Assembly (NCBI RefSeq): GCF_021025955.1
Contig: NZ_JAJNCL010000007.1
Coordinates: 186,001-250,000 of the forward strand
Reading direction: 5' to 3'
Length of the DNA stretch: 64,000 nt
DNA from: Rhodococcus qingshengii
Lineage (GTDB): Bacteria; Actinomycetota; Actinomycetes; Mycobacteriales; Mycobacteriaceae
The position numbers and the translations under genes are program-made. The notes below the pieces were generated by a model. It did not search any database, had not been told where the DNA came from, and saw only the letters and a list, made by a program, of their open reading frames with translations. Shown here one piece after another: positions 1 to 64,000 of this stretch. How positions within the stretch are numbered: the stretch's first letter is position 1; each line of letters starts with the position of its first letter.

Positions 1-1
1 G

Positions 2-148
2 AAGGCGGAACATCGTGGCGTACTTGCGTATTCGATGTACCTGGGGCAGATGCAACTGGTGCACAGTGCGCCCGATGCGGTTCCTCGCAGCGATGCGGAC
101 GCTCACGCACTCGCCGACGAGTTCGTGAACATGGTTCTAGCCAGGTAA
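2..148 (+). CDS. C-terminal end of a TetR-like transcriptional regulator (partial)
   Basis: The last 48 codons of a gene that begins before the window; the frame is open from base 2 to the TAA at 146-148. The helical, Ala/Leu-rich tail (ends FVNMVLAR) resembles the last ligand-domain helices of TetR-family repressors, but no DNA-binding domain is visible, so the family call is tentative. Its target cannot be inferred from this end alone. Confidence 0.45.
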   Translation, partial: KAEHRGVLAYSMYLGQMQLVHSAPDAVPRSDADAHALADEFVNMVLAR

Positions 149-211
149 GTCCGCCGTCGAATGCAGCGTGATCTGCGCATCACCCTGCGCTTTCAGGTGA
201 GGGACCACACA

Positions 212-239
212 TTGCGCGTAACCCATAGTTACAGATACT
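212..239 (+). promoter_or_regulatory. Candidate promoter with an embedded palindrome
   Basis: TTGCGC (212-217) and GATACT (234-239) are spaced 16 nt and could be -35/-10 elements for the small ORF at 328. Between them lies an inverted repeat GTAAC-CCATA-GTTAC (218-232), placed where a repressor would block RNA polymerase. The rest of 149-327 shows no coding signal. Inferred from sequence only. Confidence 0.35.
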
Positions 240-327
240 TTGAGGTCAGCTGAAGTGGGGTGCCGGATATGTCGGCATGTCCCGGAGGCGCAAAACCGTT
301 TCACGACAGGAAGAAAGGTGACTCACC

Positions 328-456
328 ATGAGCGTTGTGCTTATTTCGTTGCTGGTCGCCGCTGGACTCACCGTGCTGGCCACCAGTGACGGTGCCGGTC
401 TGGACTTCGGGAGTCGGCAGCTGAACCGTCAGTTGAAGACCCGCACGCACCGGTAA
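328..456 (+). CDS. Small membrane protein, 42 aa, unknown function
   Basis: ATG at 328 follows a purine-rich ribosome binding site (AGGAAGAAAGG, about 310-318). The peptide starts with a hydrophobic helix (MSVVLISLLVAAGLTVLA), followed by a polar, basic tail (RQLNRQLKTRTHR), so a single-pass membrane peptide with a charged tail is likely. A strong terminator follows 9 nt after the stop, which supports a real short transcription unit. No family recognised. Confidence 0.55.
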   Translation: MSVVLISLLVAAGLTVLATSDGAGLDFGSRQLNRQLKTRTHR

Positions 457-464
457 CCCCGGAG

Positions 465-504
465 AACGGCCGGCTCCACGCGATGTTTCGCGGAGCCGGC
501 CGTT
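465..504. terminator. Bidirectional hairpin terminator
   Basis: A perfect 13-bp inverted repeat (AACGGCCGGCTCC at 465-477, GGAGCCGGCCGTT at 492-504) with a 14-nt loop sits between the convergent small ORF (ends 456) and the oxidoreductase (ends 517). The arms give A- and T-rich edges on both strands, so it can serve both genes. Confidence 0.8.
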
Positions 505-516
505 TGCGTTGCCCGG

Positions 517-1401
517 TCAGTTCACCCCGAGATCTGCCAGCCAGGCCCGAGTGCTGCGGGCAGTGATACCCAAGGCAGTAGTAGAACCCGTCGCGGAGTC
601 GAACGCGACGCTGTCGGCAGATTCGAGTCCCGTGTAGAGCTGGGAAACCCCGGCTGCTGCGCCCGCTCCGATGATCGGCGCAATCGATGCACCGAAGGCA
701 TCGGGTGTCACGGCTTCGAAAGTTACCGCGCGCGAGAAGTGTTCGGCGAATGCCTCGGCCAATTCGATACCGGTGATCGCCGGAATCTGTCCGATGTCGA
801 CTGCGTCCGGTGCTACGTCGAGAGTCAGGGCCGCGACGGCTGCATCGGCGACGTCGAGGTGTGAACTCCATGCGACCGCGAGATCGGCACGCAGCGGGTA
901 GCGCAGGACGCCTTCGTCTTTCGCCCCCGACAGCACGGTGGGCAGAAGAAGATTCTCGAGGAACAAACGTGGGGTCAGGACGGTCACCGCGATGCCTTCG
1001 GCGCGAAGTCCGTCGACGAGCTCGGAGAGAACGGGTGTGTTGGGACCGGTAAGCGGCGAAGTAGCGTCGCCGATCACCGTGCCGCTGGTAGAGATCACGA
1101 ACCGCGAAGGGCGTGCCACTCGCGCTGCAGCCAGAACGTTGTGGGCGTAACCCGCAAGCGTCTCGGTATCTCCGGCGAGTGGCAGGTGAAAGAACACCCC
1201 ATCTGCCCCGCGATACGCGTCGGCAAGAGAGTTGACGGACGTATTGTCCGCGACGACGGTGTTCGCACCCTCGAACGTCTGGTCAGGGTTACGGGTGATT
1301 GCTCGGACTTCGGCCCCTGCCGATCCGGCGAGAGCCGCGACCAATCCTGCGAGAACGGGAGAACCCTGTGCGCCGGTGGCGCCATGCACTGTGTAAGTCA
1401 T
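517..1401 (-). CDS. NmrA-like NAD(P)-binding oxidoreductase
   Basis: 294 aa. The N-terminus MTYTVHGATGAQGSPV carries the Rossmann glycine motif GATGAQG at residues 7-13, of the atypical-SDR/NmrA type found in quinone oxidoreductase QorB and azoreductase-like proteins. Length fits a single-domain NmrA protein. Such enzymes bind NAD(P)H and reduce quinones or azo compounds, or act as redox sensors; the substrate here is unknown. It is transcribed divergently from an HxlR regulator with a shared 56-bp intergenic region containing a palindrome, the usual arrangement for HxlR-controlled oxidoreductases responding to electrophile stress. Confidence 0.8.
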   Translation of the reverse strand: MTYTVHGATGAQGSPVLAGLVAALAGSAGAEVRAITRNPDQTFEGANTVVADNTSVNSLADAYRGADGVFFHLPLAGDTETLAGYAHNVLAAARVARPSRFVISTSGTVIGDATSPLTGPNTPVLSELVDGLRAEGIAVTVLTPRLFLENLLLPTVLSGAKDEGVLRYPLRADLAVAWSSHLDVADAAVAALTLDVAPDAVDIGQIPAITGIELAEAFAEHFSRAVTFEAVTPDAFGASIAPIIGAGAAAGVSQLYTGLESADSVAFDSATGSTTALGITARSTRAWLADLGVN

Positions 1402-1409
1402 GACGCCTA

Positions 1410-1446
1410 TAGTTCACATCGGGAACCAGTTACTTCAAGTGAACTA
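1410..1446. promoter_or_regulatory. Candidate HxlR operator between divergent genes
   Basis: Inverted repeat TAGTTCAC (1410-1417) and GTGAACTA (1439-1446), 8-bp arms around 21 nt, with a further imperfect AGTTAC half-site between. It occupies most of the 56-bp gap between the oxidoreductase and the HxlR gene, so one bound regulator could control both. Confidence 0.55.
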
Positions 1447-1457
1447 ATGGAAAATCG

Positions 1458-1784
1458 ATGAGTGAATCAGGTCACGTTCTTCCGGAGTGCGGCGTTGCGC
1501 GCTTCCTGCTGGTCCTCGACGGACCGTGGGCAACGCTGATCGTGCGTGAGCTCACGCACGGCCCGATGCGCTTCACGGAACTACGACGCGCTTTGCCCGG
1601 CATCAGTCCAAGGACGCTGTCGGCCAGGCTCAAACGTTTCGAGGAGTTCGACCTGGTAACCCGGACTGCCTACGCCGAGGTGCCGCCGCGAGTGGAGTAC
1701 GAACTCACCGCGACGGGGATGGAACTGCGCTCCGTGCTCGAAGCGATGGTCGAGTGGGCGGATCTGGCACTCCCCGTTTCGTGA
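1458..1784 (+). CDS. HxlR-family winged-helix regulator
   Basis: 108 aa. The sequence shows the HxlR pattern: an early CGVARFLLVLDGPWATLIVREL helix region with an N-terminal cysteine (about residue 12), then GPMRFTELRRALPGISPRTLSARLKRFEEFDLVTR, the winged helix with its recognition helix. HxlR proteins often sense aldehydes, quinones or oxidants through that conserved cysteine. No clear Shine-Dalgarno precedes the ATG at 1458, so the mRNA may be leaderless or nearly so. Likely autoregulates and controls the divergent NmrA-like gene. Confidence 0.88.
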   Translation: MSESGHVLPECGVARFLLVLDGPWATLIVRELTHGPMRFTELRRALPGISPRTLSARLKRFEEFDLVTRTAYAEVPPRVEYELTATGMELRSVLEAMVEWADLALPVS

Positions 1785-1791
1785 CCAGCCC

Positions 1792-2853
1792 TCAGTGCGG
1801 GCCCGAAAGTCCTACCCGCAGAGCGCCGCAGGCCTCGAACATCGCGTCTTGTCCGGTGTGGCCGACGCCGGTGGTGTTGACGAAGGCATGGATCAATCCA
1901 GTGTGACGCCTCAGTGCAACGGGGACTCCGGCCTCTCGCAGCCGGTTCGCGTATTCCTCACCCTCGTCGCGTAGTGGGTCGAAACCGGCGACGGCAACGT
2001 ACGCGGGCGGCAGGCCGGCCAGGTCCGGAGTGAGTAGCGGTGACACTCGCGGGTCGAGGGCCGAAGCGCCGCCCGACAGGTAATGGGCCGCATACCAATC
2101 GAGTTGGGCGTCGGTGAGAAAGAAGTCGGTGCCGAACATCTTGTGCGAAGGACGCTTCGACGAAAGGTCCACCCAGGGAAAGAAGAGCAGTTGGAATACG
2201 GGTTTGACGTCGTCTTCGGTAGTGGACTGCGCGACGACGGCAGCCAGGTTTCCGCCGGCGCTGTCTCCGCCCACCGCAATGGATTTCGGATCGGCACCCA
2301 GTTCTGCGGCATGTTCGACGCAGTACCGGAATGCGGCGACGGCGTCGTCGACCCCGGCGGGGAAGGGGAACTCCGGTGCTAGCCGGTAGTCCACCGACAA
2401 CACACTGACCTCGCCGTGGCGGGCCAGGAAGCGGCACACACTGTCGCCGCTCTCGAGGCTGCCGAGTACGAACCCGCCGCCGTGGAAGTACACCAAGAGT
2501 GGAGCGGGCGTGGAGACCCCGGCCGGGCGATACAGCCGAGCGGAAATCGCGTGGTCCCCGGCCGGGATCTCGAGGTCGCGAACCGTCTCGATGTCGATGG
2601 GCGTACCGCCGAACAGTCGCGATTCGGCGTCGATCTGAGCTCGTCCCTCTTCGACAGGAAGATGTTCGAAGCTCGCACCCTCGACCGCCGAGAGCAATCG
2701 CAGTGCAAGCTGGATCTCGGGGTGCAGAGTCTGTCCGTCGATCGTCTTCGGCTTGCCACCGAGAATGCGCTGCGCGCCGGTCGGTAAGGCGCCAACAACA
2801 TCGAGCACCACCCGCGCAACACGATCTTGGACAGACATCTTCTCCGTGGACAT
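1792..2853 (-). CDS. HSL-family (lipase/esterase) alpha/beta hydrolase
   Basis: 353 aa, start chosen at the ATG at 2853 because GGAAGG lies just upstream; a longer in-frame extension to 2940 lacks such a site. Hormone-sensitive-lipase hallmarks are present: oxyanion motif HGGGF, nucleophile motif GDSAGG, and the acid and base in the VAGFDPLRDEG and LIHAF regions. The family hydrolyses short to medium acyl esters. No signal peptide, so cytoplasmic. It is the last gene of a same-strand series with the endoglycoceramidase and phospholipase C, but an 83-nt gap with a palindrome suggests its own promoter. Confidence 0.88.
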   Translation of the reverse strand: MSTEKMSVQDRVARVVLDVVGALPTGAQRILGGKPKTIDGQTLHPEIQLALRLLSAVEGASFEHLPVEEGRAQIDAESRLFGGTPIDIETVRDLEIPAGDHAISARLYRPAGVSTPAPLLVYFHGGGFVLGSLESGDSVCRFLARHGEVSVLSVDYRLAPEFPFPAGVDDAVAAFRYCVEHAAELGADPKSIAVGGDSAGGNLAAVVAQSTTEDDVKPVFQLLFFPWVDLSSKRPSHKMFGTDFFLTDAQLDWYAAHYLSGGASALDPRVSPLLTPDLAGLPPAYVAVAGFDPLRDEGEEYANRLREAGVPVALRRHTGLIHAFVNTTGVGHTGQDAMFEACGALRVGLSGPH

Positions 2854-2902
2854 ACTCGCCTTCCGTCGGCTGATCACCCGTCGCTTGTACGTTACGAAAG
2901 AA

Positions 2903-2918
2903 CTGGACAAATATCCAG
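2903..2918. promoter_or_regulatory. 16-bp palindrome upstream of the esterase
   Basis: CTGGAC-AAAT-ATCCAG, symmetric apart from the innermost pair, lies about 50 bp upstream of the esterase start. It shares the pattern YTGGAC-N4-RTCCAR with the site at 9811-9828 upstream of the Ig-repeat proteins. Candidate operator; the factor is unknown. Confidence 0.45.
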
Positions 2919-2936
2919 GAATTTCGACGCTCGCGA

Positions 2937-4406
2937 TCAACCTGCCGGCGTCACCGTGACTGTGACGGGGCCCGCGTCGTCCGCGGTTTCCACTGTGAGA
3001 AGACGGCTTTGGGGGTTCCAGTTCACGATGTCGGCGCCTGCGACGTCGACTCCGCCGGGAAAGCCGCTCGCGGGTAGGTAGATCTCGGTTGGTGCCGTTA
3101 CCGCGGGGTCCGGGGTGAACGTCAGCTGAAGGCGGTCAACTGTCGAGGACCACTCGGTGGGTGTGCCCGCGACGGCACGCGGATACGGCTTGTTCAGGGT
3201 GTCGACGAGGAGCGTCTGCGTTCCATCCGGCAGGTACGGGCCCCAAGGCCCGGGATCACTGGACCAGTACGAGACACCCGCGCCGAGTTCTCGGGCGGTC
3301 GTGTAGACGCGGTCGATGTAGTCAGCTGCGCCGGGCAGTGTTGTGTCGAGCCCGAATTCGCCGAGAATGACCGGGACGCCGCCGAGTACGTTTCCGGCGA
3401 TGTGTTCGACGCTGTCGCGCCAGGTGTCGATGGTCGCGTCGGTGAGTGTGCGTGAGAGGCCGGAGTATCCGTCACCGAGGTCGAGGGGCAGTGGGTACAG
3501 GTGTGGGCAGTAGGCGATTCGCTGTTCGCCGGCTCGTGGATCGTTGATCTTGGTGAGTCCGCTGGGGACACCTTGGTTGACGCCGACTGCCTGCGGGGCT
3601 ACACATACCCAGCTGTCCTGATCAACTTCCCTGATGGCGTTGGTGGTTCGCTGATACAGGGCGGCGAGTGGTCCACCTTCGAATGCGGGGCCTTGGAGGG
3701 AACCGCCCCACGGCTCGTTCATCAGGTCGTAGGCCACGACGGTGTCGTTGCCTGCGAAACGTTCGGCCACCGCCTGCCATGCGTTCGCGTAGTGCTCGAC
3801 CAGTTCGGGGTGTTGGCCGGTGGTGTTCCAGAAGTTGTCGAATGCGCGCATCACCCCGGGTTGGATGTAGTACAGCTCCCACCGATCTTGAGGGCTGACG
3901 GGAAGGCCGTCCATGTAGGTCGCCCAGGCCGGTGCGCCGTTGCCGATGTTGCCGGCACCGTTGCCGCTGTTGCCTTCTGGTGTGATCGCGCCGGAATAGA
4001 CGTCTTGATGCATGTCGAGCATGACCTTGTATCCGCGCTCGGCGTACCAGCTGACCCGGTCCTCGACGCGGTCGAGATACGACTGGTCGTATTGTCCCGG
4101 TTCAGGCTCGACCGAACGCCAGGAGATCAGGAACCGCACGAAATTTGTTCCCATGTCGGCATGTTCGCGTTCGAGGTCGGCTTCGGTGAACTTCGGCATG
4201 CCGCCGGGTGCGCTTTTTGCGCTCGACGCCGTGTTGAACCCTCGTAGGATCAAGGAGCGGCCGGCGTCGTCGGTCAGGTACGACGGCGGCACGTCCGTGC
4301 CTCCGGCGCTCCCCGACGTGGGCAGGCTGCCCTGAGCCGCGGCAATGCCGCCGCCCAGTATCAGTGAGCCCGCGACTATCAGTGCTGAGAGCGGGATACG
4401 ACGCAC
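2937..4406 (-). CDS. Secreted endoglycoceramidase (GH5)
   Basis: 489 aa from GTG at 4406, chosen because AGGAG lies 6 nt upstream; longer in-frame starts lack a ribosome binding site. An N-terminal signal peptide (VRRIPLSALIVAGSLILGGG, then AAA) precedes a GH5 barrel. DMHQDVYSG, the acid/base motif MNEPWGG (Glu) and the nucleophile motif LGEFGLD (Glu) are those of endo-glycosylceramidase (EC 3.2.1.123), which releases intact glycans from glycosphingolipids. From memory, the protein is strikingly close along its whole length to Rhodococcus EGCase II, whose length is about the same. A C-terminal beta-sandwich (about 410-489) completes the family fold. It lies 80 nt downstream of phospholipase C on the same strand. 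Confidence 0.93.
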   Translation of the reverse strand: MRRIPLSALIVAGSLILGGGIAAAQGSLPTSGSAGGTDVPPSYLTDDAGRSLILRGFNTASSAKSAPGGMPKFTEADLEREHADMGTNFVRFLISWRSVEPEPGQYDQSYLDRVEDRVSWYAERGYKVMLDMHQDVYSGAITPEGNSGNGAGNIGNGAPAWATYMDGLPVSPQDRWELYYIQPGVMRAFDNFWNTTGQHPELVEHYANAWQAVAERFAGNDTVVAYDLMNEPWGGSLQGPAFEGGPLAALYQRTTNAIREVDQDSWVCVAPQAVGVNQGVPSGLTKINDPRAGEQRIAYCPHLYPLPLDLGDGYSGLSRTLTDATIDTWRDSVEHIAGNVLGGVPVILGEFGLDTTLPGAADYIDRVYTTARELGAGVSYWSSDPGPWGPYLPDGTQTLLVDTLNKPYPRAVAGTPTEWSSTVDRLQLTFTPDPAVTAPTEIYLPASGFPGGVDVAGADIVNWNPQSRLLTVETADDAGPVTVTVTPAG

Positions 4407-4486
4407 GGAAACTCCTACTCGGTGTGTGGATGGATTAACTTGTCCGACTGGGGATTCAGATCTGGTCTTGATCACTCGGTGTCGAT

Positions 4487-6610
4487 TCACGTCGGTTGGC
4501 TTACGCTGGTACGCCCGTTTTCGATGTGTCCGACGAGCACGCGCTTGAATTCAGGATCTTCGTCGACCGTCACGGTGGCCTGATACCAGCCGTCCACCGC
4601 CGCCACCGCCCACCGACCGCGTGCGCCGGCAGCGAGCTTCTGTCGGTCCCCGTCGACGTCGACGGAGAGTGCACGACTTCCGGAATTGTTCGCGGTCAGT
4701 ACAAGCGCGCGCGACCCTGCGTCGATGGTTGTCGAGACGTCGAGCGAAGCTGCCGCACTGTCTGTAGCTCCACTGAACTCGCGCCTGAAACCATTGGGAC
4801 CCAACAGGGTCAGGCTGTAGACGCGATCACTGAGCGCAACGGTGTCATCGACCTCGCCCATGAGGTCGTAATGCCGTGGCTCGTCGAACTCACCTGCGTA
4901 CGGGTACAAGGCCAGGTGAGTTGATGCGGCACCGGCATTGACCAGACGGACCGTCAACGAGCCGGTTTCCGGGTTCACCGTCGTGTAGGCGTCGGGCTGA
5001 TAGGGAAGGGCCCGTGCTGGTCGAGTGCCGCTTTCCTGCAGGGGCATTCTCTGTTCGGTGGGTGGGGTCGGCGTCCACCGCGGTTCCAGAGGCGGAGTGG
5101 GCTGCGGGCGCGCCAAAGTCGGTCGGCTACGCGGGTTGACGAAGTCGAACGCCGACGTCAGGTCGCCACTCACCGTGCGTCGCCACGGGTCGATTTCCGG
5201 CTGCGTGATTCCGAACCGCTTCTCCAGGAATTGTGTGACGGAGGTGTGGTCGAACACTTGTGAACAAACGAAACCGCCAACAGTCCACGGTGAGATGATC
5301 GTCATCGGCACCCGCGGGCCGAGACCGAGCGGCTGATTGCCGACCCATTCGGTTTCGACCGAGCGCGGCGGTCGAGGTGGCGGTACATGGTCGAAGTACC
5401 CGTCGTTCTCGTCGAAGTTGACGATCACGGCCGTCTTCGCCCACAGATCGGGATCGGAGGCGATGGCGTCGAGCACTTGATAGAGCAGTGTTGCGCTCGC
5501 CGCGGGTGACGATCCCGATGGGTGCTCCGAATCCACTTCGGACGGAACGAGATAACTGACTTGCGGCAGTCGGCCCGACTCGACGTCCTTCCTGAACTCG
5601 GCGGCCAGTGTGCCGGGCCGGGATCGGTACAGTGCGCGATCGTAGAGTTGGCGATCAGCAGGCGACAGTTGGTCTGCAGCATTCTCGAGAGCCAGTACCG
5701 CTGCGTCCTGGACCGGCGCCGGCATCGACGGCAGGGCGAGATAGAACCCGGCCAAGGTCTGCAGTTCGTAGGGGAGCAGGCTTGGCCGGCCAAGCAACCC
5801 TGCCGCCACTTTCTTGAAGGCAGTGAAGTATTCGAGGTTGTTGTCTCCGAAGTTGTCCCACTCTTGGTAGGTCTTCCAGGAAATGCCGGCCGACTGCAAC
5901 CGCTCGGGGACCGTCGGCCATCCGTAGCCGGCGTGCCAGGGGTTGTAGGCCGCGTTCGTTACAGCTCTTCCCTCGGGGCCGGGCGGATCCGAAAGCAGGA
6001 CCGACTCGGTTGGATTCGGCGAAAGTGGCTCGTATCCGGTGTATCCAGAGACCCAATAGTTCCGGTTCGGGCTCGTTGACGTCGGAACGGAGCAGTGGTA
6101 GGCATCGCAGATCGTGAACGCGTCCGCCAGTTCGTAATGGAATGGGATGTCTTGCCGGTCGTAGTAGGCCATCGTCGTACCGGTCTTTGCTGCTACCCAG
6201 CCGTCGTGCCAGCCGTCGGCGAGTGCGGCATGTCCGCCCGCCCAGCTGTGATCCAGTCCGGTGACGTTCTGGGTGTCCATGTGTTGTGCCGCAGCGGAGT
6301 CGCGGATGGGGAAGGGGAGCACAGGACCGGTAGGCCCGGGTTGTTCGAAGACGCTGTGGCCGCTGCGTAGACGCAACGCATTCGGATCACCGAAGCCGCG
6401 AACACCTCTCAGCGCACCGTAGTAGTGGTCGAAAGATCGGTTCTCCTGCATGACGAGGACTACATGCTCGATCGAATCGAGCCCGCCGGAGTTTGCGGGT
6501 GTCGCCAGTGCACGTTGAAGCGACGGCGGCAGAAGGGAAGTGGCGGCGACTGCAGTTGCACCGACCCCGGCAGCGAGAAACGACCGTCGAGAAAGAGAAT
6601 TCCTGGACAC
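4487..6610 (-). CDS. Tat-exported phospholipase C, phosphocholine-specific type
   Basis: 707 aa from GTG at 6610 with GGAG 6 nt upstream. The N-terminus LSRRSFLAAGVGATAVAA is a clear twin-arginine signal. The catalytic phosphoesterase domain begins with EHVVLVMQENRSFDHYYG and includes NFDENDGYFDHVPPP, as in the mycobacterial PlcA-D and Pseudomonas PlcH/PlcN family. The C-terminal third (about residues 500-700) has two beta-rich domains typical of these enzymes. The product would cleave phosphatidylcholine or sphingomyelin outside the membrane. Linked to endoglycoceramidase, giving two secreted enzymes that attack eukaryote-type lipids. Confidence 0.93.
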   Translation of the reverse strand: MSRNSLSRRSFLAAGVGATAVAATSLLPPSLQRALATPANSGGLDSIEHVVLVMQENRSFDHYYGALRGVRGFGDPNALRLRSGHSVFEQPGPTGPVLPFPIRDSAAAQHMDTQNVTGLDHSWAGGHAALADGWHDGWVAAKTGTTMAYYDRQDIPFHYELADAFTICDAYHCSVPTSTSPNRNYWVSGYTGYEPLSPNPTESVLLSDPPGPEGRAVTNAAYNPWHAGYGWPTVPERLQSAGISWKTYQEWDNFGDNNLEYFTAFKKVAAGLLGRPSLLPYELQTLAGFYLALPSMPAPVQDAAVLALENAADQLSPADRQLYDRALYRSRPGTLAAEFRKDVESGRLPQVSYLVPSEVDSEHPSGSSPAASATLLYQVLDAIASDPDLWAKTAVIVNFDENDGYFDHVPPPRPPRSVETEWVGNQPLGLGPRVPMTIISPWTVGGFVCSQVFDHTSVTQFLEKRFGITQPEIDPWRRTVSGDLTSAFDFVNPRSRPTLARPQPTPPLEPRWTPTPPTEQRMPLQESGTRPARALPYQPDAYTTVNPETGSLTVRLVNAGAASTHLALYPYAGEFDEPRHYDLMGEVDDTVALSDRVYSLTLLGPNGFRREFSGATDSAAASLDVSTTIDAGSRALVLTANNSGSRALSVDVDGDRQKLAAGARGRWAVAAVDGWYQATVTVDEDPEFKRVLVGHIENGRTSVSQPT

Positions 6611-6664
6611 TTGCGCTCCATCGATAGATCAATCAGTTCTATGACTACGGCCGCGACATGCTGC

Positions 6665-6693
6665 TGCCGCTGCTCCGAATCGGTGCAGCGGCA
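6665..6693 (-). terminator. Hairpin downstream of the Ig-repeat operon
   Basis: TGCCGCTGC (6665-6673) pairs with GCAGCGGCA (6685-6693), and CCGA/TCGG inside the loop can extend the stem. It sits 20 nt after the stop of the Ig-repeat gene and before the phospholipase C start. No U-tract, as is common in actinobacteria. Confidence 0.5.
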
Positions 6694-6712
6694 ACAGTGT
6701 CGAGAGATACGA

Positions 6713-8458
6713 TCAGGAACCGAAGAGACCGCTCAGTGAACCGAGGCTGCCTGAGCCGCCGTTCCCGCCATCATCAGGCGCAGCAGAAACCTTTACGACG
6801 GATTCGTCCGACGCAGACTGCGTGAATCCACTACGACCCGCGAATGACGCCTTGATCCGATGATCGCCCGTCGAGGCGAAAGTGTGAATCAGTCGCGCCA
6901 CACCATCGACTCCGACGACAACGGGCTGTCCGATGGGTTGGTCACCGTCGAAGAACTGAACTGAGCCCCCGCCCGGATTGGGACTGACCGTCGCGGAAAG
7001 TTCTGTCGCGACATTCTGCTTGGCCGTCGCGGGAGCTGCCAGTGAGGTCGAGGTACTGACATCGGACGGCGCGGGATCAGACACGGTGACCGTTTGGGCC
7101 GATGCCATTGACGGCATGAATCCTGTTGCGCCGGAGTAGTAGGCCGACACTGCATGAGATCCAGCCGAGGTGAATGCGTGTTCCAGAGTGGCTTTTCCGT
7201 CAGCGCCCACCGGGATCGGGGCACCGATATTTGCAGCGCCATCCTTGAACTGGAGAGTGCCACCAGTGGGTGTCGGCGTGACCTGCGCCCTCAGCGACAC
7301 CGATACGCCCGTCTTTGCATCGGTAGGAACGTTCACGGCAGTGTCGGTCTGCTTGACGACAGGTGCGGCAGTAACCGTGACCATCGCCTCTGTCGAGTTG
7401 GAACTCTGGAATCCGTTGACTCCCTGGAACGTTGCGGAGACCCGCGCGGTTCCGGCGGTGAAGAAGGTATGCGGTAGCCGGGCAGTGCCGTCGGCACCGG
7501 GCGTGACAGGGGTACCGACGTCAGCGCCGTCCACCCTGAACTGCACGTTTCCGTTGACCGGAGCCGGATCCACCTTTGCGACAAGCTCGGTCGGTGTGCT
7601 GGCTTGGATCGAGCCGGGCATCTGGATTGTGGTGGTTGTCGGTTGGCTGACGTAGATGGTGGTCAGGGCTTGCCCACCGGCGTTGAGGCCGGAGTTCCTG
7701 TTGTCCCGCGGGGAGCAGTTGTAGCGCTCCCAGTAGTTGACTGTGAAGACATCCTTTTCGCGCTGGACGAATGTGAGCGCATTTCGGTCGTCGTCGTAGT
7801 TGGCGGAGCCGGGATCGGAAACTCGCAGCGAAGGCTTGATCTCGCTACCGGCCGCACCGGCTTTGACTGTGACGTCGACTGCGGGGAGTCGGAACTTGGT
7901 GTTGGCACCGACGATGATGCCGTCACTCGATCGAACTGCGGAGGACGGACCGTTTCCGGTGGTCCGATTCGATCCGGAGATACGTAGGTGCGTACCGGAT
8001 GCCGATGGATTACCGCCGTCGTCGATCTGTGTGACTGTTGGAGTGGCACTGTCGGATCCGAGGCCGTACGCACTATCCGCCACAAGCTGGGAACTCACGA
8101 ATTCGACGCCCGACGGGATGTCGAAGTCGTACTTGATCCGGGCCCAATGCACGACTCCACGGCTGGCATGGCCTCCGCCGTTTGCCTTCATCTCGTTCGG
8201 CTGCACGCGGTAGGTGATGGTCTCACCTGGTGCCGCGGTGGTCGGCGCGGTGATGGTGACCCCCGAGCCGAGCGTCTCGTTGAACGTGATCGGGCTTGCC
8301 GCACCGTCCATCTCGCGCACATGGCATGCAGTTGTGAAGGCCACGCTCTTGGTCTCGGGGGCAGCAGAGGCGATCCCGCCGCCGACCATGGAGAACAAGC
8401 CACCGGCCAGTACCGAGACGGTTGCAATCGCAGAGCCGCGTAGGAGTTTCGAGTTCAT
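6713..8458 (-). CDS. Secreted surface protein with three Ig-like repeats
   Basis: 581 aa from ATG at 8458 (AGGA 7-8 nt upstream). A GTG at 8491, overlapping the stop of the previous gene, is an alternative adding 11 residues. A signal peptide (MNSKLLRGSAIATVSVLAGG to IASAA) is followed by an N-terminal domain of about 230 residues with motifs CHVREMDG and NCSPRDNRNSGLNAGGQ. Three bacterial Ig-like repeats follow, each with a VQFRVDGADVG-like strand and a HTFFTAG-like turn. The C-terminus is GSLGSLSGLFGS. The N-domain is shared with the neighbouring gene. No sortase motif; likely secreted or loosely cell-envelope associated. Function unknown. Confidence 0.8.
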   Translation of the reverse strand: MNSKLLRGSAIATVSVLAGGLFSMVGGGIASAAPETKSVAFTTACHVREMDGAASPITFNETLGSGVTITAPTTAAPGETITYRVQPNEMKANGGGHASRGVVHWARIKYDFDIPSGVEFVSSQLVADSAYGLGSDSATPTVTQIDDGGNPSASGTHLRISGSNRTTGNGPSSAVRSSDGIIVGANTKFRLPAVDVTVKAGAAGSEIKPSLRVSDPGSANYDDDRNALTFVQREKDVFTVNYWERYNCSPRDNRNSGLNAGGQALTTIYVSQPTTTTIQMPGSIQASTPTELVAKVDPAPVNGNVQFRVDGADVGTPVTPGADGTARLPHTFFTAGTARVSATFQGVNGFQSSNSTEAMVTVTAAPVVKQTDTAVNVPTDAKTGVSVSLRAQVTPTPTGGTLQFKDGAANIGAPIPVGADGKATLEHAFTSAGSHAVSAYYSGATGFMPSMASAQTVTVSDPAPSDVSTSTSLAAPATAKQNVATELSATVSPNPGGGSVQFFDGDQPIGQPVVVGVDGVARLIHTFASTGDHRIKASFAGRSGFTQSASDESVVKVSAAPDDGGNGGSGSLGSLSGLFGS

Positions 8459-8487
8459 CGATGAATCCTGTTTTCTGTTCACAGTTT

Positions 8488-9630
8488 TCACGACCCGAAT
8501 CCAGGGGTGCCAAGGCTGCCGAGGCTACCGGTCCCAGGCTCGGGCTCGGACGGTTCGACGACGTTGATCGTCACGGCACCCGATATCGACTCCATGAAGC
8601 CTGCAGATCCCGTGTAGTGCGCCGTGATGTTGTGGTCGCCCACTGTTGTCATCGTGCGGTTGGCCTTCGCGACGCCGTTGACGACGGCCACCGGAGCGCC
8701 GAGGTCGACCCCTCCGTCACGGAACTGCACTGTTCCTCCCGACGGCCACGGAGTGACCGTTGCCGTCAGTTCCACGGAGTCACCGACGACAGCTTTACCG
8801 GGTGCGTCGATTCGCGTCTGTGTCTGAGCGAGGCTGGAGTCGACATTGATCACCGCGAGTGGCTGGCCGCCTGCGTTCAATCCGGCCGAACGATTGTCGC
8901 GTGGTGAGCAATTGGTGGTCAGCCAGTATTTGACGCCGCCGAGCAGGGTTTCCTGTTGCAAGAAGGTCAGGTAGTTGGCGGCACTGTCGTAGGAACCCGA
9001 GTTGGTATCGGAAACGCGGAGCATGGGCTTGATCTGGGTGCCGACGGCCCCGGACGTGACGGTGACGTCGACTGCCGGGAGCTGGAACGTCTTTCCTCCA
9101 CCGACTTCGATTCCGCCGCCGCCGTTGTCGTCGGTGTTCGGTCCGTTGCCCGCGGTGATGTTGTTGCCCGAGATACGAAGATGCGTCCCATTCGGATCGG
9201 GTGAACCGGCATCGTTCACACGAGTGATCGAGGGAGCGACCCCACCCAAATTCGAGCTGGTGCCGGCCACGATCTGTGCCCCCACGTAGGAGGTGCCCGC
9301 AGGGATATCGAAATCGAACTTGAGACGCGTCCAGTTCACGACGGATCTGAGGTCGTAACCGTCCTTGGGGACCGTCATCGGCTTGGGGGCGAGGCGGTAG
9401 GTGAAGGTGGAGTTCGGCGGGACCACGGCCGGCGCACTGATCGTGACGCCGGAATCACGCGTCTCGTTGTGCGTGATCGGTCCTGGGAACTGCCACCCGT
9501 GGCACGATGCCGTGAACGGAAGGTCCACATCAGCGGCGGACGAGACTCCGGCTCCGCCGATTACGAGGGCAACGCATCCGGTCAACGACGCGGCCACCCC
9601 CACGCCTCGGCGCATCAACGTCGACACCAT
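8488..9630 (-). CDS. Secreted surface protein with one Ig-like repeat (paralogue of the next gene)
   Basis: 380 aa; ATG at 9630 follows AAGGAG by 8 nt. A signal peptide (to VSSAADV) precedes an N-terminal domain clearly paralogous to that of the downstream protein: CHGWQFPGPITHNETRDSGVTI and NCSPRDNRSAGLNAGGQ match its equivalents. A single Ig-like repeat (about 275-360) and a GSLGSLGTPGFGS tail follow. The two genes are probably one operon; they arose by duplication and differ mainly in Ig-repeat number. The upstream region carries a palindrome at 9811-9828. Confidence 0.8.
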   Translation of the reverse strand: MVSTLMRRGVGVAASLTGCVALVIGGAGVSSAADVDLPFTASCHGWQFPGPITHNETRDSGVTISAPAVVPPNSTFTYRLAPKPMTVPKDGYDLRSVVNWTRLKFDFDIPAGTSYVGAQIVAGTSSNLGGVAPSITRVNDAGSPDPNGTHLRISGNNITAGNGPNTDDNGGGGIEVGGGKTFQLPAVDVTVTSGAVGTQIKPMLRVSDTNSGSYDSAANYLTFLQQETLLGGVKYWLTTNCSPRDNRSAGLNAGGQPLAVINVDSSLAQTQTRIDAPGKAVVGDSVELTATVTPWPSGGTVQFRDGGVDLGAPVAVVNGVAKANRTMTTVGDHNITAHYTGSAGFMESISGAVTINVVEPSEPEPGTGSLGSLGTPGFGS

Positions 9631-9797
9631 TCACATTCTCCTTGAGTAGCGCTCGAAAAAATCGAGCTCTCGGCTCGAAGCCGGGTCCGGGAACCGGCCT
9701 CGAGCTGACAGAGAAGCGAATACGTCTTCGTCGTTTGCTCACCACCAGCTCAAACCCTGGAGAGGAGTAGAACACAGAGCGAGCCGCAAAATATGCG

Positions 9798-9828
9798 ATT
9801 CGGACAAATTGTTGGACAAACGTCCAAC
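9798..9828. promoter_or_regulatory. Palindromic operator upstream of the Ig-repeat operon
   Basis: GTTGGAC-AAAC-GTCCAAC (9811-9828) is a perfect 7-bp inverted repeat. Just before it, ATTCGGACAAA (9798-9808) gives a directly repeated GGACAAA half-site 12 nt away. The 270-bp gap 9631-9900 contains no gene. ATTCGGAC recurs twice upstream of the MalT-like regulator (56127-56167). Confidence 0.55.
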
Positions 9829-9900
9829 CGGCGAAATTTCTCCACTTCTCTGACCGCTCTGCACTGCTTTAACGTGGCGTGAAGTGGGCCCGGTAGACGG

Positions 9901-11838
9901 TCAGGCGATCGCGCGGCGCATCAGTTCTGCCGTCTCCTTGTTGAATGCGACCAGTGTGACCGTCTCGACGTCGGTCTTCGCCGCGCGAATCGCTGAAACG
10001 GCCTGTCGGACCGCATCTTCCTTCGGCCAGCCGTAGACCCCTGCCGAGATCAACGGAAAGGCGACGGTACGTGCGCCGATCGAGTCGGCAACGGCGAGAC
10101 TGCGGGTGTACGCCGACCGAAGCAATCCGGATCGGTCCTCGGAGCGCGAATACCTCGGGCCGGCGGTGTGAATCACGGCCTCGGCGTGGAGCTTTCCCGC
10201 GGTGGTGGCCACGGCCGCGCCCACCGGGAGGCCGTCGGGAAGGCTGGTGTTGCGCAATACCTCGCAAGCCTTCAGGATCTCCGGTCCTCCGGCTCGGTGG
10301 ATCGCGCCGTCGACACCGCCACCGCCGAGGAGCCTGGAGTTGGCCGCATTGACGATCGCGTCGACGGTCAGCGTCGTGATGTCACCTTCGGCGACTGTAA
10401 TAGTGGGCATTGATCCTCCTGCGTGTCCGCCTGACGCGTAGCCGACGGCTGTGTTTCCGACGGCTGTGTTCCAGAGTTCACGCTTCGGACGAGCCCACGG
10501 CATCGCCGAGCGTACGTCGTAGGGGTCACGTCCGATCAACATCGAGTATCGCGCCGCAACCGACGGTGTGCGACTGTGCGCCTGAACGCAATGAAGGAGT
10601 ACGCGCTTTCCTTCAGCCCGCAACGCCTGGACGGTGCGCGCTGCGTCGTCGAGAACGAACTCGAGGTTCGCGTTGGAATCGTGACCGTCGTCGACCAACC
10701 AGAACTCGACGTGATCAGGGGCGACCCGTCGTGTTCCCATGCGGCACAGGCTGACCACGGCGTCGTAGTCTGCAGTGGACACCGCATCGACGCCGCCGAG
10801 CATGACGCCGTCGTCGTGCGGGTGCGTCGTCAGGTGGTGGGTTCCGCGGAACCTCGAGTAATCGAGTTCTGTCGTCGACGGCCAACCGTTCTGGTCGTCG
10901 GTTCCGCCGCGAGCAGTCTTGATCGCCAGGCGAACCAGATCGGAGGAACGGTATCCCGGCCAGCCGTGCATGATTCGGCGCCAGCGCGCGGGAACCGCCG
11001 ACGCTCCCCAACGGGCGCCGAGCAACCCGCCTGCGATAGCCGCGGTCGTGTCGGTGTCCCCGCCGGCGCGTACGGCCGCTTCCAATGCGTGCTGAAGGTG
11101 GCGAGCATCGGAATTATCCGTGGAGGTGATTGCCCACCAGGCAGTCTGAAGTGCATGCACCACCCAGCCGTTCTTGGAGAAGTCCTGCGGGTTCCCGGTT
11201 TCGGCCTGATCGAGCAGCGGGCCCCAGTATTCGGCGACCTCCTGATCGGCAACGGAGAGGAAGTCGCGAACCCCCTCGAAGTTGCCGGCGACAACGGCAT
11301 GGCGGATGGCGTGGGTCCACAATTCGCAGGCCTGCCCGGCGCGCGGGTCGTCATGCGTGAGTGAACTGATCCGGTGCGCTGCCGACCTGGCACCTTCTGC
11401 ATCGTCCAAGTAAGAGAGGGCGACGGGAGCAGTCCGCATGAGCGAGCCGTTGCCTGCCTTGTGGCCGCTGATCGCCCGCGCACGATCCGCCATCGCTGCT
11501 GCGCTTTCGGAGCGGGCAGACAACACTGCTCGCGTCTGGTTGCCGATGTCCGCGGGCTTTGAGTCGTACCACCGGATGAACTGTGCTGCAATGGCATCGA
11601 GACCGCCGGAGCTTCCGATATCGATTCCGGTCGCGGCCACCTCAGCGATCGCAACTGCCATCGAGGTGTCGTCGGTCCATTCTCCAGGAGCCCAGTTGAA
11701 CGGGCCGCCACCGATCATGTCGATGGTGACCTCGGAGTTCGGATAGGTGAATTCGTAGCCGGCGCCGAGTGCGTCTCCTGCTGCGGCGCCGAGCAGAACG
11801 CCGGCCGCTCGATCGGACTGCTGTGCGGTGAGTTTCAT
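9901..11838 (-). CDS. ADP-ribosylglycohydrolase / CX5R phosphatase-like / macrodomain fusion
   Basis: 645 aa; ATG at 11838 with AAGG 5 nt upstream (a GTG 6 nt earlier is possible). Residues about 5-310 are a DraG-type ADP-ribosylglycohydrolase with metal-binding motifs GEWTDDTSMA and GGDTDTTAAIAGGLLGA. Residues about 330-455 resemble a dual-specificity phosphatase, with HCVQAHSRTPS giving the CX5R signature (Cys about 417, Arg about 423). Residues 477-645 are a macrodomain (GDITTLTVDAIVNAANSRLLGGGGVDGAIH) of the ADP-ribose-binding/deacetylase or phosphatase type. The protein probably removes and processes ADP-ribose or its phosphates in the cytoplasm. It is divergent from an NrtR-like regulator. 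A strong internal ribosome binding site and ATG at the macrodomain boundary suggest a second product or a recent fusion. Confidence 0.88.
   Translation of the reverse strand: MKLTAQQSDRAAGVLLGAAAGDALGAGYEFTYPNSEVTIDMIGGGPFNWAPGEWTDDTSMAVAIAEVAATGIDIGSSGGLDAIAAQFIRWYDSKPADIGNQTRAVLSARSESAAAMADRARAISGHKAGNGSLMRTAPVALSYLDDAEGARSAAHRISSLTHDDPRAGQACELWTHAIRHAVVAGNFEGVRDFLSVADQEVAEYWGPLLDQAETGNPQDFSKNGWVVHALQTAWWAITSTDNSDARHLQHALEAAVRAGGDTDTTAAIAGGLLGARWGASAVPARWRRIMHGWPGYRSSDLVRLAIKTARGGTDDQNGWPSTTELDYSRFRGTHHLTTHPHDDGVMLGGVDAVSTADYDAVVSLCRMGTRRVAPDHVEFWLVDDGHDSNANLEFVLDDAARTVQALRAEGKRVLLHCVQAHSRTPSVAARYSMLIGRDPYDVRSAMPWARPKRELWNTAVGNTAVGYASGGHAGGSMPTITVAEGDITTLTVDAIVNAANSRLLGGGGVDGAIHRAGGPEILKACEVLRNTSLPDGLPVGAAVATTAGKLHAEAVIHTAGPRYSRSEDRSGLLRSAYTRSLAVADSIGARTVAFPLISAGVYGWPKEDAVRQAVSAIRAAKTDVETVTLVAFNKETAELMRRAIA
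10408..10422 (-). promoter_or_regulatory. Internal ribosome binding site and ATG at the macrodomain boundary
   Basis: On the minus strand GCAGGAGGATCAATG places a near-perfect AGGAGG 5 nt before an in-frame ATG at 10410. Translation from here would give a stand-alone 169-aa macrodomain (9901-10410). The site is stronger than that of the full-length start. Confidence 0.6.
10442..10471. repeat. 15-bp tandem duplication in the phosphatase-macrodomain linker
   Basis: CCGACGGCTGTGTTT (10442-10456) is followed directly by CCGACGGCTGTGTTC (10457-10471), 14 of 15 bases identical. It encodes the repeated linker peptide NTAVG-NTAVG just before the internal start, consistent with replication slippage in a recently formed linker. 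Confidence 0.7.
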
Positions 11839-11867
11839 AGCCACCTTTTCAAGTTCGCGGAGATCGT

Positions 11868-11912
11868 TTGATCAACTTTGCGCTAACCATAGATCATGTT
11901 TGAGATAACATG
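11868..11912. promoter_or_regulatory. Candidate operator region between the fusion gene and the NrtR-like gene
   Basis: Two palindromes lie in the divergent gap: TTGATCAA (11868-11875), and CATGTT-TGAGAT-AACATG (11895-11912), which ends 5 bp before the NrtR-like start. Both are placed for a single regulator to control the two genes. NrtR proteins typically bind such AT-richer inverted repeats and release on ADP-ribose or NAD metabolites; this assignment is inference. Confidence 0.45.
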
Positions 11913-11917
11913 CAAGG

Positions 11918-12598
11918 GTGAATAAATGGACAGACACGAGCGGCAAGGGATTGACGGACTATCCGCGTCCGTCTGTGGCAGTGGACGTCGCGGTGCTGAC
12001 GTACAGCGGTGGATCTCTGAAAGTTCTGGCCGTTCGGCACCGCCTCGGTGCGCTGGCGCTACCGGGAACATTTCTGCACGAACGCGAATTGCTCATGGCC
12101 GCAGCCGATCGTGCCCTGTCGGTCAAGGCCGAGTTGGCCCAGACGAGCTTCCATCAGTTGGCGATCTTCGACCGACCGGACCGCGACGACCGCGGTTGGG
12201 TTCTGTCGGTCGCGCATACCGCGGGCCTACCGGAATCGGCACTGCCCGATTCGGCGCTTCTCGTCGATGTGTACGACGACGAGGCAGTGAGCGGACTCGC
12301 GTTCGATCACGCCGACATGGTGCGACTCGCGGTCACGGACCTACGCGCGAGGTATGCGTCGTACGTGGATCCGGACGGATTGTCGGGCGGGACGTTCACC
12401 GTCGCCGAACTTCGGGGACTGTACGAGGTGATCTTCGATCGTCCGTTCCAGAAGGACAGCTTCCGCCGGCAGGTGTTTGACGCGCTCGAAGGTACCGGCG
12501 AGATGAGCAGGCCAGGTAACGGCCGGCCCGCCGAGACTTATCGGAGGCGGGGTGACGGTGCACTGACTGCGCAGGCAATGGCATTTCTGACCGGATGA
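11918..12598 (+). CDS. NrtR-like Nudix-domain transcriptional regulator
   Basis: 226 aa, GTG start. Residues about 15-150 form a Nudix fold (VAVDVAVLTYSGGSLKVLAVRH), but the Nudix box is degraded (LPGTFLHERELLMAAADRAL lacks the REXXEE catalytic cluster). This is typical of NrtR, which uses the fold as an ADP-ribose/NAD-metabolite sensor. Residues about 155-225 are the winged helix (FTVAELRGLYEVIF, SFRRQV). The divergent partner is an ADP-ribose-processing enzyme rather than an NAD biosynthesis gene, suggesting the effector is ADP-ribose and the regulon concerns its removal. Confidence 0.85.
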   Translation: MNKWTDTSGKGLTDYPRPSVAVDVAVLTYSGGSLKVLAVRHRLGALALPGTFLHERELLMAAADRALSVKAELAQTSFHQLAIFDRPDRDDRGWVLSVAHTAGLPESALPDSALLVDVYDDEAVSGLAFDHADMVRLAVTDLRARYASYVDPDGLSGGTFTVAELRGLYEVIFDRPFQKDSFRRQVFDALEGTGEMSRPGNGRPAETYRRRGDGALTAQAMAFLTG

Positions 12599-12659
12599 AG
12601 TGAAACGAATTCTTGCAGTTCTGCTGACCTGACGCGCTGAGCTGGGTAATGTCCGATTG

Positions 12660-13784
12660 ATGGGTGCAGTTTCGAATGAAGCCGAGTCCAAGATTCCGAC
12701 CGTCGTGTGGGGCACCGGCAACGTCGGGCGCGCATCGATTCGCGCTGTGACAGCCAATCCTGCCCTCGAACTTGTCGGCGTCATCGTTGCCAACCCTGCA
12801 AAGGTCGGGCGAGACGCCGGTGACCTCGCCGATCTGGGAGTGCACCTGGGCGTCGCGGCTACCGGCGACGCCGATGCCGTGCTCGCAGCGTCTCCCGGCG
12901 CGGTGGTCTACGCGGCGTCCGGCGACATTCGGCCCGATGACGCGGTTGCCGACATCACGCGGGCGCTGGCCGCTGGAGCTGTAGTGGTCACGCCGTCGGT
13001 ATATGCGCTGTACGACCCGAAATCTGCGCCTCCCGAACTTCGTGATCCCGTCGAAGCTGCTGCCAAGGCGGGCGGCGGCGCTCTGTTCGTCTCCGGTATC
13101 GACCCAGGCTGGGGCAACGACATCCTGCCGATTCTCGTCAGCGGGCTCGCGGGGACAATCGACCAGATCCGGTGTCAGGAAATCTTCGACTACACGACCT
13201 ACGAACAGCCGGATTCTGTCCGCTACCTGATCGGGATGGGTCAGCCGATGGACTACGAACCTCCGATGGTCGCGCCCAGTGTTCCTACCATGGTCTGGGG
13301 CGGGCAGATTCGGCTCATCGCCCGGGCACTCGGGGTGGAACTCGACGAGATCCGCGAGACCTTGCTGCGCCGCCCGCTCGACGAAACCGTGTCGACCGAA
13401 CATATGGGGGAGTTCGCGGCCGGCACCCAAGGCGCACTGCGATTCGAGGTTCAGGGAATCGTCGGTGGGGAACCCTTGATCGTGATCGAACACGTCACGC
13501 GTATTCATCCGTCCTGTGCCCGCGACTGGCCGCTTCCGCCCGACGGCGGCGACGGCGCGCACAAGGTGATCGTCGAAGGACGACCACGTATCGAGATCAA
13601 CGTCGAGGCCACCGATGAAGGTGGAAACCGCGCGGCCGGTGGAAATGCCACGGCCGTAGGACGTCTCGTCAACGCAATTCCGTGGCTACGTCAGGCTGAA
13701 CCCGGCCTCTACGACGCGCTGGACGTTCCGCTCACACCCGGCGTCGGCAAGCTCGGTGCCCGAAACTCGGAGGTACTCACATGA
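12660..13784 (+). CDS. DapB-like NAD(P)-dependent dehydrogenase
   Basis: 374 aa. The N-terminal Rossmann motif VVWGTGNVGRASIRAV (about residues 14-29) and the overall length match the large actinobacterial family annotated as dihydrodipicolinate-reductase-like or 2,4-diaminopentanoate-dehydrogenase-like. The substrate of this family is generally unknown and it is not the lysine-pathway DapB. ATG at 12660 is preferred over an adjacent TTG. Its last codons overlap the next gene by ATGA, so the two are translationally coupled. Confidence 0.72.
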   Translation: MGAVSNEAESKIPTVVWGTGNVGRASIRAVTANPALELVGVIVANPAKVGRDAGDLADLGVHLGVAATGDADAVLAASPGAVVYAASGDIRPDDAVADITRALAAGAVVVTPSVYALYDPKSAPPELRDPVEAAAKAGGGALFVSGIDPGWGNDILPILVSGLAGTIDQIRCQEIFDYTTYEQPDSVRYLIGMGQPMDYEPPMVAPSVPTMVWGGQIRLIARALGVELDEIRETLLRRPLDETVSTEHMGEFAAGTQGALRFEVQGIVGGEPLIVIEHVTRIHPSCARDWPLPPDGGDGAHKVIVEGRPRIEINVEATDEGGNRAAGGNATAVGRLVNAIPWLRQAEPGLYDALDVPLTPGVGKLGARNSEVLT

Positions 13785-14260
13785 ATATCGACATACCCGA
13801 AGGCAAGAACCCGATCGGCTACGTGTGGGGCGAGATGGTTCCCGGCATCGGGCCCGCGGCCGCCGGGTTCTCTCAAAAGGTTTACACGGACGGCACTCTC
13901 GCACTCCGCGAGTTCGAGGCGGCCAGGCTTCGGATCGCTCAGATCAACGGGTGCATCTTCTGTCAGGACTGGCGCACCGAGCGTGACGGCGAGACTGTGG
14001 AGTCGACTTTCGATCAGGCTGTCACCGACTGGCGCACCACAGATGCCTTCGACGACAGGACGCGTCTCGCTGCCGAATACGCCGAGAGATACGCCCTCGA
14101 CCACCACGGGTTCGACGACGAGTTCTGGGAACGTATGACAGCTCACTACTCCCAGCGAGAAATCGTTGAGTTGAGCATGTGCCTCGGATCGTGGTTGGCC
14201 TTCGGCCGGCTCAACCACGTCCTCGGCCTCGACACTCAATGTGTGTTGCCCGGCAACTGA
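13781..14260 (+). CDS. AhpD-like / carboxymuconolactone decarboxylase-family protein
   Basis: 159 aa; starts within the stop of the previous gene (ATGA). The AhpD-core helix carries NGCIFCQDWR (about residues 52-61), the CXXC pair used by alkylhydroperoxidase-type proteins. A later cysteine (SMCLGSWLAFGRLNHVLGL) lies near the C-terminus. A peroxidase or disulfide-reductase role is plausible, or a decarboxylase on the same pathway as the coupled dehydrogenase. Ends 2 bp from the convergent SDR gene. Confidence 0.75.
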   Translation: MNIDIPEGKNPIGYVWGEMVPGIGPAAAGFSQKVYTDGTLALREFEAARLRIAQINGCIFCQDWRTERDGETVESTFDQAVTDWRTTDAFDDRTRLAAEYAERYALDHHGFDDEFWERMTAHYSQREIVELSMCLGSWLAFGRLNHVLGLDTQCVLPGN

Positions 14261-14262
14261 AC

Positions 14263-15051
14263 CTAGTTGCCCAGCGTCGTCAGATCCGGGTAGTTCGAGA
14301 CCTCCCAGCCGCCGTCGACGACCAGACTGGTTCCGGTGATGTACGAGGCGTCGTCGCTGGCGAGATAGAGGCAGGGGCCCGCGATCTCGTCGGGAGTTGC
14401 CGCTCGGGACATGGGAATTCGGCTGAGAAACATGTCGCGGGCGGGTTCGTAGTTCATGACCGGCGCGACCAGTGGCGTGTCGACCAGGCCGGGTAGAACG
14501 GCATTGACCCGGATCCCCGACGCAGCGAGTTCGATCGCGGCATTCTTGCTGAACATCTCGACCCCGGCTTTGCCTGTCGCGTACGCGCTCCCGTAGGGGC
14601 TCGGTACGTGCGCGTTCAATGAGGACACGTTGATTATCGCACCACCGCGACCGTGCTCTCGGATATGCCGCGCTTCATGCTTGGTGCAGAGGAAGACGCC
14701 CTTCTGCACCAGGTCGATGGTGAAGTCCCAGTCGGCCTCGTCGAGGTCGACGATCTGCCCCACCCTCGACGCCCCGGCAACGTTGAAAGCCAGATCGATA
14801 CCGCCGAATTCCGCAGCCGCAGCGGCAATAGCCTCGGCAACATCGGATTCCTTGGTGACGTCAGCGGGAACGGCGAGGAAAGACGCGCCGTGCTGGGAGG
14901 CTATCTCCTTCAAACCCTCTGCATCGATGTCTATTCCGGCTACCTGTGCGCCTTCGCCGATAAGTCGTAGTGCGATGGCTGCACCGATACCTGATGCTGC
15001 GCCGGTGACAACCGCGGTTTTGCCGGCAAATCTGGACGTGTTAATGGGCAC
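14263..15051 (-). CDS. Short-chain dehydrogenase/reductase
   Basis: 262 aa, GTG start at 15051, overlapping the end of the amidohydrolase gene by 11 bp. Classical SDR features: NAD-binding TGAASGIG (about residues 17-24), NVAGA, the catalytic serine region NVSSL and YATGK (Tyr/Lys). The C-terminus (SLVVDGGWEVSNYP) is usual for the family. It is the last gene of a six-gene operon, where it would oxidise or reduce an alcohol or ketone intermediate. The equivalent position in the mycobacterial mymA operon is also an SDR. Confidence 0.88.
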   Translation of the reverse strand: MPINTSRFAGKTAVVTGAASGIGAAIALRLIGEGAQVAGIDIDAEGLKEIASQHGASFLAVPADVTKESDVAEAIAAAAAEFGGIDLAFNVAGASRVGQIVDLDEADWDFTIDLVQKGVFLCTKHEARHIREHGRGGAIINVSSLNAHVPSPYGSAYATGKAGVEMFSKNAAIELAASGIRVNAVLPGLVDTPLVAPVMNYEPARDMFLSRIPMSRAATPDEIAGPCLYLASDDASYITGTSLVVDGGWEVSNYPDLTTLGN

Positions 15052-16786
15052 CTGCTTTCAAGAACTTTCCGGTTCGGCGGTTGCCGAGAACGGGTGCTGC
15101 TTCTCCGTCGCCGAAGACGTACTCGCCGCCGACGAACACTGCCGTGACGGTCTGATCATTGCGATTGACCATGCGGGAGAGGTTGTCGTACTCCACGACC
15201 GGACTTTCGGCGTACGCCTCGAGTGAATCGTCGAGATGGGCGGGATCGATCACAACCAGGTCGGCGCGGTCACCTAATCGAAGGTGCCCGGCATCGACGT
15301 CGTACCACTCGGCGAGTTCACCGGTGAGGCGATGCACCGCTGCCTCGACGGTCATGAAGGGACGGCCGATCTTTTGGGCATCGTAGACACGTCGGAGTAG
15401 TCGTAAGCCGAAGTTGTAGAACGCCATATTACGCAAATGCGCTCCGGCGTCGGAGAACCCGAGTTGGACGCCGTTGTCCTGGGCGAACTTGTCCAGAATC
15501 TCCGGCCGGTGGTTCGAGATCGTTGTGCGCCAACGCACTTTCGTGCCGTGTTCGAGGACCAGATCCAGGAATGCATCGACAGGGTGGAGGCCGCCTCGTT
15601 CGACGCCGACCTGCCCGAAGCTCTTGCCGACCAGGGATTCGTCCGGGCAGGATACGATTTCGGCGTCGAAGAAATCCCGATGCCAAACTTTGACACCGAA
15701 CTTTTGGTCGTAGTCCTTGCGGAACTGTCGCCGGTACTCCTCACTCTGCATCAGAACGTTGCGTTCCATCTCGTCGGTCAGATGCAGTGCTGCAGCGCCG
15801 GATCCGAACTCCTCGAAGACAACCAGGTCGATGCCGTCGGCATATACCTCGAAAGGAACCGGTAGGTGCTGCCAGCGCAGGTCGCCGCCGAGTCGATTGA
15901 CCAGGTGCGCCAGCGGGCCGAGGACTACCACCGCCAACTTGTTGGACTTGATATCAGCCGCCGAGAGCATGCTCGTCTTGAGCCGCTTACGCCAGATACC
16001 CGCACTGGAGAACGCCATCGCTCCGGTACCCATCGGGTTGGAGAGGTCAGGTCCGGCCTGAAATACCCGTCCTCGGCGGCGCAGGATCGCATTGAGTCGG
16101 CGTCGTTCTTTCGTGGTTGCATACGTCGACGGCAGCGTGCGTGAGCGGCAGGTCTCACCGTCGAGTTTGTCGAACAACAATTGCTGACTGGACATCCCGA
16201 CGAATCCTGCGTCGAGAGCTTCGGTCAACTGTGCTTCCATCGACGCGAGTTCGGTGTCGGTGGGATGCACGTACTTCCTGGTAGCACGATCCAGTCCCAT
16301 CTCGGCGGCTCGCATGTCGGAGTGTCCGATGAAGGCTGCAACGTTGGGACCTAGCGGAAGCGCCTCGAGTGCAGCAACATAGTCTCTCGCGGAGTTCCAG
16401 GTCTTGGCCCGCGTGAGTGCTTCGACGACGTGCTTGCGTGGGATAGCTTCGACGCGGCCGAAAAGGTCGCCGGCGTCCGACGGGCTGGCATGAATGGTGG
16501 ACAGAGAACACGATCCGACAAAGATCGACGTGACCCCGTGTCTGAGAGATTCGCTCAGCGCCGGGCCTTCGAGGATCTCGACGTCGTAGTGAGTGTGGAT
16601 GTCCACGATGCCCGGGATCACCCACTTGCGCCGCGCGTCGATGACACGGGGACAGTCGGTTTCGTCGAGTGGATCGAGGGAGATGGCAGTGACCAGCCCG
16701 CCTCGGATACCCAGATTGCGGACAGCTGGTTTCGCCCCGGTGCCGTCGAACCACAGACCGTTGTTGATCACGGCGTCGTAGGTCAT
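15041..16786 (-). CDS. N-acyl-D-amino-acid deacylase-like amidohydrolase
   Basis: 581 aa from ATG at 16786, which overlaps the stop of the acyl-CoA synthetase (ATGA) and has AAAGGTGG upstream. Amidohydrolase features: the N-terminal composite strand ([14 protein letters not shown]), metal motif DIHTHYD (about residue 68), [11 protein letters not shown], and a late [11 protein letters not shown] metal site. The family includes D-aminoacylases and related imide or amide hydrolases. In this operon it may open an amide or cleave an acyl conjugate. No mymA-operon counterpart is known to me, so it marks a substrate difference. Confidence 0.8.
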
Positions 16787-18444
16787 GAGATAGCCACCTT
16801 TGCGCGTATCGTCTTCCCGGTTGCATTGCGAGGCAGAGGAGTTGTGCTCAGTCTCCACTTGACTGGCACCTTGAAGTAGGCCAGTCGTTCGGCGACATAG
16901 TCGCGTAGTTCTTCTTCAGTCGCCGCTCCCTCGCTGCGAAGAACGACAACGGCCGCCACTTCTTGGCCGAGGTCTGCCGAATCAATCCCGATCACAGCGC
17001 ATTCGAGTACCGAGGGATGCTCGTCGATAGTCTGCTCGATCTCGAGGGGGTAGACGTTCTCGCCGCCGCGCAGGATCAGATCGGACCGGCGGCCGGTCAG
17101 GCGGAGCCGGCCGTCTTCGAGAACTCCGAAGTCGCCGGTTCGGAGCCATCGGTCGGGACCGATGGCGGCAGCAGTCGCAGTCTCGTCGTTCCAGTATCCC
17201 GACATCACATACGGACTGCGAGCGCAGATTTCGCCCTCCTCGCCGTCGGGAACCGCAACACCGAATGGATCACGGACCTCCACACTCACGCCGATGATGG
17301 GCCGTCCGAGAGTTCCGGGGAACGCGGCGAGTTCTGGTGGCGTGGCAACCGAAATGCCGGTGGAGGATTCGGTGAGCCCGTAGCTGTCGACCAAGGTGTG
17401 CTGCGCAAAAGGCAGTCGTGCGCGCAGGCGGTCCTGCAAGGCCGGAGATGACGGCGCAGACGCGAGTGCAAAGGCGCTCAGTGAGGTCAGGTCGTACTTC
17501 TCGAGACTGCCATGTTCGAGGAGACGGGTTGCCATAGTGGGGACCACCGCCCAGTTGGTGACCTTCTCGCGTTCGACGAGGGAAAGGACTTCGTCGACGT
17601 CGAAGGCGCCCTGGTGGATGACCACGGCTCCGCCCGTCGCGAGTCGTGGGATCGCCAGGTTATGCAGGCTTGCAATGTGAAACAGCGGCGCGGTCAGCAG
17701 ATACCGCAAGTCACTCGGCCGGCCGTCGCTGGGTCGGCCGGTGAACGCCGCAGCGAGGCGATCGCTGTAGCGGTGGTAGTCGATGACGGCCAACACGTTT
17801 CGATGAGTGTGAACAGCTCCCTTGGGGCGGCCGCTGGTTCCGCTCGTGTAAAGAATGACGGCCGGATCGTCCTCGTCGACGGACGTGCGGGGCAGTGCCG
17901 AACCCGAATACTTCTCCATCAAGGCCGGTAGATCTTCTTCCATCGTGAGCACGGGAACATCGGTGTTCACTTCGGAAAGAACTTGTGCGCGTTTCGCGTC
18001 GGCGATCACCACGGTGGGCGTGGTGTGATCGATGCCGTACTGCACCTCACGGGCCACCCACCACGAGTTGAACCCGACGGCGATGGCGCCAAGCGACTGA
18101 GCCGCCCAGAAGGTCATCACCCATTCCGGCGTATTGGCGGCGAGGATCCCCACCCGATCGCCCTTGCGAACGCCGTACCGCTCACGCAGCGCGGTGGCCA
18201 ATGCTGCTACGGCCTCGCCGTGCTCGAGGTAGCTGAAGCGTCGTTCCTTGGTCACCAGGTAGTCGCGTGATCCGTAATCGAAGGATGCGGCGAGCACGTC
18301 GCCGAGTGCCTTGTCACGGTTCTTCATGACGGGCATCGAGCTGCCGAGTACATCCTCGACTTGCATCTCGAAAGGACCACCGGGGCCGGTCAGCCCAGCC
18401 ATGACCGACGCGATGAATGCTTGTGTATCAGCGGAAGTAGTCAC
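16783..18444 (-). CDS. Acyl-CoA synthetase (AMP-forming), FadD13-like
   Basis: 553 aa from GTG at 18444, with AAAGG upstream; 19 nt after the ADH gene. Class I adenylate-forming motifs: [19 protein letters not shown] (P-loop, about 190-208), the YGLTE motif, the TGDFG hinge region and [20 protein letters not shown]. The C-terminal lysine is in [15 protein letters not shown]. It would activate the carboxylate produced by the operon to a CoA ester for beta-oxidation or lipid remodelling. Position in the operon parallels fadD13 of the mycobacterial mymA locus. Confidence 0.9.
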
Positions 18445-18463
18445 GTGAAGTGCCTTTCGAAGA

Positions 18464-19504
18464 TTAGGGTACGAGCACTGCGCGTCCAGTGACCTTGCCG
18501 TGTTCGAGACGGTCGAGTGCGTCGCGGGCATCAGCGAGGTCGAAGCGGGCTACTTCTACGGTTACCAGACCGGCCTGTGCCAGGGCGATGGAATCGACGA
18601 GGTCGTTTCTGGTGCCGCCATAGGACTTCCGGATCGATGCGCCCCACGGCCAGCCTGGCCCGCCGGCCGCTTCGGCGGTGATTCCGGGGTTTCCGCCTCC
18701 GAGACCTACCATGCGATACGCGCCGTTCGGCGCAACCGCTTGAACCGACATCTGAGCCGTTGCATCGACACCGACAAAGTCGAAGATGACTTCTGCGCCT
18801 CTGGCCGATGTGAGGTCGAGGATCTGCTGCGCGGTGTCCGGTCCCGATTCGAGCGTGATGTCTGCGCCGCAGCGTTTGGCAAGATCGAGTTGATCCTGTC
18901 CGACGTCGACAGCGATGATGCGAACGGCACTGATTGCCCGAAGTATCTGTACTGCAACGTGACCGAGCCCGCCTACGCCGATTACCACGGCGGTGGCACC
19001 GGGCTGAAGATGTTCGCGGGCACCGCGAATGGCGTGGTAACTCGTCAGTGCCGCATCGGCGAGTGGTGCGGCCTGCAGGAAGTCGAGGTCTCCGATGGGC
19101 ACGAAGGAGCGAGCCGGAATCTTGACGTACTCGGCCATACCGCCGTCGGGACCGAGCCCGGGGCAGGGCGGCATTGCAGTGCGTCCAGCGGCGAGGCACA
19201 TGTTCTCGTTGCCGCTCATACATTCTCGGCACTGTCCACACGACCAGCACAGATAGACGACGCCGCGTTCGCCGACCGAGCGACCGTCGACGCCGGTCCC
19301 GACCGCTTCGATGGTGCCGGCGATCTCGTGGCCGATGGTCAGCGGCTCTTCGCGCATCTTGTACGGAAAGTGCAGGAGATGGAGATCGGAGTGGCAGATT
19401 CCCGCTGCACCGACTCGTATCAAGAGTTCCGACGGGCCGATTTCGGGGATCGGGACGTCGTTGATCGCGAGGAGCCCAGGCCCCATGAGCTGAGCTGCCT
19501 TCAT
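18464..19504 (-). CDS. Zinc-dependent alcohol dehydrogenase, AdhD-like
   Basis: 346 aa from ATG at 19504, overlapping the previous stop by ATGA. Medium-chain dehydrogenase features: catalytic zinc ligand region [26 protein letters not shown], the structural zinc cysteines [18 protein letters not shown], and the Rossmann motif [18 protein letters not shown]. It would oxidise an alcohol released by the upstream hydrolase. Similar in type to adhD of the mymA operon. Confidence 0.9.
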
Positions 19505-20655
19505 GAACTGACCTCGCTGACCTCGGAGTTGTATGCGGCACTCAGATACGAGTTGCTGCGATCGGATCCGATCAGACCCGGTGCCATCTTGTTCATGACG
19601 TAGGCGAAAGTCATCCGACGGTCCAGATCGTTGACCAGCATCGAGCCGCCGATTCCCGCCCACCAGCAGACGCGTCCACCTGGAACCAGTGGTGCGGTAA
19701 CCGGATGTGGCAGTCCGTAGCCGATGCCGAACTTGAGTGGAGTCATGATCCCGAGATCGATACCGTCGGCTTGGATTTCGAAGATCAGGTCGATGGTGCT
19801 CTGCGAGAGCAACTTCTGGCCGTCGAGCACACCACAGTTCGAGATCAAAGATTGGACCCTGGCTATAGAACGTGCGTTGCCGTGGCCGTTGACTGCGCCG
19901 ATCTCGGCTTCCCGCCAGGGCGCGGTGTTGACCTCGGGGTAGTCGAGTAGTGGGCAGGTCAGGGTCTTGATGAAGATGCTGTCCTGGTCGAGCGTGGACA
20001 GGTCGAACTCGAGCGCGGGCGGCGGCACCAGAGTGGCGATTCGACCGAAATGCTCTGCGGACGTGCCGATGTGGAAGTCGGCGCCCAGTGGACCGGCAAG
20101 CTCTTCGGCAAAGAACCTGCCGAGGGTCCGCCCGTCGATGCGACGAATGACCTCACCGACGAGATGGCCGTAGTTGATCGCGTGATAGCCCGACGCCGTA
20201 CCGGGGGTCCACCAAGGCTTCTGGGTAGCGAGGCGGGTGGTGGACGCCTCGAGGTCGTAGATGTCCTTCAGTTCGATCGGACGCTCCCAGCCGGAGACCC
20301 CGGATGTATGCGAGAGGAGGTGGCGAACTTCGATGTCTTCCTTGCCGTTTACCGCAAATTCGGGCCAGTAATGCGCGACCTTCTGGTGCACGTCCAATAG
20401 GCCGCGTTCGACCAGCAGGAGCGCACACAGAGCTGTCATGGTCTTGGTGATGGAGAACGTGTTGACGATGGTGTCGCTGCCCCAGGGAGTGGTGCGGGAT
20501 TCGTCGGCGTACCCGCCCCAGAGATCGACCACGGATTCTCCGGCGACGGTGATGGCGATGGACCCGCCGAGTTCTTCGCCGGATTCGAGTTGAGCCTCGA
20601 AGGCGGTGCGGACGGCGTCGAACTCGTTGTTGCAGTGACCGTTCACCGTGCTCAT
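19501..20655 (-). CDS. Beta-lactamase-fold serine hydrolase (esterase)
   Basis: 384 aa, ATG at 20655 overlapping the FMO stop (ATGA). The SxxK motif SITK (in NTFSITKTMTALCALLLVERGL, about residue 69) and a later Y-x-N-type motif (GYHAINYGHLVGEVI) mark the class C beta-lactamase/EstB esterase family. No signal peptide, so a cytoplasmic esterase rather than a cell-wall enzyme. Directly downstream of a flavin monooxygenase, it could hydrolyse the ester or lactone made by Baeyer-Villiger oxidation. Confidence 0.85.
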   Translation of the reverse strand: MSTVNGHCNNEFDAVRTAFEAQLESGEELGGSIAITVAGESVVDLWGGYADESRTTPWGSDTIVNTFSITKTMTALCALLLVERGLLDVHQKVAHYWPEFAVNGKEDIEVRHLLSHTSGVSGWERPIELKDIYDLEASTTRLATQKPWWTPGTASGYHAINYGHLVGEVIRRIDGRTLGRFFAEELAGPLGADFHIGTSAEHFGRIATLVPPPALEFDLSTLDQDSIFIKTLTCPLLDYPEVNTAPWREAEIGAVNGHGNARSIARVQSLISNCGVLDGQKLLSQSTIDLIFEIQADGIDLGIMTPLKFGIGYGLPHPVTAPLVPGGRVCWWAGIGGSMLVNDLDRRMTFAYVMNKMAPGLIGSDRSNSYLSAAYNSEVSEVSS

Positions 20656-22040
20656 GCGCGATCCGCCTTCTCGAGTTCGTGTGCTGCTGCACGGGCCGCA
20701 ACAGGTAGCTTGTTTCCGGAGGCCGCTGCACGCTTGGTGCCCTTGGCGATTTCCTTGTTCATGTTGCGGACGTAGGGATCGAACTCGAGCTGGATGGTGT
20801 GGCGCGGTGACTTGTAATAGGGAGCGAGGAAGTACGCCTCGTCGGCCTTGGTGATCTCCTGCATCTCACTGGCGGAAGGCAATTGGTATTTGCCGGTGAG
20901 GTAGGCCGCGACGAGCTTGCTCTGCTGCTCAGCGAAGTTGACGAGCGTCGGCATGGGCTGCGCCAGTCCCATGAAGAAGAGGTTGTCGATTCCGGGCTTC
21001 ATCATTCGTTTGAAGAGTGGGAATCGGTTGTCTTTGTCCGGCAGAAGATTCGGATCGCTGAAGAAGGGGAAGCTGATGTTGTAGCCGGTGGCGCAGATGA
21101 CCACGTCGACGTCCGAGGCGGTGCCGTCGGCGAAGTGAACCTGCTTTCCGTCGAGTTTGGTGATGGCAGGCTTGAAGGTTATGTCGCCCGACCCGGCGCG
21201 TCCCAGGAACTCGCCGCTGGCCGACGGGTGGGCCTCGAACGGACGGTGGTCTGGCTTGGGTAGTCCGTAGCCCTCCATGGTTCCCAGGTTCTTGCCGAGG
21301 AATCGACGACTCAGGAACAGGCGCAGACCGCGGGGCATCCAGGGCGGGGTGATCAGTTTGTCTCCCGGCACGCCGCCCAGATACTTCGGGAGTACCCAGA
21401 CTCCGCGGCGCGCTGAGACGATGAGCTTCTCGGCTAGGTATCTCTGCCCCAGTTCGGAAGCAATGTCCAAGCCGGAGTTCCCCATTCCGACCACGACTAC
21501 CTTCTTGCCGCGCATGTCGATCGGATCGAACGGGTCGTTGTAGCTGTGGCTGTGCATCAGCACGCCGTCGAACTCACCCGGGTAGTCGGGGATGTTGGGA
21601 TCCCAGTGATGTCCGTTGCAGACCATCAGGACGTCGTAGGTGCGAACTTCGCCGTCAGAGCGCGTGATGGTCCACAGTCCGTCTGCATCACGTTCTGCTG
21701 CAACAACACTGGTGTTGAAGATGATCGACTCACGCAGGCCGAAGTGCTCGACGTAGTCCTTGAAGTACTGGAAGAGTTCGGAGTGGTGAGGGAAGTCGGG
21801 AAGGTCAGCGGAGACCGGGAAGTCCTCGAATGCCAAGCGCCACTTCGACGTGTCGATGTGCAGGCTCTGGTAGCAGGCTGACATCCCGTTGGGATTCTTG
21901 TAGTACCAGTTTCCGCCGACCTCGTCGGACGCTTCGTAGCAGTCGAAGGGTATTCCGAATTCCTTCATTCGCTTGGCCGTCGTGATTCCGGTGGGCCCGG
22001 CGCCGATGATGCACACGCTCGGCAAGGGGGAGGGGCTCAT
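20652..22040 (-). CDS. Flavin-containing monooxygenase, MymA-like / Baeyer-Villiger type
   Basis: 462 aa from ATG at 22040 (GAAAG upstream), first gene of the operon. FAD motif IIGAGPTGITTAKRM (about residues 10-24), the motif VCNGHHWDPN (FMO fingerprint region), NADPH motif VVGMGNSGLDIASEL and CATGYNISFPF are all visible. FMOs of this type insert oxygen into ketones, amines or sulfides. With the hydrolase, ADH and acyl-CoA synthetase downstream, ketone breakdown by Baeyer-Villiger chemistry is the simplest reading. MymA (Rv3083) starts an analogous operon in M. tuberculosis. Confidence 0.9.
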   Translation of the reverse strand: MSPSPLPSVCIIGAGPTGITTAKRMKEFGIPFDCYEASDEVGGNWYYKNPNGMSACYQSLHIDTSKWRLAFEDFPVSADLPDFPHHSELFQYFKDYVEHFGLRESIIFNTSVVAAERDADGLWTITRSDGEVRTYDVLMVCNGHHWDPNIPDYPGEFDGVLMHSHSYNDPFDPIDMRGKKVVVVGMGNSGLDIASELGQRYLAEKLIVSARRGVWVLPKYLGGVPGDKLITPPWMPRGLRLFLSRRFLGKNLGTMEGYGLPKPDHRPFEAHPSASGEFLGRAGSGDITFKPAITKLDGKQVHFADGTASDVDVVICATGYNISFPFFSDPNLLPDKDNRFPLFKRMMKPGIDNLFFMGLAQPMPTLVNFAEQQSKLVAAYLTGKYQLPSASEMQEITKADEAYFLAPYYKSPRHTIQLEFDPYVRNMNKEIAKGTKRAAASGNKLPVAARAAAHELEKADRA

Positions 22041-22099
22041 TCGCCATCGCTTTCTGTTCTGTCTCGGGCGTGCGAGAAAAAGAATCGATGCCCGAGAAG

Positions 22100-22111
22100 T
22101 GACTTGAGTCA
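22100..22111. promoter_or_regulatory. Candidate TetR operator of the FMO operon
   Basis: TGACT-TG-AGTCA is a perfect palindrome 60 bp upstream of the FMO start. Three more TGAC/GTCA half-sites at 22127-22130, 22136-22139 and 22145-22148 are spaced by 5 nt each. All lie in the divergent gap with the TetR gene, so the array may serve both promoters. Confidence 0.45.
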
Positions 22112-22216
22112 TAGTGCGCCATTCGCTGACGATGTGTCAATGAATGACGCAATGTTTTTTGATGACGGTAAGTCGGTGATTTGCCAGAAGGTCGAAATGC
22201 GAGCAAGGTGGGCGAC

Positions 22217-22864
22217 GTGAGCACGACTACCGATGGCCCGAAGAACAGGCGGGGAACCCTTCGCGACGAGCAGAAACGCGCGACGCGGGCCAAACTCGTG
22301 GACGCCGCACGCACCCTGTTCGAAGAGCGGGGATATGCGGCAGTCACGGTCGACGACATCGCCTCGGTCGTCGGATGCAGTAGAGCCACGTTCTACGTGC
22401 ATTTCGCCAGCAAGGTGGAGATGCTCAAGACGATCGGCGCGGCCGGGATGGCGGCGAGTGCGTTCGCTTTCTACATCGATCTCGATCGAGTCCTCGACAC
22501 GAACTCTCGCGTGGAATTCACCGCATGGCTGGAACGTGCCTTCGACTGGTTCGACGAGAACAAGCGCCTGCTGCCGGCCTGGGACGAGGCCGTGGCACTC
22601 GAACCGGAGTTCCGCGAGACAGCGCGAGACGGAATGACCGAACTACCGAACGCCATGCCCAAATATCTGGGCCGGTGGCCGGTGGAACAGCACGACGAGG
22701 CGAGGTTGCGCGTCGAACTGCTCGTGAGTCAGCTGGAGCGATTCTTCACACGCTGGGCCGTGCAGGGGACGATCGATGTGACGCGGGTTCAGGCGGCCGA
22801 GGTTCTGACAGATATCTGGTTCCCGGCTCTGTCGCCGGAATCGAAGGGCGTCGCCGAGCGGTAG
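22217..22864 (+). CDS. TetR-family regulator, divergent to the FMO operon
   Basis: 215 aa from GTG at 22217 with AAGGTGG 5 nt upstream. The TetR DNA-binding domain is clear: RAKLVDAARTLFEERGYAAV then TVDDIASVVGCSRATFYVHF. The C-terminal ligand domain has no recognised relatives. The mymA operon of M. tuberculosis uses the AraC-type VirS instead, so control differs here. Confidence 0.9.
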   Translation: MSTTTDGPKNRRGTLRDEQKRATRAKLVDAARTLFEERGYAAVTVDDIASVVGCSRATFYVHFASKVEMLKTIGAAGMAASAFAFYIDLDRVLDTNSRVEFTAWLERAFDWFDENKRLLPAWDEAVALEPEFRETARDGMTELPNAMPKYLGRWPVEQHDEARLRVELLVSQLERFFTRWAVQGTIDVTRVQAAEVLTDIWFPALSPESKGVAER

Positions 22865-22883
22865 GTGTGAATCCGTCGCTGGT

Positions 22884-24470
22884 TCACGAGTCGATGAGTC
22901 CTTCGGTCGCGCCTCGCCACCCGCGGCGCTGGTAATCCCGCGGCGACATGCCGTGGGCAGCGATGAAGACCTTGGTGAAGCCGGAGGCGTGCGCGTAGCC
23001 GAGTCGACGGGCAGTCTCTCCGGCCGAGAGACCCTCCTCGAGATGGGCACGCGCGAGGGTCATGCGTAACTGGGCTCGCCAGCGTGGGTAGCTCTGGCCG
23101 GTGGCCGCAGTGAAGCCTTTCTGGAGCAAGTTCTCGTCGACGCCGAGTCGAGCGCTCCACTCCGACAGCGTGCGGGAATCGGTGGGGTCGGCCCGTAGTG
23201 CGGCAAGGATCGTCTCGACTGGATCGCTCTGACGGCTGCCGTGTGGACGAGCCGCCGCAGAGCTGCGGACCAGCCTCGAGATCCGCGCCGGGTCGTGGAT
23301 CTCGGGGCGCAGGTGGGTGTAATTCGCGACCACCGTGTGCAACAGATACGTCTCCGCTTCGCGAGCGAAGTGCAGCACACGTGGCGGCGGTGCGGCGACC
23401 GGAGAGGCGCCCGGCTGGGACCCGAGGGGAAGTAGCAGAGAGCCTTCCGCGATCTCGACACTGTTGCGCACCCCCGCTGGAAGCCACATTGCGTCGCCCC
23501 GCCTCAGATTCCACGTTCGGTCGCCGAAAGTAACCCTGGCGGAGCCTCGATAGATCCAGACGACGACGTGAAAGTTGTTGACCCTTGCCCACGTTCCGCT
23601 TGCGGGGATCGTCGGGGGCGCCGGTGCGGAGTCCGACTGGACGCCTTCCTCCGACAACAGCGCGACGCCCTGTGCCAGAGTCTCGTTCTCCTGGATCGGC
23701 GTCGGGCGTCGGTGGGCCCGCGCGTAGTCGCTGGGTGTCATGCCGGTGTGTTCACGGAAGGCACGGGTGAATCCCGCGGGAGTTGCGAATCCGACCTGCG
23801 CACCCGTCCAGCCGATTTCACGGCCGGTGTCCAGGTAAGCGGTTGCTGCCGCGATCCGGGCCGAGGTGCGCCAGCGCACGAACGGCAACCCCGTCTCCTC
23901 GGTGAATCGGCGCTGCAGGGTGCGGACACCGATCTTGAGGTGCCGGGCGAACTGGGAAAGTTCCGTGTCATCGGCTGGGGTCCGTAGAAGCGTGCGAGCG
24001 ATCTCGAGGGTTTCGGCCGAGCGAGGCAAACTCGGCGGGGAGTGCGGCACCGAAGCGCCGACCTCATTGGCGTGGGCTCCCGCGACAAGCTCGATCAGTC
24101 CGGCTCCCGCTGCCGTCTCGCCCCGAAGAAATCCCAAGTTGTGCGCGAATTGGTGGACGAGCCAGTCCTGCCAGTCTGCTGGGATCTCGAAGTCGATGAC
24201 CCGGTTCAACGCGGGCGGCAGGTCGGCCGCGGGCAGTGGGATGGGAAATGCGACTGCGCCCGGATCGACCCGGATGCTGTACGCGATTCCCGCCGGTACC
24301 CAGATTGCCGCCCCCGCAGTCACGCTGCGGGTACGGCCGCCGATCTGCAGTTCTGCGCGCCCGGTATGTACCCAGAACAGCAGTGGCTCGCGTTCATTCA
24401 CGATCGAGGCGAGCCGAGCAGCGGGGATCTCGGGGACTTCGCCTGCGGGGAACACCAACCGTGGTCCCAC
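22884..24470 (-). CDS. Tandem-duplicated cupin-AraC transcriptional regulator
   Basis: 528 aa from GTG at 24470, which has GGGAGG 6 nt upstream. The protein contains two complete cupin-AraC modules in one chain. The first is a cupin (about 10-90, FWVHTGRAELQIGG...AIWVPAGIAYSI) plus an AraC HTH (about 155-250, RTLQRRFTEETG, FATPAGFTRAFREHTG). The second is a cupin (about 300-365, VWIYRGSARVTFGD...AMWLPAGVRNSV) plus an AraC HTH (about 425-515, ENLLQKGFTAATG, YAHASGFTKVFIAAHG). The usual length is a single module of about 250-270 aa. Divergent from the siderophore reductase across an IdeR-like box, so probably an iron-linked activator. Confidence 0.88.
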   Translation of the reverse strand: MGPRLVFPAGEVPEIPAARLASIVNEREPLLFWVHTGRAELQIGGRTRSVTAGAAIWVPAGIAYSIRVDPGAVAFPIPLPAADLPPALNRVIDFEIPADWQDWLVHQFAHNLGFLRGETAAGAGLIELVAGAHANEVGASVPHSPPSLPRSAETLEIARTLLRTPADDTELSQFARHLKIGVRTLQRRFTEETGLPFVRWRTSARIAAATAYLDTGREIGWTGAQVGFATPAGFTRAFREHTGMTPSDYARAHRRPTPIQENETLAQGVALLSEEGVQSDSAPAPPTIPASGTWARVNNFHVVVWIYRGSARVTFGDRTWNLRRGDAMWLPAGVRNSVEIAEGSLLLPLGSQPGASPVAAPPPRVLHFAREAETYLLHTVVANYTHLRPEIHDPARISRLVRSSAAARPHGSRQSDPVETILAALRADPTDSRTLSEWSARLGVDENLLQKGFTAATGQSYPRWRAQLRMTLARAHLEEGLSAGETARRLGYAHASGFTKVFIAAHGMSPRDYQRRGWRGATEGLIDS

Positions 24471-24552
24471 GATGCCCTCCCGACGTCGATGCTTTCTTTT
24501 CCAGCCGACCGATGAGTGTAAGAAGTCGGCACGCACGGATAACCGTATCCGA

Positions 24553-24571
24553 TTAGGGCAGGCTAGCTTTA
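24553..24571. promoter_or_regulatory. IdeR/DtxR-type iron box
   Basis: This 19-bp site matches 14 of 19 positions of the consensus TTAGGTTAGGCTAACCTAA (core TTAGG..AGGCTA). It lies between the double AraC gene and the siderophore reductase, so both are likely iron-repressed. A motif-matrix score was not computed. Confidence 0.7.
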
Positions 24572-24641
24572 TTTATTGGCCCTCCCGCCGTGATCGAACG
24601 TGGGCCGGACCCCCGTCTGTGCGCTTCCGAGGAGACTTTCC

Positions 24642-25472
24642 GTGCCCCGAAACACCCGTCCGACAACGGCGTACCCCGTTACCTTGCGCGAACTCGAGGT
24701 ACATCGGGTGACAGAGGTGACGCCGGGCATGCGGAGAGTGACGCTCACCGGAGCCCAACTCGACACCTTCACCAACGCCGACGGAATTGCCGAACCCGCC
24801 TTCGCGAGTACGGGCTTCGACGACGACATCCGATTGCTGTTCACCTACCCCGGCGAAACCGACCCGGTCCTGCCGGTAATGGTCGACGGCAGTGTGACTT
24901 TCGCTGCGGGGCGCCGTCCGCTCGCCCGCGCATACACCGTGCGCCGCTACGATCCGCGAACAAGGGAACTCGACGTCGATTTCGTCGTTCACGGCGAGGG
25001 AGTGGCTACCACCTGGGCGCGGGACGCCAGCCCGGGCGACCGAATGCACATCGCGGGCCCCTCTGTATCGCAGGGACTCCCGGAAGATTACGAGTATCTG
25101 CTGGCCGTCGGTGACGAGACCGCGTTGCCGGCGATCGCACGTCTGCTCGAGGAATTGCCCGCCGATGCCAGGGGGCATGTGTTCGTCGAAATTGCGGACT
25201 CGGCTCACATCCAATCGGTGCGCGAGTTGTCCGGGGTGAGTGTCACGTGGTTGCCACGCGAGGGGGCCGAGTCCGGCGCTACTACTTTGTTGCTCGACGC
25301 GGTCAGTGCTGTCGAATGGCCTGACGGACGCGTATTCGGCTGGCTTGCAGGCGAACAGGCGACGGTTCGCTCGCTTCGTCGTCATTTGATTCGTGATCGA
25401 GGAATTGCGAGGACGGACATCGATTTCACCGGCTACTGGAAACGAGGCGGGGCCGTGCGTGCAGATTCCTGA
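24642..25472 (+). CDS. Siderophore-interacting protein (NAD(P)H ferric-siderophore reductase)
   Basis: 276 aa from GTG at 24642 with GAGGAG 6 nt upstream. SIP/ViuB features: FAD-binding RPLARAYTVRRYDPRTRELDVDF (about 95-117), then HGEGVATTWARDASPGD and the SIP domain with LLAVGDETALPAI and VFGWLAGEQATVRSLRRHL. It reduces Fe(III)-siderophore to release iron in the cytoplasm. In mycobacteria this function is the N-terminal domain of IrtA; here it is separate and linked to a binding protein (73 nt downstream) and, beyond a terminator, to ABC half-transporters. Confidence 0.92.
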   Translation: MPRNTRPTTAYPVTLRELEVHRVTEVTPGMRRVTLTGAQLDTFTNADGIAEPAFASTGFDDDIRLLFTYPGETDPVLPVMVDGSVTFAAGRRPLARAYTVRRYDPRTRELDVDFVVHGEGVATTWARDASPGDRMHIAGPSVSQGLPEDYEYLLAVGDETALPAIARLLEELPADARGHVFVEIADSAHIQSVRELSGVSVTWLPREGAESGATTLLLDAVSAVEWPDGRVFGWLAGEQATVRSLRRHLIRDRGIARTDIDFTGYWKRGGAVRADS

Positions 25473-25545
25473 CCTGGCTCCATCGCTCACCCAACACCTT
25501 CACCTCAGCAACACCGAAAGTGTTCGATAACACCGAAAGGCAGAA

Positions 25546-26631
25546 ATGACAGTCCTGCGCACCAGACGATCACGGATCACCGGACTGATCGGGGCCACGC
25601 TCGCCGCAGCGCTACTCGTGACCGGGTGCTCGGCCTCGGCCGAAGACTCGAAAACGGCATCCTCTCCCGGTTCGGAGGGGAACGCCCTTCCGGCTGCGGA
25701 AGGAACGACTACCTACCCGCTGACCCTGGAATCGCCCTACGGTACAAGTATTCTCGAGAAGCGACCGGAGCGGATCGCCGCCATCGTGCCCAATGCCGTC
25801 GACACGGAAATGCTCCTCGCGCTCGGCGTCAAACCCGTCCTCTCCTCGTCGATGGTGAAGGAATCGGCTTCCCAGTCGTACTTGTTGCCTTACGGCGCAG
25901 AGAATCTCGACACCTTCGAGTTCGCGATGGGTGGAACACTTCCCGTCGAAGCGATCGCCGCGAGCGAACCGGACCTCATCGTCGCCGTCGGCTGGGCTGA
26001 CGGCCTGGGTGGTTTGTCCCTGGGCGATTACTACGAGCGTTTGTCCTCCATCGCACCGGTTGTGACGAGTCCCGACACGAAGTCGCGGATGCTCGTGCCG
26101 TGGAAGGAGTCGATCCGCGTACTCGGCGAGACGCTCGACCTCTCGAAGGCGGCCGAAAAGATCGTGGCCGACCATGATCAGTACTTTGCGAATGTGCGCC
26201 AGGAGAACCCGCAACTCGCGAGTCTGACTGCAACCTGGGCGATCTTCTACGGCACCGGCAATGGGCTGCAGTACCTTTCGGCGCCCGGTTCGGCTCCGGC
26301 AACATTCTTGGGTGAGCTCGGTTTCGCCGAGAACCCGCACGCAAAAGAGTTCGTCACCCAGAGTACTGTCGGCGAGGAACTTCTCGAGAACATCGATGCG
26401 GACTTCCTGCTGATCGGCCGCAGTGCCGCCGGCAGCGAGGAGGATTTCGACAAGCTGACCGGCGGGAAGCTCTTCCAAGCCCTGGGAGCTGTGTCCTCCG
26501 GTCATTGGGTTGGCCTGCCTCCTCGCACCGCCGACGGCGGGGATGTTCTGTGGGCGATCACGAGTGGTGGTCCGATCGGAACAATATGGGCGGCTGAACA
26601 TATCGTGCCGCTCATCAGCACGAAGCTGTAG
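25546..26631 (+). CDS. Iron-siderophore ABC transporter substrate-binding lipoprotein
   Basis: 361 aa. Signal peptide with lipobox LLVTGCSAS (Cys about 27). FecB/FepB-type periplasmic-binding fold: RIAAIVPNAVDTEMLLALGVKPV, EAIAASEPDLIVAV, SYLLPYGAENL. It would capture ferric siderophore at the outer face of the membrane. Same strand as the SIP gene, 73 nt downstream, followed by a hairpin terminator, so SIP and binding protein form one iron-regulated unit. Confidence 0.92.
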   Translation: MTVLRTRRSRITGLIGATLAAALLVTGCSASAEDSKTASSPGSEGNALPAAEGTTTYPLTLESPYGTSILEKRPERIAAIVPNAVDTEMLLALGVKPVLSSSMVKESASQSYLLPYGAENLDTFEFAMGGTLPVEAIAASEPDLIVAVGWADGLGGLSLGDYYERLSSIAPVVTSPDTKSRMLVPWKESIRVLGETLDLSKAAEKIVADHDQYFANVRQENPQLASLTATWAIFYGTGNGLQYLSAPGSAPATFLGELGFAENPHAKEFVTQSTVGEELLENIDADFLLIGRSAAGSEEDFDKLTGGKLFQALGAVSSGHWVGLPPRTADGGDVLWAITSGGPIGTIWAAEHIVPLISTKL

Positions 26632-26659
26632 GCGGACAACTACAGAACGGAAAGCGCTC

Positions 26660-26691
26660 ACCCGTCGCCACAGGATTGTGTGGCGGCGGGT
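26660..26691 (+). terminator. Hairpin after the siderophore-binding lipoprotein
   Basis: A 13-bp stem (ACCCGTCGCCACA at 26660-26672, TGTGGCGGCGGGT at 26679-26691, one G-U pair) with a 6-nt loop begins 28 nt after the stop and is followed by a weakly U-rich stretch. Confidence 0.65.
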
Positions 26692-26853
26692 CGTTCGTGT
26701 CGCAGTGATAACACGGGGTCGACGCTGGACCTGATCGTCGAGGGCTTCGTTCACTCCGGGGTGAAATACTTCACAATTCGGGCAGGTGTGCACGATCCGA
26801 CCGGTCGGTCGCCTAAGGTTCGCTGGTCGAGTTTGCGAGTTTTAGGAGAGTCA

Positions 26854-27315
26854 GTGAAGAGCAAGTTAGTCGGGGCACTGTTGTGTGCCACAGCATCTGC
26901 CGGTTTGATCTTTGTGGGTGGAGGTGTCGCAAACGCAGGTACGTATATTCCGGCCGGTACCGATGGCACCTACCGAGTTGGCAGTGGCGAGGGCCAGATG
27001 CTGCCTGGTCTCTGGAGTACCTCCGGCGGCCGGTCTTGTTACTGGGAACGGACAGGTTATGGCCGGGACATCATCGACAACAACTTCGGCGGTGGGCCGG
27101 AAACAGTAGAAATCATGTGGGGCGACACTAGCTTCACTTCGAATCGATGTGGGGCTTGGGAACGTCACGCTCCCGTTCCCAATCCCATCCCCGGGCTTCC
27201 GCCCATCGAGGCCGTTGACTACCGAAACATGATGTCGGCGCTGATTCCTCTAGGCATTGGGTCGGCCGCCGTCGGCTCATCAATGCTCCCAGCGCTGGTC
27301 CTCACAGGAAGCTGA
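26854..27315 (+). CDS. Secreted protein of unknown function
   Basis: 153 aa from GTG at 26854 with AGGAG 5 nt upstream. The signal peptide is clear (VKSKLVGALLCATASAGLIF to VANA). The mature part (GTYIPAGTDGTYRVGSGEGQ, then SCYWERTGYG, then SNRCGAW) resembles small secreted actinobacterial proteins with one disulfide. The C-terminal 40 residues are proline-rich then hydrophobic (IPLGIGSAAVGSSMLPALVL), possibly a weak membrane anchor. No function recognised. The 222-bp gap upstream contains only the terminator and a likely promoter region. Confidence 0.7.
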   Translation: MKSKLVGALLCATASAGLIFVGGGVANAGTYIPAGTDGTYRVGSGEGQMLPGLWSTSGGRSCYWERTGYGRDIIDNNFGGGPETVEIMWGDTSFTSNRCGAWERHAPVPNPIPGLPPIEAVDYRNMMSALIPLGIGSAAVGSSMLPALVLTGS

Positions 27316-27361
27316 TCCGAAGAACCGTTCGCTTTACGGGGCAAAGGCTTTCGCTGAGTCT

Positions 27362-27388
27362 GCCAGGCCGCATCGATGTAGGCCTGGC
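27362..27388. terminator. Hairpin between convergent genes
   Basis: GCCAGGCC (27362-27369) pairs with GGCCTGGC (27381-27388); the loop contains the palindrome CATCGATG. It lies between the secreted protein (+, ends 27315) and the ABC transporter gene (-, ends 27404). Confidence 0.6.
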
Positions 27389-27403
27389 TGTAGGGCAGTT
27401 ATG

Positions 27404-28951
27404 TCAGAGGGTGATCGTGCGGGTGGGCTCCCAGATGGCGGGGTCGCGGTGGGTGACGACGACGACGGTAGCCGCCAATTCCCGCACAGCGCCGGCGATG
27501 CGGCGTTCGGTGCCCTCGTCGAGAGCCGAGGTTGCCTCGTCGAGCACCAGGACGGGAGCGTCTTTGAGGAAGGCGCGAGCGATCGCCACCCGCTGACGTT
27601 CGCCACCGGAGAGAGCGGCACCCTGGTGCCCGATGTCCTGATGAAGGCCGAGCGTCGAGCGGTCGAGAACGGCACTGAGGGCAGCACGCCTGGCGGCGTC
27701 CTCGATCTCGGTCTCGGAAGCGCCTGGTCTTCCGAGTCCGATGTTCTCGCCGAGCGTGCCGGAGAACACGAGTGGATCCTGCGGCACGTAGCCGATGTGC
27801 GCCGCCAGGTCGTCGTAGGGCAAGTCGCGCAATGAAACTCCGCCTAGCGAGACGCTTCCTTGGTTCGGATCGTCGAAGCGCATGAGCAGCCCGAGAAGTG
27901 TGCTCTTCCCCGTACCGGAGCGCCCTGCGACGAGAACACGCTCACCAGTGGGGATCTCCGCGTTGATGCCATGCAGAACCGGAGCGTGGTCCACCCCGAC
28001 GACCTTGATATCCGTTCCAACAGGGCGCGCGGCGTCCTGGGGTGCGGGTTCAGGCAGCGCGGGAGCCGAAGTCGCGGCACGGTAGTCGCGAACCGTTGCG
28101 CGCAGTTCGTTGACTCCGATTCCGGCCAGGGCGAGTTCGTCGAGCGGCGCAGCGGCGCGAGCGGTGAGGATGACGAGGGCGAGAGCGGCTGCGGGATCGT
28201 CGAATCCGGTGGCAGCGAGGAAAATCACTGCGCCTGCCAACGGCACAATGGTGGCGATCGCCGAGATGAATGTCGCTGGTGCCGCGGCGAGATTTGTCCG
28301 TGCAAGCGCGGTCTCCTGGTCCCGCCAGCTTCGCTCGATACGATCGACGGAGCGCGTGGGACCGGCTGCCGTACGCAGTAATTCGAGATGGTCGGTGAGT
28401 TCGAGCGTCGACTGCGTTGCTGCGAGCTCTGCCTCGTGTCGGCGCTCGTCCGCTCGGCTGAGCGCGCGTTGGGCCAGCGTCTGAGCGGCGAGCGAAACGG
28501 CGAGCAGTCCGCCGACGAGCAGCATGACGCCGGGTCCCGCAACGACCGCGATTCCGGGAAGCAGGAGCAGCGGGATCAGTGGTGCAACGAGGAAGGTCTG
28601 AAGTTGGTGCGCGGGAACGCTCATCAGTGACGGGATTCCGCGGCCGGCGACGGTGGCGAGCAGTGCCCGGTTGGCGTCGGTGAACCACGACAGCTTTGCA
28701 CGGGCGAAGGCGTCGCCGAGCGCGTCGTAGAGATCGCCGACGAGTCGAGTCCCGGTGAAGTAGCCACCCCGCGAGACCAGGACGGTCACGAAGAGAGCGA
28801 TCGCTGCCGTGGCCAGCACGAGAACCGGCGACCGGTGATCAGCGATCGAGAGGGCGAGGGTGGTGTACGCGATCGCCTCGAGGCCAGCGACGGACACCCA
28901 ACCGAATCCGATGGTGATCAAGCGTCGGCGGGCCGCATTGGCGCTGTTCAT
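27404..28951 (-). CDS. ABC transporter half, fused permease-ATPase (IrtB/YbtQ-like)
   Basis: 515 aa from ATG at 28951, overlapping the stop of the partner gene by one base (TAATG). An N-terminal six-helix membrane domain precedes an ATPase domain: Walker A GRSGTGKSTLLGLLMRF, Q-loop VPQDPLVFSGTLGENI, signature LSGGERQRVAIARAFL, Walker B VLVLDEATSALDEG. Exporter-fold half-transporters paired next to siderophore genes are usually iron importers (IrtAB, YbtPQ). The separate SIP gene supplies the reductase that IrtA carries as a domain. A CydCD-like thiol exporter is the main alternative. Confidence 0.78.
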   Translation of the reverse strand: MNSANAARRRLITIGFGWVSVAGLEAIAYTTLALSIADHRSPVLVLATAAIALFVTVLVSRGGYFTGTRLVGDLYDALGDAFARAKLSWFTDANRALLATVAGRGIPSLMSVPAHQLQTFLVAPLIPLLLLPGIAVVAGPGVMLLVGGLLAVSLAAQTLAQRALSRADERRHEAELAATQSTLELTDHLELLRTAAGPTRSVDRIERSWRDQETALARTNLAAAPATFISAIATIVPLAGAVIFLAATGFDDPAAALALVILTARAAAPLDELALAGIGVNELRATVRDYRAATSAPALPEPAPQDAARPVGTDIKVVGVDHAPVLHGINAEIPTGERVLVAGRSGTGKSTLLGLLMRFDDPNQGSVSLGGVSLRDLPYDDLAAHIGYVPQDPLVFSGTLGENIGLGRPGASETEIEDAARRAALSAVLDRSTLGLHQDIGHQGAALSGGERQRVAIARAFLKDAPVLVLDEATSALDEGTERRIAGAVRELAATVVVVTHRDPAIWEPTRTITL

Positions 28952-30582
28952 TATTCGGCTCCAGTCAGGGCTGCATTGTGCGAGGCGGCGTTGTGCGAGT
29001 TGGGACTGTCGAGGTCGAGCCGATCGTCGGCCTCGTCTGCAAGAGCGGGGTCGTGGGTGACGATCACGATCGTCTTTCCTTCGTCGTGTGCGAGATGTCG
29101 CAGTTCTTTCAACAGTTCGGCCGCTGTCCGATCGTCGAGTGCACTGGTCGGCTCGTCGAGCAGCAGTACCGTTGCGGGCGAGAGGAATACCCGAGCAAGC
29201 CCGACACGCTGACGTTCTCCTCCGGAGAGTGAAGTGGCATCGGCATCGAGGCTGACGTCGATCTGTGCCCGGCGTAGTGCAGCGGTGCATTCCGCGTCCG
29301 TTGCATCGGGGGCGGCCAACGCGATGTTCTCGCGCACCGTAGCCGGCAACACGTCTGCGCCCTGAGACGTGAGCAGAATGGACCGTGGCCGCAGGTTCTC
29401 GTCGATTGTGATGACGCTCCGGCCCGCGTAGCGGACGGTACCCAGTTCCGGGATTTCGAAGCCGGCCAGTGCTTTCAGGAGCGTCGACTTACCCGTTCCG
29501 CTCGGTCCCGTGATCGCAGTGATCGCGGCCGGGCGGAATGCATGCGTGACGCCGTCGATGACTCTGCGGTCCGCGATCGTGACAGTCAGGCCGATGATCT
29601 CCAGTCGATCGGAGGGACTCGCGGCCGGAACGGTTGATGCTTGACCAGCAGGGAGGGTGGCTTCCTCCAGCGCTGCGGCGAGTCGGACTGCAGCAGAGCG
29701 TCCAGCCGCGACGTAGTCGAGGCCGTGCCCGAGCCGCAGGGCCGGCGTCACGATTGCGAGACTGAAGAGAATGGTGGCAGCCAACGTCGTTGTATCCCAG
29801 CGAAATCCGACGGCATAGGCGATCGCAAACGTTGCCGTCGCCTGCATGAGGGAAACGGCGACGGCCGCAGGGGTAGCCACGAGTCGAACGCGCTCCTGCA
29901 TTCCCCGAGTGAACCGTGCTGTCGATTCTGCATAGTCAGCGGCAGCACCGGTCTGCGCGCCGTAGATCCGGCAGACGCGGATGCCGCGCGCATAGTCGTC
30001 CACGGCGGTCACGATGTCGCCCATGACATCCGCACGTTCAGCGCTGTGCCGCGCAGCCATTCGGGGGATCACGATCAGGTAGAACAGTGCTGCCACGATG
30101 CCGGGAGCCAGAGCGAGAAGCGCCACCGGGCCGGCTGAGACGGCCAGCGCCGCGATCGTGACCGCCGGGACCACGATCAGTGTCGCGAACTCGGCCGGTA
30201 GGTGCGCAGTCATATGGTGCAGCGCCGAGATGTCGTCGGAGACGAGCCTCCTCAGCGCGTCCCCGCTGTAGCGGGACAGCGTGCTTGCCGGCAACCGGAC
30301 GAGGTGGGCAGCGAGCTGGCGCTTGAGCCTGGCCTCGAACAGCGCCTCGGCGTGGTGCGAGAGCCACGACGACGTGGCGGCGAGCGTGACGCCGACGAGC
30401 CAGAGCCCGCATGCCCATCCGGCCCAACTCATGGACGGTTCACCGATGAGTTGCACGACGCACCAGAGCGCTCCGAGCATCGCGACCCCCGACGCAGCCG
30501 CCGCGACCACCCCGGCGGCCAATGCAGGCAGCGCCGGGCGCAAGGCCGGGACCAGCGACGGTTCGACGAGAGGGCGGGGCAT
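28951..30582 (-). CDS. ABC transporter half, fused permease-ATPase (IrtA/YbtP-like)
   Basis: 543 aa; ATG at 30582 follows AAGGAG by 8 nt. Six predicted membrane helices (about residues 15-285), then an ATPase domain with Walker A GPSGTGKSTLLKALAGF, signature LSGGERQRVGLARVFL and Walker B VLLLDEPTSALDD. Translationally coupled to the next gene, so the two form a heterodimer. An IdeR-like half box 54 bp upstream (30636-30654) supports iron control and therefore siderophore import rather than drug export. Confidence 0.8.
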   Translation of the reverse strand: MPRPLVEPSLVPALRPALPALAAGVVAAAASGVAMLGALWCVVQLIGEPSMSWAGWACGLWLVGVTLAATSSWLSHHAEALFEARLKRQLAAHLVRLPASTLSRYSGDALRRLVSDDISALHHMTAHLPAEFATLIVVPAVTIAALAVSAGPVALLALAPGIVAALFYLIVIPRMAARHSAERADVMGDIVTAVDDYARGIRVCRIYGAQTGAAADYAESTARFTRGMQERVRLVATPAAVAVSLMQATATFAIAYAVGFRWDTTTLAATILFSLAIVTPALRLGHGLDYVAAGRSAAVRLAAALEEATLPAGQASTVPAASPSDRLEIIGLTVTIADRRVIDGVTHAFRPAAITAITGPSGTGKSTLLKALAGFEIPELGTVRYAGRSVITIDENLRPRSILLTSQGADVLPATVRENIALAAPDATDAECTAALRRAQIDVSLDADATSLSGGERQRVGLARVFLSPATVLLLDEPTSALDDRTAAELLKELRHLAHDEGKTIVIVTHDPALADEADDRLDLDSPNSHNAASHNAALTGAE

Positions 30583-30635
30583 GGATAACTCCTTGAATCA
30601 GCGTCAGGGTGCGGGCACGACAAGTGACCGAAACC

Positions 30636-30654
30636 TAAGGTTAGGCTTCGGTTG
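30636..30654. promoter_or_regulatory. IdeR-like iron box upstream of the ABC genes
   Basis: The left two-thirds of the 19-bp site (TAAGGTTAGGCT) match the iron-box consensus almost perfectly, the right third poorly (12 of 19 in total). It lies just upstream of the ABC transporter pair. Confidence 0.55.
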
Positions 30655-30711
30655 CCCCTCTTGGTTATCGCAGTACGCCGATTTCTTACACTCGATCAGC
30701 AGCAGTCGGCG

Positions 30712-31662
30712 TCAGGATGCGGCCGAAATGGAACTCATGACGTCTTCCCACATGTCCATGACTGCGGGTTCGGCTGGGCCTGTTTGGGTGAAGACTGCCA
30801 CGCATTTTCGGCGGAAGTCGTACATCTCGATCGAGCTGGTCAGTCCGTGAACGCCGTGCGTGCGGATCAGCCAGCACTCCGCGACGCCGTTCAGGTCGAT
30901 CATCGTCCGGCAGGTGTCCGACGCCAAAGTCAACGTCCCCCCGAACATCGCTGCAGCTTCGAGATCACCACGGTGGATCTGCAGGCAACCGTTGCCTGCG
31001 ACGACGGCCGTGACGGGCAGTTGGTGGTAGGACAGGTGCTCCATCCCGGCAGCCATGAGGTGTGGATCGATTCGCCGGTAACCGAGGGCGCCCAGAGCGA
31101 CCAATCCGTTGCGGCGTTCGCTGCCGCCGTCCGCGAGGATGAAGTCGAGTTGTGTCAGCTGATCGGCTTCGGCCCAGAATGCGGGCGTATTCGACGTCTG
31201 GATGGGAGGGCTGGCTTCTCTCGAAGCGTCATCTACGTTTCGTATCGCTTCGAAGGCGAGACGATCCGAGGCCGGGGTCAAATAGGTGGTGTGCGAACTC
31301 GATCCGTGAGTGTCGAACATCCGGAGCGTCGGCGGAAGGTGCTGCTCTGCATCAGTGGTCACCACCGAATCGAGGGCGGAAGGGTTCAAACGCAGAGAGA
31401 CGAGCCCTGGCGTGCAGACCAGCGGATCGCCGGGAACGGTGGGAACGGCGTACTTGCCCGAGTTGTTGACAGCCGCTGGCCCCGCAACGGTGATCGTGAC
31501 GACATCGCCCAAGAGGGACAACAATTCGCCGACTACCCCGGGTGCCGTGTCGATCAGCTCACCGCGGAATCCTGGACGCGCAAGCAGCGCGTCCAGGTCC
31601 GACATGCGCGCCAAAGCTGCACAACGACATTCGCCACGGTGCGGGCACATCTCAGTAAACAT
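30712..31662 (-). CDS. ChuX/HemS-like haem-utilisation protein
   Basis: 316 aa if started at the ATG at 31662, which overlaps the preceding reading frame; 31650 and 31605 are alternatives, and none has a strong ribosome binding site. The C-terminal half ([49 protein letters not shown]) resembles the haem-binding HemS/ChuX fold. An N-terminal [12 protein letters not shown] cysteine cluster is unusual and could bind a metal. Likely a cytoplasmic haem-trafficking or degrading protein in the iron cluster. Family assignment is from motif memory only. Confidence 0.6.
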
Positions 31663-31942
31663 CCCGCAGGTACCGCTTCGATCGTTTGAGGTTGTTGACG
31701 TAATCCTCGGCAGCGTCCGCATCCAACCCACCGTGTTCGGCGACCACCTCGTGTAACGCGTCGTCGACGTCCTTCGCCATCCGGGTGGCGTCGCCGCAGA
31801 CGTACACGTGCGCGCCCTTTTCGAGCCAGGCGAACAACTCTCTGCCCTGCTCGCGCATACGGGTCTGGACGTAGATCTTCTCGGACTGATCACGAGAGAA
31901 GGCGAGGTCGAGACGCGTCAGGACACCGTCACGGGTCAGGCC
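31652..31942 (-). pseudogene. C-terminal remnant of a sulfite/nitrate reductase-type flavoprotein (CysJ-like)
   Basis: About 96 codons encode a typical end of an FNR-type diflavin reductase: [20 protein letters not shown], then [21 protein letters not shown], ending [12 protein letters not shown]. The rest of the enzyme (flavodoxin, FAD and most of the NADPH domain) is missing. Upstream sequence in this frame runs into the end of the ParB-like gene with no homology. A deletion therefore removed the 5' part, leaving a fragment whose end overlaps the haem-protein gene. Confidence 0.75.
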
Positions 31943-31974
31943 GGTCTGTTGGGTGCGACTTGGATCCGAGCAGG

Positions 31975-33018
31975 TCAGAGGGTTGCTTTGTAGGCAAGTG
32001 CGTAAGCGATCTTGCCCGGCTTGTCGTCGGTGTACGGCTTCGACAGCTTTGCGAACTCTCCCTTGGACTCGGCTTTGCCGTCGTTCCAGGCTGACAGGAC
32101 GCCAAGATCGGTGGCAGTGAATCCGCTGTCGACGACGGCATCGCCCGTCAATGCAGTCTGTGCTTTGGTCACCGACTTCACGATGCTCAGGTAGCTGGAG
32201 AGATCGTCGCGATTCCAGTTGGTGAGGTCGACGGGCGCGGTGTCGCGGACCCACGCACCCCAGTAGAACTCCTGGAACGGGATCGAGCCAGCGGCAAATC
32301 CGATGTCGCGGGAGAAGTACATCAAGCTGCGGTACTTGTCGTCGGCGAAGTTCGCCAGGCCGACGCTCTTCGGCAGGGACTGGACCGGCACCTGGTTTCC
32401 GTCGACGTCACGCGACCAGACCCACTTGTTCTTTTCCATCTCGGTCCAGAAGGCCCCTTCACTCAGGCCGCTGAGGTTACCGAGAACTCGAAGTCGCACG
32501 TGAAGGTCGGGACCCCCGTCTGCGGTCTCGATGAAGGACGTGAGGGTGTGGTGGCCGTCGGTCAGGTAGAGATCGCCGCGGGGGCCGACGACTACGGTCT
32601 TCATAGGTGCGATGCTCTCGGCGGTTTCCTGACCGACCGGGAGCTGGCAGGTGAAGGACGACGGGTCCTTCAGCGTCGACGCCGCAGTGGCGGTCGCGGC
32701 CTGGATCTGGCCGTTCGCCTCACACCAGTCGTCGAACTTCTTGTTGATCGTGTCTTTTCCGAGCGTGTATCGCCCGAGCTTGTAGTACACCTCGTCGTAG
32801 CCGAGGGAAGGTTGCGTCGCGTGAACGTCGCCGATGCGCACGTCCAGGAGGTCACCTTCCTTGGCGCACAGGTACTCCGAACCACTGACGGAACCTGAGA
32901 ACGAACCGGTGGAGATGCCGCCACACGCGAGGGGAGCGGCGACGGCGGGTGTGCCGGCCAGTGTTCCGGCACCGAGCAGTGCCAGTGTTGTGAGTGCCGA
33001 GATGGCAGAACGACGCAT
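31975..33018 (-). CDS. Secreted ParB-like (ParBc_2 type) protein
   Basis: 347 aa from ATG at 33018 with AGGAG about 10 nt upstream. Signal peptide [20 protein letters not shown] to AVAAP. The mature protein carries [23 protein letters not shown] and [19 protein letters not shown], which fit the ParB-like nuclease-fold family (ParBc_2, with the DGHH motif). Several cysteines (CGGI, LCAKE, WCEANG, CQLP) suggest disulfides outside the cell. The biochemical role of exported ParB-like proteins is not known to me. Confidence 0.7.
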
Positions 33019-33110
33019 GTGGGGATCTCTCCTGAGGATGGGTTCGCACGTGAAGAAGCTTGCGTCACAATCGCTCAGGGTGGTTTCGGACTTGCTGACA
33101 ACAGACGTCC

Positions 33111-33152
33111 GCGCGGTGGCTACCACGTGAATTCACGTCGTAGCCACCGCGC
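33111..33152. terminator. Very long perfect-arm hairpin after the hydroxyacyl-CoA dehydrogenase
   Basis: 13-bp arms GCGCGGTGGCTAC and GTAGCCACCGCGC surround a second palindrome ACGTGAATTCACGT. Together they give a 42-bp nearly continuous inverted repeat with a single C/C mismatch. It lies 18 nt past the dehydrogenase stop and ahead of the ParB-like gene. A terminator is the simplest role; a protein-binding site is possible. Confidence 0.7.
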
Positions 33153-33170
33153 GGTAAGCCGGTAAGTCGG

Positions 33171-34031
33171 TCAGCCCTTGTAGTTGTAGAAGCCCTCGCC
33201 GACAGCAACGCCGAGCTTGCCTTCGTCGATGTAGTTCTTCTTGATGTAGTCGGCGAATTCGCGCTGCTTCTCGCCGCCCTGGGAGGAGATGTTGTAGACG
33301 GTGGTCAACCCGACGACGTCCATGATCTGGAAGGGGCCGAACGGGGCTCCGGTGCCGATGCGCCAAGTCTTGTCGACCATGTCGGGATCAGCGATGCCGT
33401 CGATCAGCAAGTCGGAGGCCGCGTTGAGGAGCGGGACCAGGAGCGAGTTGAGTACGTAGCCCGCCTTCTCCTTCTTGAGTTCGATCGGCACCATGCCGAT
33501 GTTCTTCGCGAACTCGACGACCTCGCGGTACACGGCGGGGTCGGTGGACTCGGTGCCCATGACCTCGGCAGTGTTGTTGACCCACACGTGATTTGCGAAG
33601 TGGAGTGCGAGGAACTTCTCGGGGCGGCCGGTGAACTCCTTGAGGTCGCTCGGCAGAAGCGTCGAGGAGTTGGTTGCGAACACCGTGTGCTCAGGGGCTA
33701 CTGCGGCGAGCTTCTCGTAGGTGTCGCGCTTGATGGCGATGTCCTCGGGAATTGCCTCGATGATCAGATCGGCCTTGGCGACGGCTTCGGCGAGATCGTA
33801 CGAGTACGTAATCCGTTGCAACGCTTCGCCGGCCTTGCCTTCCTTGGCGCCCTCGACGTTCTCGGCCTTGTAGGCAGCGGCCAACGAGTCGAACCGAGCC
33901 TTGGCCTTCTCGATGACCTCGGCGTTGATGTCGTACGCGACGACGTCGAAGCCGTGATAGGCGGTCTGATAGGCGATCTGTGAGCCGAGAACTCCGGTAC
34001 CCAGAACGGTGATCTGCTTCAGTTCAGTCAT
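33171..34031 (-). CDS. 3-hydroxyacyl-CoA dehydrogenase (hydroxybutyryl-CoA type)
   Basis: 286 aa. NAD-binding motif VLGTGVLGSQIA (about residues 9-20), catalytic region NSSTL and FANHVWVNNTAEVMG (His), then KKEKAGYVLNSLLVPLLNAA and a C-terminal domain. It oxidises L-3-hydroxyacyl-CoA to 3-ketoacyl-CoA, or works in the reverse direction. GAGGAT precedes the ATG. A TetR gene lies only 15 nt upstream on the same strand, so the two form an operon controlled by the palindrome at 34679-34716. Confidence 0.88.
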   Translation of the reverse strand: MTELKQITVLGTGVLGSQIAYQTAYHGFDVVAYDINAEVIEKAKARFDSLAAAYKAENVEGAKEGKAGEALQRITYSYDLAEAVAKADLIIEAIPEDIAIKRDTYEKLAAVAPEHTVFATNSSTLLPSDLKEFTGRPEKFLALHFANHVWVNNTAEVMGTESTDPAVYREVVEFAKNIGMVPIELKKEKAGYVLNSLLVPLLNAASDLLIDGIADPDMVDKTWRIGTGAPFGPFQIMDVVGLTTVYNISSQGGEKQREFADYIKKNYIDEGKLGVAVGEGFYNYKG

Positions 34032-34046
34032 TTTCGATCCTCAATC

Positions 34047-34661
34047 CTATTCGGTGGGTAGTCCGGCAAGCGTCAATCGGACCTGTGCGGCAACGATGTT
34101 CGTGAGCTCGTCAGCCGTGATCCGGTCCAATGCCGCGCGGGCTATTTCGAAGTGCAGCACGTTGGAAATCGTTCGCGCTGCAGTGGTGGTTCGGGTGGTG
34201 TGGTGGGGGTGCGCCTCGTGCAAGATTTGTGCAATCCGCGTTTGCAGGCGCTGCGAGAGTTCCAGACCTTCGGCCCGGAAACATTCGCTGGGCTCGCCGA
34301 ACAACACTTCGCGTTGGTAGATACCGGTGTTCTCGTCGTTTCGGCGACTTGCGATCAGCAGGGGTGAAACCAGCTCGAGCACACGATCTTCTGTGCCCGT
34401 CGATTTGGCCTCACGCTTTTCGCCCAGTTTGATCTGCTTGCGGTACTCCGCGTTGTACACCATGAGCAGTAGCTCGGCTTTGCTTGCGGCGTAACGAAAG
34501 AGGGTGCCACCGGCTACATCGGCGCGGTCGGCAATTTCTTGAGTTGTGACTGCGCTGTAGCCCTTTTCCGCGAACAGTTCGGCCGCGGCGTCGAAGATGC
34601 GTGTCTGCTTCTCGAGTTTGTTGCGTTCACGACGACCCAACTCTTGGTCCGATTTCGTCAT
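34047..34661 (-). CDS. TetR-family regulator of the dehydrogenase operon
   Basis: 204 aa from ATG at 34661 (GAGG 8 nt upstream); a GTG 9 nt earlier is less likely. HTH: RIFDAAAELFAEKGYSAVTT then QEIADRADVAGGTLFRYAASKAEL. First gene of a two-gene unit with the hydroxyacyl-CoA dehydrogenase, so an acyl-CoA or fatty-acid ligand is plausible. A 38-bp nested palindrome lies just upstream of its start and is probably its own operator. Confidence 0.9.
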   Translation of the reverse strand: MTKSDQELGRRERNKLEKQTRIFDAAAELFAEKGYSAVTTQEIADRADVAGGTLFRYAASKAELLLMVYNAEYRKQIKLGEKREAKSTGTEDRVLELVSPLLIASRRNDENTGIYQREVLFGEPSECFRAEGLELSQRLQTRIAQILHEAHPHHTTRTTTAARTISNVLHFEIARAALDRITADELTNIVAAQVRLTLAGLPTE

Positions 34662-34678
34662 CCCGCTCACCTCGTCTC

Positions 34679-34716
34679 ATTTCGGATCACGCTCATAAAT
34701 GAGTCTACTCCGAAAT
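34679..34716. promoter_or_regulatory. Nested 38-bp palindrome, likely TetR operator
   Basis: An outer inverted repeat ATTTCGGA (34679-34686) / TCCGAAAT (34709-34716) and an inner one CTCAT-AA-ATGAG (34692-34703) share exactly the same centre. It lies 17 bp upstream of the TetR start, consistent with autorepression by two stacked dimers. Confidence 0.7.
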
Positions 34717-34745
34717 ATCGAGAGGGTGGGGTCTCCTCCGTCACA

Positions 34746-35342
34746 TCACCGCATTCCGCTGACCCAACCGGCGAACACGTCGGAGAACACGTCTGCTTCG
34801 CACGCGTGCGCCGATTCGGGGTAGGCACATTCGGGGTATCCGGCGACGACGGCGGCAAGTTCGGCATTGCAACACTGCGCCAAAAGGCCGCGCAGGAGGT
34901 CCGCGGCCGACCAATCGGCAACGGATACCGCAGGGATCCCCTCTTCCTCGTACACCTTCACCAGATCGTCATGCCTCCAGGACAATTCCTCCGCCACCAG
35001 TGCATCGGGATTGAAAGACATGGCGCGGTCGAGTGATCCGCGCAGAAGCGAGTGTGGATCGTCCTCACCGCGCAGCCTTGTCGCGAGGTCGGCCGGTGCC
35101 TTCTGCATGACGAACATCCAGGGTTTGCCGTCGGGAAAGACTCCGCCGAAGCCTGCCACGTTGAAGGGCAGGTGACTACTGAGAAAATCTGTCTCCACGT
35201 CGACGTGCTGATCGTCTCCGAGGTGAATGAAGTGGCCGGACGCGATCTCCTCTCCGGTTGCCGGCTCGGCCCACGTGTTGTTCCACAGATCGGTCATCCG
35301 ACTGCCTTCGGGAAAATCGAGAACCTCGAAGAGAAAACCCAT
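34746..35342 (-). CDS. Conserved-looking protein of unknown function
   Basis: 198 aa; ATG at 35342 with GGAG about 10 nt upstream. An acidic soluble protein without signal peptide or membrane segment. It contains aromatic, glycine-rich stretches (FNVAGFGGVFPDGKPWMFVMQ) and ends in a cysteine-containing part (AQCCNAELAAVV, YPECAYPESAHACEADVF). It starts 4 nt after the companion gene 35347-35805, so the pair is co-translated. No family recognised; the DFPEGSRMTDLWNNTW opening could suit a ligand-binding or immunity-type fold, but that is speculation. Confidence 0.6.
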   Translation of the reverse strand: MGFLFEVLDFPEGSRMTDLWNNTWAEPATGEEIASGHFIHLGDDQHVDVETDFLSSHLPFNVAGFGGVFPDGKPWMFVMQKAPADLATRLRGEDDPHSLLRGSLDRAMSFNPDALVAEELSWRHDDLVKVYEEEGIPAVSVADWSAADLLRGLLAQCCNAELAAVVAGYPECAYPESAHACEADVFSDVFAGWVSGMR

Positions 35343-35346
35343 GTCT

Positions 35347-35805
35347 CTACAACTCCCCGTCGAAGTGGGTGGCTACTCCACCGGTCAGTCGAGAAACCGT
35401 CTGCGCCGAGGTCGCGAGGACGACTCGGCTTGTCTCGAAGGTCATCTCGTCGCGTTCGGTGTCCTCCGATTCGGGATCCTCGGCCAGTGAGAAGTCGAGT
35501 TCCACCTCTCGATCGGTGCTGGAACAGACCGAGATCATCAGCCCGAGTCGTTCGTCGGTGAACGGTGGGAGCGACTTTTCGGGATGGAAGTCTGCGGCCG
35601 CGTGAAAGAAGAACGCCGCCAGCCGTTCGACAAACCCCTCATCCGTGTGTCGGCTGAGGTACTGATTGAACCGATCGGGGCTGAGCAGCCCGACGTCGAA
35701 AACAAGTGTGGGCACGTCGGATTCGAAGACAGTGGCGGGAACCGCATGACTGCGAAGGAAGACCGCTGCGCCGCCGTACCCCGGCAACCTGAACCCATCA
35801 CGCAT
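35347..35805 (-). CDS. Protein of unknown function, partner of the downstream gene
   Basis: 152 aa; ATG at 35805 with GGGAG 8 nt upstream. No signal peptide or membrane helix. It has a GFRLPGYGGAAVFLRSHAVPATVFESD beginning, a helical middle (DEGFVERLAAFFFHAAADFHP) and an acidic C-terminal third (DFSLAEDPESEDTERDEMTF). Separated from the next gene by 4 nt. Two small unknown soluble proteins expressed together suggest a complex. Function not recognised. Confidence 0.6.
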   Translation of the reverse strand: MRDGFRLPGYGGAAVFLRSHAVPATVFESDVPTLVFDVGLLSPDRFNQYLSRHTDEGFVERLAAFFFHAAADFHPEKSLPPFTDERLGLMISVCSSTDREVELDFSLAEDPESEDTERDEMTFETSRVVLATSAQTVSRLTGGVATHFDGEL

Positions 35806-35906
35806 CTGGTGTACTCCCGTCGCAGTGGTGTCCTGTCCACGCTAGGCCATTGCTCGGCCGCGTGCTGCCTACTCGAGTAGCCGGCTTGATGGAAGAATCA
35901 CCGCCT

Positions 35907-36866
35907 ATGACTGCTGTCCTGTACCCGCCCGTCGAACCGTATGAGTCCGGTCTGTTGGAAGTGGCGGATGGTCAGAGTCTCTACTGGGAGACCGTCGGGA
36001 ATCCGACGGGTATTCCTGTTCTCTATCTCCATGGCGGTCCCGGTGCGGGATGCACTGTCGGTGCCAGGCGCTTCTTCGATCCCGAAGCCTTTCGCGCAGT
36101 TCTGTTCGATCAGCGGGGCTGTGGGCGCAGTCTTCCTCTTGCGAGCAGTCCGGACGTCGATCTGACCGTGAACACCACGGCGCACATCCTCGGCGATATC
36201 GAGCGTCTTCGTGAGCATCTCGGTATCGAGCGATGGATCGTCACGGGACTTTCCTGGGGCGTGAGTTTGGGACTGGTGTACGCCCAGACGTTTCCCGAGC
36301 GGGTGATCGCGATGGCCTTGGGCGCGATCACCGGCGGGACGAGGGTCGAAATCGAGTGGATCACCCGCGCCATGGGCAGAGTGTTTCCGCGCGAGTGGGA
36401 AGAGTTCGTCGCGCCGTTGCCGGAGAAAGAGCGTGACGGAAACCTTCCCGCGGCATACGCGCGACTGCTCGCCGATCCGGATCCTGTTGTGCGGGAGAAT
36501 GCTGCGTTGCAGTGGTGCCGCTGGGAAGACGTGCATGTGTCGCTGATGCCTGGGTGGACTCCGAGTGTTCGATACCAGAATCCCGACTTCCGTCGAGTGA
36601 TGACCAGGCTGGTCACGCACTACTGGGCCAACGATTGTTTCCTGGCGCCGAATCAGATCCTGGACGGAATGGACCGTCTTGCCGAGATTCCCGCGATTCT
36701 CGTGCACGGACGGTATGACATTTCCGGGCCACTCGACACTGCCTGGGCGATCCACCAGCGGTGGCCGGGCAGTGAATTGGTGGTACTCGACGGCGCCGGG
36801 CATGGCGGCGGTGGATTCAACGAGGCAATCGTGGAAGCGCTGAATTCACTGGCTCATTCGGTCTGA
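35907..36866 (+). CDS. pip: Proline iminopeptidase
   Basis: 319 aa from ATG at 35907. An alpha/beta hydrolase of the S33 family: oxyanion region YLHGGPGAGC (about 43-52), DQRGCGRSLP, nucleophile GLSWGVSLGL (Ser about 114), and a late acid and base (HGRYDISGP, GAGHGGGGF). The HGGPG and DQRGCGRS motifs together are the proline iminopeptidase hallmark (EC 3.4.11.5), releasing N-terminal proline from peptides in the cytoplasm. Its 3' end overlaps the convergent TetR gene by 13 bp. Confidence 0.92.
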   Translation: MTAVLYPPVEPYESGLLEVADGQSLYWETVGNPTGIPVLYLHGGPGAGCTVGARRFFDPEAFRAVLFDQRGCGRSLPLASSPDVDLTVNTTAHILGDIERLREHLGIERWIVTGLSWGVSLGLVYAQTFPERVIAMALGAITGGTRVEIEWITRAMGRVFPREWEEFVAPLPEKERDGNLPAAYARLLADPDPVVRENAALQWCRWEDVHVSLMPGWTPSVRYQNPDFRRVMTRLVTHYWANDCFLAPNQILDGMDRLAEIPAILVHGRYDISGPLDTAWAIHQRWPGSELVVLDGAGHGGGGFNEAIVEALNSLAHSV

Positions 36867-37456
36867 TCGAGTGCCCCGGCGTGGGCCGCGGCGAGCGCGC
36901 CGGCAGCAGCACGATCGGCAACCGACCGGTCGACGGGTAGATCGGCGACCAGTAGTCGATAGTAGATGGGCGCGGCTACGGCCGCCAGAAGATCAGCGGC
37001 TGAGATCTTCTCGGAGATTTCCCCGCGTTCGACTGCTCGGCGGACCACGATGTCAGCCAGTTCGTAACGTGCGGAGTAGAACTCGCGCTTGAGTCTCGCC
37101 ACCTCGGGTGTGCGGACCGCGTCCGAGAACAGTGCGGCCACCAATGCACCGCCCGACTCGCTGGTCACCAGTGCGACTATCGATCTGGCCATCTCGCGCA
37201 GGTCGGATTCGATGGAACCGGTGTCCGGGATGGGAACGGTGGTTGCCGATATTTCGACGGCCGCGTCGGCCACCAACTGGGACAGTGTGCTCCACCGCCG
37301 GTAGATCGTGGTCTTGTGGACTCCGGAACGGGCGGCTATGTCCTCGATGGTCATCGCTGCAAATCCGCGTTCGGACAGTTCGGCCGCGGTGGCTGCCAGG
37401 ACGGCCTCGCGCACCCTGGCGCTACGCCCTCCGGGCCGTTGTGGTGTCGAGGTCAT
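36854..37456 (-). CDS. TetR-family regulator divergent to an alpha/beta hydrolase
   Basis: 200 aa; ATG at 37456. HTH: REAVLAATAAELSERGFAAMTIEDIAARSGVHKTTIYRRW, followed by an all-helical ligand domain. Divergent from the hydrolase at 37563, with a large perfect palindrome in the gap, so that hydrolase is its likely target. The 3' end overlaps the pip gene. Confidence 0.9.
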   Translation of the reverse strand: MTSTPQRPGGRSARVREAVLAATAAELSERGFAAMTIEDIAARSGVHKTTIYRRWSTLSQLVADAAVEISATTVPIPDTGSIESDLREMARSIVALVTSESGGALVAALFSDAVRTPEVARLKREFYSARYELADIVVRRAVERGEISEKISAADLLAAVAAPIYYRLLVADLPVDRSVADRAAAGALAAAHAGALDQTE

Positions 37457-37471
37457 GGGTCAACCTTATCG

Positions 37472-37538
37472 CAACAAGGTGTTGTGTTAGCTGGAGACAC
37501 GTGGTTCACTGAGCTAATGCAACTGATCGTTGCATTAG
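37472..37538. promoter_or_regulatory. Perfect palindromic operator between TetR and hydrolase genes
   Basis: CTAATGCAA (37514-37522) and TTGCATTAG (37530-37538) form a perfect 9-bp inverted repeat around 7 nt, 24 bp before the hydrolase start. A second, smaller one, CAACA-AGG-TGTTG (37472-37484), lies 15 bp before the TetR start. Each promoter thus has a candidate site. Confidence 0.7.
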
Positions 37539-37562
37539 AGATGATTTGAGGGGCGTTTTCCC

Positions 37563-38642
37563 ATGTCATACGAATTTCCTGTCGATCACCGAGGCCTCTT
37601 CGAAGAGCGCACAGGACAGTTTCTGAGCTTCGGGCTCCCCGTCTCGGATCTCGAGGAACTGCGCGCGTCCATCAACTCGACCTGGGCCGACGCGCCGGGT
37701 GGTTGGTCGTACGAGTGGTCGGCGCTGGCGGCGAAGTACTCCGCGGCCGGCAATCATTCCCTGGCAGCGATGATCTACGGAATCGCCAAGTTCCCGGTGC
37801 TGGCCAACGAATCCCGTCGACGGGCTCTGCGCAATCAGGTGGACGAATACGTCAAGGCAGCACCAGGATTCGGGCTCGAGTTCGAGCGTCGAATCCTGTC
37901 CCTGCCCTACCGAAACGGCGAGATCGAGCTACCGGTACACATCCTCTCGGCGGACGGACGGTACGAAGACGCACCCGTCCTGTTGCTCAGCGGCGGCGTC
38001 GACGGCTGGAAGATGGACATGCATCCGTTGGCCAGCGCGTTCGCGAAGAACGCCGGGGTGACGGTTGTTGCTTTCGATCAGCCGGGAACTGGTGAATCAC
38101 CCGTTCCTCTCGATGCTTTCGGCGACGAGGTGATCGACGGGCTCGTATCGACGGCTCGCGCTCTCGGCAACGGGCAGGTGGCGCACCTGGGAGTCTCCTT
38201 CGGCGGCAACTTCGCCGTGCGCTCGGGGTTGACCGGCGCCGTCGATGCGGTGATCAACATCGGTGCCCCGGTCAAGGGTGCGTTCGAGACCGCGAACGCC
38301 GAGCGCCTGGTCTACGGCATGGGCGACATCGTCGGAAACGCACTGGGTTTCGATGCCCCGGCAACCAAAGAGGCGCTGGTACAGGGTCTCCGTGCGTTCG
38401 ATCGCAGTGTCTTGATGACCGCCGACGACGGCCGGACCCCGATGCTTGTGGTCAACGGGGCCGACGACGTTCACATCCCGCTCTCGGACACAACACTCTT
38501 CGAAGAGCGCCCGAACACGCAGGTACACGTCATCCCGGATGCGGGGCACTGCGCAGTGACCAAGCTGCCCGAGTTGACGCCGATGATGATCGACTGGCTA
38601 CGAGATGCCCTGTCAGGAACCGCTCCACGAACCGGTAGATGA
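37563..38642 (+). CDS. Alpha/beta hydrolase (FrsA/DUF1100-like)
   Basis: 359 aa; GAGGGG lies about 12 nt before the ATG at 37563. An N-terminal helical cap of about 110 residues precedes the hydrolase core: LLLSGGVDGWKMDMHP, FDQPGTGESPVPL, nucleophile GVSFGGNFAVR, acid in VVNGADDVHIPL and base in DAGHCAV. Layout fits FrsA-like esterases and C-C bond hydrolases with N-terminal helical domains. Controlled by the divergent TetR through the palindrome at 37514. Substrate unknown. Overlaps the convergent EEP gene by 30 bp. Confidence 0.82.
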   Translation: MSYEFPVDHRGLFEERTGQFLSFGLPVSDLEELRASINSTWADAPGGWSYEWSALAAKYSAAGNHSLAAMIYGIAKFPVLANESRRRALRNQVDEYVKAAPGFGLEFERRILSLPYRNGEIELPVHILSADGRYEDAPVLLLSGGVDGWKMDMHPLASAFAKNAGVTVVAFDQPGTGESPVPLDAFGDEVIDGLVSTARALGNGQVAHLGVSFGGNFAVRSGLTGAVDAVINIGAPVKGAFETANAERLVYGMGDIVGNALGFDAPATKEALVQGLRAFDRSVLMTADDGRTPMLVVNGADDVHIPLSDTTLFEERPNTQVHVIPDAGHCAVTKLPELTPMMIDWLRDALSGTAPRTGR

Positions 38643-39734
38643 TCCGCCGCCGAAGCTGGCAAAACGATACGTCGCAAGAACGGCCTTGTGATCGGTCGGC
38701 CACGGCGTCGGTGAAGCGATGAAGTTGTCCTGGGAGTTCTCCTCCACTCTTTTGTTGTGCACGATCGTCTTTCGGGGTCCGATGATTCCGACAGATCCCA
38801 ACTTCAGGTCGGAAGCGCGGTCGGCGAAGATGTAGTCGATCCGATCGCGTTCATCTGCCTCGGGTGCCCAGGTGAGCTGTGAGGTGTCGACGTCGGGATT
38901 GTCGGACGGCCAGGTGAAGCCCGGGTGTGTAGCCGGGTTCGGGTACTTGCTGCGGTATGCATCGACAAATCCGGCTTGGTCGAGCAGACGGGTGGATTCC
39001 CATGGAATGACGACACCGTTGTGGTCGAACAGATTTCGCGTGCCGTCGGTCCAGTCCAGGGCCGACGGTTCGTTGAAATCGCCGCCGAGGATGACGGACC
39101 TGCCCTTCGCCCGTTCTGCGGCCGCATCGTCGATGAACGTCGAAATTGCCAGGGGTCGTCCCGAATTGACGTTCACACGCTGAACCGTCTCGGGGTCCGT
39201 GACCGGACCGGACGGCATCTTGTTCCAGCCGAACTCGGAGAACTCTCCAGGCTTGGGAACACCCGCGCCGTATCCGCGCGGTAGATAGGTCGCGTAGGAC
39301 GTGTAGGCCAGATGTGCCGAGTAAGCAGCGATTTGTTTGCCGTCGACCGTCACGACTGCCTTGATCATCGAGTTCAGGTCGGCTGTCTCCTCGATCGGAA
39401 ACTTGGAGAGAATCCCCACGTCGGAGGACGCTGCTCCGTAGAAGGTGGTTCCTGATTTGGTCAGCATGTCGGCCAATACAGTTGTCGCAGTGCCGGCTTC
39501 CGACAGGAGAACTATCGACGCCTGGGTCGAGATGATCATGTCGGCGATCAGCTGCAGGCCACCGTTGATCTTGGTTCCGCCGTGCCAGGTATTGAGGGAG
39601 AGCACTTTGATCTCCGTCGCGGGGTTCGCTCCTGCGACGGAGGCATTGGCACCCAAGGTAAATGCACTCGCGGTGACTGTCCCTGCGGCTACCGCCATCG
39701 CCTTGACCATCTGGCGGCGCGTCAATCCATTCAT
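38613..39734 (-). CDS. Tat-exported endonuclease/exonuclease/phosphatase-family phosphodiesterase
   Basis: 373 aa from ATG at 39734. The N-terminus MNGLTRRQMVKAMAVAAGTV carries a twin-arginine signal. EEP-fold motifs: VLSLNTWHGG (Asn), LSEAG, the catalytic GGDFNEPSALDW, RIDYIFADRA and the final PTDHKAVLATY (His). Exported members hydrolyse nucleic acids, inositol phosphates or sphingomyelin; the substrate is open here. The C-terminal GGGSSTGSWSGS is a flexible Gly/Ser tail similar in style to the tails of the Ig-repeat proteins. Overlaps the convergent hydrolase by 30 bp. Confidence 0.85.
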   Translation of the reverse strand: MNGLTRRQMVKAMAVAAGTVTASAFTLGANASVAGANPATEIKVLSLNTWHGGTKINGGLQLIADMIISTQASIVLLSEAGTATTVLADMLTKSGTTFYGAASSDVGILSKFPIEETADLNSMIKAVVTVDGKQIAAYSAHLAYTSYATYLPRGYGAGVPKPGEFSEFGWNKMPSGPVTDPETVQRVNVNSGRPLAISTFIDDAAAERAKGRSVILGGDFNEPSALDWTDGTRNLFDHNGVVIPWESTRLLDQAGFVDAYRSKYPNPATHPGFTWPSDNPDVDTSQLTWAPEADERDRIDYIFADRASDLKLGSVGIIGPRKTIVHNKRVEENSQDNFIASPTPWPTDHKAVLATYRFASFGGGSSTGSWSGS

Positions 39735-39867
39735 CAAATCCCGGCTCTCGTTGTCGTGTGCTCGAACCCCCCGGAAGATGATTACCATCGCTACCTAAAC
39801 GGACAGTTAACCAATTGCAAAATGGCAGATTTCCACAGAACACCGCGCGGGCAATAGTCTTCTGGTC

Positions 39868-41160
39868 GTGGTATTCAGTGAGCGTTTCCCCGGTAACAAG
39901 ACCTTCGCGAAGGTTCGTGTCCTGCCGCCGGTGGTGAAGTTGCTCCTTCTTTCGATGGTGCTGTTCAACATCGGGTTCTATCTGGTTGTCCCCTTTCTCG
40001 CGGTGCACCTTTCGGAGGACCTCGGATTCGCGGCCTGGATTGTCGGCCTGGTCCTCGGGCTCCGGATGTTCAGTCAGCAGGGCATGTTCTTCATCGGTGG
40101 AAGCCTTGCCGACAGGTTCGGCAAGCGTCCGATCATTCTGCTGGGCATCGCAGTTCGCGTGGTCGGCTTCCTGATGCTCGGATTGGCCGAGAGTATGGCG
40201 GCGGTGATCGTCGGTGTGCTTCTGGTCGGGTTCGCCGCAGCTCTGTTCGCACCCGCAGTGGAGTCGGCCAACGCCGAATACGGACGCGAACTCGAAACCT
40301 CAGGAGTCATGCGTCGTACGGATCTGTTTGCAGTGGAACAGATGTGCAGTCGTCTGGGAACCGTGATCGGTCCGGCGTTGGGTGCTGCTCTGTTGATGTT
40401 TCCGTTCTCGTGGACGGCGTCGAGCGCGGGGTTGCTGTTCGCGATCATGTGGGTCGGGTTCTTCATCTGGTTCCCGCGGCCGGGCGATGCCCACGACGGC
40501 CCGGTGTCGACCTATACGCTGCGCGACGTCTGGCGAAGCGTCCTGACCAACAACAACTTTCTGCTCTTCGCGGCGCTCTGCAGTTTTCAGCTGGTTGCGT
40601 ACAGCCAGCTGTACCTGATGCTTCCGGAACAGCTCGAGCGCGGAATCGGTTCGCAGTCGGCGCTGGGATGGTTCTACGTGGGCGCAGCGGTGTTGGTGAT
40701 CATCGGGCAGGGACCGACGGTCGCGGTTGCCCACCGCATCGGGCATCGACGCGCGATCACCTTCGGGCTTGTGCTCATTTCGGTGTCGTTCCTGGTTCCG
40801 CTGGTCACCGGCGTCGACTCCGCAGCTTCGGCGTCGACGCAGATAGTCGGTCTGGCGGTGTGGATCGGGCTGCTGCACCTGGGACAGATGTTGATGGTGC
40901 CGCCGATGCGAGACACCATTGCCATCCTCGGTCGTGAAAGCAACCTCGGAGCGCACTTCGGCATGCTCAACACGATCGGCGGTCTGCTCGCGCTCCTGGG
41001 AACCGTGGGAGTCGGATTCGTGTACGACCTAGTCGACAACGGCCACGCAGCGCCGGCGTCACCATGGGTGATCGTTTCGGTCTGCGTGGCCGTGTCGGCT
41101 GTGGTGTTGTGGGTGTGGTCCGGTCGAACGAAGGTTATCGACCCGCGATTGTCTGATTGA
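39868..41160 (+). CDS. MFS transporter
   Basis: 430 aa, GTG start. About 12 hydrophobic segments (first at VKLLLLSMVLFNIGFYLVVPF), with the family signature loop between helices 2 and 3 (GGSLADRFGKRPIILLG). Drug-efflux-type major facilitator; substrate unknown. The 3' end overlaps by 26 bp the convergent, apparently iron-controlled FecB-like gene, which may mean coordinated or antisense effects, but no iron box was seen upstream of the MFS gene. Confidence 0.88.
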   Translation: MVFSERFPGNKTFAKVRVLPPVVKLLLLSMVLFNIGFYLVVPFLAVHLSEDLGFAAWIVGLVLGLRMFSQQGMFFIGGSLADRFGKRPIILLGIAVRVVGFLMLGLAESMAAVIVGVLLVGFAAALFAPAVESANAEYGRELETSGVMRRTDLFAVEQMCSRLGTVIGPALGAALLMFPFSWTASSAGLLFAIMWVGFFIWFPRPGDAHDGPVSTYTLRDVWRSVLTNNNFLLFAALCSFQLVAYSQLYLMLPEQLERGIGSQSALGWFYVGAAVLVIIGQGPTVAVAHRIGHRRAITFGLVLISVSFLVPLVTGVDSAASASTQIVGLAVWIGLLHLGQMLMVPPMRDTIAILGRESNLGAHFGMLNTIGGLLALLGTVGVGFVYDLVDNGHAAPASPWVIVSVCVAVSAVVLWVWSGRTKVIDPRLSD

Positions 41161-42157
41161 TCTTTGCTACAAAATCTTCCAGCACAAACGGAATGGTGAG
41201 CGGGTTCGGCATGGACACCGCGTCACTGACGATGGGGTCCAAGCTGATCAGGCCGCCGGTCTTGACCACGTTCAGATTGGTGAACGCCGGCTGCGTCTCC
41301 ATCTCGGGGCGAGCCTTTTCGTAGTTGTCGAAGAGCAGGTAGTCGCACTCGAGGAGGTCGTAGTTCTCGGCGGAGATCTCGTAGTTCAGCTTGCCCGCGA
41401 ACCGATCCTTCAGTGCGGCAGGAGCCGTGAATCCCAATTGCGTGAGCAGCTGAGCGCGCGCTGCCTCGGGGCTGAACGCTCGCAGATTTCCGTCGCTCCA
41501 GCGAATGACGAGAGCTGCTGTCTTGCCTTCGAACTGGGGGTTCTCCGCGCGGGTGCGAACGATGAGGTCTTCGACTTCCTGGACCTCCTGCTTTGCCTGC
41601 GCGGGAACGCCCACAGCCGTACCGATGCGGGTCGTGACTTCCTGCCAGGGCAGAACCCAATCCGTCTGATCGGCGGCGTGAAGCACAGTCGGCGCGATGG
41701 CGCTGAGCTGCTTGTACAGATCCTCGTCGATCGCGTTGTTGACGGCGATGATCAGGTCAGGCGCTGCGGCCACGATCGTTTCGATGTCGAAATCGGTGGT
41801 GGCGTTGGCCAATGGTGTCGGCTCGGCGCCCTGGACTGCCGAGTCGGCCCAGACTCCGATTCCGTCGTCGGTCGATCCCTTCCACACCGGGACCAGGACG
41901 GGAGTCAGCCCGAGGGAAAGCAGTACGTCTGCGTCGCCGATGCCGACCGCTGCGATGCGGCTGGGTGCCTGCCCGATGGTGGTGGAGCCGAACTTGTGGT
42001 CGATCGTCACCGGGAAGGCGTTGGCCTCGGCGTGAGCACCTTCGGTGCCGGGAGTGGATTCGTCCTTCGCGCTGTCGCCGCAGGCAGCAAGGGCAAAACC
42101 TGCTGCTGTGGCGAAGGTGACGGACAGCATGGCACGGCGGCTCAACATTGGGTTCAC
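41135..42157 (-). CDS. FecB-like iron-siderophore binding lipoprotein
   Basis: 340 aa from GTG at 42157 (GAGG about 6 nt upstream); an ATG at 42175 is also in frame. The twin-arginine-like LSRRAMLSVTFATAAGFALAACGDS contains a lipobox (LAAC), so a Tat- or Sec-exported lipoprotein. Binding-protein fold: RIAAVGIGDADVLLSLGLTPVLVPVW, DIETIVAAAPDLIIAVNNAI. The iron box just upstream (42178-42196) makes ferric siderophore the likely ligand. No permease is adjacent, so it probably uses a transporter encoded elsewhere. Confidence 0.88.
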   Translation of the reverse strand: MNPMLSRRAMLSVTFATAAGFALAACGDSAKDESTPGTEGAHAEANAFPVTIDHKFGSTTIGQAPSRIAAVGIGDADVLLSLGLTPVLVPVWKGSTDDGIGVWADSAVQGAEPTPLANATTDFDIETIVAAAPDLIIAVNNAIDEDLYKQLSAIAPTVLHAADQTDWVLPWQEVTTRIGTAVGVPAQAKQEVQEVEDLIVRTRAENPQFEGKTAALVIRWSDGNLRAFSPEAARAQLLTQLGFTAPAALKDRFAGKLNYEISAENYDLLECDYLLFDNYEKARPEMETQPAFTNLNVVKTGGLISLDPIVSDAVSMPNPLTIPFVLEDFVAKINQTIAGR

Positions 42158-42177
42158 AGCAACCTCGGGTTTCATGG

Positions 42178-42196
42178 TTATGGGACCCTAACCATA
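42178..42196. promoter_or_regulatory. IdeR/DtxR-type iron box next to the FecB-like start
   Basis: Read on the minus strand, 13 of 19 positions match the iron-box consensus, with the core GGTTAGG intact. It ends 20 bp upstream of the GTG start, so IdeR-Fe would block transcription or the start region. Confidence 0.62.
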
Positions 42197-42236
42197 GTGG
42201 AGCGGCAGTGTCGGCAGGGTTTGTTAGTCTCCGCCC

Positions 42237-43064
42237 ATGACGGCGGTTCTCGACTACACATCAGCAGGACCGTTCACCCGCATCGACGGAGTGGACCCGC
42301 TCGCCCTCGAGTCACTCCCCACCGACCCCATGCAAATATGCCGGGTAGTGCCGTACCTGGTGGTCCAACCCACCGATGCGCGGTCGCTGAATCTGCCCAC
42401 CGACCGATTCGACGAAAACCAGATCCGGCCGGCAAGCGTTCTGCTCGAACGCCTGCTTGCGCTCGATCCGGCACCGGTGACCTCTGCCCGGCAACCCGAC
42501 AAGCGTCTCGTCGGAACCTGTCGGCACTTTGCAGTTTTGAGTTGTGCGTTTCTGCGCCATCGCGGATTTGCCGCGCGGGTCCGCTGTGGTTTTGCCACCT
42601 ACTTTCAACCGGGGCAGGGCGTCGACCATTGGATCACCGAGTACTGGGACGACGCCGGCAAGCGGTGGATCCGCATCGATTCGGAGATCCTCGGACAGAA
42701 CGTCCTTCCTCACGCCCATAACCTGCAGCCGGGAGAATTCCTCAGTGGTGGTGAGGCATGGCTGGCGTATCGACGCGGCGAGATGGACGGGTCCCAGTTC
42801 GGGGTGTACGGCACCCAGAACTGGGGGTCGGCCGAGATCCGCGGCAACGCTGTGAAGGACCTTGCCGCGATGAACAAGGTCGAAACCCTGCCGTGGGACG
42901 AGTGGGGTCGTATGACTGACGCCTACGACGGAAAGACCGGCTCCGACTATGACCTACTGCTGGACGATATAGCCGAGGTGTGCGCCGGCGACGATCCAGT
43001 TGCCGTGCGAGCGCTGTACGAGCACGAGGATTTGTGCGTGCCGGACAACCTGATTCGTTTCTGA
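42237..43064 (+). CDS. Transglutaminase-like cysteine protein
   Basis: 275 aa. The transglutaminase-like triad is visible: Cys in VGTCRHFAVLSCAFLRHRGF (about residue 95), His in GVDHWITEYW (about 131) and an Asp about 15 residues later (IRIDSE). No signal peptide. Such proteins act as cysteine proteases or peptidoglycan/peptide amidases, or have lost activity; no substrate is indicated. The start lies 12 nt before the ComB-like gene's upstream neighbour end, giving a probable two-gene unit with 43077-43871. Confidence 0.78.
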   Translation: MTAVLDYTSAGPFTRIDGVDPLALESLPTDPMQICRVVPYLVVQPTDARSLNLPTDRFDENQIRPASVLLERLLALDPAPVTSARQPDKRLVGTCRHFAVLSCAFLRHRGFAARVRCGFATYFQPGQGVDHWITEYWDDAGKRWIRIDSEILGQNVLPHAHNLQPGEFLSGGEAWLAYRRGEMDGSQFGVYGTQNWGSAEIRGNAVKDLAAMNKVETLPWDEWGRMTDAYDGKTGSDYDLLLDDIAEVCAGDDPVAVRALYEHEDLCVPDNLIRF

Positions 43065-43076
43065 GATGCTGGTGCG

Positions 43077-43871
43077 ATGAATCCGGAGCATCGCCAACTC
43101 GAGTACGGACTTCGATTCGACTGGGGCCTGCGCGGCGCCGAAGCAATTGCTGTCGGCGTCGATGTGGCAGTGGTCGTAGACGTTCTCTCGTTCACAACGA
43201 CGCTGAGCGTAGCCGCCGACGCGGGAATCGACGTACTTCCCTTTTCCTGGAACGACGAGAGCGCTGTCGATTACGCGCGTGATGCCGATGCGGTCCTTGC
43301 AGTACGACGAAGTGTGGCCAGGGAGGGGCAGATCAGTCTGTCTCCCAGGACGATTCGCGAGTCCGAGGTGCCGAGTCGGCTGGTACTGCCTTCGCCGAAC
43401 GGGTCGACTATCGCGTTTGCGTTGGCGTCCCAGGTTGCGGTGTGTGTCGGCGCTTCATTGAGGAACGCTTCCGCCGTCGCTGATTGGATTGTGCACGAAC
43501 ATGGTCCGGGATCGCGGGTTGCGATAGTCGCATCCGGGGAGAAGTGGCCCGGTGGAGAGTTGCGTCCTGCGGGGGAGGATCTGTGGGGCGCCGGTGCGGT
43601 TGTCACGGCGTTGACCGCGGCTGGTTGGGACGGCCACGTATCGCCCGAGGCGCGGATGGCGGCGGATGCGTGGGCGGCGGTGGCGGATTCGTACGAGGAC
43701 CGCCTGCGGGACTGTGCCTCAGGACGCGAGTTGATCGTCATGGGGTTTCCACACGACGTCGCCATCGCCTCGGAACTCGACGACAGCGACACCGTACCTG
43801 TTCTCGAAGAACGTGTGTTTCGCGGTCAGCGCACCGGGCGTCGGTTGAACAAACTCCGCGCCCAGAGGTAG
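43077..43871 (+). CDS. comB: ComB-like 2-phosphosulfolactate phosphatase family protein
   Basis: 264 aa, 12 nt after the transglutaminase-like gene. Family features: VAVVVDVLSFTTTLSVAADAG, LPSPNGSTIAFAL, ASLRNASAVADWI, GEKWPGGELRPAGEDLWGAGAV. In methanogens ComB removes phosphate from 2-phosphosulfolactate in coenzyme M synthesis; actinobacteria lack coenzyme M from this route, so the bacterial role is unclear. The 3' end overlaps the convergent ABC permease gene by 46 bp. Confidence 0.82.
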   Translation: MNPEHRQLEYGLRFDWGLRGAEAIAVGVDVAVVVDVLSFTTTLSVAADAGIDVLPFSWNDESAVDYARDADAVLAVRRSVAREGQISLSPRTIRESEVPSRLVLPSPNGSTIAFALASQVAVCVGASLRNASAVADWIVHEHGPGSRVAIVASGEKWPGGELRPAGEDLWGAGAVVTALTAAGWDGHVSPEARMAADAWAAVADSYEDRLRDCASGRELIVMGFPHDVAIASELDDSDTVPVLEERVFRGQRTGRRLNKLRAQR

Positions 43872-44613
43872 GAGAAGAAGGTGATGGCGACGCACCATCC
43901 GATCGCGAGGAGCGCGTTGTTCCCGATAGCTTCGCCGAGAAGAAGTCCTCGAAGAGTCTCGATGATCGGAGTGAACGGCTGATACTCGGCGAACCATCTC
44001 AACACGGTCGGCATCGAGTCGGTGGGGACAAATCCGCTTCCCAGGAAAGGTAAGAGGATCAACACCATCGGGAGATTGCTGGCCGTCTCGACGCTCTTGC
44101 TGACGAGGCCGAAGGCAACCGACAACCAGATCATGGCGATGGAGACCAGGATGAGGAGGGCAAACGTCGCGGCCCATTCCACGAAGCCTGCAGTCGGCCG
44201 GAAGCCGATGGCTATCGCCACGGCGATGACAACAACGAGGCTGACAATCGTCTGAAGGAGACTGCCGAGAACGTGACCGGTCAGGACGGACGTGCGTGTG
44301 ATCGCCATCGTGCGGAATCGTGCAATGATCCCCGCGGTCATATCGGTTGCGACGGAGATGGCAGTACCTTGTGCCGCTGATGCCACGGTCATCAGAATGA
44401 TCGCCGGTGCAACGTAATTGACGTATTCGGCTCGGCCACCACCGCCGGGGCCGAGGCCGTTCCCGAGCGTCCCACCGAGCACGTAGACGAACAGCAGCAG
44501 GAAGACGACTGGCATCCCGACAAGCATCACAGTCATCGACGGATATCGAAGGATGTGTCGAATGCTGCGACGCAGCATGGTTTTCGAGTCCTGATAGGCA
44601 AGCGTCATGGTGG

Positions 44614-44617
<4 letters not shown>
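43826..44617 (-). CDS. ABC-2 type permease (DrrB-like)
   Basis: 263 aa; ATG at 44617 overlaps the ATPase stop (ATGA). About six membrane helices (first at PSMTVMLVGMPVVFLLLFVYVLGG), with the DrrB-type loop GLGPGGGGRAEYVNYVAPAIILM and the conserved TDMTAGIIARFRTMAI motif. It would form the membrane part of an exporter for drugs, lipids or peptides with the DrrA-like ATPase. Last gene of the RHH regulator-DUF4097 operon. Confidence 0.88.
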
Positions 44618-45555
<938 letters not shown>

Positions 45556-45569
45556 CAGCGTTCCTTTCG

Positions 45570-46445
45570 CTAGATCTTCTTGTTGGATTCTTCTCGAGGC
45601 TCCGAACGTCGAATGACGATGTCGCCGTAGCTGGTGTGCGCCCGAACGTCTACCCGGCGTTCGGTCGAAGCCGGTCCGTGCGTGGCATTCATCTGGTTGT
45701 CGACGCGACCGAAGGATGTATGAGCGTCGAATCGCGCGGCGGTTCCGGATCGAACGCCGATATGGATTCGCCCGGCAGCCGTCTTTGCAGATACGACTCC
45801 ACTCTCGATCGTCTCGAAACGGATGTCGCCGTTGGCGGTTGCGGCGCTCGCGTCGGATTCGGCGTGCTCCACAGCGACACTGCCGTTGGCGGTCTTTGCC
45901 TTCAGCGCGCCGGTGATCGTGCCGATGTTGATGTCGCCGTTGGAATTCTTGACCTCCGCGTTGCCGTCGACGCGGCCGATGCGGATGCTTCCGGACCCGG
46001 TGCTCGTGTCGATGTCTCCGGCCACATGCTCGACGGTGATCGCGCCGGCCCCGGTGCTGACGTTGAGCGGTCCCGTGGTGTTCAGTGTGCAATCGCCGGC
46101 CGAGACCTTCACGCGTGATCGTCCGAGAGTGCCGTCGGCGCGGAGGCTGGCAACTGCGGCAGTGCCTTCGAGTTCCGAAGCGGAGGGAAGTTGAACGGAG
46201 ATGTCGACAGATCCTGTCTTCCCGAAAATGCCGAGGCCGCGCTGTTTCGGAGTCTTGATCTGCAGCCGGCCACCCGCGAATTCGACGCGCGTTTGTTCGG
46301 CGACTCGAACGTCGACCTCGCGAGACGAGTTGCTGGGCAGCACTTCCACGACAGTGTCGTTGCGGTCGCTCGCCGTGATCCGGATGTGCCCGACTGCCAC
46401 GTCGAAGCTCAAGGTGATGGGGTCAGGTGTGCTGAATGTGGGCAT
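45570..46445 (-). CDS. DUF4097-family beta-solenoid-like protein
   Basis: 291 aa; GGGAG 7 nt before the ATG at 46445. Repeated short beta-strand motifs (GDIDTSTGSGSIRIGRVDGNAEVKNSNGDINIGT) match DUF4097, an adhesin-like beta-repeat family. No signal peptide is present, so it is cytoplasmic or non-classically located. DUF4097 genes often accompany ABC exporters and stress regulators; their role is unsolved. Confidence 0.82.
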   Translation of the reverse strand: MPTFSTPDPITLSFDVAVGHIRITASDRNDTVVEVLPSNSSREVDVRVAEQTRVEFAGGRLQIKTPKQRGLGIFGKTGSVDISVQLPSASELEGTAAVASLRADGTLGRSRVKVSAGDCTLNTTGPLNVSTGAGAITVEHVAGDIDTSTGSGSIRIGRVDGNAEVKNSNGDINIGTITGALKAKTANGSVAVEHAESDASAATANGDIRFETIESGVVSAKTAAGRIHIGVRSGTAARFDAHTSFGRVDNQMNATHGPASTERRVDVRAHTSYGDIVIRRSEPREESNKKI

Positions 46446-46510
46446 GGTGATACTCCCGATGAGGTTGTCTCGGTTAATGAAAGAGGGTGGTGCGAAAAAG
46501 TAGGCCGGTG

Positions 46511-47026
46511 TCAGTGCACCCAGCCGGTGAAGCTATCGGAACCTTGGGACGTGCGCTGTCTCGGAATGCTTCTGTTCATGCCGCCTTCCAGAGCGGTTGC
46601 AGCCGAGCGAACCAGCCACGCGTTGACGGAGATCCCGGCTTCCCGGGCCGCTGCCTCGATCCGGTCTTTGAGGTCTTGCCCCAGACGCAGGTTGATTCGA
46701 GTCATCGAGGCGTCGTCGGACTCCGTGACAGGGCGCGGAGCCGGAACCGGTTCTTCTTCGACGGGAGCTGGAGCCGGTTCGCTGATGGCCGGTGCCACCA
46801 CGAATTCGGGTTCGCGTCCCCGCAGGCGCAGGTCCACCGAGCCGGGGGCGAGGTCCCGGGTGATCTCGGCAGCTGCCGCAGACAATGCGTCGAGCAGGGT
46901 GAGTCGCACTGCTGATTCCAACGGTGCGGTCAAACGATCGGCGAGTGCCTTTGCGTCTTCTCCGCCTGCTTCGGCCGCCACCGCGAGTTCGTGGCGAAGG
47001 TTGTCGACGTACGGTGTCAAATCCAT
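46511..47026 (-). CDS. Ribbon-helix-helix (HicB/Arc-like) regulator with acidic N-domain
   Basis: 171 aa. The C-terminal part (about 108-150: MTRINLRLGQDLKDRIEAAA then AGISVNAWLVRSAATAL) is an RHH DNA-binding domain. Residues 1-60 are helical and a proline/glutamate linker (APAPVEEEPVPAPRPV) joins them. No toxin partner (HicA) is nearby, so it acts as the operon regulator for DUF4097 and the DrrAB-type exporter rather than an antitoxin. No Shine-Dalgarno precedes the ATG at 47026; instead a repeat array covers it. Confidence 0.78.
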   Translation of the reverse strand: MDLTPYVDNLRHELAVAAEAGGEDAKALADRLTAPLESAVRLTLLDALSAAAAEITRDLAPGSVDLRLRGREPEFVVAPAISEPAPAPVEEEPVPAPRPVTESDDASMTRINLRLGQDLKDRIEAAAREAGISVNAWLVRSAATALEGGMNRSIPRQRTSQGSDSFTGWVH

Positions 47027-47074
47027 GGCATCACTATGGCATCACTTTGGTGCCATAGCAATAGCTCGATGGCA
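47025..47074. promoter_or_regulatory. Tandem-repeat operator over the RHH regulator start codon
   Basis: ATGGCATCACT occurs twice back to back (47025-47035, 47036-47046). An inverted TGCCAT (47051-47056) and a third ATGGCA (47069-47074) follow. The first repeat overlaps the ATG. RHH proteins bind such short tandem repeats cooperatively, so autoregulation is likely. Confidence 0.65.
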
Positions 47075-47151
47075 CATTCGTGTGGATTTGATGAGAATTA
47101 CCAGGTCATCGGGGTGGCCGGCGATTCGGTTCGCGGCAGGCTGGCACACTC

Positions 47152-47754
47152 GTGAGGGTGAGCCCTGCCGAATCGAACCGCCGACGCCGCATCTTGCTCT
47201 GGATTGCCGGGGTGCTCGGCCTCGTGATCGTGGTTGGGGTGGTTGTCGTCGCGGTCGCGCCATCGCGGTACCTGCCCTGGGACACGGCTGAGTTCCCGGC
47301 GGTGGATGCGAGTGTGCTTACGTCGGATCAAGGTCGGGTGCTCGAACTACTCCGATCCGAGCACGAACAGGACCGTCCGGGCACCTTCTATTCCGACGGT
47401 ATCGACGAAGAGTGGTGCGCCGATTTTGTCAGCTGGATCATGAGGGAAGCGGGTCGACCATTGTCGAACCCGAACTCCGGAAGCTGGCGCATTCCGGGGG
47501 TGTACACCTTGCAGGAGTACTACCAGGGGATCGGCGCGTACGCCGAGAGCAGCAGCGGGTACACCCCTAACGTGGGTGATGTGGTGATCTACGACAGTTC
47601 GAGATGGGTCGGTCAACACACCAACATCGTGGTGGCAGTGGACGGCGATACAGCGATCACGGTTGGCGGCAACGAGTTCGGCAAGGTGCGGGTGCATGAT
47701 CTGGACTGGCAATCCGACTCTGCCGTCGTGGGATTCGGAAAGCTTCACCCCTGA
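47152..47754 (+). CDS. Membrane-anchored CHAP-domain amidase/peptidase
   Basis: 200 aa, GTG start. One N-terminal membrane helix (ILLWIAGVLGLVIVVGVVVVAVA, about 14-36) is followed by an extracellular CHAP domain. The catalytic Cys is in DEEWCADFVSWIMREAG and the His in VGQHTNIVVAVDG, with GGNEFGKVRVHDLDW following. CHAP enzymes cut peptidoglycan stem peptides or glutathionylspermidine-like amides; being anchored, this one probably trims cell-wall peptides. Overlaps the convergent thioesterase by 10 bp. Confidence 0.8.
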   Translation: MRVSPAESNRRRRILLWIAGVLGLVIVVGVVVVAVAPSRYLPWDTAEFPAVDASVLTSDQGRVLELLRSEHEQDRPGTFYSDGIDEEWCADFVSWIMREAGRPLSNPNSGSWRIPGVYTLQEYYQGIGAYAESSSGYTPNVGDVVIYDSSRWVGQHTNIVVAVDGDTAITVGGNEFGKVRVHDLDWQSDSAVVGFGKLHP

Positions 47755-48515
47755 TCGCTGCTCTTCGGAGTCAAGGCGAACCAGCGCGCCGACGCACGTG
47801 CTTCGCCGCCGGCGTCGATGTGCAGGGTGTTCGCGCCCCCTCGCGCAGTCACCTGCTCACCTCTCTTGATGGGCTGCGTGTACTCGAGGATCGCCCGAAA
47901 GGGTCCGCGCCTCAGGTCATCGGTCAGCGCGTCTTCCACAGGCTGCCAGTAGATCGCGTTGTTTACGTGATCGAAGGGGTCGAAATCGCTCGAGCGCAAT
48001 GGGAATGGCGTATCCGCTGACGGCGTCGTGTCCGGGGTCGGGTCGATCCACCGACGCCAGTGAAGATGCTGGTCGATTGCGGTCGATGCAAGCGCGGCGG
48101 TGAACTTTTCACTGATGGTTGCGGGCATTCCCGTCTTCGGGTCGATGTTGATCCAGAACGCCTCGGTTTCGATCAACCCGCCGGCTTCGGACCTGATGCG
48201 AACCCGCATCGAACACCACCTGCTGGACAGTCCGGAACACCAGCGCTGCAGGTGAACTCGATCCGGCCAGACGACGGGTTCGCGTACGTCGATCACCGTC
48301 CTCCGCACCATCCACAGTGGATGGGTCTCCATGGCGCCGCGGTCGACAAGATTGTCGAAGCCCGCGTCTTGGAGGTATCGCGCGATCGCGTCGAGGCGCA
48401 GGCTTTTGTCGGTGTGAATGTCCCCTGTTCGCACGGGCCAGGAGGCATGAAAGATGCTGCCGGTTTTCGGAAGTTCTGGCATCGCTATGCGATCGTCGAC
48501 TTTTGTGCGGTTCAT
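47745..48515 (-). CDS. Acyl-ACP thioesterase-like hot-dog protein
   Basis: 256 aa. Two hot-dog repeats: FHASWPVRTGDIHTDKSLRLDAIARYLQDAGFDNL with the aromatic helix, and a second with FDPFDHVNNAIYWQPVED. The latter DHVNNAIYW motif (with Asn/His) is characteristic of FatA-type acyl-ACP thioesterases, which release fatty acids from ACP. The start could also be at an internal ATG (48482). Cytoplasmic. Confidence 0.85.
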   Translation of the reverse strand: MNRTKVDDRIAMPELPKTGSIFHASWPVRTGDIHTDKSLRLDAIARYLQDAGFDNLVDRGAMETHPLWMVRRTVIDVREPVVWPDRVHLQRWCSGLSSRWCSMRVRIRSEAGGLIETEAFWINIDPKTGMPATISEKFTAALASTAIDQHLHWRRWIDPTPDTTPSADTPFPLRSSDFDPFDHVNNAIYWQPVEDALTDDLRRGPFRAILEYTQPIKRGEQVTARGGANTLHIDAGGEARASARWFALTPKSSDQG

Positions 48516-48616
48516 CGGATGTGGGCTCCCGGTGTTCGCTTACCTGGTTGGGTGGCTTCACGCTTGCGTTACCCGATGGCCGGATCTTGAACCATCCGAG
48601 TTCACTAGTTTCTGAA

Positions 48617-48632
48617 TACAGATTTCGATGTA
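48617..48632. promoter_or_regulatory. Weak candidate operator upstream of the ArsR-type sensor
   Basis: TACA-GATTTCGA-TGTA, arms of only 4 bp, ends 11 bp before the sensor's start. Position suits an ArsR-family operator; sequence support is thin. Confidence 0.3.
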
Positions 48633-48643
48633 CTGTCGTACCC

Positions 48644-48988
48644 ATGGATGTCGACGGCATGAATGTGGTGACCAACGTGGCGGTGCTTGCGAGGTTTGGG
48701 CATGCTCTCTCCGACGAGACTCGAACACGGATACTGCTCGAGCTGAAGACCGCGCCCCGGTATCCGTCCGACCTCGCTGAAACATTGGCTGTGACCAGGC
48801 AAAAGCTGTCCAACCATCTGGCTTGTCTGCGTGGCTGCGGCTTGGTGGTGGCCGTCCCCGAAGGGCGCCGGACCAGATACGAACTCGCCGACGCACACAT
48901 CGGTCAGGCTCTCGACGACCTGCTCGGGGTCGTTCTCGCGGTTGATCCGTCGTACTGCCCGGACAGCGAATCAGAGGGGTGCTGCTGA
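48644..48988 (+). CDS. ArsR-family metal sensor, CmtR-like
   Basis: 114 aa from ATG at 48644 (a second ATG 15 nt on is possible). Winged helix: LSDETRTRILLELKTAPRYPSDLAETLAVTRQKLSNHLACLRGCGLVV. The pair of cysteines in LACLRGCG (CxxxC, about residues 60 and 64) and C-terminal cysteines (DPSYCPDSESEGCC) match the CmtR arrangement for Cd(II)/Pb(II). The stop overlaps the CDF transporter start (TGATG), so both are one metal-response unit. Confidence 0.88.
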   Translation: MDVDGMNVVTNVAVLARFGHALSDETRTRILLELKTAPRYPSDLAETLAVTRQKLSNHLACLRGCGLVVAVPEGRRTRYELADAHIGQALDDLLGVVLAVDPSYCPDSESEGCC

Positions 48989-49659
48989 TGGTTGCGCCGC
49001 TCGATCACGTCGGTCAGTCGACTGCCCGACGAGCGCTCTTGTCGAGAAGAATTCGCATCTTCGTGGCGATCACGATCAGCTACAACGTCGTCGAGGCGAT
49101 TATCGCGCTGACGGAGGGGACGCGAGTGTCGTCCGCGGCCCTGTTCGGGTTCGGTCTTGATTCGGTGATCGAAGTGTCCTCGGCGGCAGCGGTCGCCTGG
49201 CAGTTTTCGGCTCCGGATCCGGCGAGTCGTGAGAAGACGGCACTGCGAGTGATTGCCTTCTCGTTCTTCGGGCTTGCCGCGTACGTGTCTTTCGACGCGA
49301 TTCGGTCACTGTTCGGTCTGGGTGAAGCGCGGCACACTACTGTCGGAATAGTCTTGGCTGCAGTGAGTTTGGCGATCATGCCGGCCCTGTCCTATGCGCA
49401 GCGCCGAGCGGGTAGGGAGTTGGGTTCGCTCTCGGCGGTCGCGGACTCGAAGCAGACGCTGCTCTGCACTTACCTCTCTGCGGTGTTGCTTGTCGGTTTG
49501 CTGCTCAACTCGCTGCTCGGCTGGTCGTGGGCGGATCCGATTGCGGCACTGGTCATCGCCGTCATCGCGGTGAAAGAAGGCATCAACGCGTGGAAGGGTG
49601 ATCCGTGCTGCCCGGTCGTGGCTGTGCACGAGAACGGTGACGAGTGCGACTGCTGCTGA
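48988..49659 (+). CDS. CDF-like cation transporter with cysteine-rich C-terminus
   Basis: 223 aa from ATG at 48988, overlapping the sensor stop. Five to six membrane helices, with FGLDSVIEVSSAAAVAW in helix 2 and SAVADSKQTLLCTYLSAVLLVG in the helix 5 region. Both helices resemble the CDF metal site but with changed residues. The tail (GDPCCPVVAVHENGDECDCC) carries five cysteines and could capture soft metals. Probably exports the ion sensed by the CmtR-like protein. Confidence 0.85.
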   Translation: MVAPLDHVGQSTARRALLSRRIRIFVAITISYNVVEAIIALTEGTRVSSAALFGFGLDSVIEVSSAAAVAWQFSAPDPASREKTALRVIAFSFFGLAAYVSFDAIRSLFGLGEARHTTVGIVLAAVSLAIMPALSYAQRRAGRELGSLSAVADSKQTLLCTYLSAVLLVGLLLNSLLGWSWADPIAALVIAVIAVKEGINAWKGDPCCPVVAVHENGDECDCC

Positions 49660-49713
49660 GTGAGCACAGGTTTTGTCGAGTGAGCACTCGCTGCGGCGCG
49701 TCAGAGAGGGTGC

Positions 49714-50187
49714 TCAGTCGGTGAAAGGGGCGCCGGCTTCTGCACGGCTCTTGATGTGCGCGGCCCGTTGCTCGAGAAGACGCCGCAGATAGCGGGCGAC
49801 AGCCAACCTCAGTGTTAGGTGTCCGAGCATGCCGAACGGGGCCGTAACCGTGAAGCGGTCATGCATTCGCGTCCAGCCGCCCGGCTGACTGTCGAAGATA
49901 TGCTCGTGCTGCATTGCGGCAAACGGGCCGCGGACCTGCTCGTCTGTGAATGAGTAGGGACGGTTGTACTGCGTGATCCGGCTTGTCATCGAGAATCTCC
50001 GCCCGAAGTGCCGAGCAGTGAAAGACACCTCGTCGCCCTCTCCGAGCGTTGATCTACCCGTACTGGTGACGGCCACCTCGTCTGTTGCTCGGAGCGAGGC
50101 GGAGTGTTCGTCCATGTCGAGTTCGAGATCGAAGATCACCGCAGGTGGAGCATAGATATCGGTGATCACGACTACGGTGTGCTGCAC
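49714..50187 (-). CDS. SRPBCC-fold ligand-binding protein
   Basis: 157 aa if started at GTG 50187; longer in-frame starts up to 50313 exist and no ribosome binding site decides. The pattern HTVVVITDIYAPPAVIFDLELDMDEHSASL, later FSMTSRITQYNRPYSFTDEQVRGPFAAMQHEHIFD and a long C-terminal helix fit the START/SRPBCC (Bet v 1-like) fold used for hydrophobic ligands. Function unknown. Confidence 0.65.
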   Translation of the reverse strand: MQHTVVVITDIYAPPAVIFDLELDMDEHSASLRATDEVAVTSTGRSTLGEGDEVSFTARHFGRRFSMTSRITQYNRPYSFTDEQVRGPFAAMQHEHIFDSQPGGWTRMHDRFTVTAPFGMLGHLTLRLAVARYLRRLLEQRAAHIKSRAEAGAPFTD

Positions 50188-50332
50188 GGTGCCAGTCTGC
50201 CAATGTTGGTTTGCGACGCCGGCAAGCGGGTACGGGTCGATGACCTGCGGTTCATCCGCGACGGGTGATGTTTTCGCTTTCCAGCCCCTCGAGACTGAGT
50301 AAGGGAAGTGCATTCTGTCGAAAGGAACGCTA

Positions 50333-50749
50333 ATGACTGCTCCACCGCGGGAACCCGCGAATCACCCTGTCCGGCAGGGTTTCGCGGTCGGTACGACGTT
50401 TGCAGCAGCAATTCTGCTGCTCACCGCAGGCATTGTCGCTCTGCTTCAGGGCATCGCGGCCGTCGCTGACAACAATCTGTTTGTCGTGGGTATCAACTAC
50501 ACGTACAAGTTCGACATCTCGACGTGGGGTTGGATCCACATCATCTTGGGCATCATCGGAATTTTGGTGGCCCTCGGCCTCTTCACCGGTGCAGTGTGGG
50601 CCAGGGCGGCGGCAATCGTCATTGCGTCGCTCTCGATCATCGCCAACTTCTTGTGGATGCCGTACTACCCAGTGTGGTCGATCCTTGTCATCGCGCTCGA
50701 TGTCGTAGTGATTTGGGCCGTCGCGACCTGGGACAGGGACAGAGTCTAG
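50333..50749 (+). CDS. Small four-helix membrane protein (DUF7144-like)
   Basis: 138 aa; AAAGGAA lies 6 nt before the ATG. Four membrane segments (AVGTTFAAAILLLTAGIVALL, WIHIILGIIGILVALGLF, AAIVIASLSIIANFLWM, ILVIALDVVVIWAVAT). This matches a widespread actinobacterial small membrane protein family whose role is unknown. Followed by a perfect 13-bp terminator hairpin. Confidence 0.8.
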   Translation: MTAPPREPANHPVRQGFAVGTTFAAAILLLTAGIVALLQGIAAVADNNLFVVGINYTYKFDISTWGWIHIILGIIGILVALGLFTGAVWARAAAIVIASLSIIANFLWMPYYPVWSILVIALDVVVIWAVATWDRDRV

Positions 50750-50773
50750 GCACCGAATAACTGCGAGAGCTGT

Positions 50774-50805
50774 TGGTCCCGACCGAATCGACTCGGTCGG
50801 GACCA
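50774..50805. terminator. Perfect 13-bp hairpin terminator
   Basis: TGGTCCCGACCGA (50774-50786) and TCGGTCGGGACCA (50793-50805) around ATCGAC, between the small membrane protein (+) and the convergent 70-aa gene (-). Confidence 0.85.
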
Positions 50806-50838
50806 TCGCTCGTGCGCGGGGCAGTCCGACGTCTCGGA

Positions 50839-51051
50839 TCAGTCCGGGAGCCTTCGCAGTTCGGCGACGGTCAATCCCAGGGAATCGAGGCGGGCCATGA
50901 CGCTTCGCATGGCCGTGTGGTCCGCGACGGGTCCGTACAAACTGGTGAATCCGCCGGCCGCACTCGCAACACTGAGTTCGGGAAACGCGGCCTTGACGCG
51001 GTCCGACACTTCGCCGTCGATGAGGAATTGATACCGAGTGGGAGCATTCAT
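50839..51051 (-). CDS. Small soluble protein, 70 aa, unknown
   Basis: ATG at 51051 with GGAG 9 nt upstream (an ATG 15 nt earlier has no such site). NAPTRYQFLIDGEVSDRVKA and GGFTSLYGPVADHTAMRSVM form a compact alpha/beta pattern seen in many actinobacteria as an uncharacterised short protein. The 258-bp gap after it (51052-51309) shows nothing else recognisable. Confidence 0.6.
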   Translation of the reverse strand: MNAPTRYQFLIDGEVSDRVKAAFPELSVASAAGGFTSLYGPVADHTAMRSVMARLDSLGLTVAELRRLPD

Positions 51052-51309
51052 CAGGGTCCGCTCCATTTCGTAGGGCCATGAGGTTCGGACCCGCCCCGCG
51101 CCGAGTCTCGAAATCAGGTGTCGTCAAGTGCAATCGGCGTCGCTGCTCGATCCAGGACTCCGCATCCGTGGGATCCAGTCTTACTCGCGCACGCTCCTCG
51201 GGCTTCATCCCCTACGGGTGAATGTCGCCACGGTTCTGTTCATCCTTTTCGTGTGAGGCTGCGCAGGGCCCCCGCCCCTAGTGTCGACCGGGAGAGAGAA
51301 GAGGTCGGC

Positions 51310-51969
51310 ATGGGATCTGTCATCGGGGATCTGTTACCCCTCGCGGTCGGCGTCGCGGTATCGCCGATTCCGATCATCGCCGCAATCTTGATGTTGTTGT
51401 CCAAGCGAGCCGGCAGCACGAGCGTCGGGTTCGCTCTGGGCTGGATACTCGGAATCGTTGTCGCCACTGTGATCTTCGTGCTCTTGTCCAGCAAGCTCGG
51501 CGACTCCGAGGGTGATCCGTCAGCGACGGTTTCGTGGATCAAGCTGGCGTTGGGTGTGTTGCTTCTTGCGTTCGGAGCGAAGCAATGGCGCGGACGCGGA
51601 GGCGAGCACGAAACCCCGAAGTGGATGCAAGCCATCGACGACATGACCGCTCCCAAAGGCCTCGGCTTGGGCTTCGCTCTGGCTGCGATCAATCCGAAGA
51701 ATCTGATGATGTGTATCGCGGCCGGAATCTCGATCGGATCCGCCTCGCTTGGATCCGGAGAAGTTGTTGTCGCCATTCTGGTTTTCACGATCATCGCGGC
51801 CTCGACAGTGTGCGTCCCCGTGATCGGTTACCTCGTTGCCGCGGAGCGACTGCGCGGTCCGCTGGCCAAGCTGAAGGTGTGGTTGCAGGACAACAACGCC
51901 ACAGTGATGAGTGTGTTGATCCTGGTTATCGGTGTTGTTCTCATCGGTAAGGGCATCGGCGGTCTCTGA
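51310..51969 (+). CDS. GAP/SfLAP-family membrane protein
   Basis: 219 aa from ATG at 51310 (AGAGG upstream). Six membrane helices: MGSVIGDLLPLAVGVAVSPIPIIAAILMLL, then GFALGWILGIVVATVIFVLL, a cytoplasmic loop (KQWRGRGGEHETPKWMQAID), FALAAINPKNLMMCIAAGISIG and two more. The PIP and NPKN motifs are typical of this LysE-related exporter family, found in mycobacterial glycopeptidolipid export loci. Substrate unknown. The neighbouring decayed copy suggests a former tandem pair. Confidence 0.82.
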   Translation: MGSVIGDLLPLAVGVAVSPIPIIAAILMLLSKRAGSTSVGFALGWILGIVVATVIFVLLSSKLGDSEGDPSATVSWIKLALGVLLLAFGAKQWRGRGGEHETPKWMQAIDDMTAPKGLGLGFALAAINPKNLMMCIAAGISIGSASLGSGEVVVAILVFTIIAASTVCVPVIGYLVAAERLRGPLAKLKVWLQDNNATVMSVLILVIGVVLIGKGIGGL

Positions 51970-51984
51970 CAACTGGAGGTAGTT

Positions 51985-52519
51985 ATGGGATCGTTGCTAC
52001 TGCAACAGATCCCGCTGGCGCTCGGGATCATCATGAGCCCACTGGCGGTGGTTGCCGTTGTTGCGTGCTCTTTTCCGAACGAGCGCGGATCAACAGCATC
52101 GCGTACCTGGTCGGGTGGTATCTCGGAATAGTCGCGCTGGCCGGCGCATACACCATTTTGAGGGCACTCCAGGTTTACCAGCGCACACCCTCCGCTGTGG
52201 GTGCCCATCCTCCATCTCGTTCTCGGCGCGACTCTGCTGGCGGGATTCATGCGCCTCGGCTTCATCGCCTCCTTCATCTTCGAGCCGGTTCTGAAGGGCT
52301 TTATCGTGGGTCTGGCGCTCACGATCATCATTGGTGAAGGAACTGGGTGAGGTCGACGGACCGACGGTGATCATCGGATTGCTCAGCCTGGCAATGGTCC
52401 TGGGCGTCAAGCGATGGCTTCCGCTCGTACCGGGTTCGCTCCTCGTCGTGCTGCTGGGCATCGACGTCTATCCGACCGTGTTGCAGGCGCTTGCAGGTGG
52501 AGGCGGCACCTCAGCGTGA
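51985..52519 (+). pseudogene. Decayed chimera of a GAP-family gene and a SulP-type permease
   Basis: ATG at 51985 has a good GGAGG, and the first about 30 codons (GSLLLQQIPLALGIIMSPLA) read like the start of a second GAP-family gene. After about residue 30 the frame shifts (the alternative frame gives SIAYLVGWYLGIVALAG) and a stop follows. From about 52210, another frame encodes SulP/SLC26-like sequence (FMRLGFIASFIFEPVLKGFI), then stops. A third frame continues with KELGEVDGPTVIIGLLSLAM and VKRWLPLVPGSLLVVLLGI. The order fits SulP with an internal deletion. Two gene families joined by deletion and frameshifts; non-functional. Confidence 0.8.
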
Positions 52520-53332
52520 GGTTCGCAGCCAGATTCCCAGTGGGCCGGAATCTTTGGCCACCGATCCGACGATCGACGACGCGACAACCACGATGGCCGA
52601 GAAGACGAACAGCCAGCCGATGACGGTGAACATCACGCCCAGGAGGCCGAACTCGTCCTGAGAGGTCTTGGTCATACGGGGCAGGAAAAGGGTGCCTGCC
52701 ACGTGCAGTCCGCTCAGACCCGTCGCGGTGAGCAACCCGGACCCGACACACATACGAGTGGTCATGCGATTGGCCGTCAACAGCATCGGCACGGCAGTCC
52801 AGACGAGCGCCCACACCACGTAGACAGCAACAAATTCCAGGAGTCTGCCCACCCCCGGCACACCATTCAGTTCTCGGCACAGGGCCGCCCCGACCACCGA
52901 TGTAGCTACGACGAACACGACCGCTATCCAACGCCACGCCTGACGAAGCGTCGCAGTCGGCACGCTCCAGATGCGCCCGTACATCCGGCCGAGAGCGCGA
53001 GCGTAGGACGTGGAACTGATCAGCAGCATGAGCAAACCGACGATTCCGAACGCGGCCGCAGTGGAGGTGTTGGTGATTTGGGCGTCGGGTAGTTGGACTC
53101 CTAGGTCGTCCTTGGCGGCGGCGGCCAACGGCTTCAGTTTCTCCAGGGTGGACGCCGCGATCATGACCGGGAGCAAGGACGTGAAGGCTTGGGCTGCCAG
53201 AGTCATGGCGCTGTCGACGAGGCCGACTTCGAAAACGTCGACGGTTGCATCGGTCGCCAGGCGCCGGCTCGGTGTGCGTCTGGCCCACACCATCAAGCGA
53301 TCGCGCGAATCGGAGTACAGCTTCGGGAGCAT
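52511..53332 (-). CDS. YihY/BrkB-like integral membrane protein
   Basis: 273 aa from ATG at 53332; a much longer upstream extension is non-coding, as it overlaps the regulator gene. Six hydrophobic segments with the YihY/UPF0761-style first motif FEVGLVDSAMTLAAQAFTSLLPVMI and the final LFVFSAIVVVASSIVG. Physiological role of the family is uncertain; some members are linked to envelope integrity. 14 nt after the large LuxR regulator, so likely co-transcribed. Confidence 0.75.
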   Translation of the reverse strand: MLPKLYSDSRDRLMVWARRTPSRRLATDATVDVFEVGLVDSAMTLAAQAFTSLLPVMIAASTLEKLKPLAAAAKDDLGVQLPDAQITNTSTAAAFGIVGLLMLLISSTSYARALGRMYGRIWSVPTATLRQAWRWIAVVFVVATSVVGAALCRELNGVPGVGRLLEFVAVYVVWALVWTAVPMLLTANRMTTRMCVGSGLLTATGLSGLHVAGTLFLPRMTKTSQDEFGLLGVMFTVIGWLFVFSAIVVVASSIVGSVAKDSGPLGIWLRTSR

Positions 53333-53346
53333 GGAAGCAGTCTTGC

Positions 53347-56046
53347 TCAGATGAGGCCGCCGCGTCGCGCAGCCTTGAGCGCGTCGCGTCGGTTGCTCAC
53401 CTCCAACTTGCGATAGATCCCGCGAAGGTGCGTCTTGATCGTGTTGACGGAGAGGAACAGCGTGTCGGCGATGGACTCCGTGGTGTCTCCCGAAGCCAGT
53501 TCGCGTAGCACGGTGTGCTCGCCCGGGGTGAGGATCGGCGCACTCACCAGCTCTTGTGGGCGTATTCGATTGCGTACCTGTTCGGCAAAAACTTCCTGAT
53601 CTCCGAAATGTCCACTGAAATCGTCGAATACCGGCCGCAGGGCTGCGCCGTGGTCGAGGAAGGGGCGCAGGAGGCCACCGGTTTCTGCGGCGTGGAGAGC
53701 TTTGTGAAGAGAGCGGAAAGACTTGCGTTCGTGACCTGTTGCGGCGTGGATCCCGGCCTCGAGCGTCCATGCGTAGATGTGATGCGCAAGCAGCGGCTCT
53801 GCGGAGGATGCGAGAGCTTCGGAGACTTCGGCGAGGGCTTCTGCGAACTTGTTGGCAGAGAACGCGACGGCACCTCGTGCGAGGTGTATCTCGGAGGTCT
53901 CGCCGAACCGATCGGCCGCATCGCGTACGAGTCGGCCGGCCCATTCCACTTCGCCGACCGACAAACAAGCGTTGACGACGGGCGGTAGGAGAGCGAGGGT
54001 CGCCAACGCGAAGGTGCGTAGTCCGATCGCACTGAGCATGGCGTCGCGAATGTCGGCGGCAGTCGACCGTCGGTCGGCCGCGTCGTCGAGGCTGTGAAGC
54101 CCGAAGGTCACGACGGTATGCCAGCCGAACACTGGCGCGCTGGCGCCGAGAACGTCTGTGCTCCGATAGTTTCCGATGGTGGGGATGCGGTACGGAAGAT
54201 CACCCGTGGCGCACAGGTACGCCGCGAAGGCGACCACCGACGCTGACAGCTCGTACTCCGCTGTCGTCGTGATTCGGTGTTCGATCGCGTAGTCGAGAGC
54301 GTAGGTGGAATGCGCCCTCATCGCCACGATGTCGCCGCTGAGGGAAGCGACATACCCCAATCCGGTCAGTGACTTCAGGACGAATCGCGACCGGACCCGT
54401 AGTGCCCCGAGGGCGGCGGCCTGGGTGTACTCGACAGTCGCCCTCTCGAACTCGCGCCGGAGCAAGTGCGCCGTCGCCAATTCGAGGTGCACATAGGCCT
54501 CGACGTCGGAGTGGGTGCTGTTCGGGCGTCGCTGCAGGCGTGACACCAATGGTTGGTTATCGGAAGTTGCCGAAACGCAGGAGATTTCCAGGCTCATCGC
54601 CAGGAACAACGGATCGTCTGCAATGGGGGGATGAGTTGCCTCGAGAAGGTCGAGACATGTCATCGCGGAGGTCACGTCACCGGAATGGAGGGCGGCCGCT
54701 GCCAGAATCAGTCGAGTGATCGGGGATTCCGAGACCTGCGTCGGCGCGGATTCGAGGACTCGCACGACGTCACCGCTGTGACCGTCGAGTACGAGTCCCA
54801 GCCCGCAGCGTTCGAGAAACGCGAGAATACGGCACGGGTCGCCGATCGATACCTCGAGTTCGAGCGCCTCGAGTTCGAGATGATGGCTTTCGTACCAGGT
54901 TGCTGCGCGCACGTGTGCGCGATTCCTCTCGTCGTGATCGACGCGACGGAACTCTGCCCGAAGATGTTCGCGCAACAGCGGGTGATAGCTGAACCACGTT
55001 GTGTGGTCGGCCGAATCGGTACGGGTCACCGGGAAGTTGAACTGAATCAGAGAGTCGATCTCGGATCGTGCGTTCGAGTCGGTCAGAGTTTCCGCCAGTT
55101 CGGCGGAGAACGAATCGACTATCGATGTCCGCAGCATGAACGAGGTGATGGGTTCGGGTAAGGACGTCAGCACCTCGTCGACCAGGAAATCGGCGATCGG
55201 CCGTGGTGTGTGCGTGAATTCGTCCAGCGCGTCGGCGATGTCACTGCGGCCAGCCAGAAACGCTGCGGTGAGGCGAACAACAGCGCCCCACCCCTTGGTG
55301 AAGTCTTCGACGATTGCCAACTCGTCTTCGCCCAACATGATGTCGTATTCACTGAACATCGTAGTGATCTCGGAGCGGTCGAACGCGAGATCGGTGGATG
55401 CGAAGCGAGTGAGTCGACCGTCCAGAGCCAAACGATGCCACGTGAGGGGTGGTTCGTATCGTGCGGCGACGATGATCGACAGATTGCCTGGGGTGTGTGT
55501 GAGTATCCGATCGAGAAGACTGATCGACAGCGGATCGTGAAGTGTGTGAACGTCGTCGAGGATCAGCGTCGTTCGACGACCGTGCGTTTCGAGAGTTTCG
55601 GCGAAGTGCGCGAGCCATTGCTCCACCGGTCGTCTGGATCCCGTTTGCGCGGGAAGCCTCCGGCCGGTCGGATCGATAGGCGTGGCGATTGCTTCGGCCA
55701 GGGATTCACACAGCACCGACACGTTGTTGTCGCGCTCGGCGAGAGTCAACCACGCCAGGTCCGCATCGGGGGAAGCTCGAGAATACTCGCGCGCCCAATC
55801 GGCCAGCAGCAAGGTCTTCCCGGCACCGGCAGGGGCGGACAGCAATCCCACGGGTCCAGGGCCGACGCCATCGGCAGCGGTGGACGCGGTGAGTTTGCGG
55901 TGCAGGCGCGGACGCGGGACCAGTCCTTTGACGGCCGACGGCGGGTGAAAGCGACCGTTGATCGGAGCGCCGGGCACGCACGCACGCTCACCGCGCTGAG
56001 ACGCGTCGAGTGTCACTGCAGCGGCATCACGAAATGGGCTGCTCAT
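53347..56046 (-). CDS. MalT-like large LuxR-family ATP-dependent regulator (LAL)
   Basis: 899 aa from ATG at 56046 with AGGAG 5 nt upstream. The N-terminal STAND-type ATPase has Walker A SAPAGAGKTLLLADW (about 70-84) and Walker B TLILDDVHTL. A long helical TPR-like middle region follows. The C-terminal LuxR HTH is LTPGEHTVLRELASGDTTESIADTLFLSVNTIKTHLRGIYRKLEV (about 830-875). Such regulators are activated by ligand and ATP and switch on catabolic genes. The upstream region has repeated AATTCGGAC sites; the same core occurs upstream of the Ig-repeat operon. Target genes are not shown. Confidence 0.9.
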   Translation of the reverse strand: MSSPFRDAAAVTLDASQRGERACVPGAPINGRFHPPSAVKGLVPRPRLHRKLTASTAADGVGPGPVGLLSAPAGAGKTLLLADWAREYSRASPDADLAWLTLAERDNNVSVLCESLAEAIATPIDPTGRRLPAQTGSRRPVEQWLAHFAETLETHGRRTTLILDDVHTLHDPLSISLLDRILTHTPGNLSIIVAARYEPPLTWHRLALDGRLTRFASTDLAFDRSEITTMFSEYDIMLGEDELAIVEDFTKGWGAVVRLTAAFLAGRSDIADALDEFTHTPRPIADFLVDEVLTSLPEPITSFMLRTSIVDSFSAELAETLTDSNARSEIDSLIQFNFPVTRTDSADHTTWFSYHPLLREHLRAEFRRVDHDERNRAHVRAATWYESHHLELEALELEVSIGDPCRILAFLERCGLGLVLDGHSGDVVRVLESAPTQVSESPITRLILAAAALHSGDVTSAMTCLDLLEATHPPIADDPLFLAMSLEISCVSATSDNQPLVSRLQRRPNSTHSDVEAYVHLELATAHLLRREFERATVEYTQAAALGALRVRSRFVLKSLTGLGYVASLSGDIVAMRAHSTYALDYAIEHRITTTAEYELSASVVAFAAYLCATGDLPYRIPTIGNYRSTDVLGASAPVFGWHTVVTFGLHSLDDAADRRSTAADIRDAMLSAIGLRTFALATLALLPPVVNACLSVGEVEWAGRLVRDAADRFGETSEIHLARGAVAFSANKFAEALAEVSEALASSAEPLLAHHIYAWTLEAGIHAATGHERKSFRSLHKALHAAETGGLLRPFLDHGAALRPVFDDFSGHFGDQEVFAEQVRNRIRPQELVSAPILTPGEHTVLRELASGDTTESIADTLFLSVNTIKTHLRGIYRKLEVSNRRDALKAARRGGLI

Positions 56047-56126
56047 CCGACTCCTGTTCGACTGGCTCCACTGGACGCGACCGCTGGATCGAAATTTTGA
56101 ACGAGTTAGATGATGTAGAACTACCC

Positions 56127-56175
56127 AATTCGGACACCTAGTAAGCGCCCAAGTAAGAAATTCGGACCAAAGTCC
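56127..56175. promoter_or_regulatory. Repeated AATTCGGAC sites upstream of the LuxR regulator
   Basis: AATTCGGAC occurs at 56127-56135 and 56159-56167, exactly 32 bp (about three helical turns) apart. The second copy continues as GGAC-CAAA-GTCC, a short inverted repeat. Candidate autoregulatory sites. Confidence 0.45.
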
Positions 56176-56221
56176 CTGATTTAGTGGAGTGAGTTTCGAT
56201 CTACGAACGGCGTTGCCAGTG

Positions 56222-57181
56222 CTACCGCCCGAACGGCGGGGTGCGAGCAAACCTCGAATATCGGTCGAATACCTTTTCCAGGCCCACGAGATCCGGATCT
56301 GACAACAAGGCTGCCAGAAGTACACGTGCCTGCCCGGCCCGAAGATCGGTCGAAAATACAGCGCCTGCGGCGATCAAGTCGTGGCCGCCACCGCCGCCGC
56401 CGTAAACCGGGGAGATCGGCCCCGAGGGCACCCGAGTTGTCACAGCTACCGGAATGTGAGCGTCTACGCAGTCTCGGACGGCCTCGACGATCGTCGGATT
56501 GGCATTTCCCGAACCGAGTCCGTCGAGAACAAGTCCCAGCGCCCCGGCGTGCACGCAAGCGTCGATCTGAACGCGATCTGCCCCGGGATACACGGCGATG
56601 ATGTCGACGCGGGTGTCCGAAATCGGATGCCACGGCAATGGTTCGGGAGTGCGCAGCAGGGCCGGGTCGTGCACGGAGCGGAAGGCATCGAGTGCCGTCG
56701 TATCGGCCTTTCTTGTACCTGCGGCCGGATGGACCGAACCGCCGAATGCGATGAGGACACCACGCCCGTGTGACGAGATGTCCAGCCCGGCTGAGATCGC
56801 CGCGGCGAGATTCGAACGAGCGTCGGATTCGGGATGGTCGAACGTGCGCTGCGCCCCGGTGAAGACCACCGGGCGTTGATCGTCGTGGTGCAGGTCCAAC
56901 AAGAACGCAGTTTCCTCCATCGTGTCGGTGCCGTGAAGCACGACCACCGAGTCGAGTCCGGGATCCTTCAATTCATCGGCTACGGCGTCGCGAACACGAT
57001 CCATATCCGCGAAGGTCATGCTGGAGCTGTCCTTCGACATCACGTCCACGACCCGAAGCTCGATGTCGGTCTGCTCATTGCCGAGCAGATCTGCACCGGT
57101 GATTGCGGGCCGGCTGATTCCATGCGCATCCCGGGTGCTGGCGATGGTGCCTCCGGTAGTCACAACTGCGACTTTCGACAC
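56222..57181 (-). CDS. ansA: L-asparaginase
   Basis: 319 aa. Both catalytic threonine motifs are present: TTGGTIASTRD (about residues 8-18) and VVLHGTDTMEETAF (about 80-93), with later GLVLDGLGSGNAN. Type is cytoplasmic (no signal peptide). Hydrolyses asparagine to aspartate and ammonia (EC 3.5.1.1). Follows an amino-acid permease by 10 nt on the same strand, after aspartase: together asparagine/aspartate uptake, hydrolysis and deamination to fumarate. Confidence 0.93.
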   Translation of the reverse strand: MSKVAVVTTGGTIASTRDAHGISRPAITGADLLGNEQTDIELRVVDVMSKDSSSMTFADMDRVRDAVADELKDPGLDSVVVLHGTDTMEETAFLLDLHHDDQRPVVFTGAQRTFDHPESDARSNLAAAISAGLDISSHGRGVLIAFGGSVHPAAGTRKADTTALDAFRSVHDPALLRTPEPLPWHPISDTRVDIIAVYPGADRVQIDACVHAGALGLVLDGLGSGNANPTIVEAVRDCVDAHIPVAVTTRVPSGPISPVYGGGGGGHDLIAAGAVFSTDLRAGQARVLLAALLSDPDLVGLEKVFDRYSRFARTPPFGR

Positions 57182-57191
57182 TGTGGTCCTT

Positions 57192-58640
57192 TCACGTCAT
57201 GCTGCGGGGGTGGATGGCCAACGCGCTTACACGATTCCTGGCGCCGTACCAACCAATCATCAACAGCGGTGCGATGATCGCGATGGATCCGACGGTCCAC
57301 GTTCCAACAGGGTTGTCGAATGCCATCAACACGATAACGACCGCAAGAAAGATCAGTGTCGCGATCCCTGTGTACGGTGCGCCGAATATGCGGAATGGAG
57401 GGCGAGTGACTTTGCCTTGTTTCGCAAGTTGCCAGAGCTTCAACTGGCACAACACTATTACCGCCCACGCACTGATGATGCCGAGGGCCGCAAGATTGAG
57501 GACTATTTCGAAGGCTTGCGCTGGGACAACAGCATTGAGCCCGACGCCGAACAGGATGACCACGCCGGTGAGTGCGATTCCCCCGTACGGCACTCCGGCT
57601 TTGTTCATTTTGGCAGCGAAGGCAGGCGCCGAGCCTGCCATCGCCATCGAATGGAGAATTCGTCCGGTCGAATACAATCCGGCGTTGAGGGAAGACAAGG
57701 CTGCCGTGAGAACGACCAGATTCATGATCGCATCCGCGCCTTGGATGTTGATCGATCCGAAGAATGTGACGAATGGACTTTCACCGGCGTGGTACTCCGT
57801 GTACGGGAGCAACAGCGAGAGCAGTAGAACCGATCCCACGTAGAAGACGAGGATCCGAATGATCACTGTGTTGATCGCCTTGGGTATCACCTTCCGGGGA
57901 TTTTCGGTCTCTCCTGCCGTGGTTCCCACGAGTTCAATTGAAGCGTAAGCGAACACGACGCCCTGAATCACGACGACTGCCGGCAGTATTCCGTTGGGGA
58001 ACAGCCCACCGTTGTCGGCGATCAGGCTGAATCCGGAGGAATGCCCTTCGATGGGCGTGCCGAAGAGTACGAAATAGACGCCGAACCCGAGGAACGCGGT
58101 CAACGCCACGACCTTGATCAACGCGAACCAGAACTCCAGCTCTCCGAAGACTTTCACGGACACCAGATTCAGTCCGAGAACCAGCACCACCGCGATCAGA
58201 GCGAACATCCACTGATCGATGTGCCCCAGTGGCGCCCAGTACTTTTTGAAGAAGTTCATGTACAACGCCACAGCCGTGACATCGACCACGGCAGTCATTG
58301 CCCAGTTCATCCAGTAGAGCCAACCCGCAGCGAAAGCCATCTTTTCGCCGAAGAATTCACGTGCGTAGGAAACGAAGGATCCGGAAGTCGGTCGGTGCAT
58401 CACCAGTTCGCCGAGTGCCCTCAGGATCAGGAACGCGAAGAACCCGCACAGCGCGTACACGAGAACCAAGGCCGGGCCCGCCTGTTGTAGTCGCCCTCCT
58501 GCGCCCATGAAAAGGCCGGTTCCGATCGCACCACCGATCGCTATCATCTGAATCTGTCTGGGGCCGAGCGCCTTCTGATATCCGAGATCCTCTTCAGTGG
58601 CAACTACGGCGTGAGGTGTCTCTTCCCGTTCGACGGTCAT
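57192..58640 (-). CDS. ansP: Amino-acid permease, probable asparagine/aspartate transporter
   Basis: 482 aa from ATG at 58640, sharing one base with the aspartase stop (TGATG); GGAGG directly upstream. An APC-family permease with about 12 helices and the AAT signature: [62 protein letters not shown]. The neighbours (aspartase, asparaginase) point to asparagine or aspartate as substrate. Gene symbol by context only. Confidence 0.85.
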
Positions 58641-60079
58641 CAAACCTCCTCCGCAACGGCGGTAGCATGAGGCTTCTCGCCCGAAACGCGGAGATTGGCG
58701 AGATATTCGGGGCTGAGCAACCGATCGAGTTCCTCGCGGTCGAGCAGGCCGGCTTCGATTACGAGATCGGCGACGCGACGCCCGGAAATCAGCGCCTCCT
58801 GGGCGATCCGAGTGGACGCGGTATATCCGATGTAGGGGTTGAGCGCGGTGACGAGGCCGATGGAGTCTTCGACTCGCGCGCGCAGCAGTTCGGTGTTGGC
58901 CGTGATGCCGAGTACGCACCGGTCTGCCAGAATGCGGCAAGCCGCGCCGAGGTGTCGCATTCCTTCGGACAGTGAGTGCACGATGATCGGCTCGAAGGCG
59001 TTGAGTTGGAGCTGCCCGGATTCCGCAGCCATCGTGATCGTCACGTCGTTGCCGATGACTTCGTACGCGACCTGATTGAGGACTTCGGGAATGACCGGAT
59101 TGACCTTGCCCGGCATGATCGACGAACCTGCCTGCACCGGTGGAAGATTGATCTCATTCAATCCGGCTCGAGGACCAGAGGAAAGGAGCCGAAGATCGTT
59201 GCACACCTTGGACAACTTCACAGCAACCCGCTTGAGTACGCCGGAGAGGTGGACGAACTGGCCCACGTCTTGGGTCGCTTCGACCAGATCAGTTGCCAAC
59301 ACCAGCGGCAGTCCGGTCAACGCGCCCAGGTCGGAACAGGCCACCTCGGCGTAGCCGGCAGGTGCGTTGAGGCCAGTGCCGATAGCAGTGGCGCCGAGGT
59401 TGATCTCGTGAACGAGTAGAGCGGCCTCAGCCAGACGCGCCCGGTCCTCCTCGATCATGACCGCGTAGGTGCCGAACTCCTGACCCAGAGTCATCGGCAC
59501 GGCGTCCTGCAGTTGGGTGCGTCCCATCTTCACTGTGTCGGCGAACTGGAGAGATTTGGTCGTGAACGCATTCTGAAGTACATGAAGTGCATCCAGCAGG
59601 TCCTCGATCGCGAAGATCGTGGAGATATTTACGGCCGTGGGGTAGACGTCGTTGGTCGATTGGCTCAGGTTCACGTGCTCATTGGGGTGAAGTCGTTCGT
59701 AGTCGCCGCGCTGGTGGCCGAGGATTTCCAACGCGCGATTGGCGATGACCTCGTTGGCATTCATGTTCGTCGACGTTCCGGCGCCACCTTGGATGACGTC
59801 CACCACGAACTGTTCGTGCCACCGACCGTCCACGATTTCCTTGCATGCCTGTGAGATGGCCTCGGCGCGCGGGCGGTCGAGGATGCCCAGCTTCTCGTTT
59901 GCGCTGGCTGCGGCCCACTTGACGTAAGCGATGCCGCGGATCAGATGCGGGTTCGTGGCGATTGTTCGACCAGTGATCGGGAAGTTCTCCATTGCGCGCA
60001 AGGTGTGGATACCCCAGTACGAATCGGCTGGAACTTCGCGATCGCCGAGCAGATCGTGTTCTGTTCGCGTTTCGAGCAC
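58640..60079 (-). CDS. aspA: Aspartate ammonia-lyase
   Basis: 479 aa from GTG at 60079 (GAGGA about 9 nt upstream); a TTG 30 nt earlier also is open. Fumarase/aspartase superfamily features: the signature [16 protein letters not shown] (about residues 322-337), the [14 protein letters not shown] motif and [13 protein letters not shown]. Deaminates aspartate to fumarate (EC 4.3.1.1). First gene of the operon with permease and asparaginase, divergent to a GntR regulator. Confidence 0.93.
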
Positions 60080-60193
60080 TTGATCAATTCCTCGTGTCTC
60101 TTCGCGCAAGCATCACTCTGCGCGGTGGGTGTATTTCGGGATCGCAGCGCTGACGGACATGTAGTAGACCCGCCCAGCTATCGGGCTATCAGG

Positions 60194-60204
60194 CTGTCTG
60201 ACAG
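60194..60204. promoter_or_regulatory. FadR/GntR-type operator in the aspA-regulator gap
   Basis: CTGTC-T-GACAG is a perfect 11-bp palindrome with the GT-N3-AC core usual for FadR-subfamily GntR proteins, placed between the divergent aspA operon and the regulator gene. A near-identical site lies in the regulator's own coding start. Confidence 0.6.
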
Positions 60205-60295
60205 GTGTCATTGTTACCTCGCTCACTCCGGCACGTCAACCCTTCACCAGGTGCGATGTTTGACGCGGGACTTCGGCAGTCGCGACAATGACGGC

Positions 60296-61006
60296 ATGAA
60301 CCTGTCAGACAGCTGGGCCACCAGGCGACCTGTTGCCTCGCGGGTGAGTGCTGCCGAGGCAGTACTCGCAGACCTCCGCGCCGCGATAACCTCCGGCGAA
60401 CTAGCAGTCGGCGAGCGGCTCCCGTCCGAGGCGTCCCTGGCCGAAAGACACGGGGTCAGTCGATCGGTCATCCGTGAAGCCCTGCGCTCGTGCCATGCTC
60501 TCGGGCTCACCGAGACAAAATCCGGGCTCGGCACCTTCGTCGTCAGCGACTCGATAGCGCGAGACCTCGACTTCGGCAGTTATGCGGCCAACGAATTGGT
60601 CGAAGCGCGGCCTCATGTCGAAATTCCGGCCGCAGGATGGGCTGCCCAACGACACACAGCGGAGGAACTGGCGGCCCTCCGCGGACTGGTTCAGCAGATG
60701 CGTGAGGAAGATGATCCGCTCGTATGGGTTGCACTCGATGCGCAATTTCACGGACTGATTGCAAAAGCCAGTAGAAATCGGGTCTTCGAGTCGGTAATCG
60801 TCGATATCCGTGAAGCGTTGACAAGGCAATCCGAGACACTCAATCTTGTTGCCGGTCGCCAGGAAAAGTCGAACAAGGAACACGAACGAATAGTCGAAGG
60901 AATCGCATCCGGGAGTTACGACCACGCCTCCAGGGCGATGGCCGAACATCTGGACGCCGTCAGGATGACGCTTGAAACTCTTGTCCAAGAAAGTGATCCG
61001 CTGTGA
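60296..61006 (+). CDS. FadR-type GntR regulator of the aspartate operon
   Basis: 236 aa from ATG at 60296. N-terminal winged helix: VLADLRAAITSGELAVGERLPSEASLAERHGVSRSVIREALR then GLTETKSGLGTFV. The C-terminal FCD domain has helices with HVEIPAAGWAAQRHTAEE, ALDAQFHGLIAKASRN and KEHERIVEGIASG, whose His/Asp residues bind a metal in this subfamily. Divergent from aspA, so aspartate or a related acid is the likely effector. Overlaps the ankyrin lipoprotein start by four bases. Confidence 0.9.
   Translation: MNLSDSWATRRPVASRVSAAEAVLADLRAAITSGELAVGERLPSEASLAERHGVSRSVIREALRSCHALGLTETKSGLGTFVVSDSIARDLDFGSYAANELVEARPHVEIPAAGWAAQRHTAEELAALRGLVQQMREEDDPLVWVALDAQFHGLIAKASRNRVFESVIVDIREALTRQSETLNLVAGRQEKSNKEHERIVEGIASGSYDHASRAMAEHLDAVRMTLETLVQESDPL
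60302..60312. promoter_or_regulatory. Second GntR-type operator inside the regulator coding start
   Basis: CTGTC-A-GACAG, same arms as the site 108 bp upstream and differing only at the central base. It lies at codons 3-6 of the regulator and could block transcription or allow DNA looping with the upstream site. Confidence 0.55.
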
Positions 61007-61764
61007 CGGCGCGGCCGCGTAGGCCTGTCCTCGGCTGCGCAATCTTCGCGGTATCAGTGGCCGGAGCGTTGGCGGGTTGCAGTTCGTCCGACACCTCGGT
61101 GGCACCGACTACCGCGTCGTCTGTGACTACCACGGCAGCCGCACCGCCTACGAGTGCCATGTCACCATCGACGCCGGAATCAGAACGCGCCCTCTTCGAC
61201 GCTGTGGACCGCAATGACCCGGCAGCGATCACCGCTGCCCTGGATGCCGGCGCGAACATCGAAGCTCGCGGCGGAGGCGAACGCACTCCGCTCGTCGAGG
61301 CCACCAAGAACAACGCCGTCGCCGCGGCGTCGACGTTGATTCTTGCCGGGGCGGACGTGAATGCGAAGGACTCCATGCAGGATTCGGCCTTCCTGTATTC
61401 CGGAGCCGAGGGATTGAACGAGATTCTGGCGCTCACGCTCACCCACGGCGCGGACGTCGACAGCGTGAACCGTTACGGCGGTACGGCTCTGATTCCCGCG
61501 AGTGAACACTCACATGTCGAGACGGTCCGGATGCTGATCGCTGCCGGGGTCCCGATCAATCACGTCAATGATCCAGGGTGGACTGCCCTACTCGAAGCTG
61601 TTGTGTACGGTGACGGATCCGCGCGCTATGTCGATGTGATCACTCAGCTCCTCGACGCTGGGGCAGATCCCTCGATCCGGGATGCGTCGGGAAAGACCGC
61701 GTTGGACAATGCCGAAAGTCGTGGTCAGGCAGACGTTGTGGCGCTGCTTCAATCGCGGAGCTGA
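61003..61764 (+). CDS. Ankyrin-repeat lipoprotein
   Basis: 253 aa; GTG start overlaps the regulator stop (GTGA). Signal peptide with lipobox ALAGCSSSD (Cys about 26), then a Thr/Ser/Pro-rich linker. About five ankyrin repeats (residues about 60-250) follow, with typical helices and NGADVNAKD-like turns (ILAGADVNAKDS, LTHGADVDSVNRYGG, LLDAGADPSIRDASGKTALDNA). A surface scaffold, possibly protecting against or binding small molecules; similar ankyrin lipoproteins sit near catalase or metabolic genes elsewhere. Function unknown. Confidence 0.85.
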   Translation: MTARPRRPVLGCAIFAVSVAGALAGCSSSDTSVAPTTASSVTTTAAAPPTSAMSPSTPESERALFDAVDRNDPAAITAALDAGANIEARGGGERTPLVEATKNNAVAAASTLILAGADVNAKDSMQDSAFLYSGAEGLNEILALTLTHGADVDSVNRYGGTALIPASEHSHVETVRMLIAAGVPINHVNDPGWTALLEAVVYGDGSARYVDVITQLLDAGADPSIRDASGKTALDNAESRGQADVVALLQSRS

Positions 61765-62372
61765 CGCCAACGAGTCGGGCTGACTCCGTAGGCCTGCCGA
61801 AAGCGTCGGCTGAAGTGGCCGGCGTCGACGAAGCCCGCCCGGTGCGCGATGGCCGCGATCGGCAGGTCGGCGCCACGGAACAATTGGCGAATGTGCGCAA
61901 TCATCAAGGGGTACAGGTTGCTGTGATGAGGCCGGGTCGCTGCGTCGCGGACGGTGTCGATCGGCAATCCCAGCCGATCCATCGGAACGTAGAGGCACTG
62001 GGAAGCACCCGTTCCCGACCAGGAGAAATCGTAGGTCGACGTCAGGTCTGTCATCAGCAGTTCACCGGCCGGGACTCTACGTTGTGCTTCATACAGGTCG
62101 AGATGGCCGATCCCACTCTCCTACAGGGCAATCGCAAGAACGGGCATCGATGAGGACCGGACGTGGCGTGGTGTTCGGGTCAAACGCATGCCAGTCGACT
62201 CGGAGCGGAACAGTGATGCGGCGCCCACGTCCCACACGTTCATTCTCGCGCTCACCCGTCCCGGGTTCTCCACGTGGATTGCGCACGGAACCGAGGCACG
62301 ACCCATCGCGTCGGCAAAGGCGTCCGCGCGTTGGTCAGGCTCGAACACGGAAGTATCCAGGAGCAAAGCCAT
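61749..62372 (-). pseudogene. AraC-family regulator inactivated by an in-frame stop and internal deletion
   Basis: From ATG at 62372 (AAGG upstream) the frame encodes an AraC ligand-domain start (LLDTSVFEPDQRADAFADAM), then TAG at 62121-62123. In the same frame it continues with ESGIGHLDLYEAQRRVPAGE and ends in a normal AraC HTH (IAAIAHRAGFVDAGHFSRRFRQAYG). Total coding length is only about 207 codons, versus about 310-330 for the family, so a region between the ligand domain and the HTH is also missing. Confidence 0.8.
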
Positions 62373-62540
62373 GCAGCCTTGATGCCCCGCGATGCGGACG
62401 CTCGACCAGAAGCTGTGCAGTGTGAGCCCAGAAGTCTGCACGGACACTCATGTCCGTCGCACCCGGTGTTTCCAGGATCGAAACGGGCATGTCCAGGCTT
62501 ACCGCAGTTTCTCGCTTTTCGACGAGAGTGAAGGAAACGC

Positions 62541-63286
62541 ATGAAGATCTCACGTGTATTCACAGCAGTTCTGGCAATGCTCGTGACAGTCGCGGCCGGA
62601 CTGATCTTCGGCTCTGGTGCCGCGGTGGCAAGCCAACTGTCGTTCTGGTTCACGGCGCCTTTGCCGACGCGACCAGTTGGGACGGCGTCGCCGCCGACTT
62701 ACGCTCGCGCGGCTATCGAGTCGTGGTGCCGGACAATCCTCTGCGTGGGCCAGCTTACGATGCGTCCGTGATCGAGAAGACGGTTGCGGACATCGACGGA
62801 CCCGTCGTGCTCGTAGGCCACTCGTACATCGCGGCGTTTGCTCCGGTTCAGGGAGAACCGGTACAGATCACGATCGATCCGATCCGATTCCCGGGCAGCC
62901 AATTGCTGCCGCCGGCTCTGGGATTGAAGATCGTGGACGATCCTCACGCGATCGGCGGTAAGAATGTCGACGGCTATGTCACGGACGAGTATTTCCATTC
63001 CGTCTTCGCTCCGGACGTTTCCGACGAGACAGCGGCAACGATGTTGGCGCATCAGAAGTCTGCGGCTTTGTGGGCGAACCTCGAGCTCGGCGGGCCTCCG
63101 TCGTGGGCGAACACACCGAGCTGGTATCTGGTCGCCGGTGAGGACCGAGTGATCCCCGCGACGGCGCAGCGGTTCATGGCAAACCGGATGGGAGCGAACA
63201 CGAGCGAACTACGGACGTCGCATGCATCGCTGGTTTCACAGCCAGGGGCAGTGGCAGACGTGATCGTGGCGGCCGCTCACGGTTGA
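62541..63286 (+). pseudogene. Secreted alpha/beta hydrolase, frameshifted and missing its nucleophile region
   Basis: ATG at 62541 (AAGGAA upstream) starts a good signal peptide (MKISRVFTAVLAMLVTVAAG to AVAS). Near 62630-62645 the frame changes; the hydrolase then reads PTVVLVHGAFADATSWDGVA to the end. At 62817-62828 VGHSY is joined directly to IAAFAPVQGE, so the residues GG-AVITN and onwards of the nucleophile elbow (about 20 aa) are gone. Both faults together make it inactive. The start of a former operon or divergent pair with the AraC pseudogene. Confidence 0.8.
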
Positions 63287-63316
63287 GTGAGCGACCGCCA
63301 CGAGAGAAGAACAGGG

Positions 63317-64000
63317 TCAGGCGGAAACGATCACCGAGGAGCCGTGGCCGAACAGGCCCTGGTTGGCGGTGATTCCGATGCGAGCACCTTCGACCTGGCG
63401 GCCTTCGGCCTGTCCACGAAGCTGCCAGGTGAGCTCGCAGACCTGCGCAAGTGCCTGTGCGGGAACGGCTTCGCCGAAGCACGCGAGTCCGCCGGACGGA
63501 TTGACCGGGATGCGGCCACCGATGCTGGTGTCACCCGCACGTAGAAGGTGCTCGGCCTCGCCGCGCTTGCACAGGGCAAGGTCTTCGATCCAGTCCAGTT
63601 CCACGGAGGTAGCGAGGTCGTAGACTTCGGCGACGTCGACGTCCTCGGGAGAGATCCCGGCTTCCTCGTACGCGGCGTAGCCGATGGATTCCTTGAACGT
63701 GCGCTCCGGAGCCGGGACGGCGGAGCTGGAATCGGTAGAGAAGTTCGGCATATCCATGATCGTCTGCGGGAACGTCGGCGTGACCGTCGAAATAGCCTTG
63801 ATGCGAACAGGTTCCGCGATGCCCATCTTGCGGGCGTATTCCATCGACGTCAGCAAGATTGCGGCGCCGCCGTCGGACGTCGCGCAGATGTCGAGCAAAT
63901 GCAAAGGATTGGACACCACGGGGGAGGCCAACACGTTCTCGACGGTCACTTCCTTGCGGTAGCGCGCATTCGGATTGCCCAGCCCGTGCTTGGCGTTCTT
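63317..64000 (-). CDS. SCP2-type thiolase / lipid-transfer protein, C-terminal part (partial)
   Basis: The frame is open to the window edge (64000), so the N-terminal half is outside. Visible thiolase C-terminal motifs: NPLHLLDICATSDGGAAILL, EVYDLATSVELDWIEDLALC, and VNPSGGLACFGEAVPAQAL, with ITANQGLFGHGSSVIV at the end. Members thiolyse 3-ketoacyl-CoAs of sterol side chains or lack activity and act as aldolases (Ltp2 type); which cannot be told from this part. Confidence 0.85.
   Translation of the reverse strand, partial: KNAKHGLGNPNARYRKEVTVENVLASPVVSNPLHLLDICATSDGGAAILLTSMEYARKMGIAEPVRIKAISTVTPTFPQTIMDMPNFSTDSSSAVPAPERTFKESIGYAAYEEAGISPEDVDVAEVYDLATSVELDWIEDLALCKRGEAEHLLRAGDTSIGGRIPVNPSGGLACFGEAVPAQALAQVCELTWQLRGQAEGRQVEGARIGITANQGLFGHGSSVIVSA

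What the first reader, a model, noticed from the sequence alone, without database searches (positions are those of the whole stretch)
9901..12598. A three-domain ADP-ribose processing protein with its own NrtR-like sensor
The 645-aa protein joins DraG-type ADP-ribosylglycohydrolase, a CX5R phosphatase-like domain (HCVQAHSRTPS) and a macrodomain. The phosphatase in the middle is the unusual part. It suggests a pathway in which ADP-ribose is released and a phosphorylated ADP-ribose (for example ADP-ribose-1''-phosphate) or a phosphorylated target is then processed, with the macrodomain binding product. The divergent regulator is a Nudix protein with a degraded catalytic box, the known NrtR architecture that senses NAD metabolites. 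Domain identities are from motifs; the pathway is inference.
Basis: partly seen in the sequence, partly recalled or inferred. Interest (0 to 1): 0.75.

Follow-up and report, generated by a model that had tools for sequence, protein, structure and literature searches.

The report
ADP-ribose eraser fused to a phosphatase
A Rhodococcus bacterium packs an ADP-ribose-removing enzyme, a phosphatase and a second ADP-ribose remover into one protein next to its own repressor gene; the general kind of system was already predicted in print, and the repressor's likely DNA-binding site is proposed here.

Summary
The gene at 9901-11844 (-) encodes an ADP-ribosylglycohydrolase (ARG), a dual-specificity-phosphatase (DSP) domain and a MacroD-type macrodomain; an NrtR-type regulator with a degraded Nudix box lies divergently at 11918-12598 (+). 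The DSP fold holds up, as do its catalytic residues (Asp385 80 of 80 rows, Cys419 79, Arg425 80). The combination is not new: PMC9503650, section 3.8, predicted ARG systems with a Cys-phosphatase and a Nudix-HTH repressor, sometimes with Macro; relatives carry that paper's ARPP, TY-chaperone and vWA neighbours. The ADP-ribose-1''-phosphate pathway is not supported: no KptA here, no co-occurrence (3 of 24 against 17 of 127 genomes); RES untested. New here: a tandem operator, TTAGNNCA-N4-TGNNCTAA, at 11867-11886 and 11889-11908, shared with distant relatives; this protein holds the genome's only ARG and only Macro (Pfam) match; DSP changed state at least 7 times on a 31-row clade, the regulator 3. 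Best reading: a repressor-controlled ADP-ribose-adduct cleaner whose phosphatase substrate is unknown.

The parts
9901..11844 (-). Three-domain ARG-DSP-Macro gene, 647 aa from GTG at 11844 (645 aa from ATG at 11838)
10984..11802 (-). ARG (DraG-type ADP-ribosylglycohydrolase) domain, residues 15-287; conserved TDD and GGDTDT motifs
   Evidence: Pfam PF03747 E 1.2e-59; motif Asp residues invariant in the 36-row alignment A2; their role in metal binding is recalled
10459..10905 (-). Dual-specificity-phosphatase domain, residues 314-462
   Evidence: AF2 pLDDT 90.5, Foldseek to DUSPs, profile hits to DUSPs
10561..10593 (-). P-loop HCVQAHSRTPS, residues 418-428 (Cys419, Arg425)
   Evidence: Cys 79 of 80, Arg 80 of 80
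9907..10407 (-). MacroD-type macrodomain, residues 480-646
   Evidence: NCBIfam NF001664 233 bits, cut-off 200; Pfam PF01661
11867..11886 (-). Proposed operator copy 2, TTAGCGCAAAGTTGATCAAA
   Evidence: 1 mismatch to the consensus, best in the genome; conserved
11889..11908 (-). Proposed operator copy 1, TTATCTCAAACATGATCTAT, 22 bp from copy 2
   Evidence: 3 mismatches; tandem copy conserved
11918..12598 (+). NrtR-type repressor, degenerate Nudix domain plus winged helix, 226 aa
12059..12136 (+). Degraded Nudix box LPGTFLHERELLMAAADRALSVKAEL
12392..12544 (+). NrtR winged-helix DNA-binding domain, residues 159-209
   Evidence: PF21906 E 4.3e-12

Best explanation
This is a minimal member of the ARG / rhodanese-phosphatase system. 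Shown by sequence: an NrtR-type protein is encoded divergently from the ARG-DSP-Macro gene, with a tandem palindromic site between them that is kept in relatives and, at up to 3 mismatches, found as a pair only here in the genome. Inferred: the repressor binds it and shuts off both genes; ADP-ribose or a relative, rising when ADP-ribosyl adducts are removed, binds the catalytically dead Nudix pocket and relieves repression. The ARG domain then removes ADP-ribose from N- or O-glycosidic adducts, and the MacroD-type domain from ester-type adducts and O-acetyl-ADP-ribose, so one polypeptide carries every match to the three eraser families searched in this genome. The DSP domain is a Cys-dependent phosphatase that acts on a phosphate near these reactions (a phosphorylated ADP-ribose or ribose remnant, or a phosphorylated target); it is an optional module. 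Since no coupled ADP-ribosyltransferase was found, the adducts probably come from outside (phage or competitor enzymes) or from the genome's one sirtuin.
For: Domains; DSP fold and catalytic residues, in loci gathered with patterns outside the P-loop; ARPP-1, TY-Chap2, TY-Chap3 and vWA neighbours in relatives, matching PMC9503650 section 3.8 (whole section read); only PF03747 match and only PF01661 match of the genome, NADAR 0; site with at least 10 of 12 dyad positions in 23 of 23 regulator loci of the window's family and 24 of 33 others, mean 0.025 in 40 shuffles of each set; Mycobacterium smegmatis NrtR is released from DNA by ADP-ribose and shows no detected hydrolase activity (PMC6800001, passages).
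Against: No biochemistry. The inducer is inferred from distant NrtR proteins: the NCBIfam ADPR-responsive model is matched far below its cut-off (74 against 400 bits), and the M. smegmatis effect was reported at 50 mM ADP-ribose. Not tested: ARG substrate class, phosphatase substrate, phage defence. The locus has no chaperone, ARPP or nuclease among the four neighbours scanned, and none of six window proteins hits PADLOC. PMC9503650 chose its systems for absence of coupled sirtuins, yet a SIR2_2 protein lies near ARG-DSP in 12 of 80 fetched loci. A consensus promoter scan of 11800-11960 found nothing. The site consensus was read from the sequences it was then counted in, and orthologues are not independent; genome-wide, 10 places match at up to 3 mismatches against 18 for the reversed control, so single sites mean nothing. 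33 of 74 ARG-DSP rows show no NrtR in the fetched flank.
Confidence: 0.6

Rival explanations
1. One reading: the phosphatase removes the 1''-phosphate of ADP-ribose-1''-phosphate and the macrodomain binds or finishes the product.
For: Macro and phosphatase in one protein; a phosphatase for this compound is known from yeast tRNA splicing (seen only as a reference entry).
Against: KptA absent here and in the other eight three-domain genomes; phosphatase module and KptA occur together in 3 of 24 against 17 of 127 genomes, Fisher p 1; no KptA or RES among the 20 families matched by two or more of 149 neighbour proteins (40 further families were not shown). RES enzymes, the other source named in PMC9503650, could not be searched in the genome (cap reached).
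Confidence: 0.08
2. Housekeeping of O-acetyl-ADP-ribose from the sirtuin deacetylase: ARG and MacroD-type domains both clear it and the repressor keeps the pool in check.
For: One SIR2 gene in the genome; Macro part passes the O-acetyl-ADP-ribose deacetylase model; Arr, DarT and KptA all absent.
Against: The sirtuin lies on another contig (C22); does not explain the phosphatase or the ARPP, chaperone and SIR2_2 neighbours in relatives.
Confidence: 0.2
3. The DSP domain is a protein phosphatase that couples removal of ADP-ribose with removal of phosphate from the same protein target.
For: Nearest folds are protein DUSPs; the P-loop is variable and not uniformly basic, unlike the basic type recalled for phosphoinositide or RNA phosphatases.
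Against: No kinase among the 25 of 65 neighbour families shown; fold does not tell substrate.
Confidence: 0.22
4. The phosphatase is a passenger module without a necessary part in this pathway.
For: At least 7 changes of state in a 31-row clade; close relatives L014 and L015 have ARG-Macro with the orthologous regulator and no DSP in frame.
Against: Catalytic residues kept in 79 or 80 of 80 rows; fused with ARG in several actinobacterial families.
Confidence: 0.1

Closest known systems
ARG-centred system with R-P (Cys) phosphatase and Nudix-HTH or WYL repressor, Iyer, Burroughs and Aravind 2022 (PMC9503650 section 3.8; author names recalled)
   Same: ARG core, Cys-phosphatase in the same polypeptide, Nudix-HTH regulator next door, Macro as an accessory, no coupled ADP-ribosyltransferase found
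   Different: Stripped-down: no chaperone, ARPP or nuclease among the neighbours scanned; Macro is fused. The text read does not say whether this triple fusion is drawn in its Figure 7 (figures not held)
NrtR repressors of NAD synthesis, e.g. Mycobacterium smegmatis NrtR (PMC6800001, passages)
   Same: Nudix fold with degraded box plus winged helix, gene divergent from its target
   Different: Proposed site here is TTAGNNCA-N4-TGNNCTAA, there GTTTTCGA-N7-TCGAAAAC; here the divergent gene is ARG-DSP-Macro, while this genome's other NrtR lies beside nadA
DraG / Tri1 / ARH-type ADP-ribosylglycohydrolases
   Same: Fold (DraG 2woc TMt 0.84) and conserved Asp motifs
   Different: No toxin or DraT partner seen among scanned neighbours; far below the Tri1 and DraG equivalog cut-offs
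MacroD-type O-acetyl-ADP-ribose deacetylases (such as E. coli YmdB)
   Same: NF001664 above cut-off; 5cb3, O-acetyl-ADP-ribose deacetylase, E 6.2e-35; 5cb5, titled E. coli YmdB, by fold
   Different: C-terminal part of a larger protein
Small dual-specificity and tyrosine phosphatases (DUSP14, DUSP28, Tk-PTP)
   Same: Fold and Cys/Arg/Asp
   Different: 14-26% identity in the rows shown; near-invariant HPxDxGV and SLC motifs, which were however part of the search patterns

Membership tests
ARG / R-P phosphatase system (PMC9503650) | ARG domain as core | tested here: met
ARG / R-P phosphatase system (PMC9503650) | Cys-dependent phosphatase fused or adjacent (a little over 55% of the paper's cases) | tested here: met
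ARG / R-P phosphatase system (PMC9503650) | Nudix-HTH or WYL regulator adjacent (over 42% of the paper's cases) | tested here: met
ARG / R-P phosphatase system (PMC9503650) | No genomically coupled ADP-ribosyltransferase or sirtuin | tested here: met
   four neighbours scanned with Pfam, none of these kinds; KptA, Arr, DarT absent from the genome; other ART families not searched; the one SIR2 is on another contig
ARG / R-P phosphatase system (PMC9503650) | Chaperone, ARPP or nuclease neighbours (frequent, not obligatory) | tested here: not met
   absent among four neighbours at this locus; present in other ARG-DSP loci
ARG / R-P phosphatase system (PMC9503650) | Counters ADP-ribosylation by phages | not testable with these tools
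   a prediction in the paper; no experiment here
NrtR regulators | Nudix-like domain plus NrtR winged helix | tested here: met
   PF21906 above cut-off; PDB 3gz5 E 4.7e-16 over 20-215; no PF00293 hit at E up to 1
NrtR regulators | Controls NAD biosynthesis or salvage genes | tested here: not met
   tandem site only at this locus at up to 3 mismatches; divergent gene is ARG-DSP-Macro; sequence evidence only
NrtR regulators | ADP-ribose is the effector | not testable with these tools
   reported for M. smegmatis NrtR (PMC6800001, passages)
Dual-specificity phosphatases | Fold with CX5R P-loop and general-acid Asp | tested here: met
   Pfam DSPc itself stays under its cut-off
Dual-specificity phosphatases | Hydrolyses phosphoprotein | not testable with these tools
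   needs enzyme assay
MacroD-type ADP-ribosyl hydrolase | Passes curated O-acetyl-ADP-ribose deacetylase model | tested here: met
   NF001664 233 bits, cut-off 200
KptA / ADP-ribose-1''-phosphate pathway | KptA in the genome | tested here: not met
   0 matches in G000
KptA / ADP-ribose-1''-phosphate pathway | Alternative source, a RES-type enzyme | not tested

The most novel reading that the evidence does not exclude
The protein is a one-polypeptide decontamination enzyme for ADP-ribosyl adducts of its cell, and its phosphatase removes a phosphate left by incomplete repair, such as the phosphoribosyl stub that remains when a pyrophosphatase cuts a protein-bound ADP-ribose, or the 2'-phosphate of adducts made from NADP. 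To my knowledge such a repair step is not described for bacteria, but no search was made for this exact point.
Probability: 0.12. Interest if true: 0.7.

Novelty: new member of a known kind. Interest (0 to 1): 0.4.

Why it matters
It places an unusual-looking gene in a predicted class of ADP-ribose clean-up systems for which no experiment turned up in eight searches of an open-licence library, argues against the obvious pathway for its phosphatase, and proposes a specific operator that makes the regulator directly testable. Because this genome has one ARG and one Macro match, both in this protein, and no NADAR, a single knock-out would remove every match to the three eraser families named in PMC11833690 (passage). 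Other macro-fold families, such as bacterial PARG, were not searched.

Tried and rejected
KptA-derived ADP-ribose-1''-phosphate as substrate: not supported, on absence and lack of co-occurrence. Wider regulon of this NrtR: 10 sites at up to 3 mismatches genome-wide against 18 for the reversed control, so only the tandem pair here stands out. One of those hits, on contig C45, lay about 80 bases before the genome's only SIR2_2 match, which tempted me; it is inside that protein's coding frame and the protein looks to be of another build, so I take it as chance. Viral or phage homologues of the DSP module: none in IMG/VR with the degenerate patterns, none in INPHARED by tblastn. Plasmids: 172 records match the protein, none over 80% of its length. 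PADLOC: no hit for six window proteins. Promoter consensus: none. A macro-like N-terminus of the SIR2_2 neighbours: hhalign probability 13.5 over 30 columns, not accepted. Test for linked gain and loss of DSP and NrtR: too few informative pairs.

Literature: searches, seen as listings with the starts of abstracts. PMC9503650: section 3.8 read whole, other passages. PMC6800001 and PMC11833690: passages only. PMC2330246 (Rodionov 2008, title recalled) and PMC2896262 (Huang 2009) are not held, so whether this operator was listed before could not be checked.
Full report
What is there. The minus-strand ORF 9901-11844 encodes 647 aa. Pfam finds ADP_ribosyl_GH at 15-287 (E 1.2e-59), DSPc at 384-452 (E 1e-5, under the curated cut-off) and Macro at 498-614 (E 3.8e-38). 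NCBIfam's O-acetyl-ADP-ribose deacetylase NF001664 is passed by residues 480-646 (233 against 200 bits), while the DraG and Tri1 equivalogs are matched far under cut-off. The divergent gene 11918-12598 has an NrtR winged helix (E 4.3e-12); its Nudix part is matched by NrtR-type models well under cut-off and by PDB 3gz5 at E 4.7e-16. The window lies in a genome of 6.48 Mb; the nearest named match is Rhodococcus erythropolis NBRC 15567 (97% over the DSP domain).

The phosphatase is real. Since Pfam's match is weak I tested it three ways. (a) AlphaFold2 on residues 314-462 with 80 rows gave pLDDT 90.5 and pTM 0.86; Foldseek's best hits are DUSP14 (E 5.3e-7, TMq 0.70) and DUSP28 (E 6.8e-7). (b) A profile of the same rows finds a dual-specificity phosphatase (2hcm) at E 4e-8 and DUSP28 (5y16) at 1.6e-7 among PDB sequences. 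(c) Conservation: Asp385 80 of 80, His418 80 of 80, Cys419 79 of 80 (glycine in L090), Arg425 80 of 80. The 80 rows are the window and 79 distinct domains from 80 loci, which are the best 80 of 145 found. The search patterns were HPHDxGV-like and DAVVSLCR-like, not the P-loop, so the P-loop count is not circular; the conservation of those two motifs is in part selected for.

It is a known kind. Among 95 ARG rows (8 duplicate loci removed; 7 of the remaining 102 loci gave no usable ARG row) 74 carry DSP in the same frame, and 9 of those also a fused Macro. The rows were chosen for having DSP, so this is no estimate of frequency. NrtR is seen in the fetched flank (1.5 or 4 kb) of 41 of the 74. 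Genes between or beside regulator and ARG-DSP in other genera include ARPP-1, TY-Chap2, TY-Chap3 and vWA proteins; in a census of 149 neighbour proteins ARPP-1 matched 10, SIR2_2 8 and TY-Chap2 7 (25 of 65 families shown). ARPP, TY-chaperones, vWA, the Cys-phosphatase, the Nudix-HTH or WYL repressor and sometimes Macro or NADAR are the components that PMC9503650 predicted for ARG-centred systems, proposed to reverse viral ADP-ribosylation (section 3.8, read whole). SIR2_2 is not among them, and the paper picked its systems for having no coupled ADP-ribosyltransferase or sirtuin, so the SIR2_2 neighbours (12 of 80 loci; not at this locus) do not fit its template neatly. Eight literature searches listed no experiment on such a system, within an open-licence library only.

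The proposed substrate does not fit. KptA (PF01885) is found in 20 of 151 genomes, not in this one and not in the other eight with the three-domain protein. The DSP profile is found in 24 of the same 151, some weakly; both in 3, against KptA in 17 of the 127 without DSP, p 1. PMC9503650 also suggests that the Nudix domain of the regulator may help process ADP-ribose; in 53 of 55 regulators here the REUxEE glutamate set of the box is incomplete (57 rows less the NAD-type paralogue L032 and the truncated L089), so in this subfamily it is more likely only a sensor. The two with an intact set, L055 and L067, are among the five of 56 loci in which not even a weak operator-like site (8 of 12) was listed.

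The operator. Reading the intergenic regions shows TTAGCGCA-N4-TGATCTAA, an imperfect dyad TTAGNNCA-N4-TGNNCTAA, often in two copies. With at least 10 of 12 dyad positions it occurs in 23 of 23 regulator loci of the window's family and 24 of 33 others; 40 shuffles of each set give a mean of 0.025. Two copies with at least 9 positions occur in 22 of 23 and 18 of 33. The consensus was taken from these sequences, mostly those of the window's family, and relatives are not independent; the other genera are the better test, though I had seen them. In the window the copies are at 11867-11886 (1 mismatch to the 16-base consensus) and 11889-11908 (3 mismatches). In the whole genome 10 places match with up to 3 mismatches, the reversed control gives 18, and the two here are the only tandem pair. 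So the regulon is probably this locus alone. No sigma-70-type promoter consensus was found at 11800-11960. The genome's second NrtR lies divergent from nadA, as reported for Mycobacterium, whose site GTTTTCGA-N7-TCGAAAAC is different (PMC6800001, passages).

One protein, all matches to the eraser families searched. The genome has one PF03747 match and one PF01661 match, both in this protein, and no NADAR. PMC11833690 names macrodomain, ARH/DraG and NADAR as the three known families that reverse ADP-ribosylation (passage). Macro-fold relatives outside PF01661, such as bacterial PARG, were not searched. Arr, DarT and KptA are absent; one SIR2 is present on another contig. Other ADP-ribosyltransferase families were not searched.

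The phosphatase is optional. On the ARG tree DSP changes state at least 7 times in the 31-row clade around the window (29 rows of the window's family, 2 of family f4), the regulator 3 times, and Macro, fused or next to ARG, 4 times (rows sampled by ARG match, flank 1.5 kb for 30 of them, so a regulator further away counts as absent). L014 and L015 are ARG-Macro with the orthologous regulator and operator, sister to ARG-DSP-Macro L006-L008. The lasting unit is thus repressor, operator and ARG, often with Macro.

Most likely working. Repression by NrtR at the tandem operator, relief by ADP-ribose or a relative, hydrolysis of adducts by ARG and Macro, and a phosphatase step on a substrate not yet known. 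The first step rests on sequence conservation; inducer, chemistry and purpose are inference. Defence against foreign ADP-ribosylation is the published proposal; the setting of this copy (two Ig-like proteins, a dehydrogenase-like protein, a carboxymuconolactone-decarboxylase-like protein; no PADLOC hit) gives no extra support for it, and sirtuin-made O-acetyl-ADP-ribose remains a fair rival.

Noticed in passing
L046 4467-6035, L073 480-2165, L086 5177-6778, L092 4754-6343, L113 4423-6078, and parts in L057, L058, L064, L067, L068, L078, L093: A SIR2_2 protein (522-561 aa where complete, N-terminal part unassigned by Pfam) lies in the 4-kb flanks of ARG-DSP in 12 of 80 loci, in both orientations, three of them short edge fragments; SIR2_2 occurs in only 29 of 150 genomes of the window's order (the loci are mostly of other orders). 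PMC9503650 section 3.8 lists no SIR2 partner. A possible new partner of these systems.
   Followed up: partly
L055 1128-1901 and L067 2249-2947: Two regulators with an intact Nudix box, in loci without the common operator: perhaps a second regulator subfamily with its own site.
   Followed up: no
G007:C1:1571457-1573265 (partly in L011): Behind an ARG-DSP gene lie two Macro matches with a DSP fragment holding a stop between them, like the remains of a duplicated and decayed copy.
   Followed up: no
L072 2873-5650; weaker signs in L065, L077, L079, L087, L088, L095: Streptomyces-type proteins of about 890-1120 aa with ARG-DSP followed by a second, divergent ARG-like domain (two Pfam stretches in L072; weak profile hits of 12-17 bits in the others).
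   Followed up: no
L090 4004-4426: ARG-DSP of Amnibacterium with glycine in place of the catalytic cysteine, perhaps a natural inactive phosphatase.
   Followed up: no
plasmids of Pimelobacter and Streptomyces (hits H3-H15): ARG-DSP-like matches covering 68-71% of the protein lie on large actinobacterial plasmids, so the module may move between strains.
   Followed up: no
window 6713-8491 and 8488-9630 (-): Two neighbouring, slightly overlapping ORFs for proteins with bacterial Ig-like Big_3_5 domains.
   Followed up: no
G000:C22:351901-352089 (L032): Second NrtR of the genome, divergent from nadA: probably the NAD-type regulator.
   Followed up: yes
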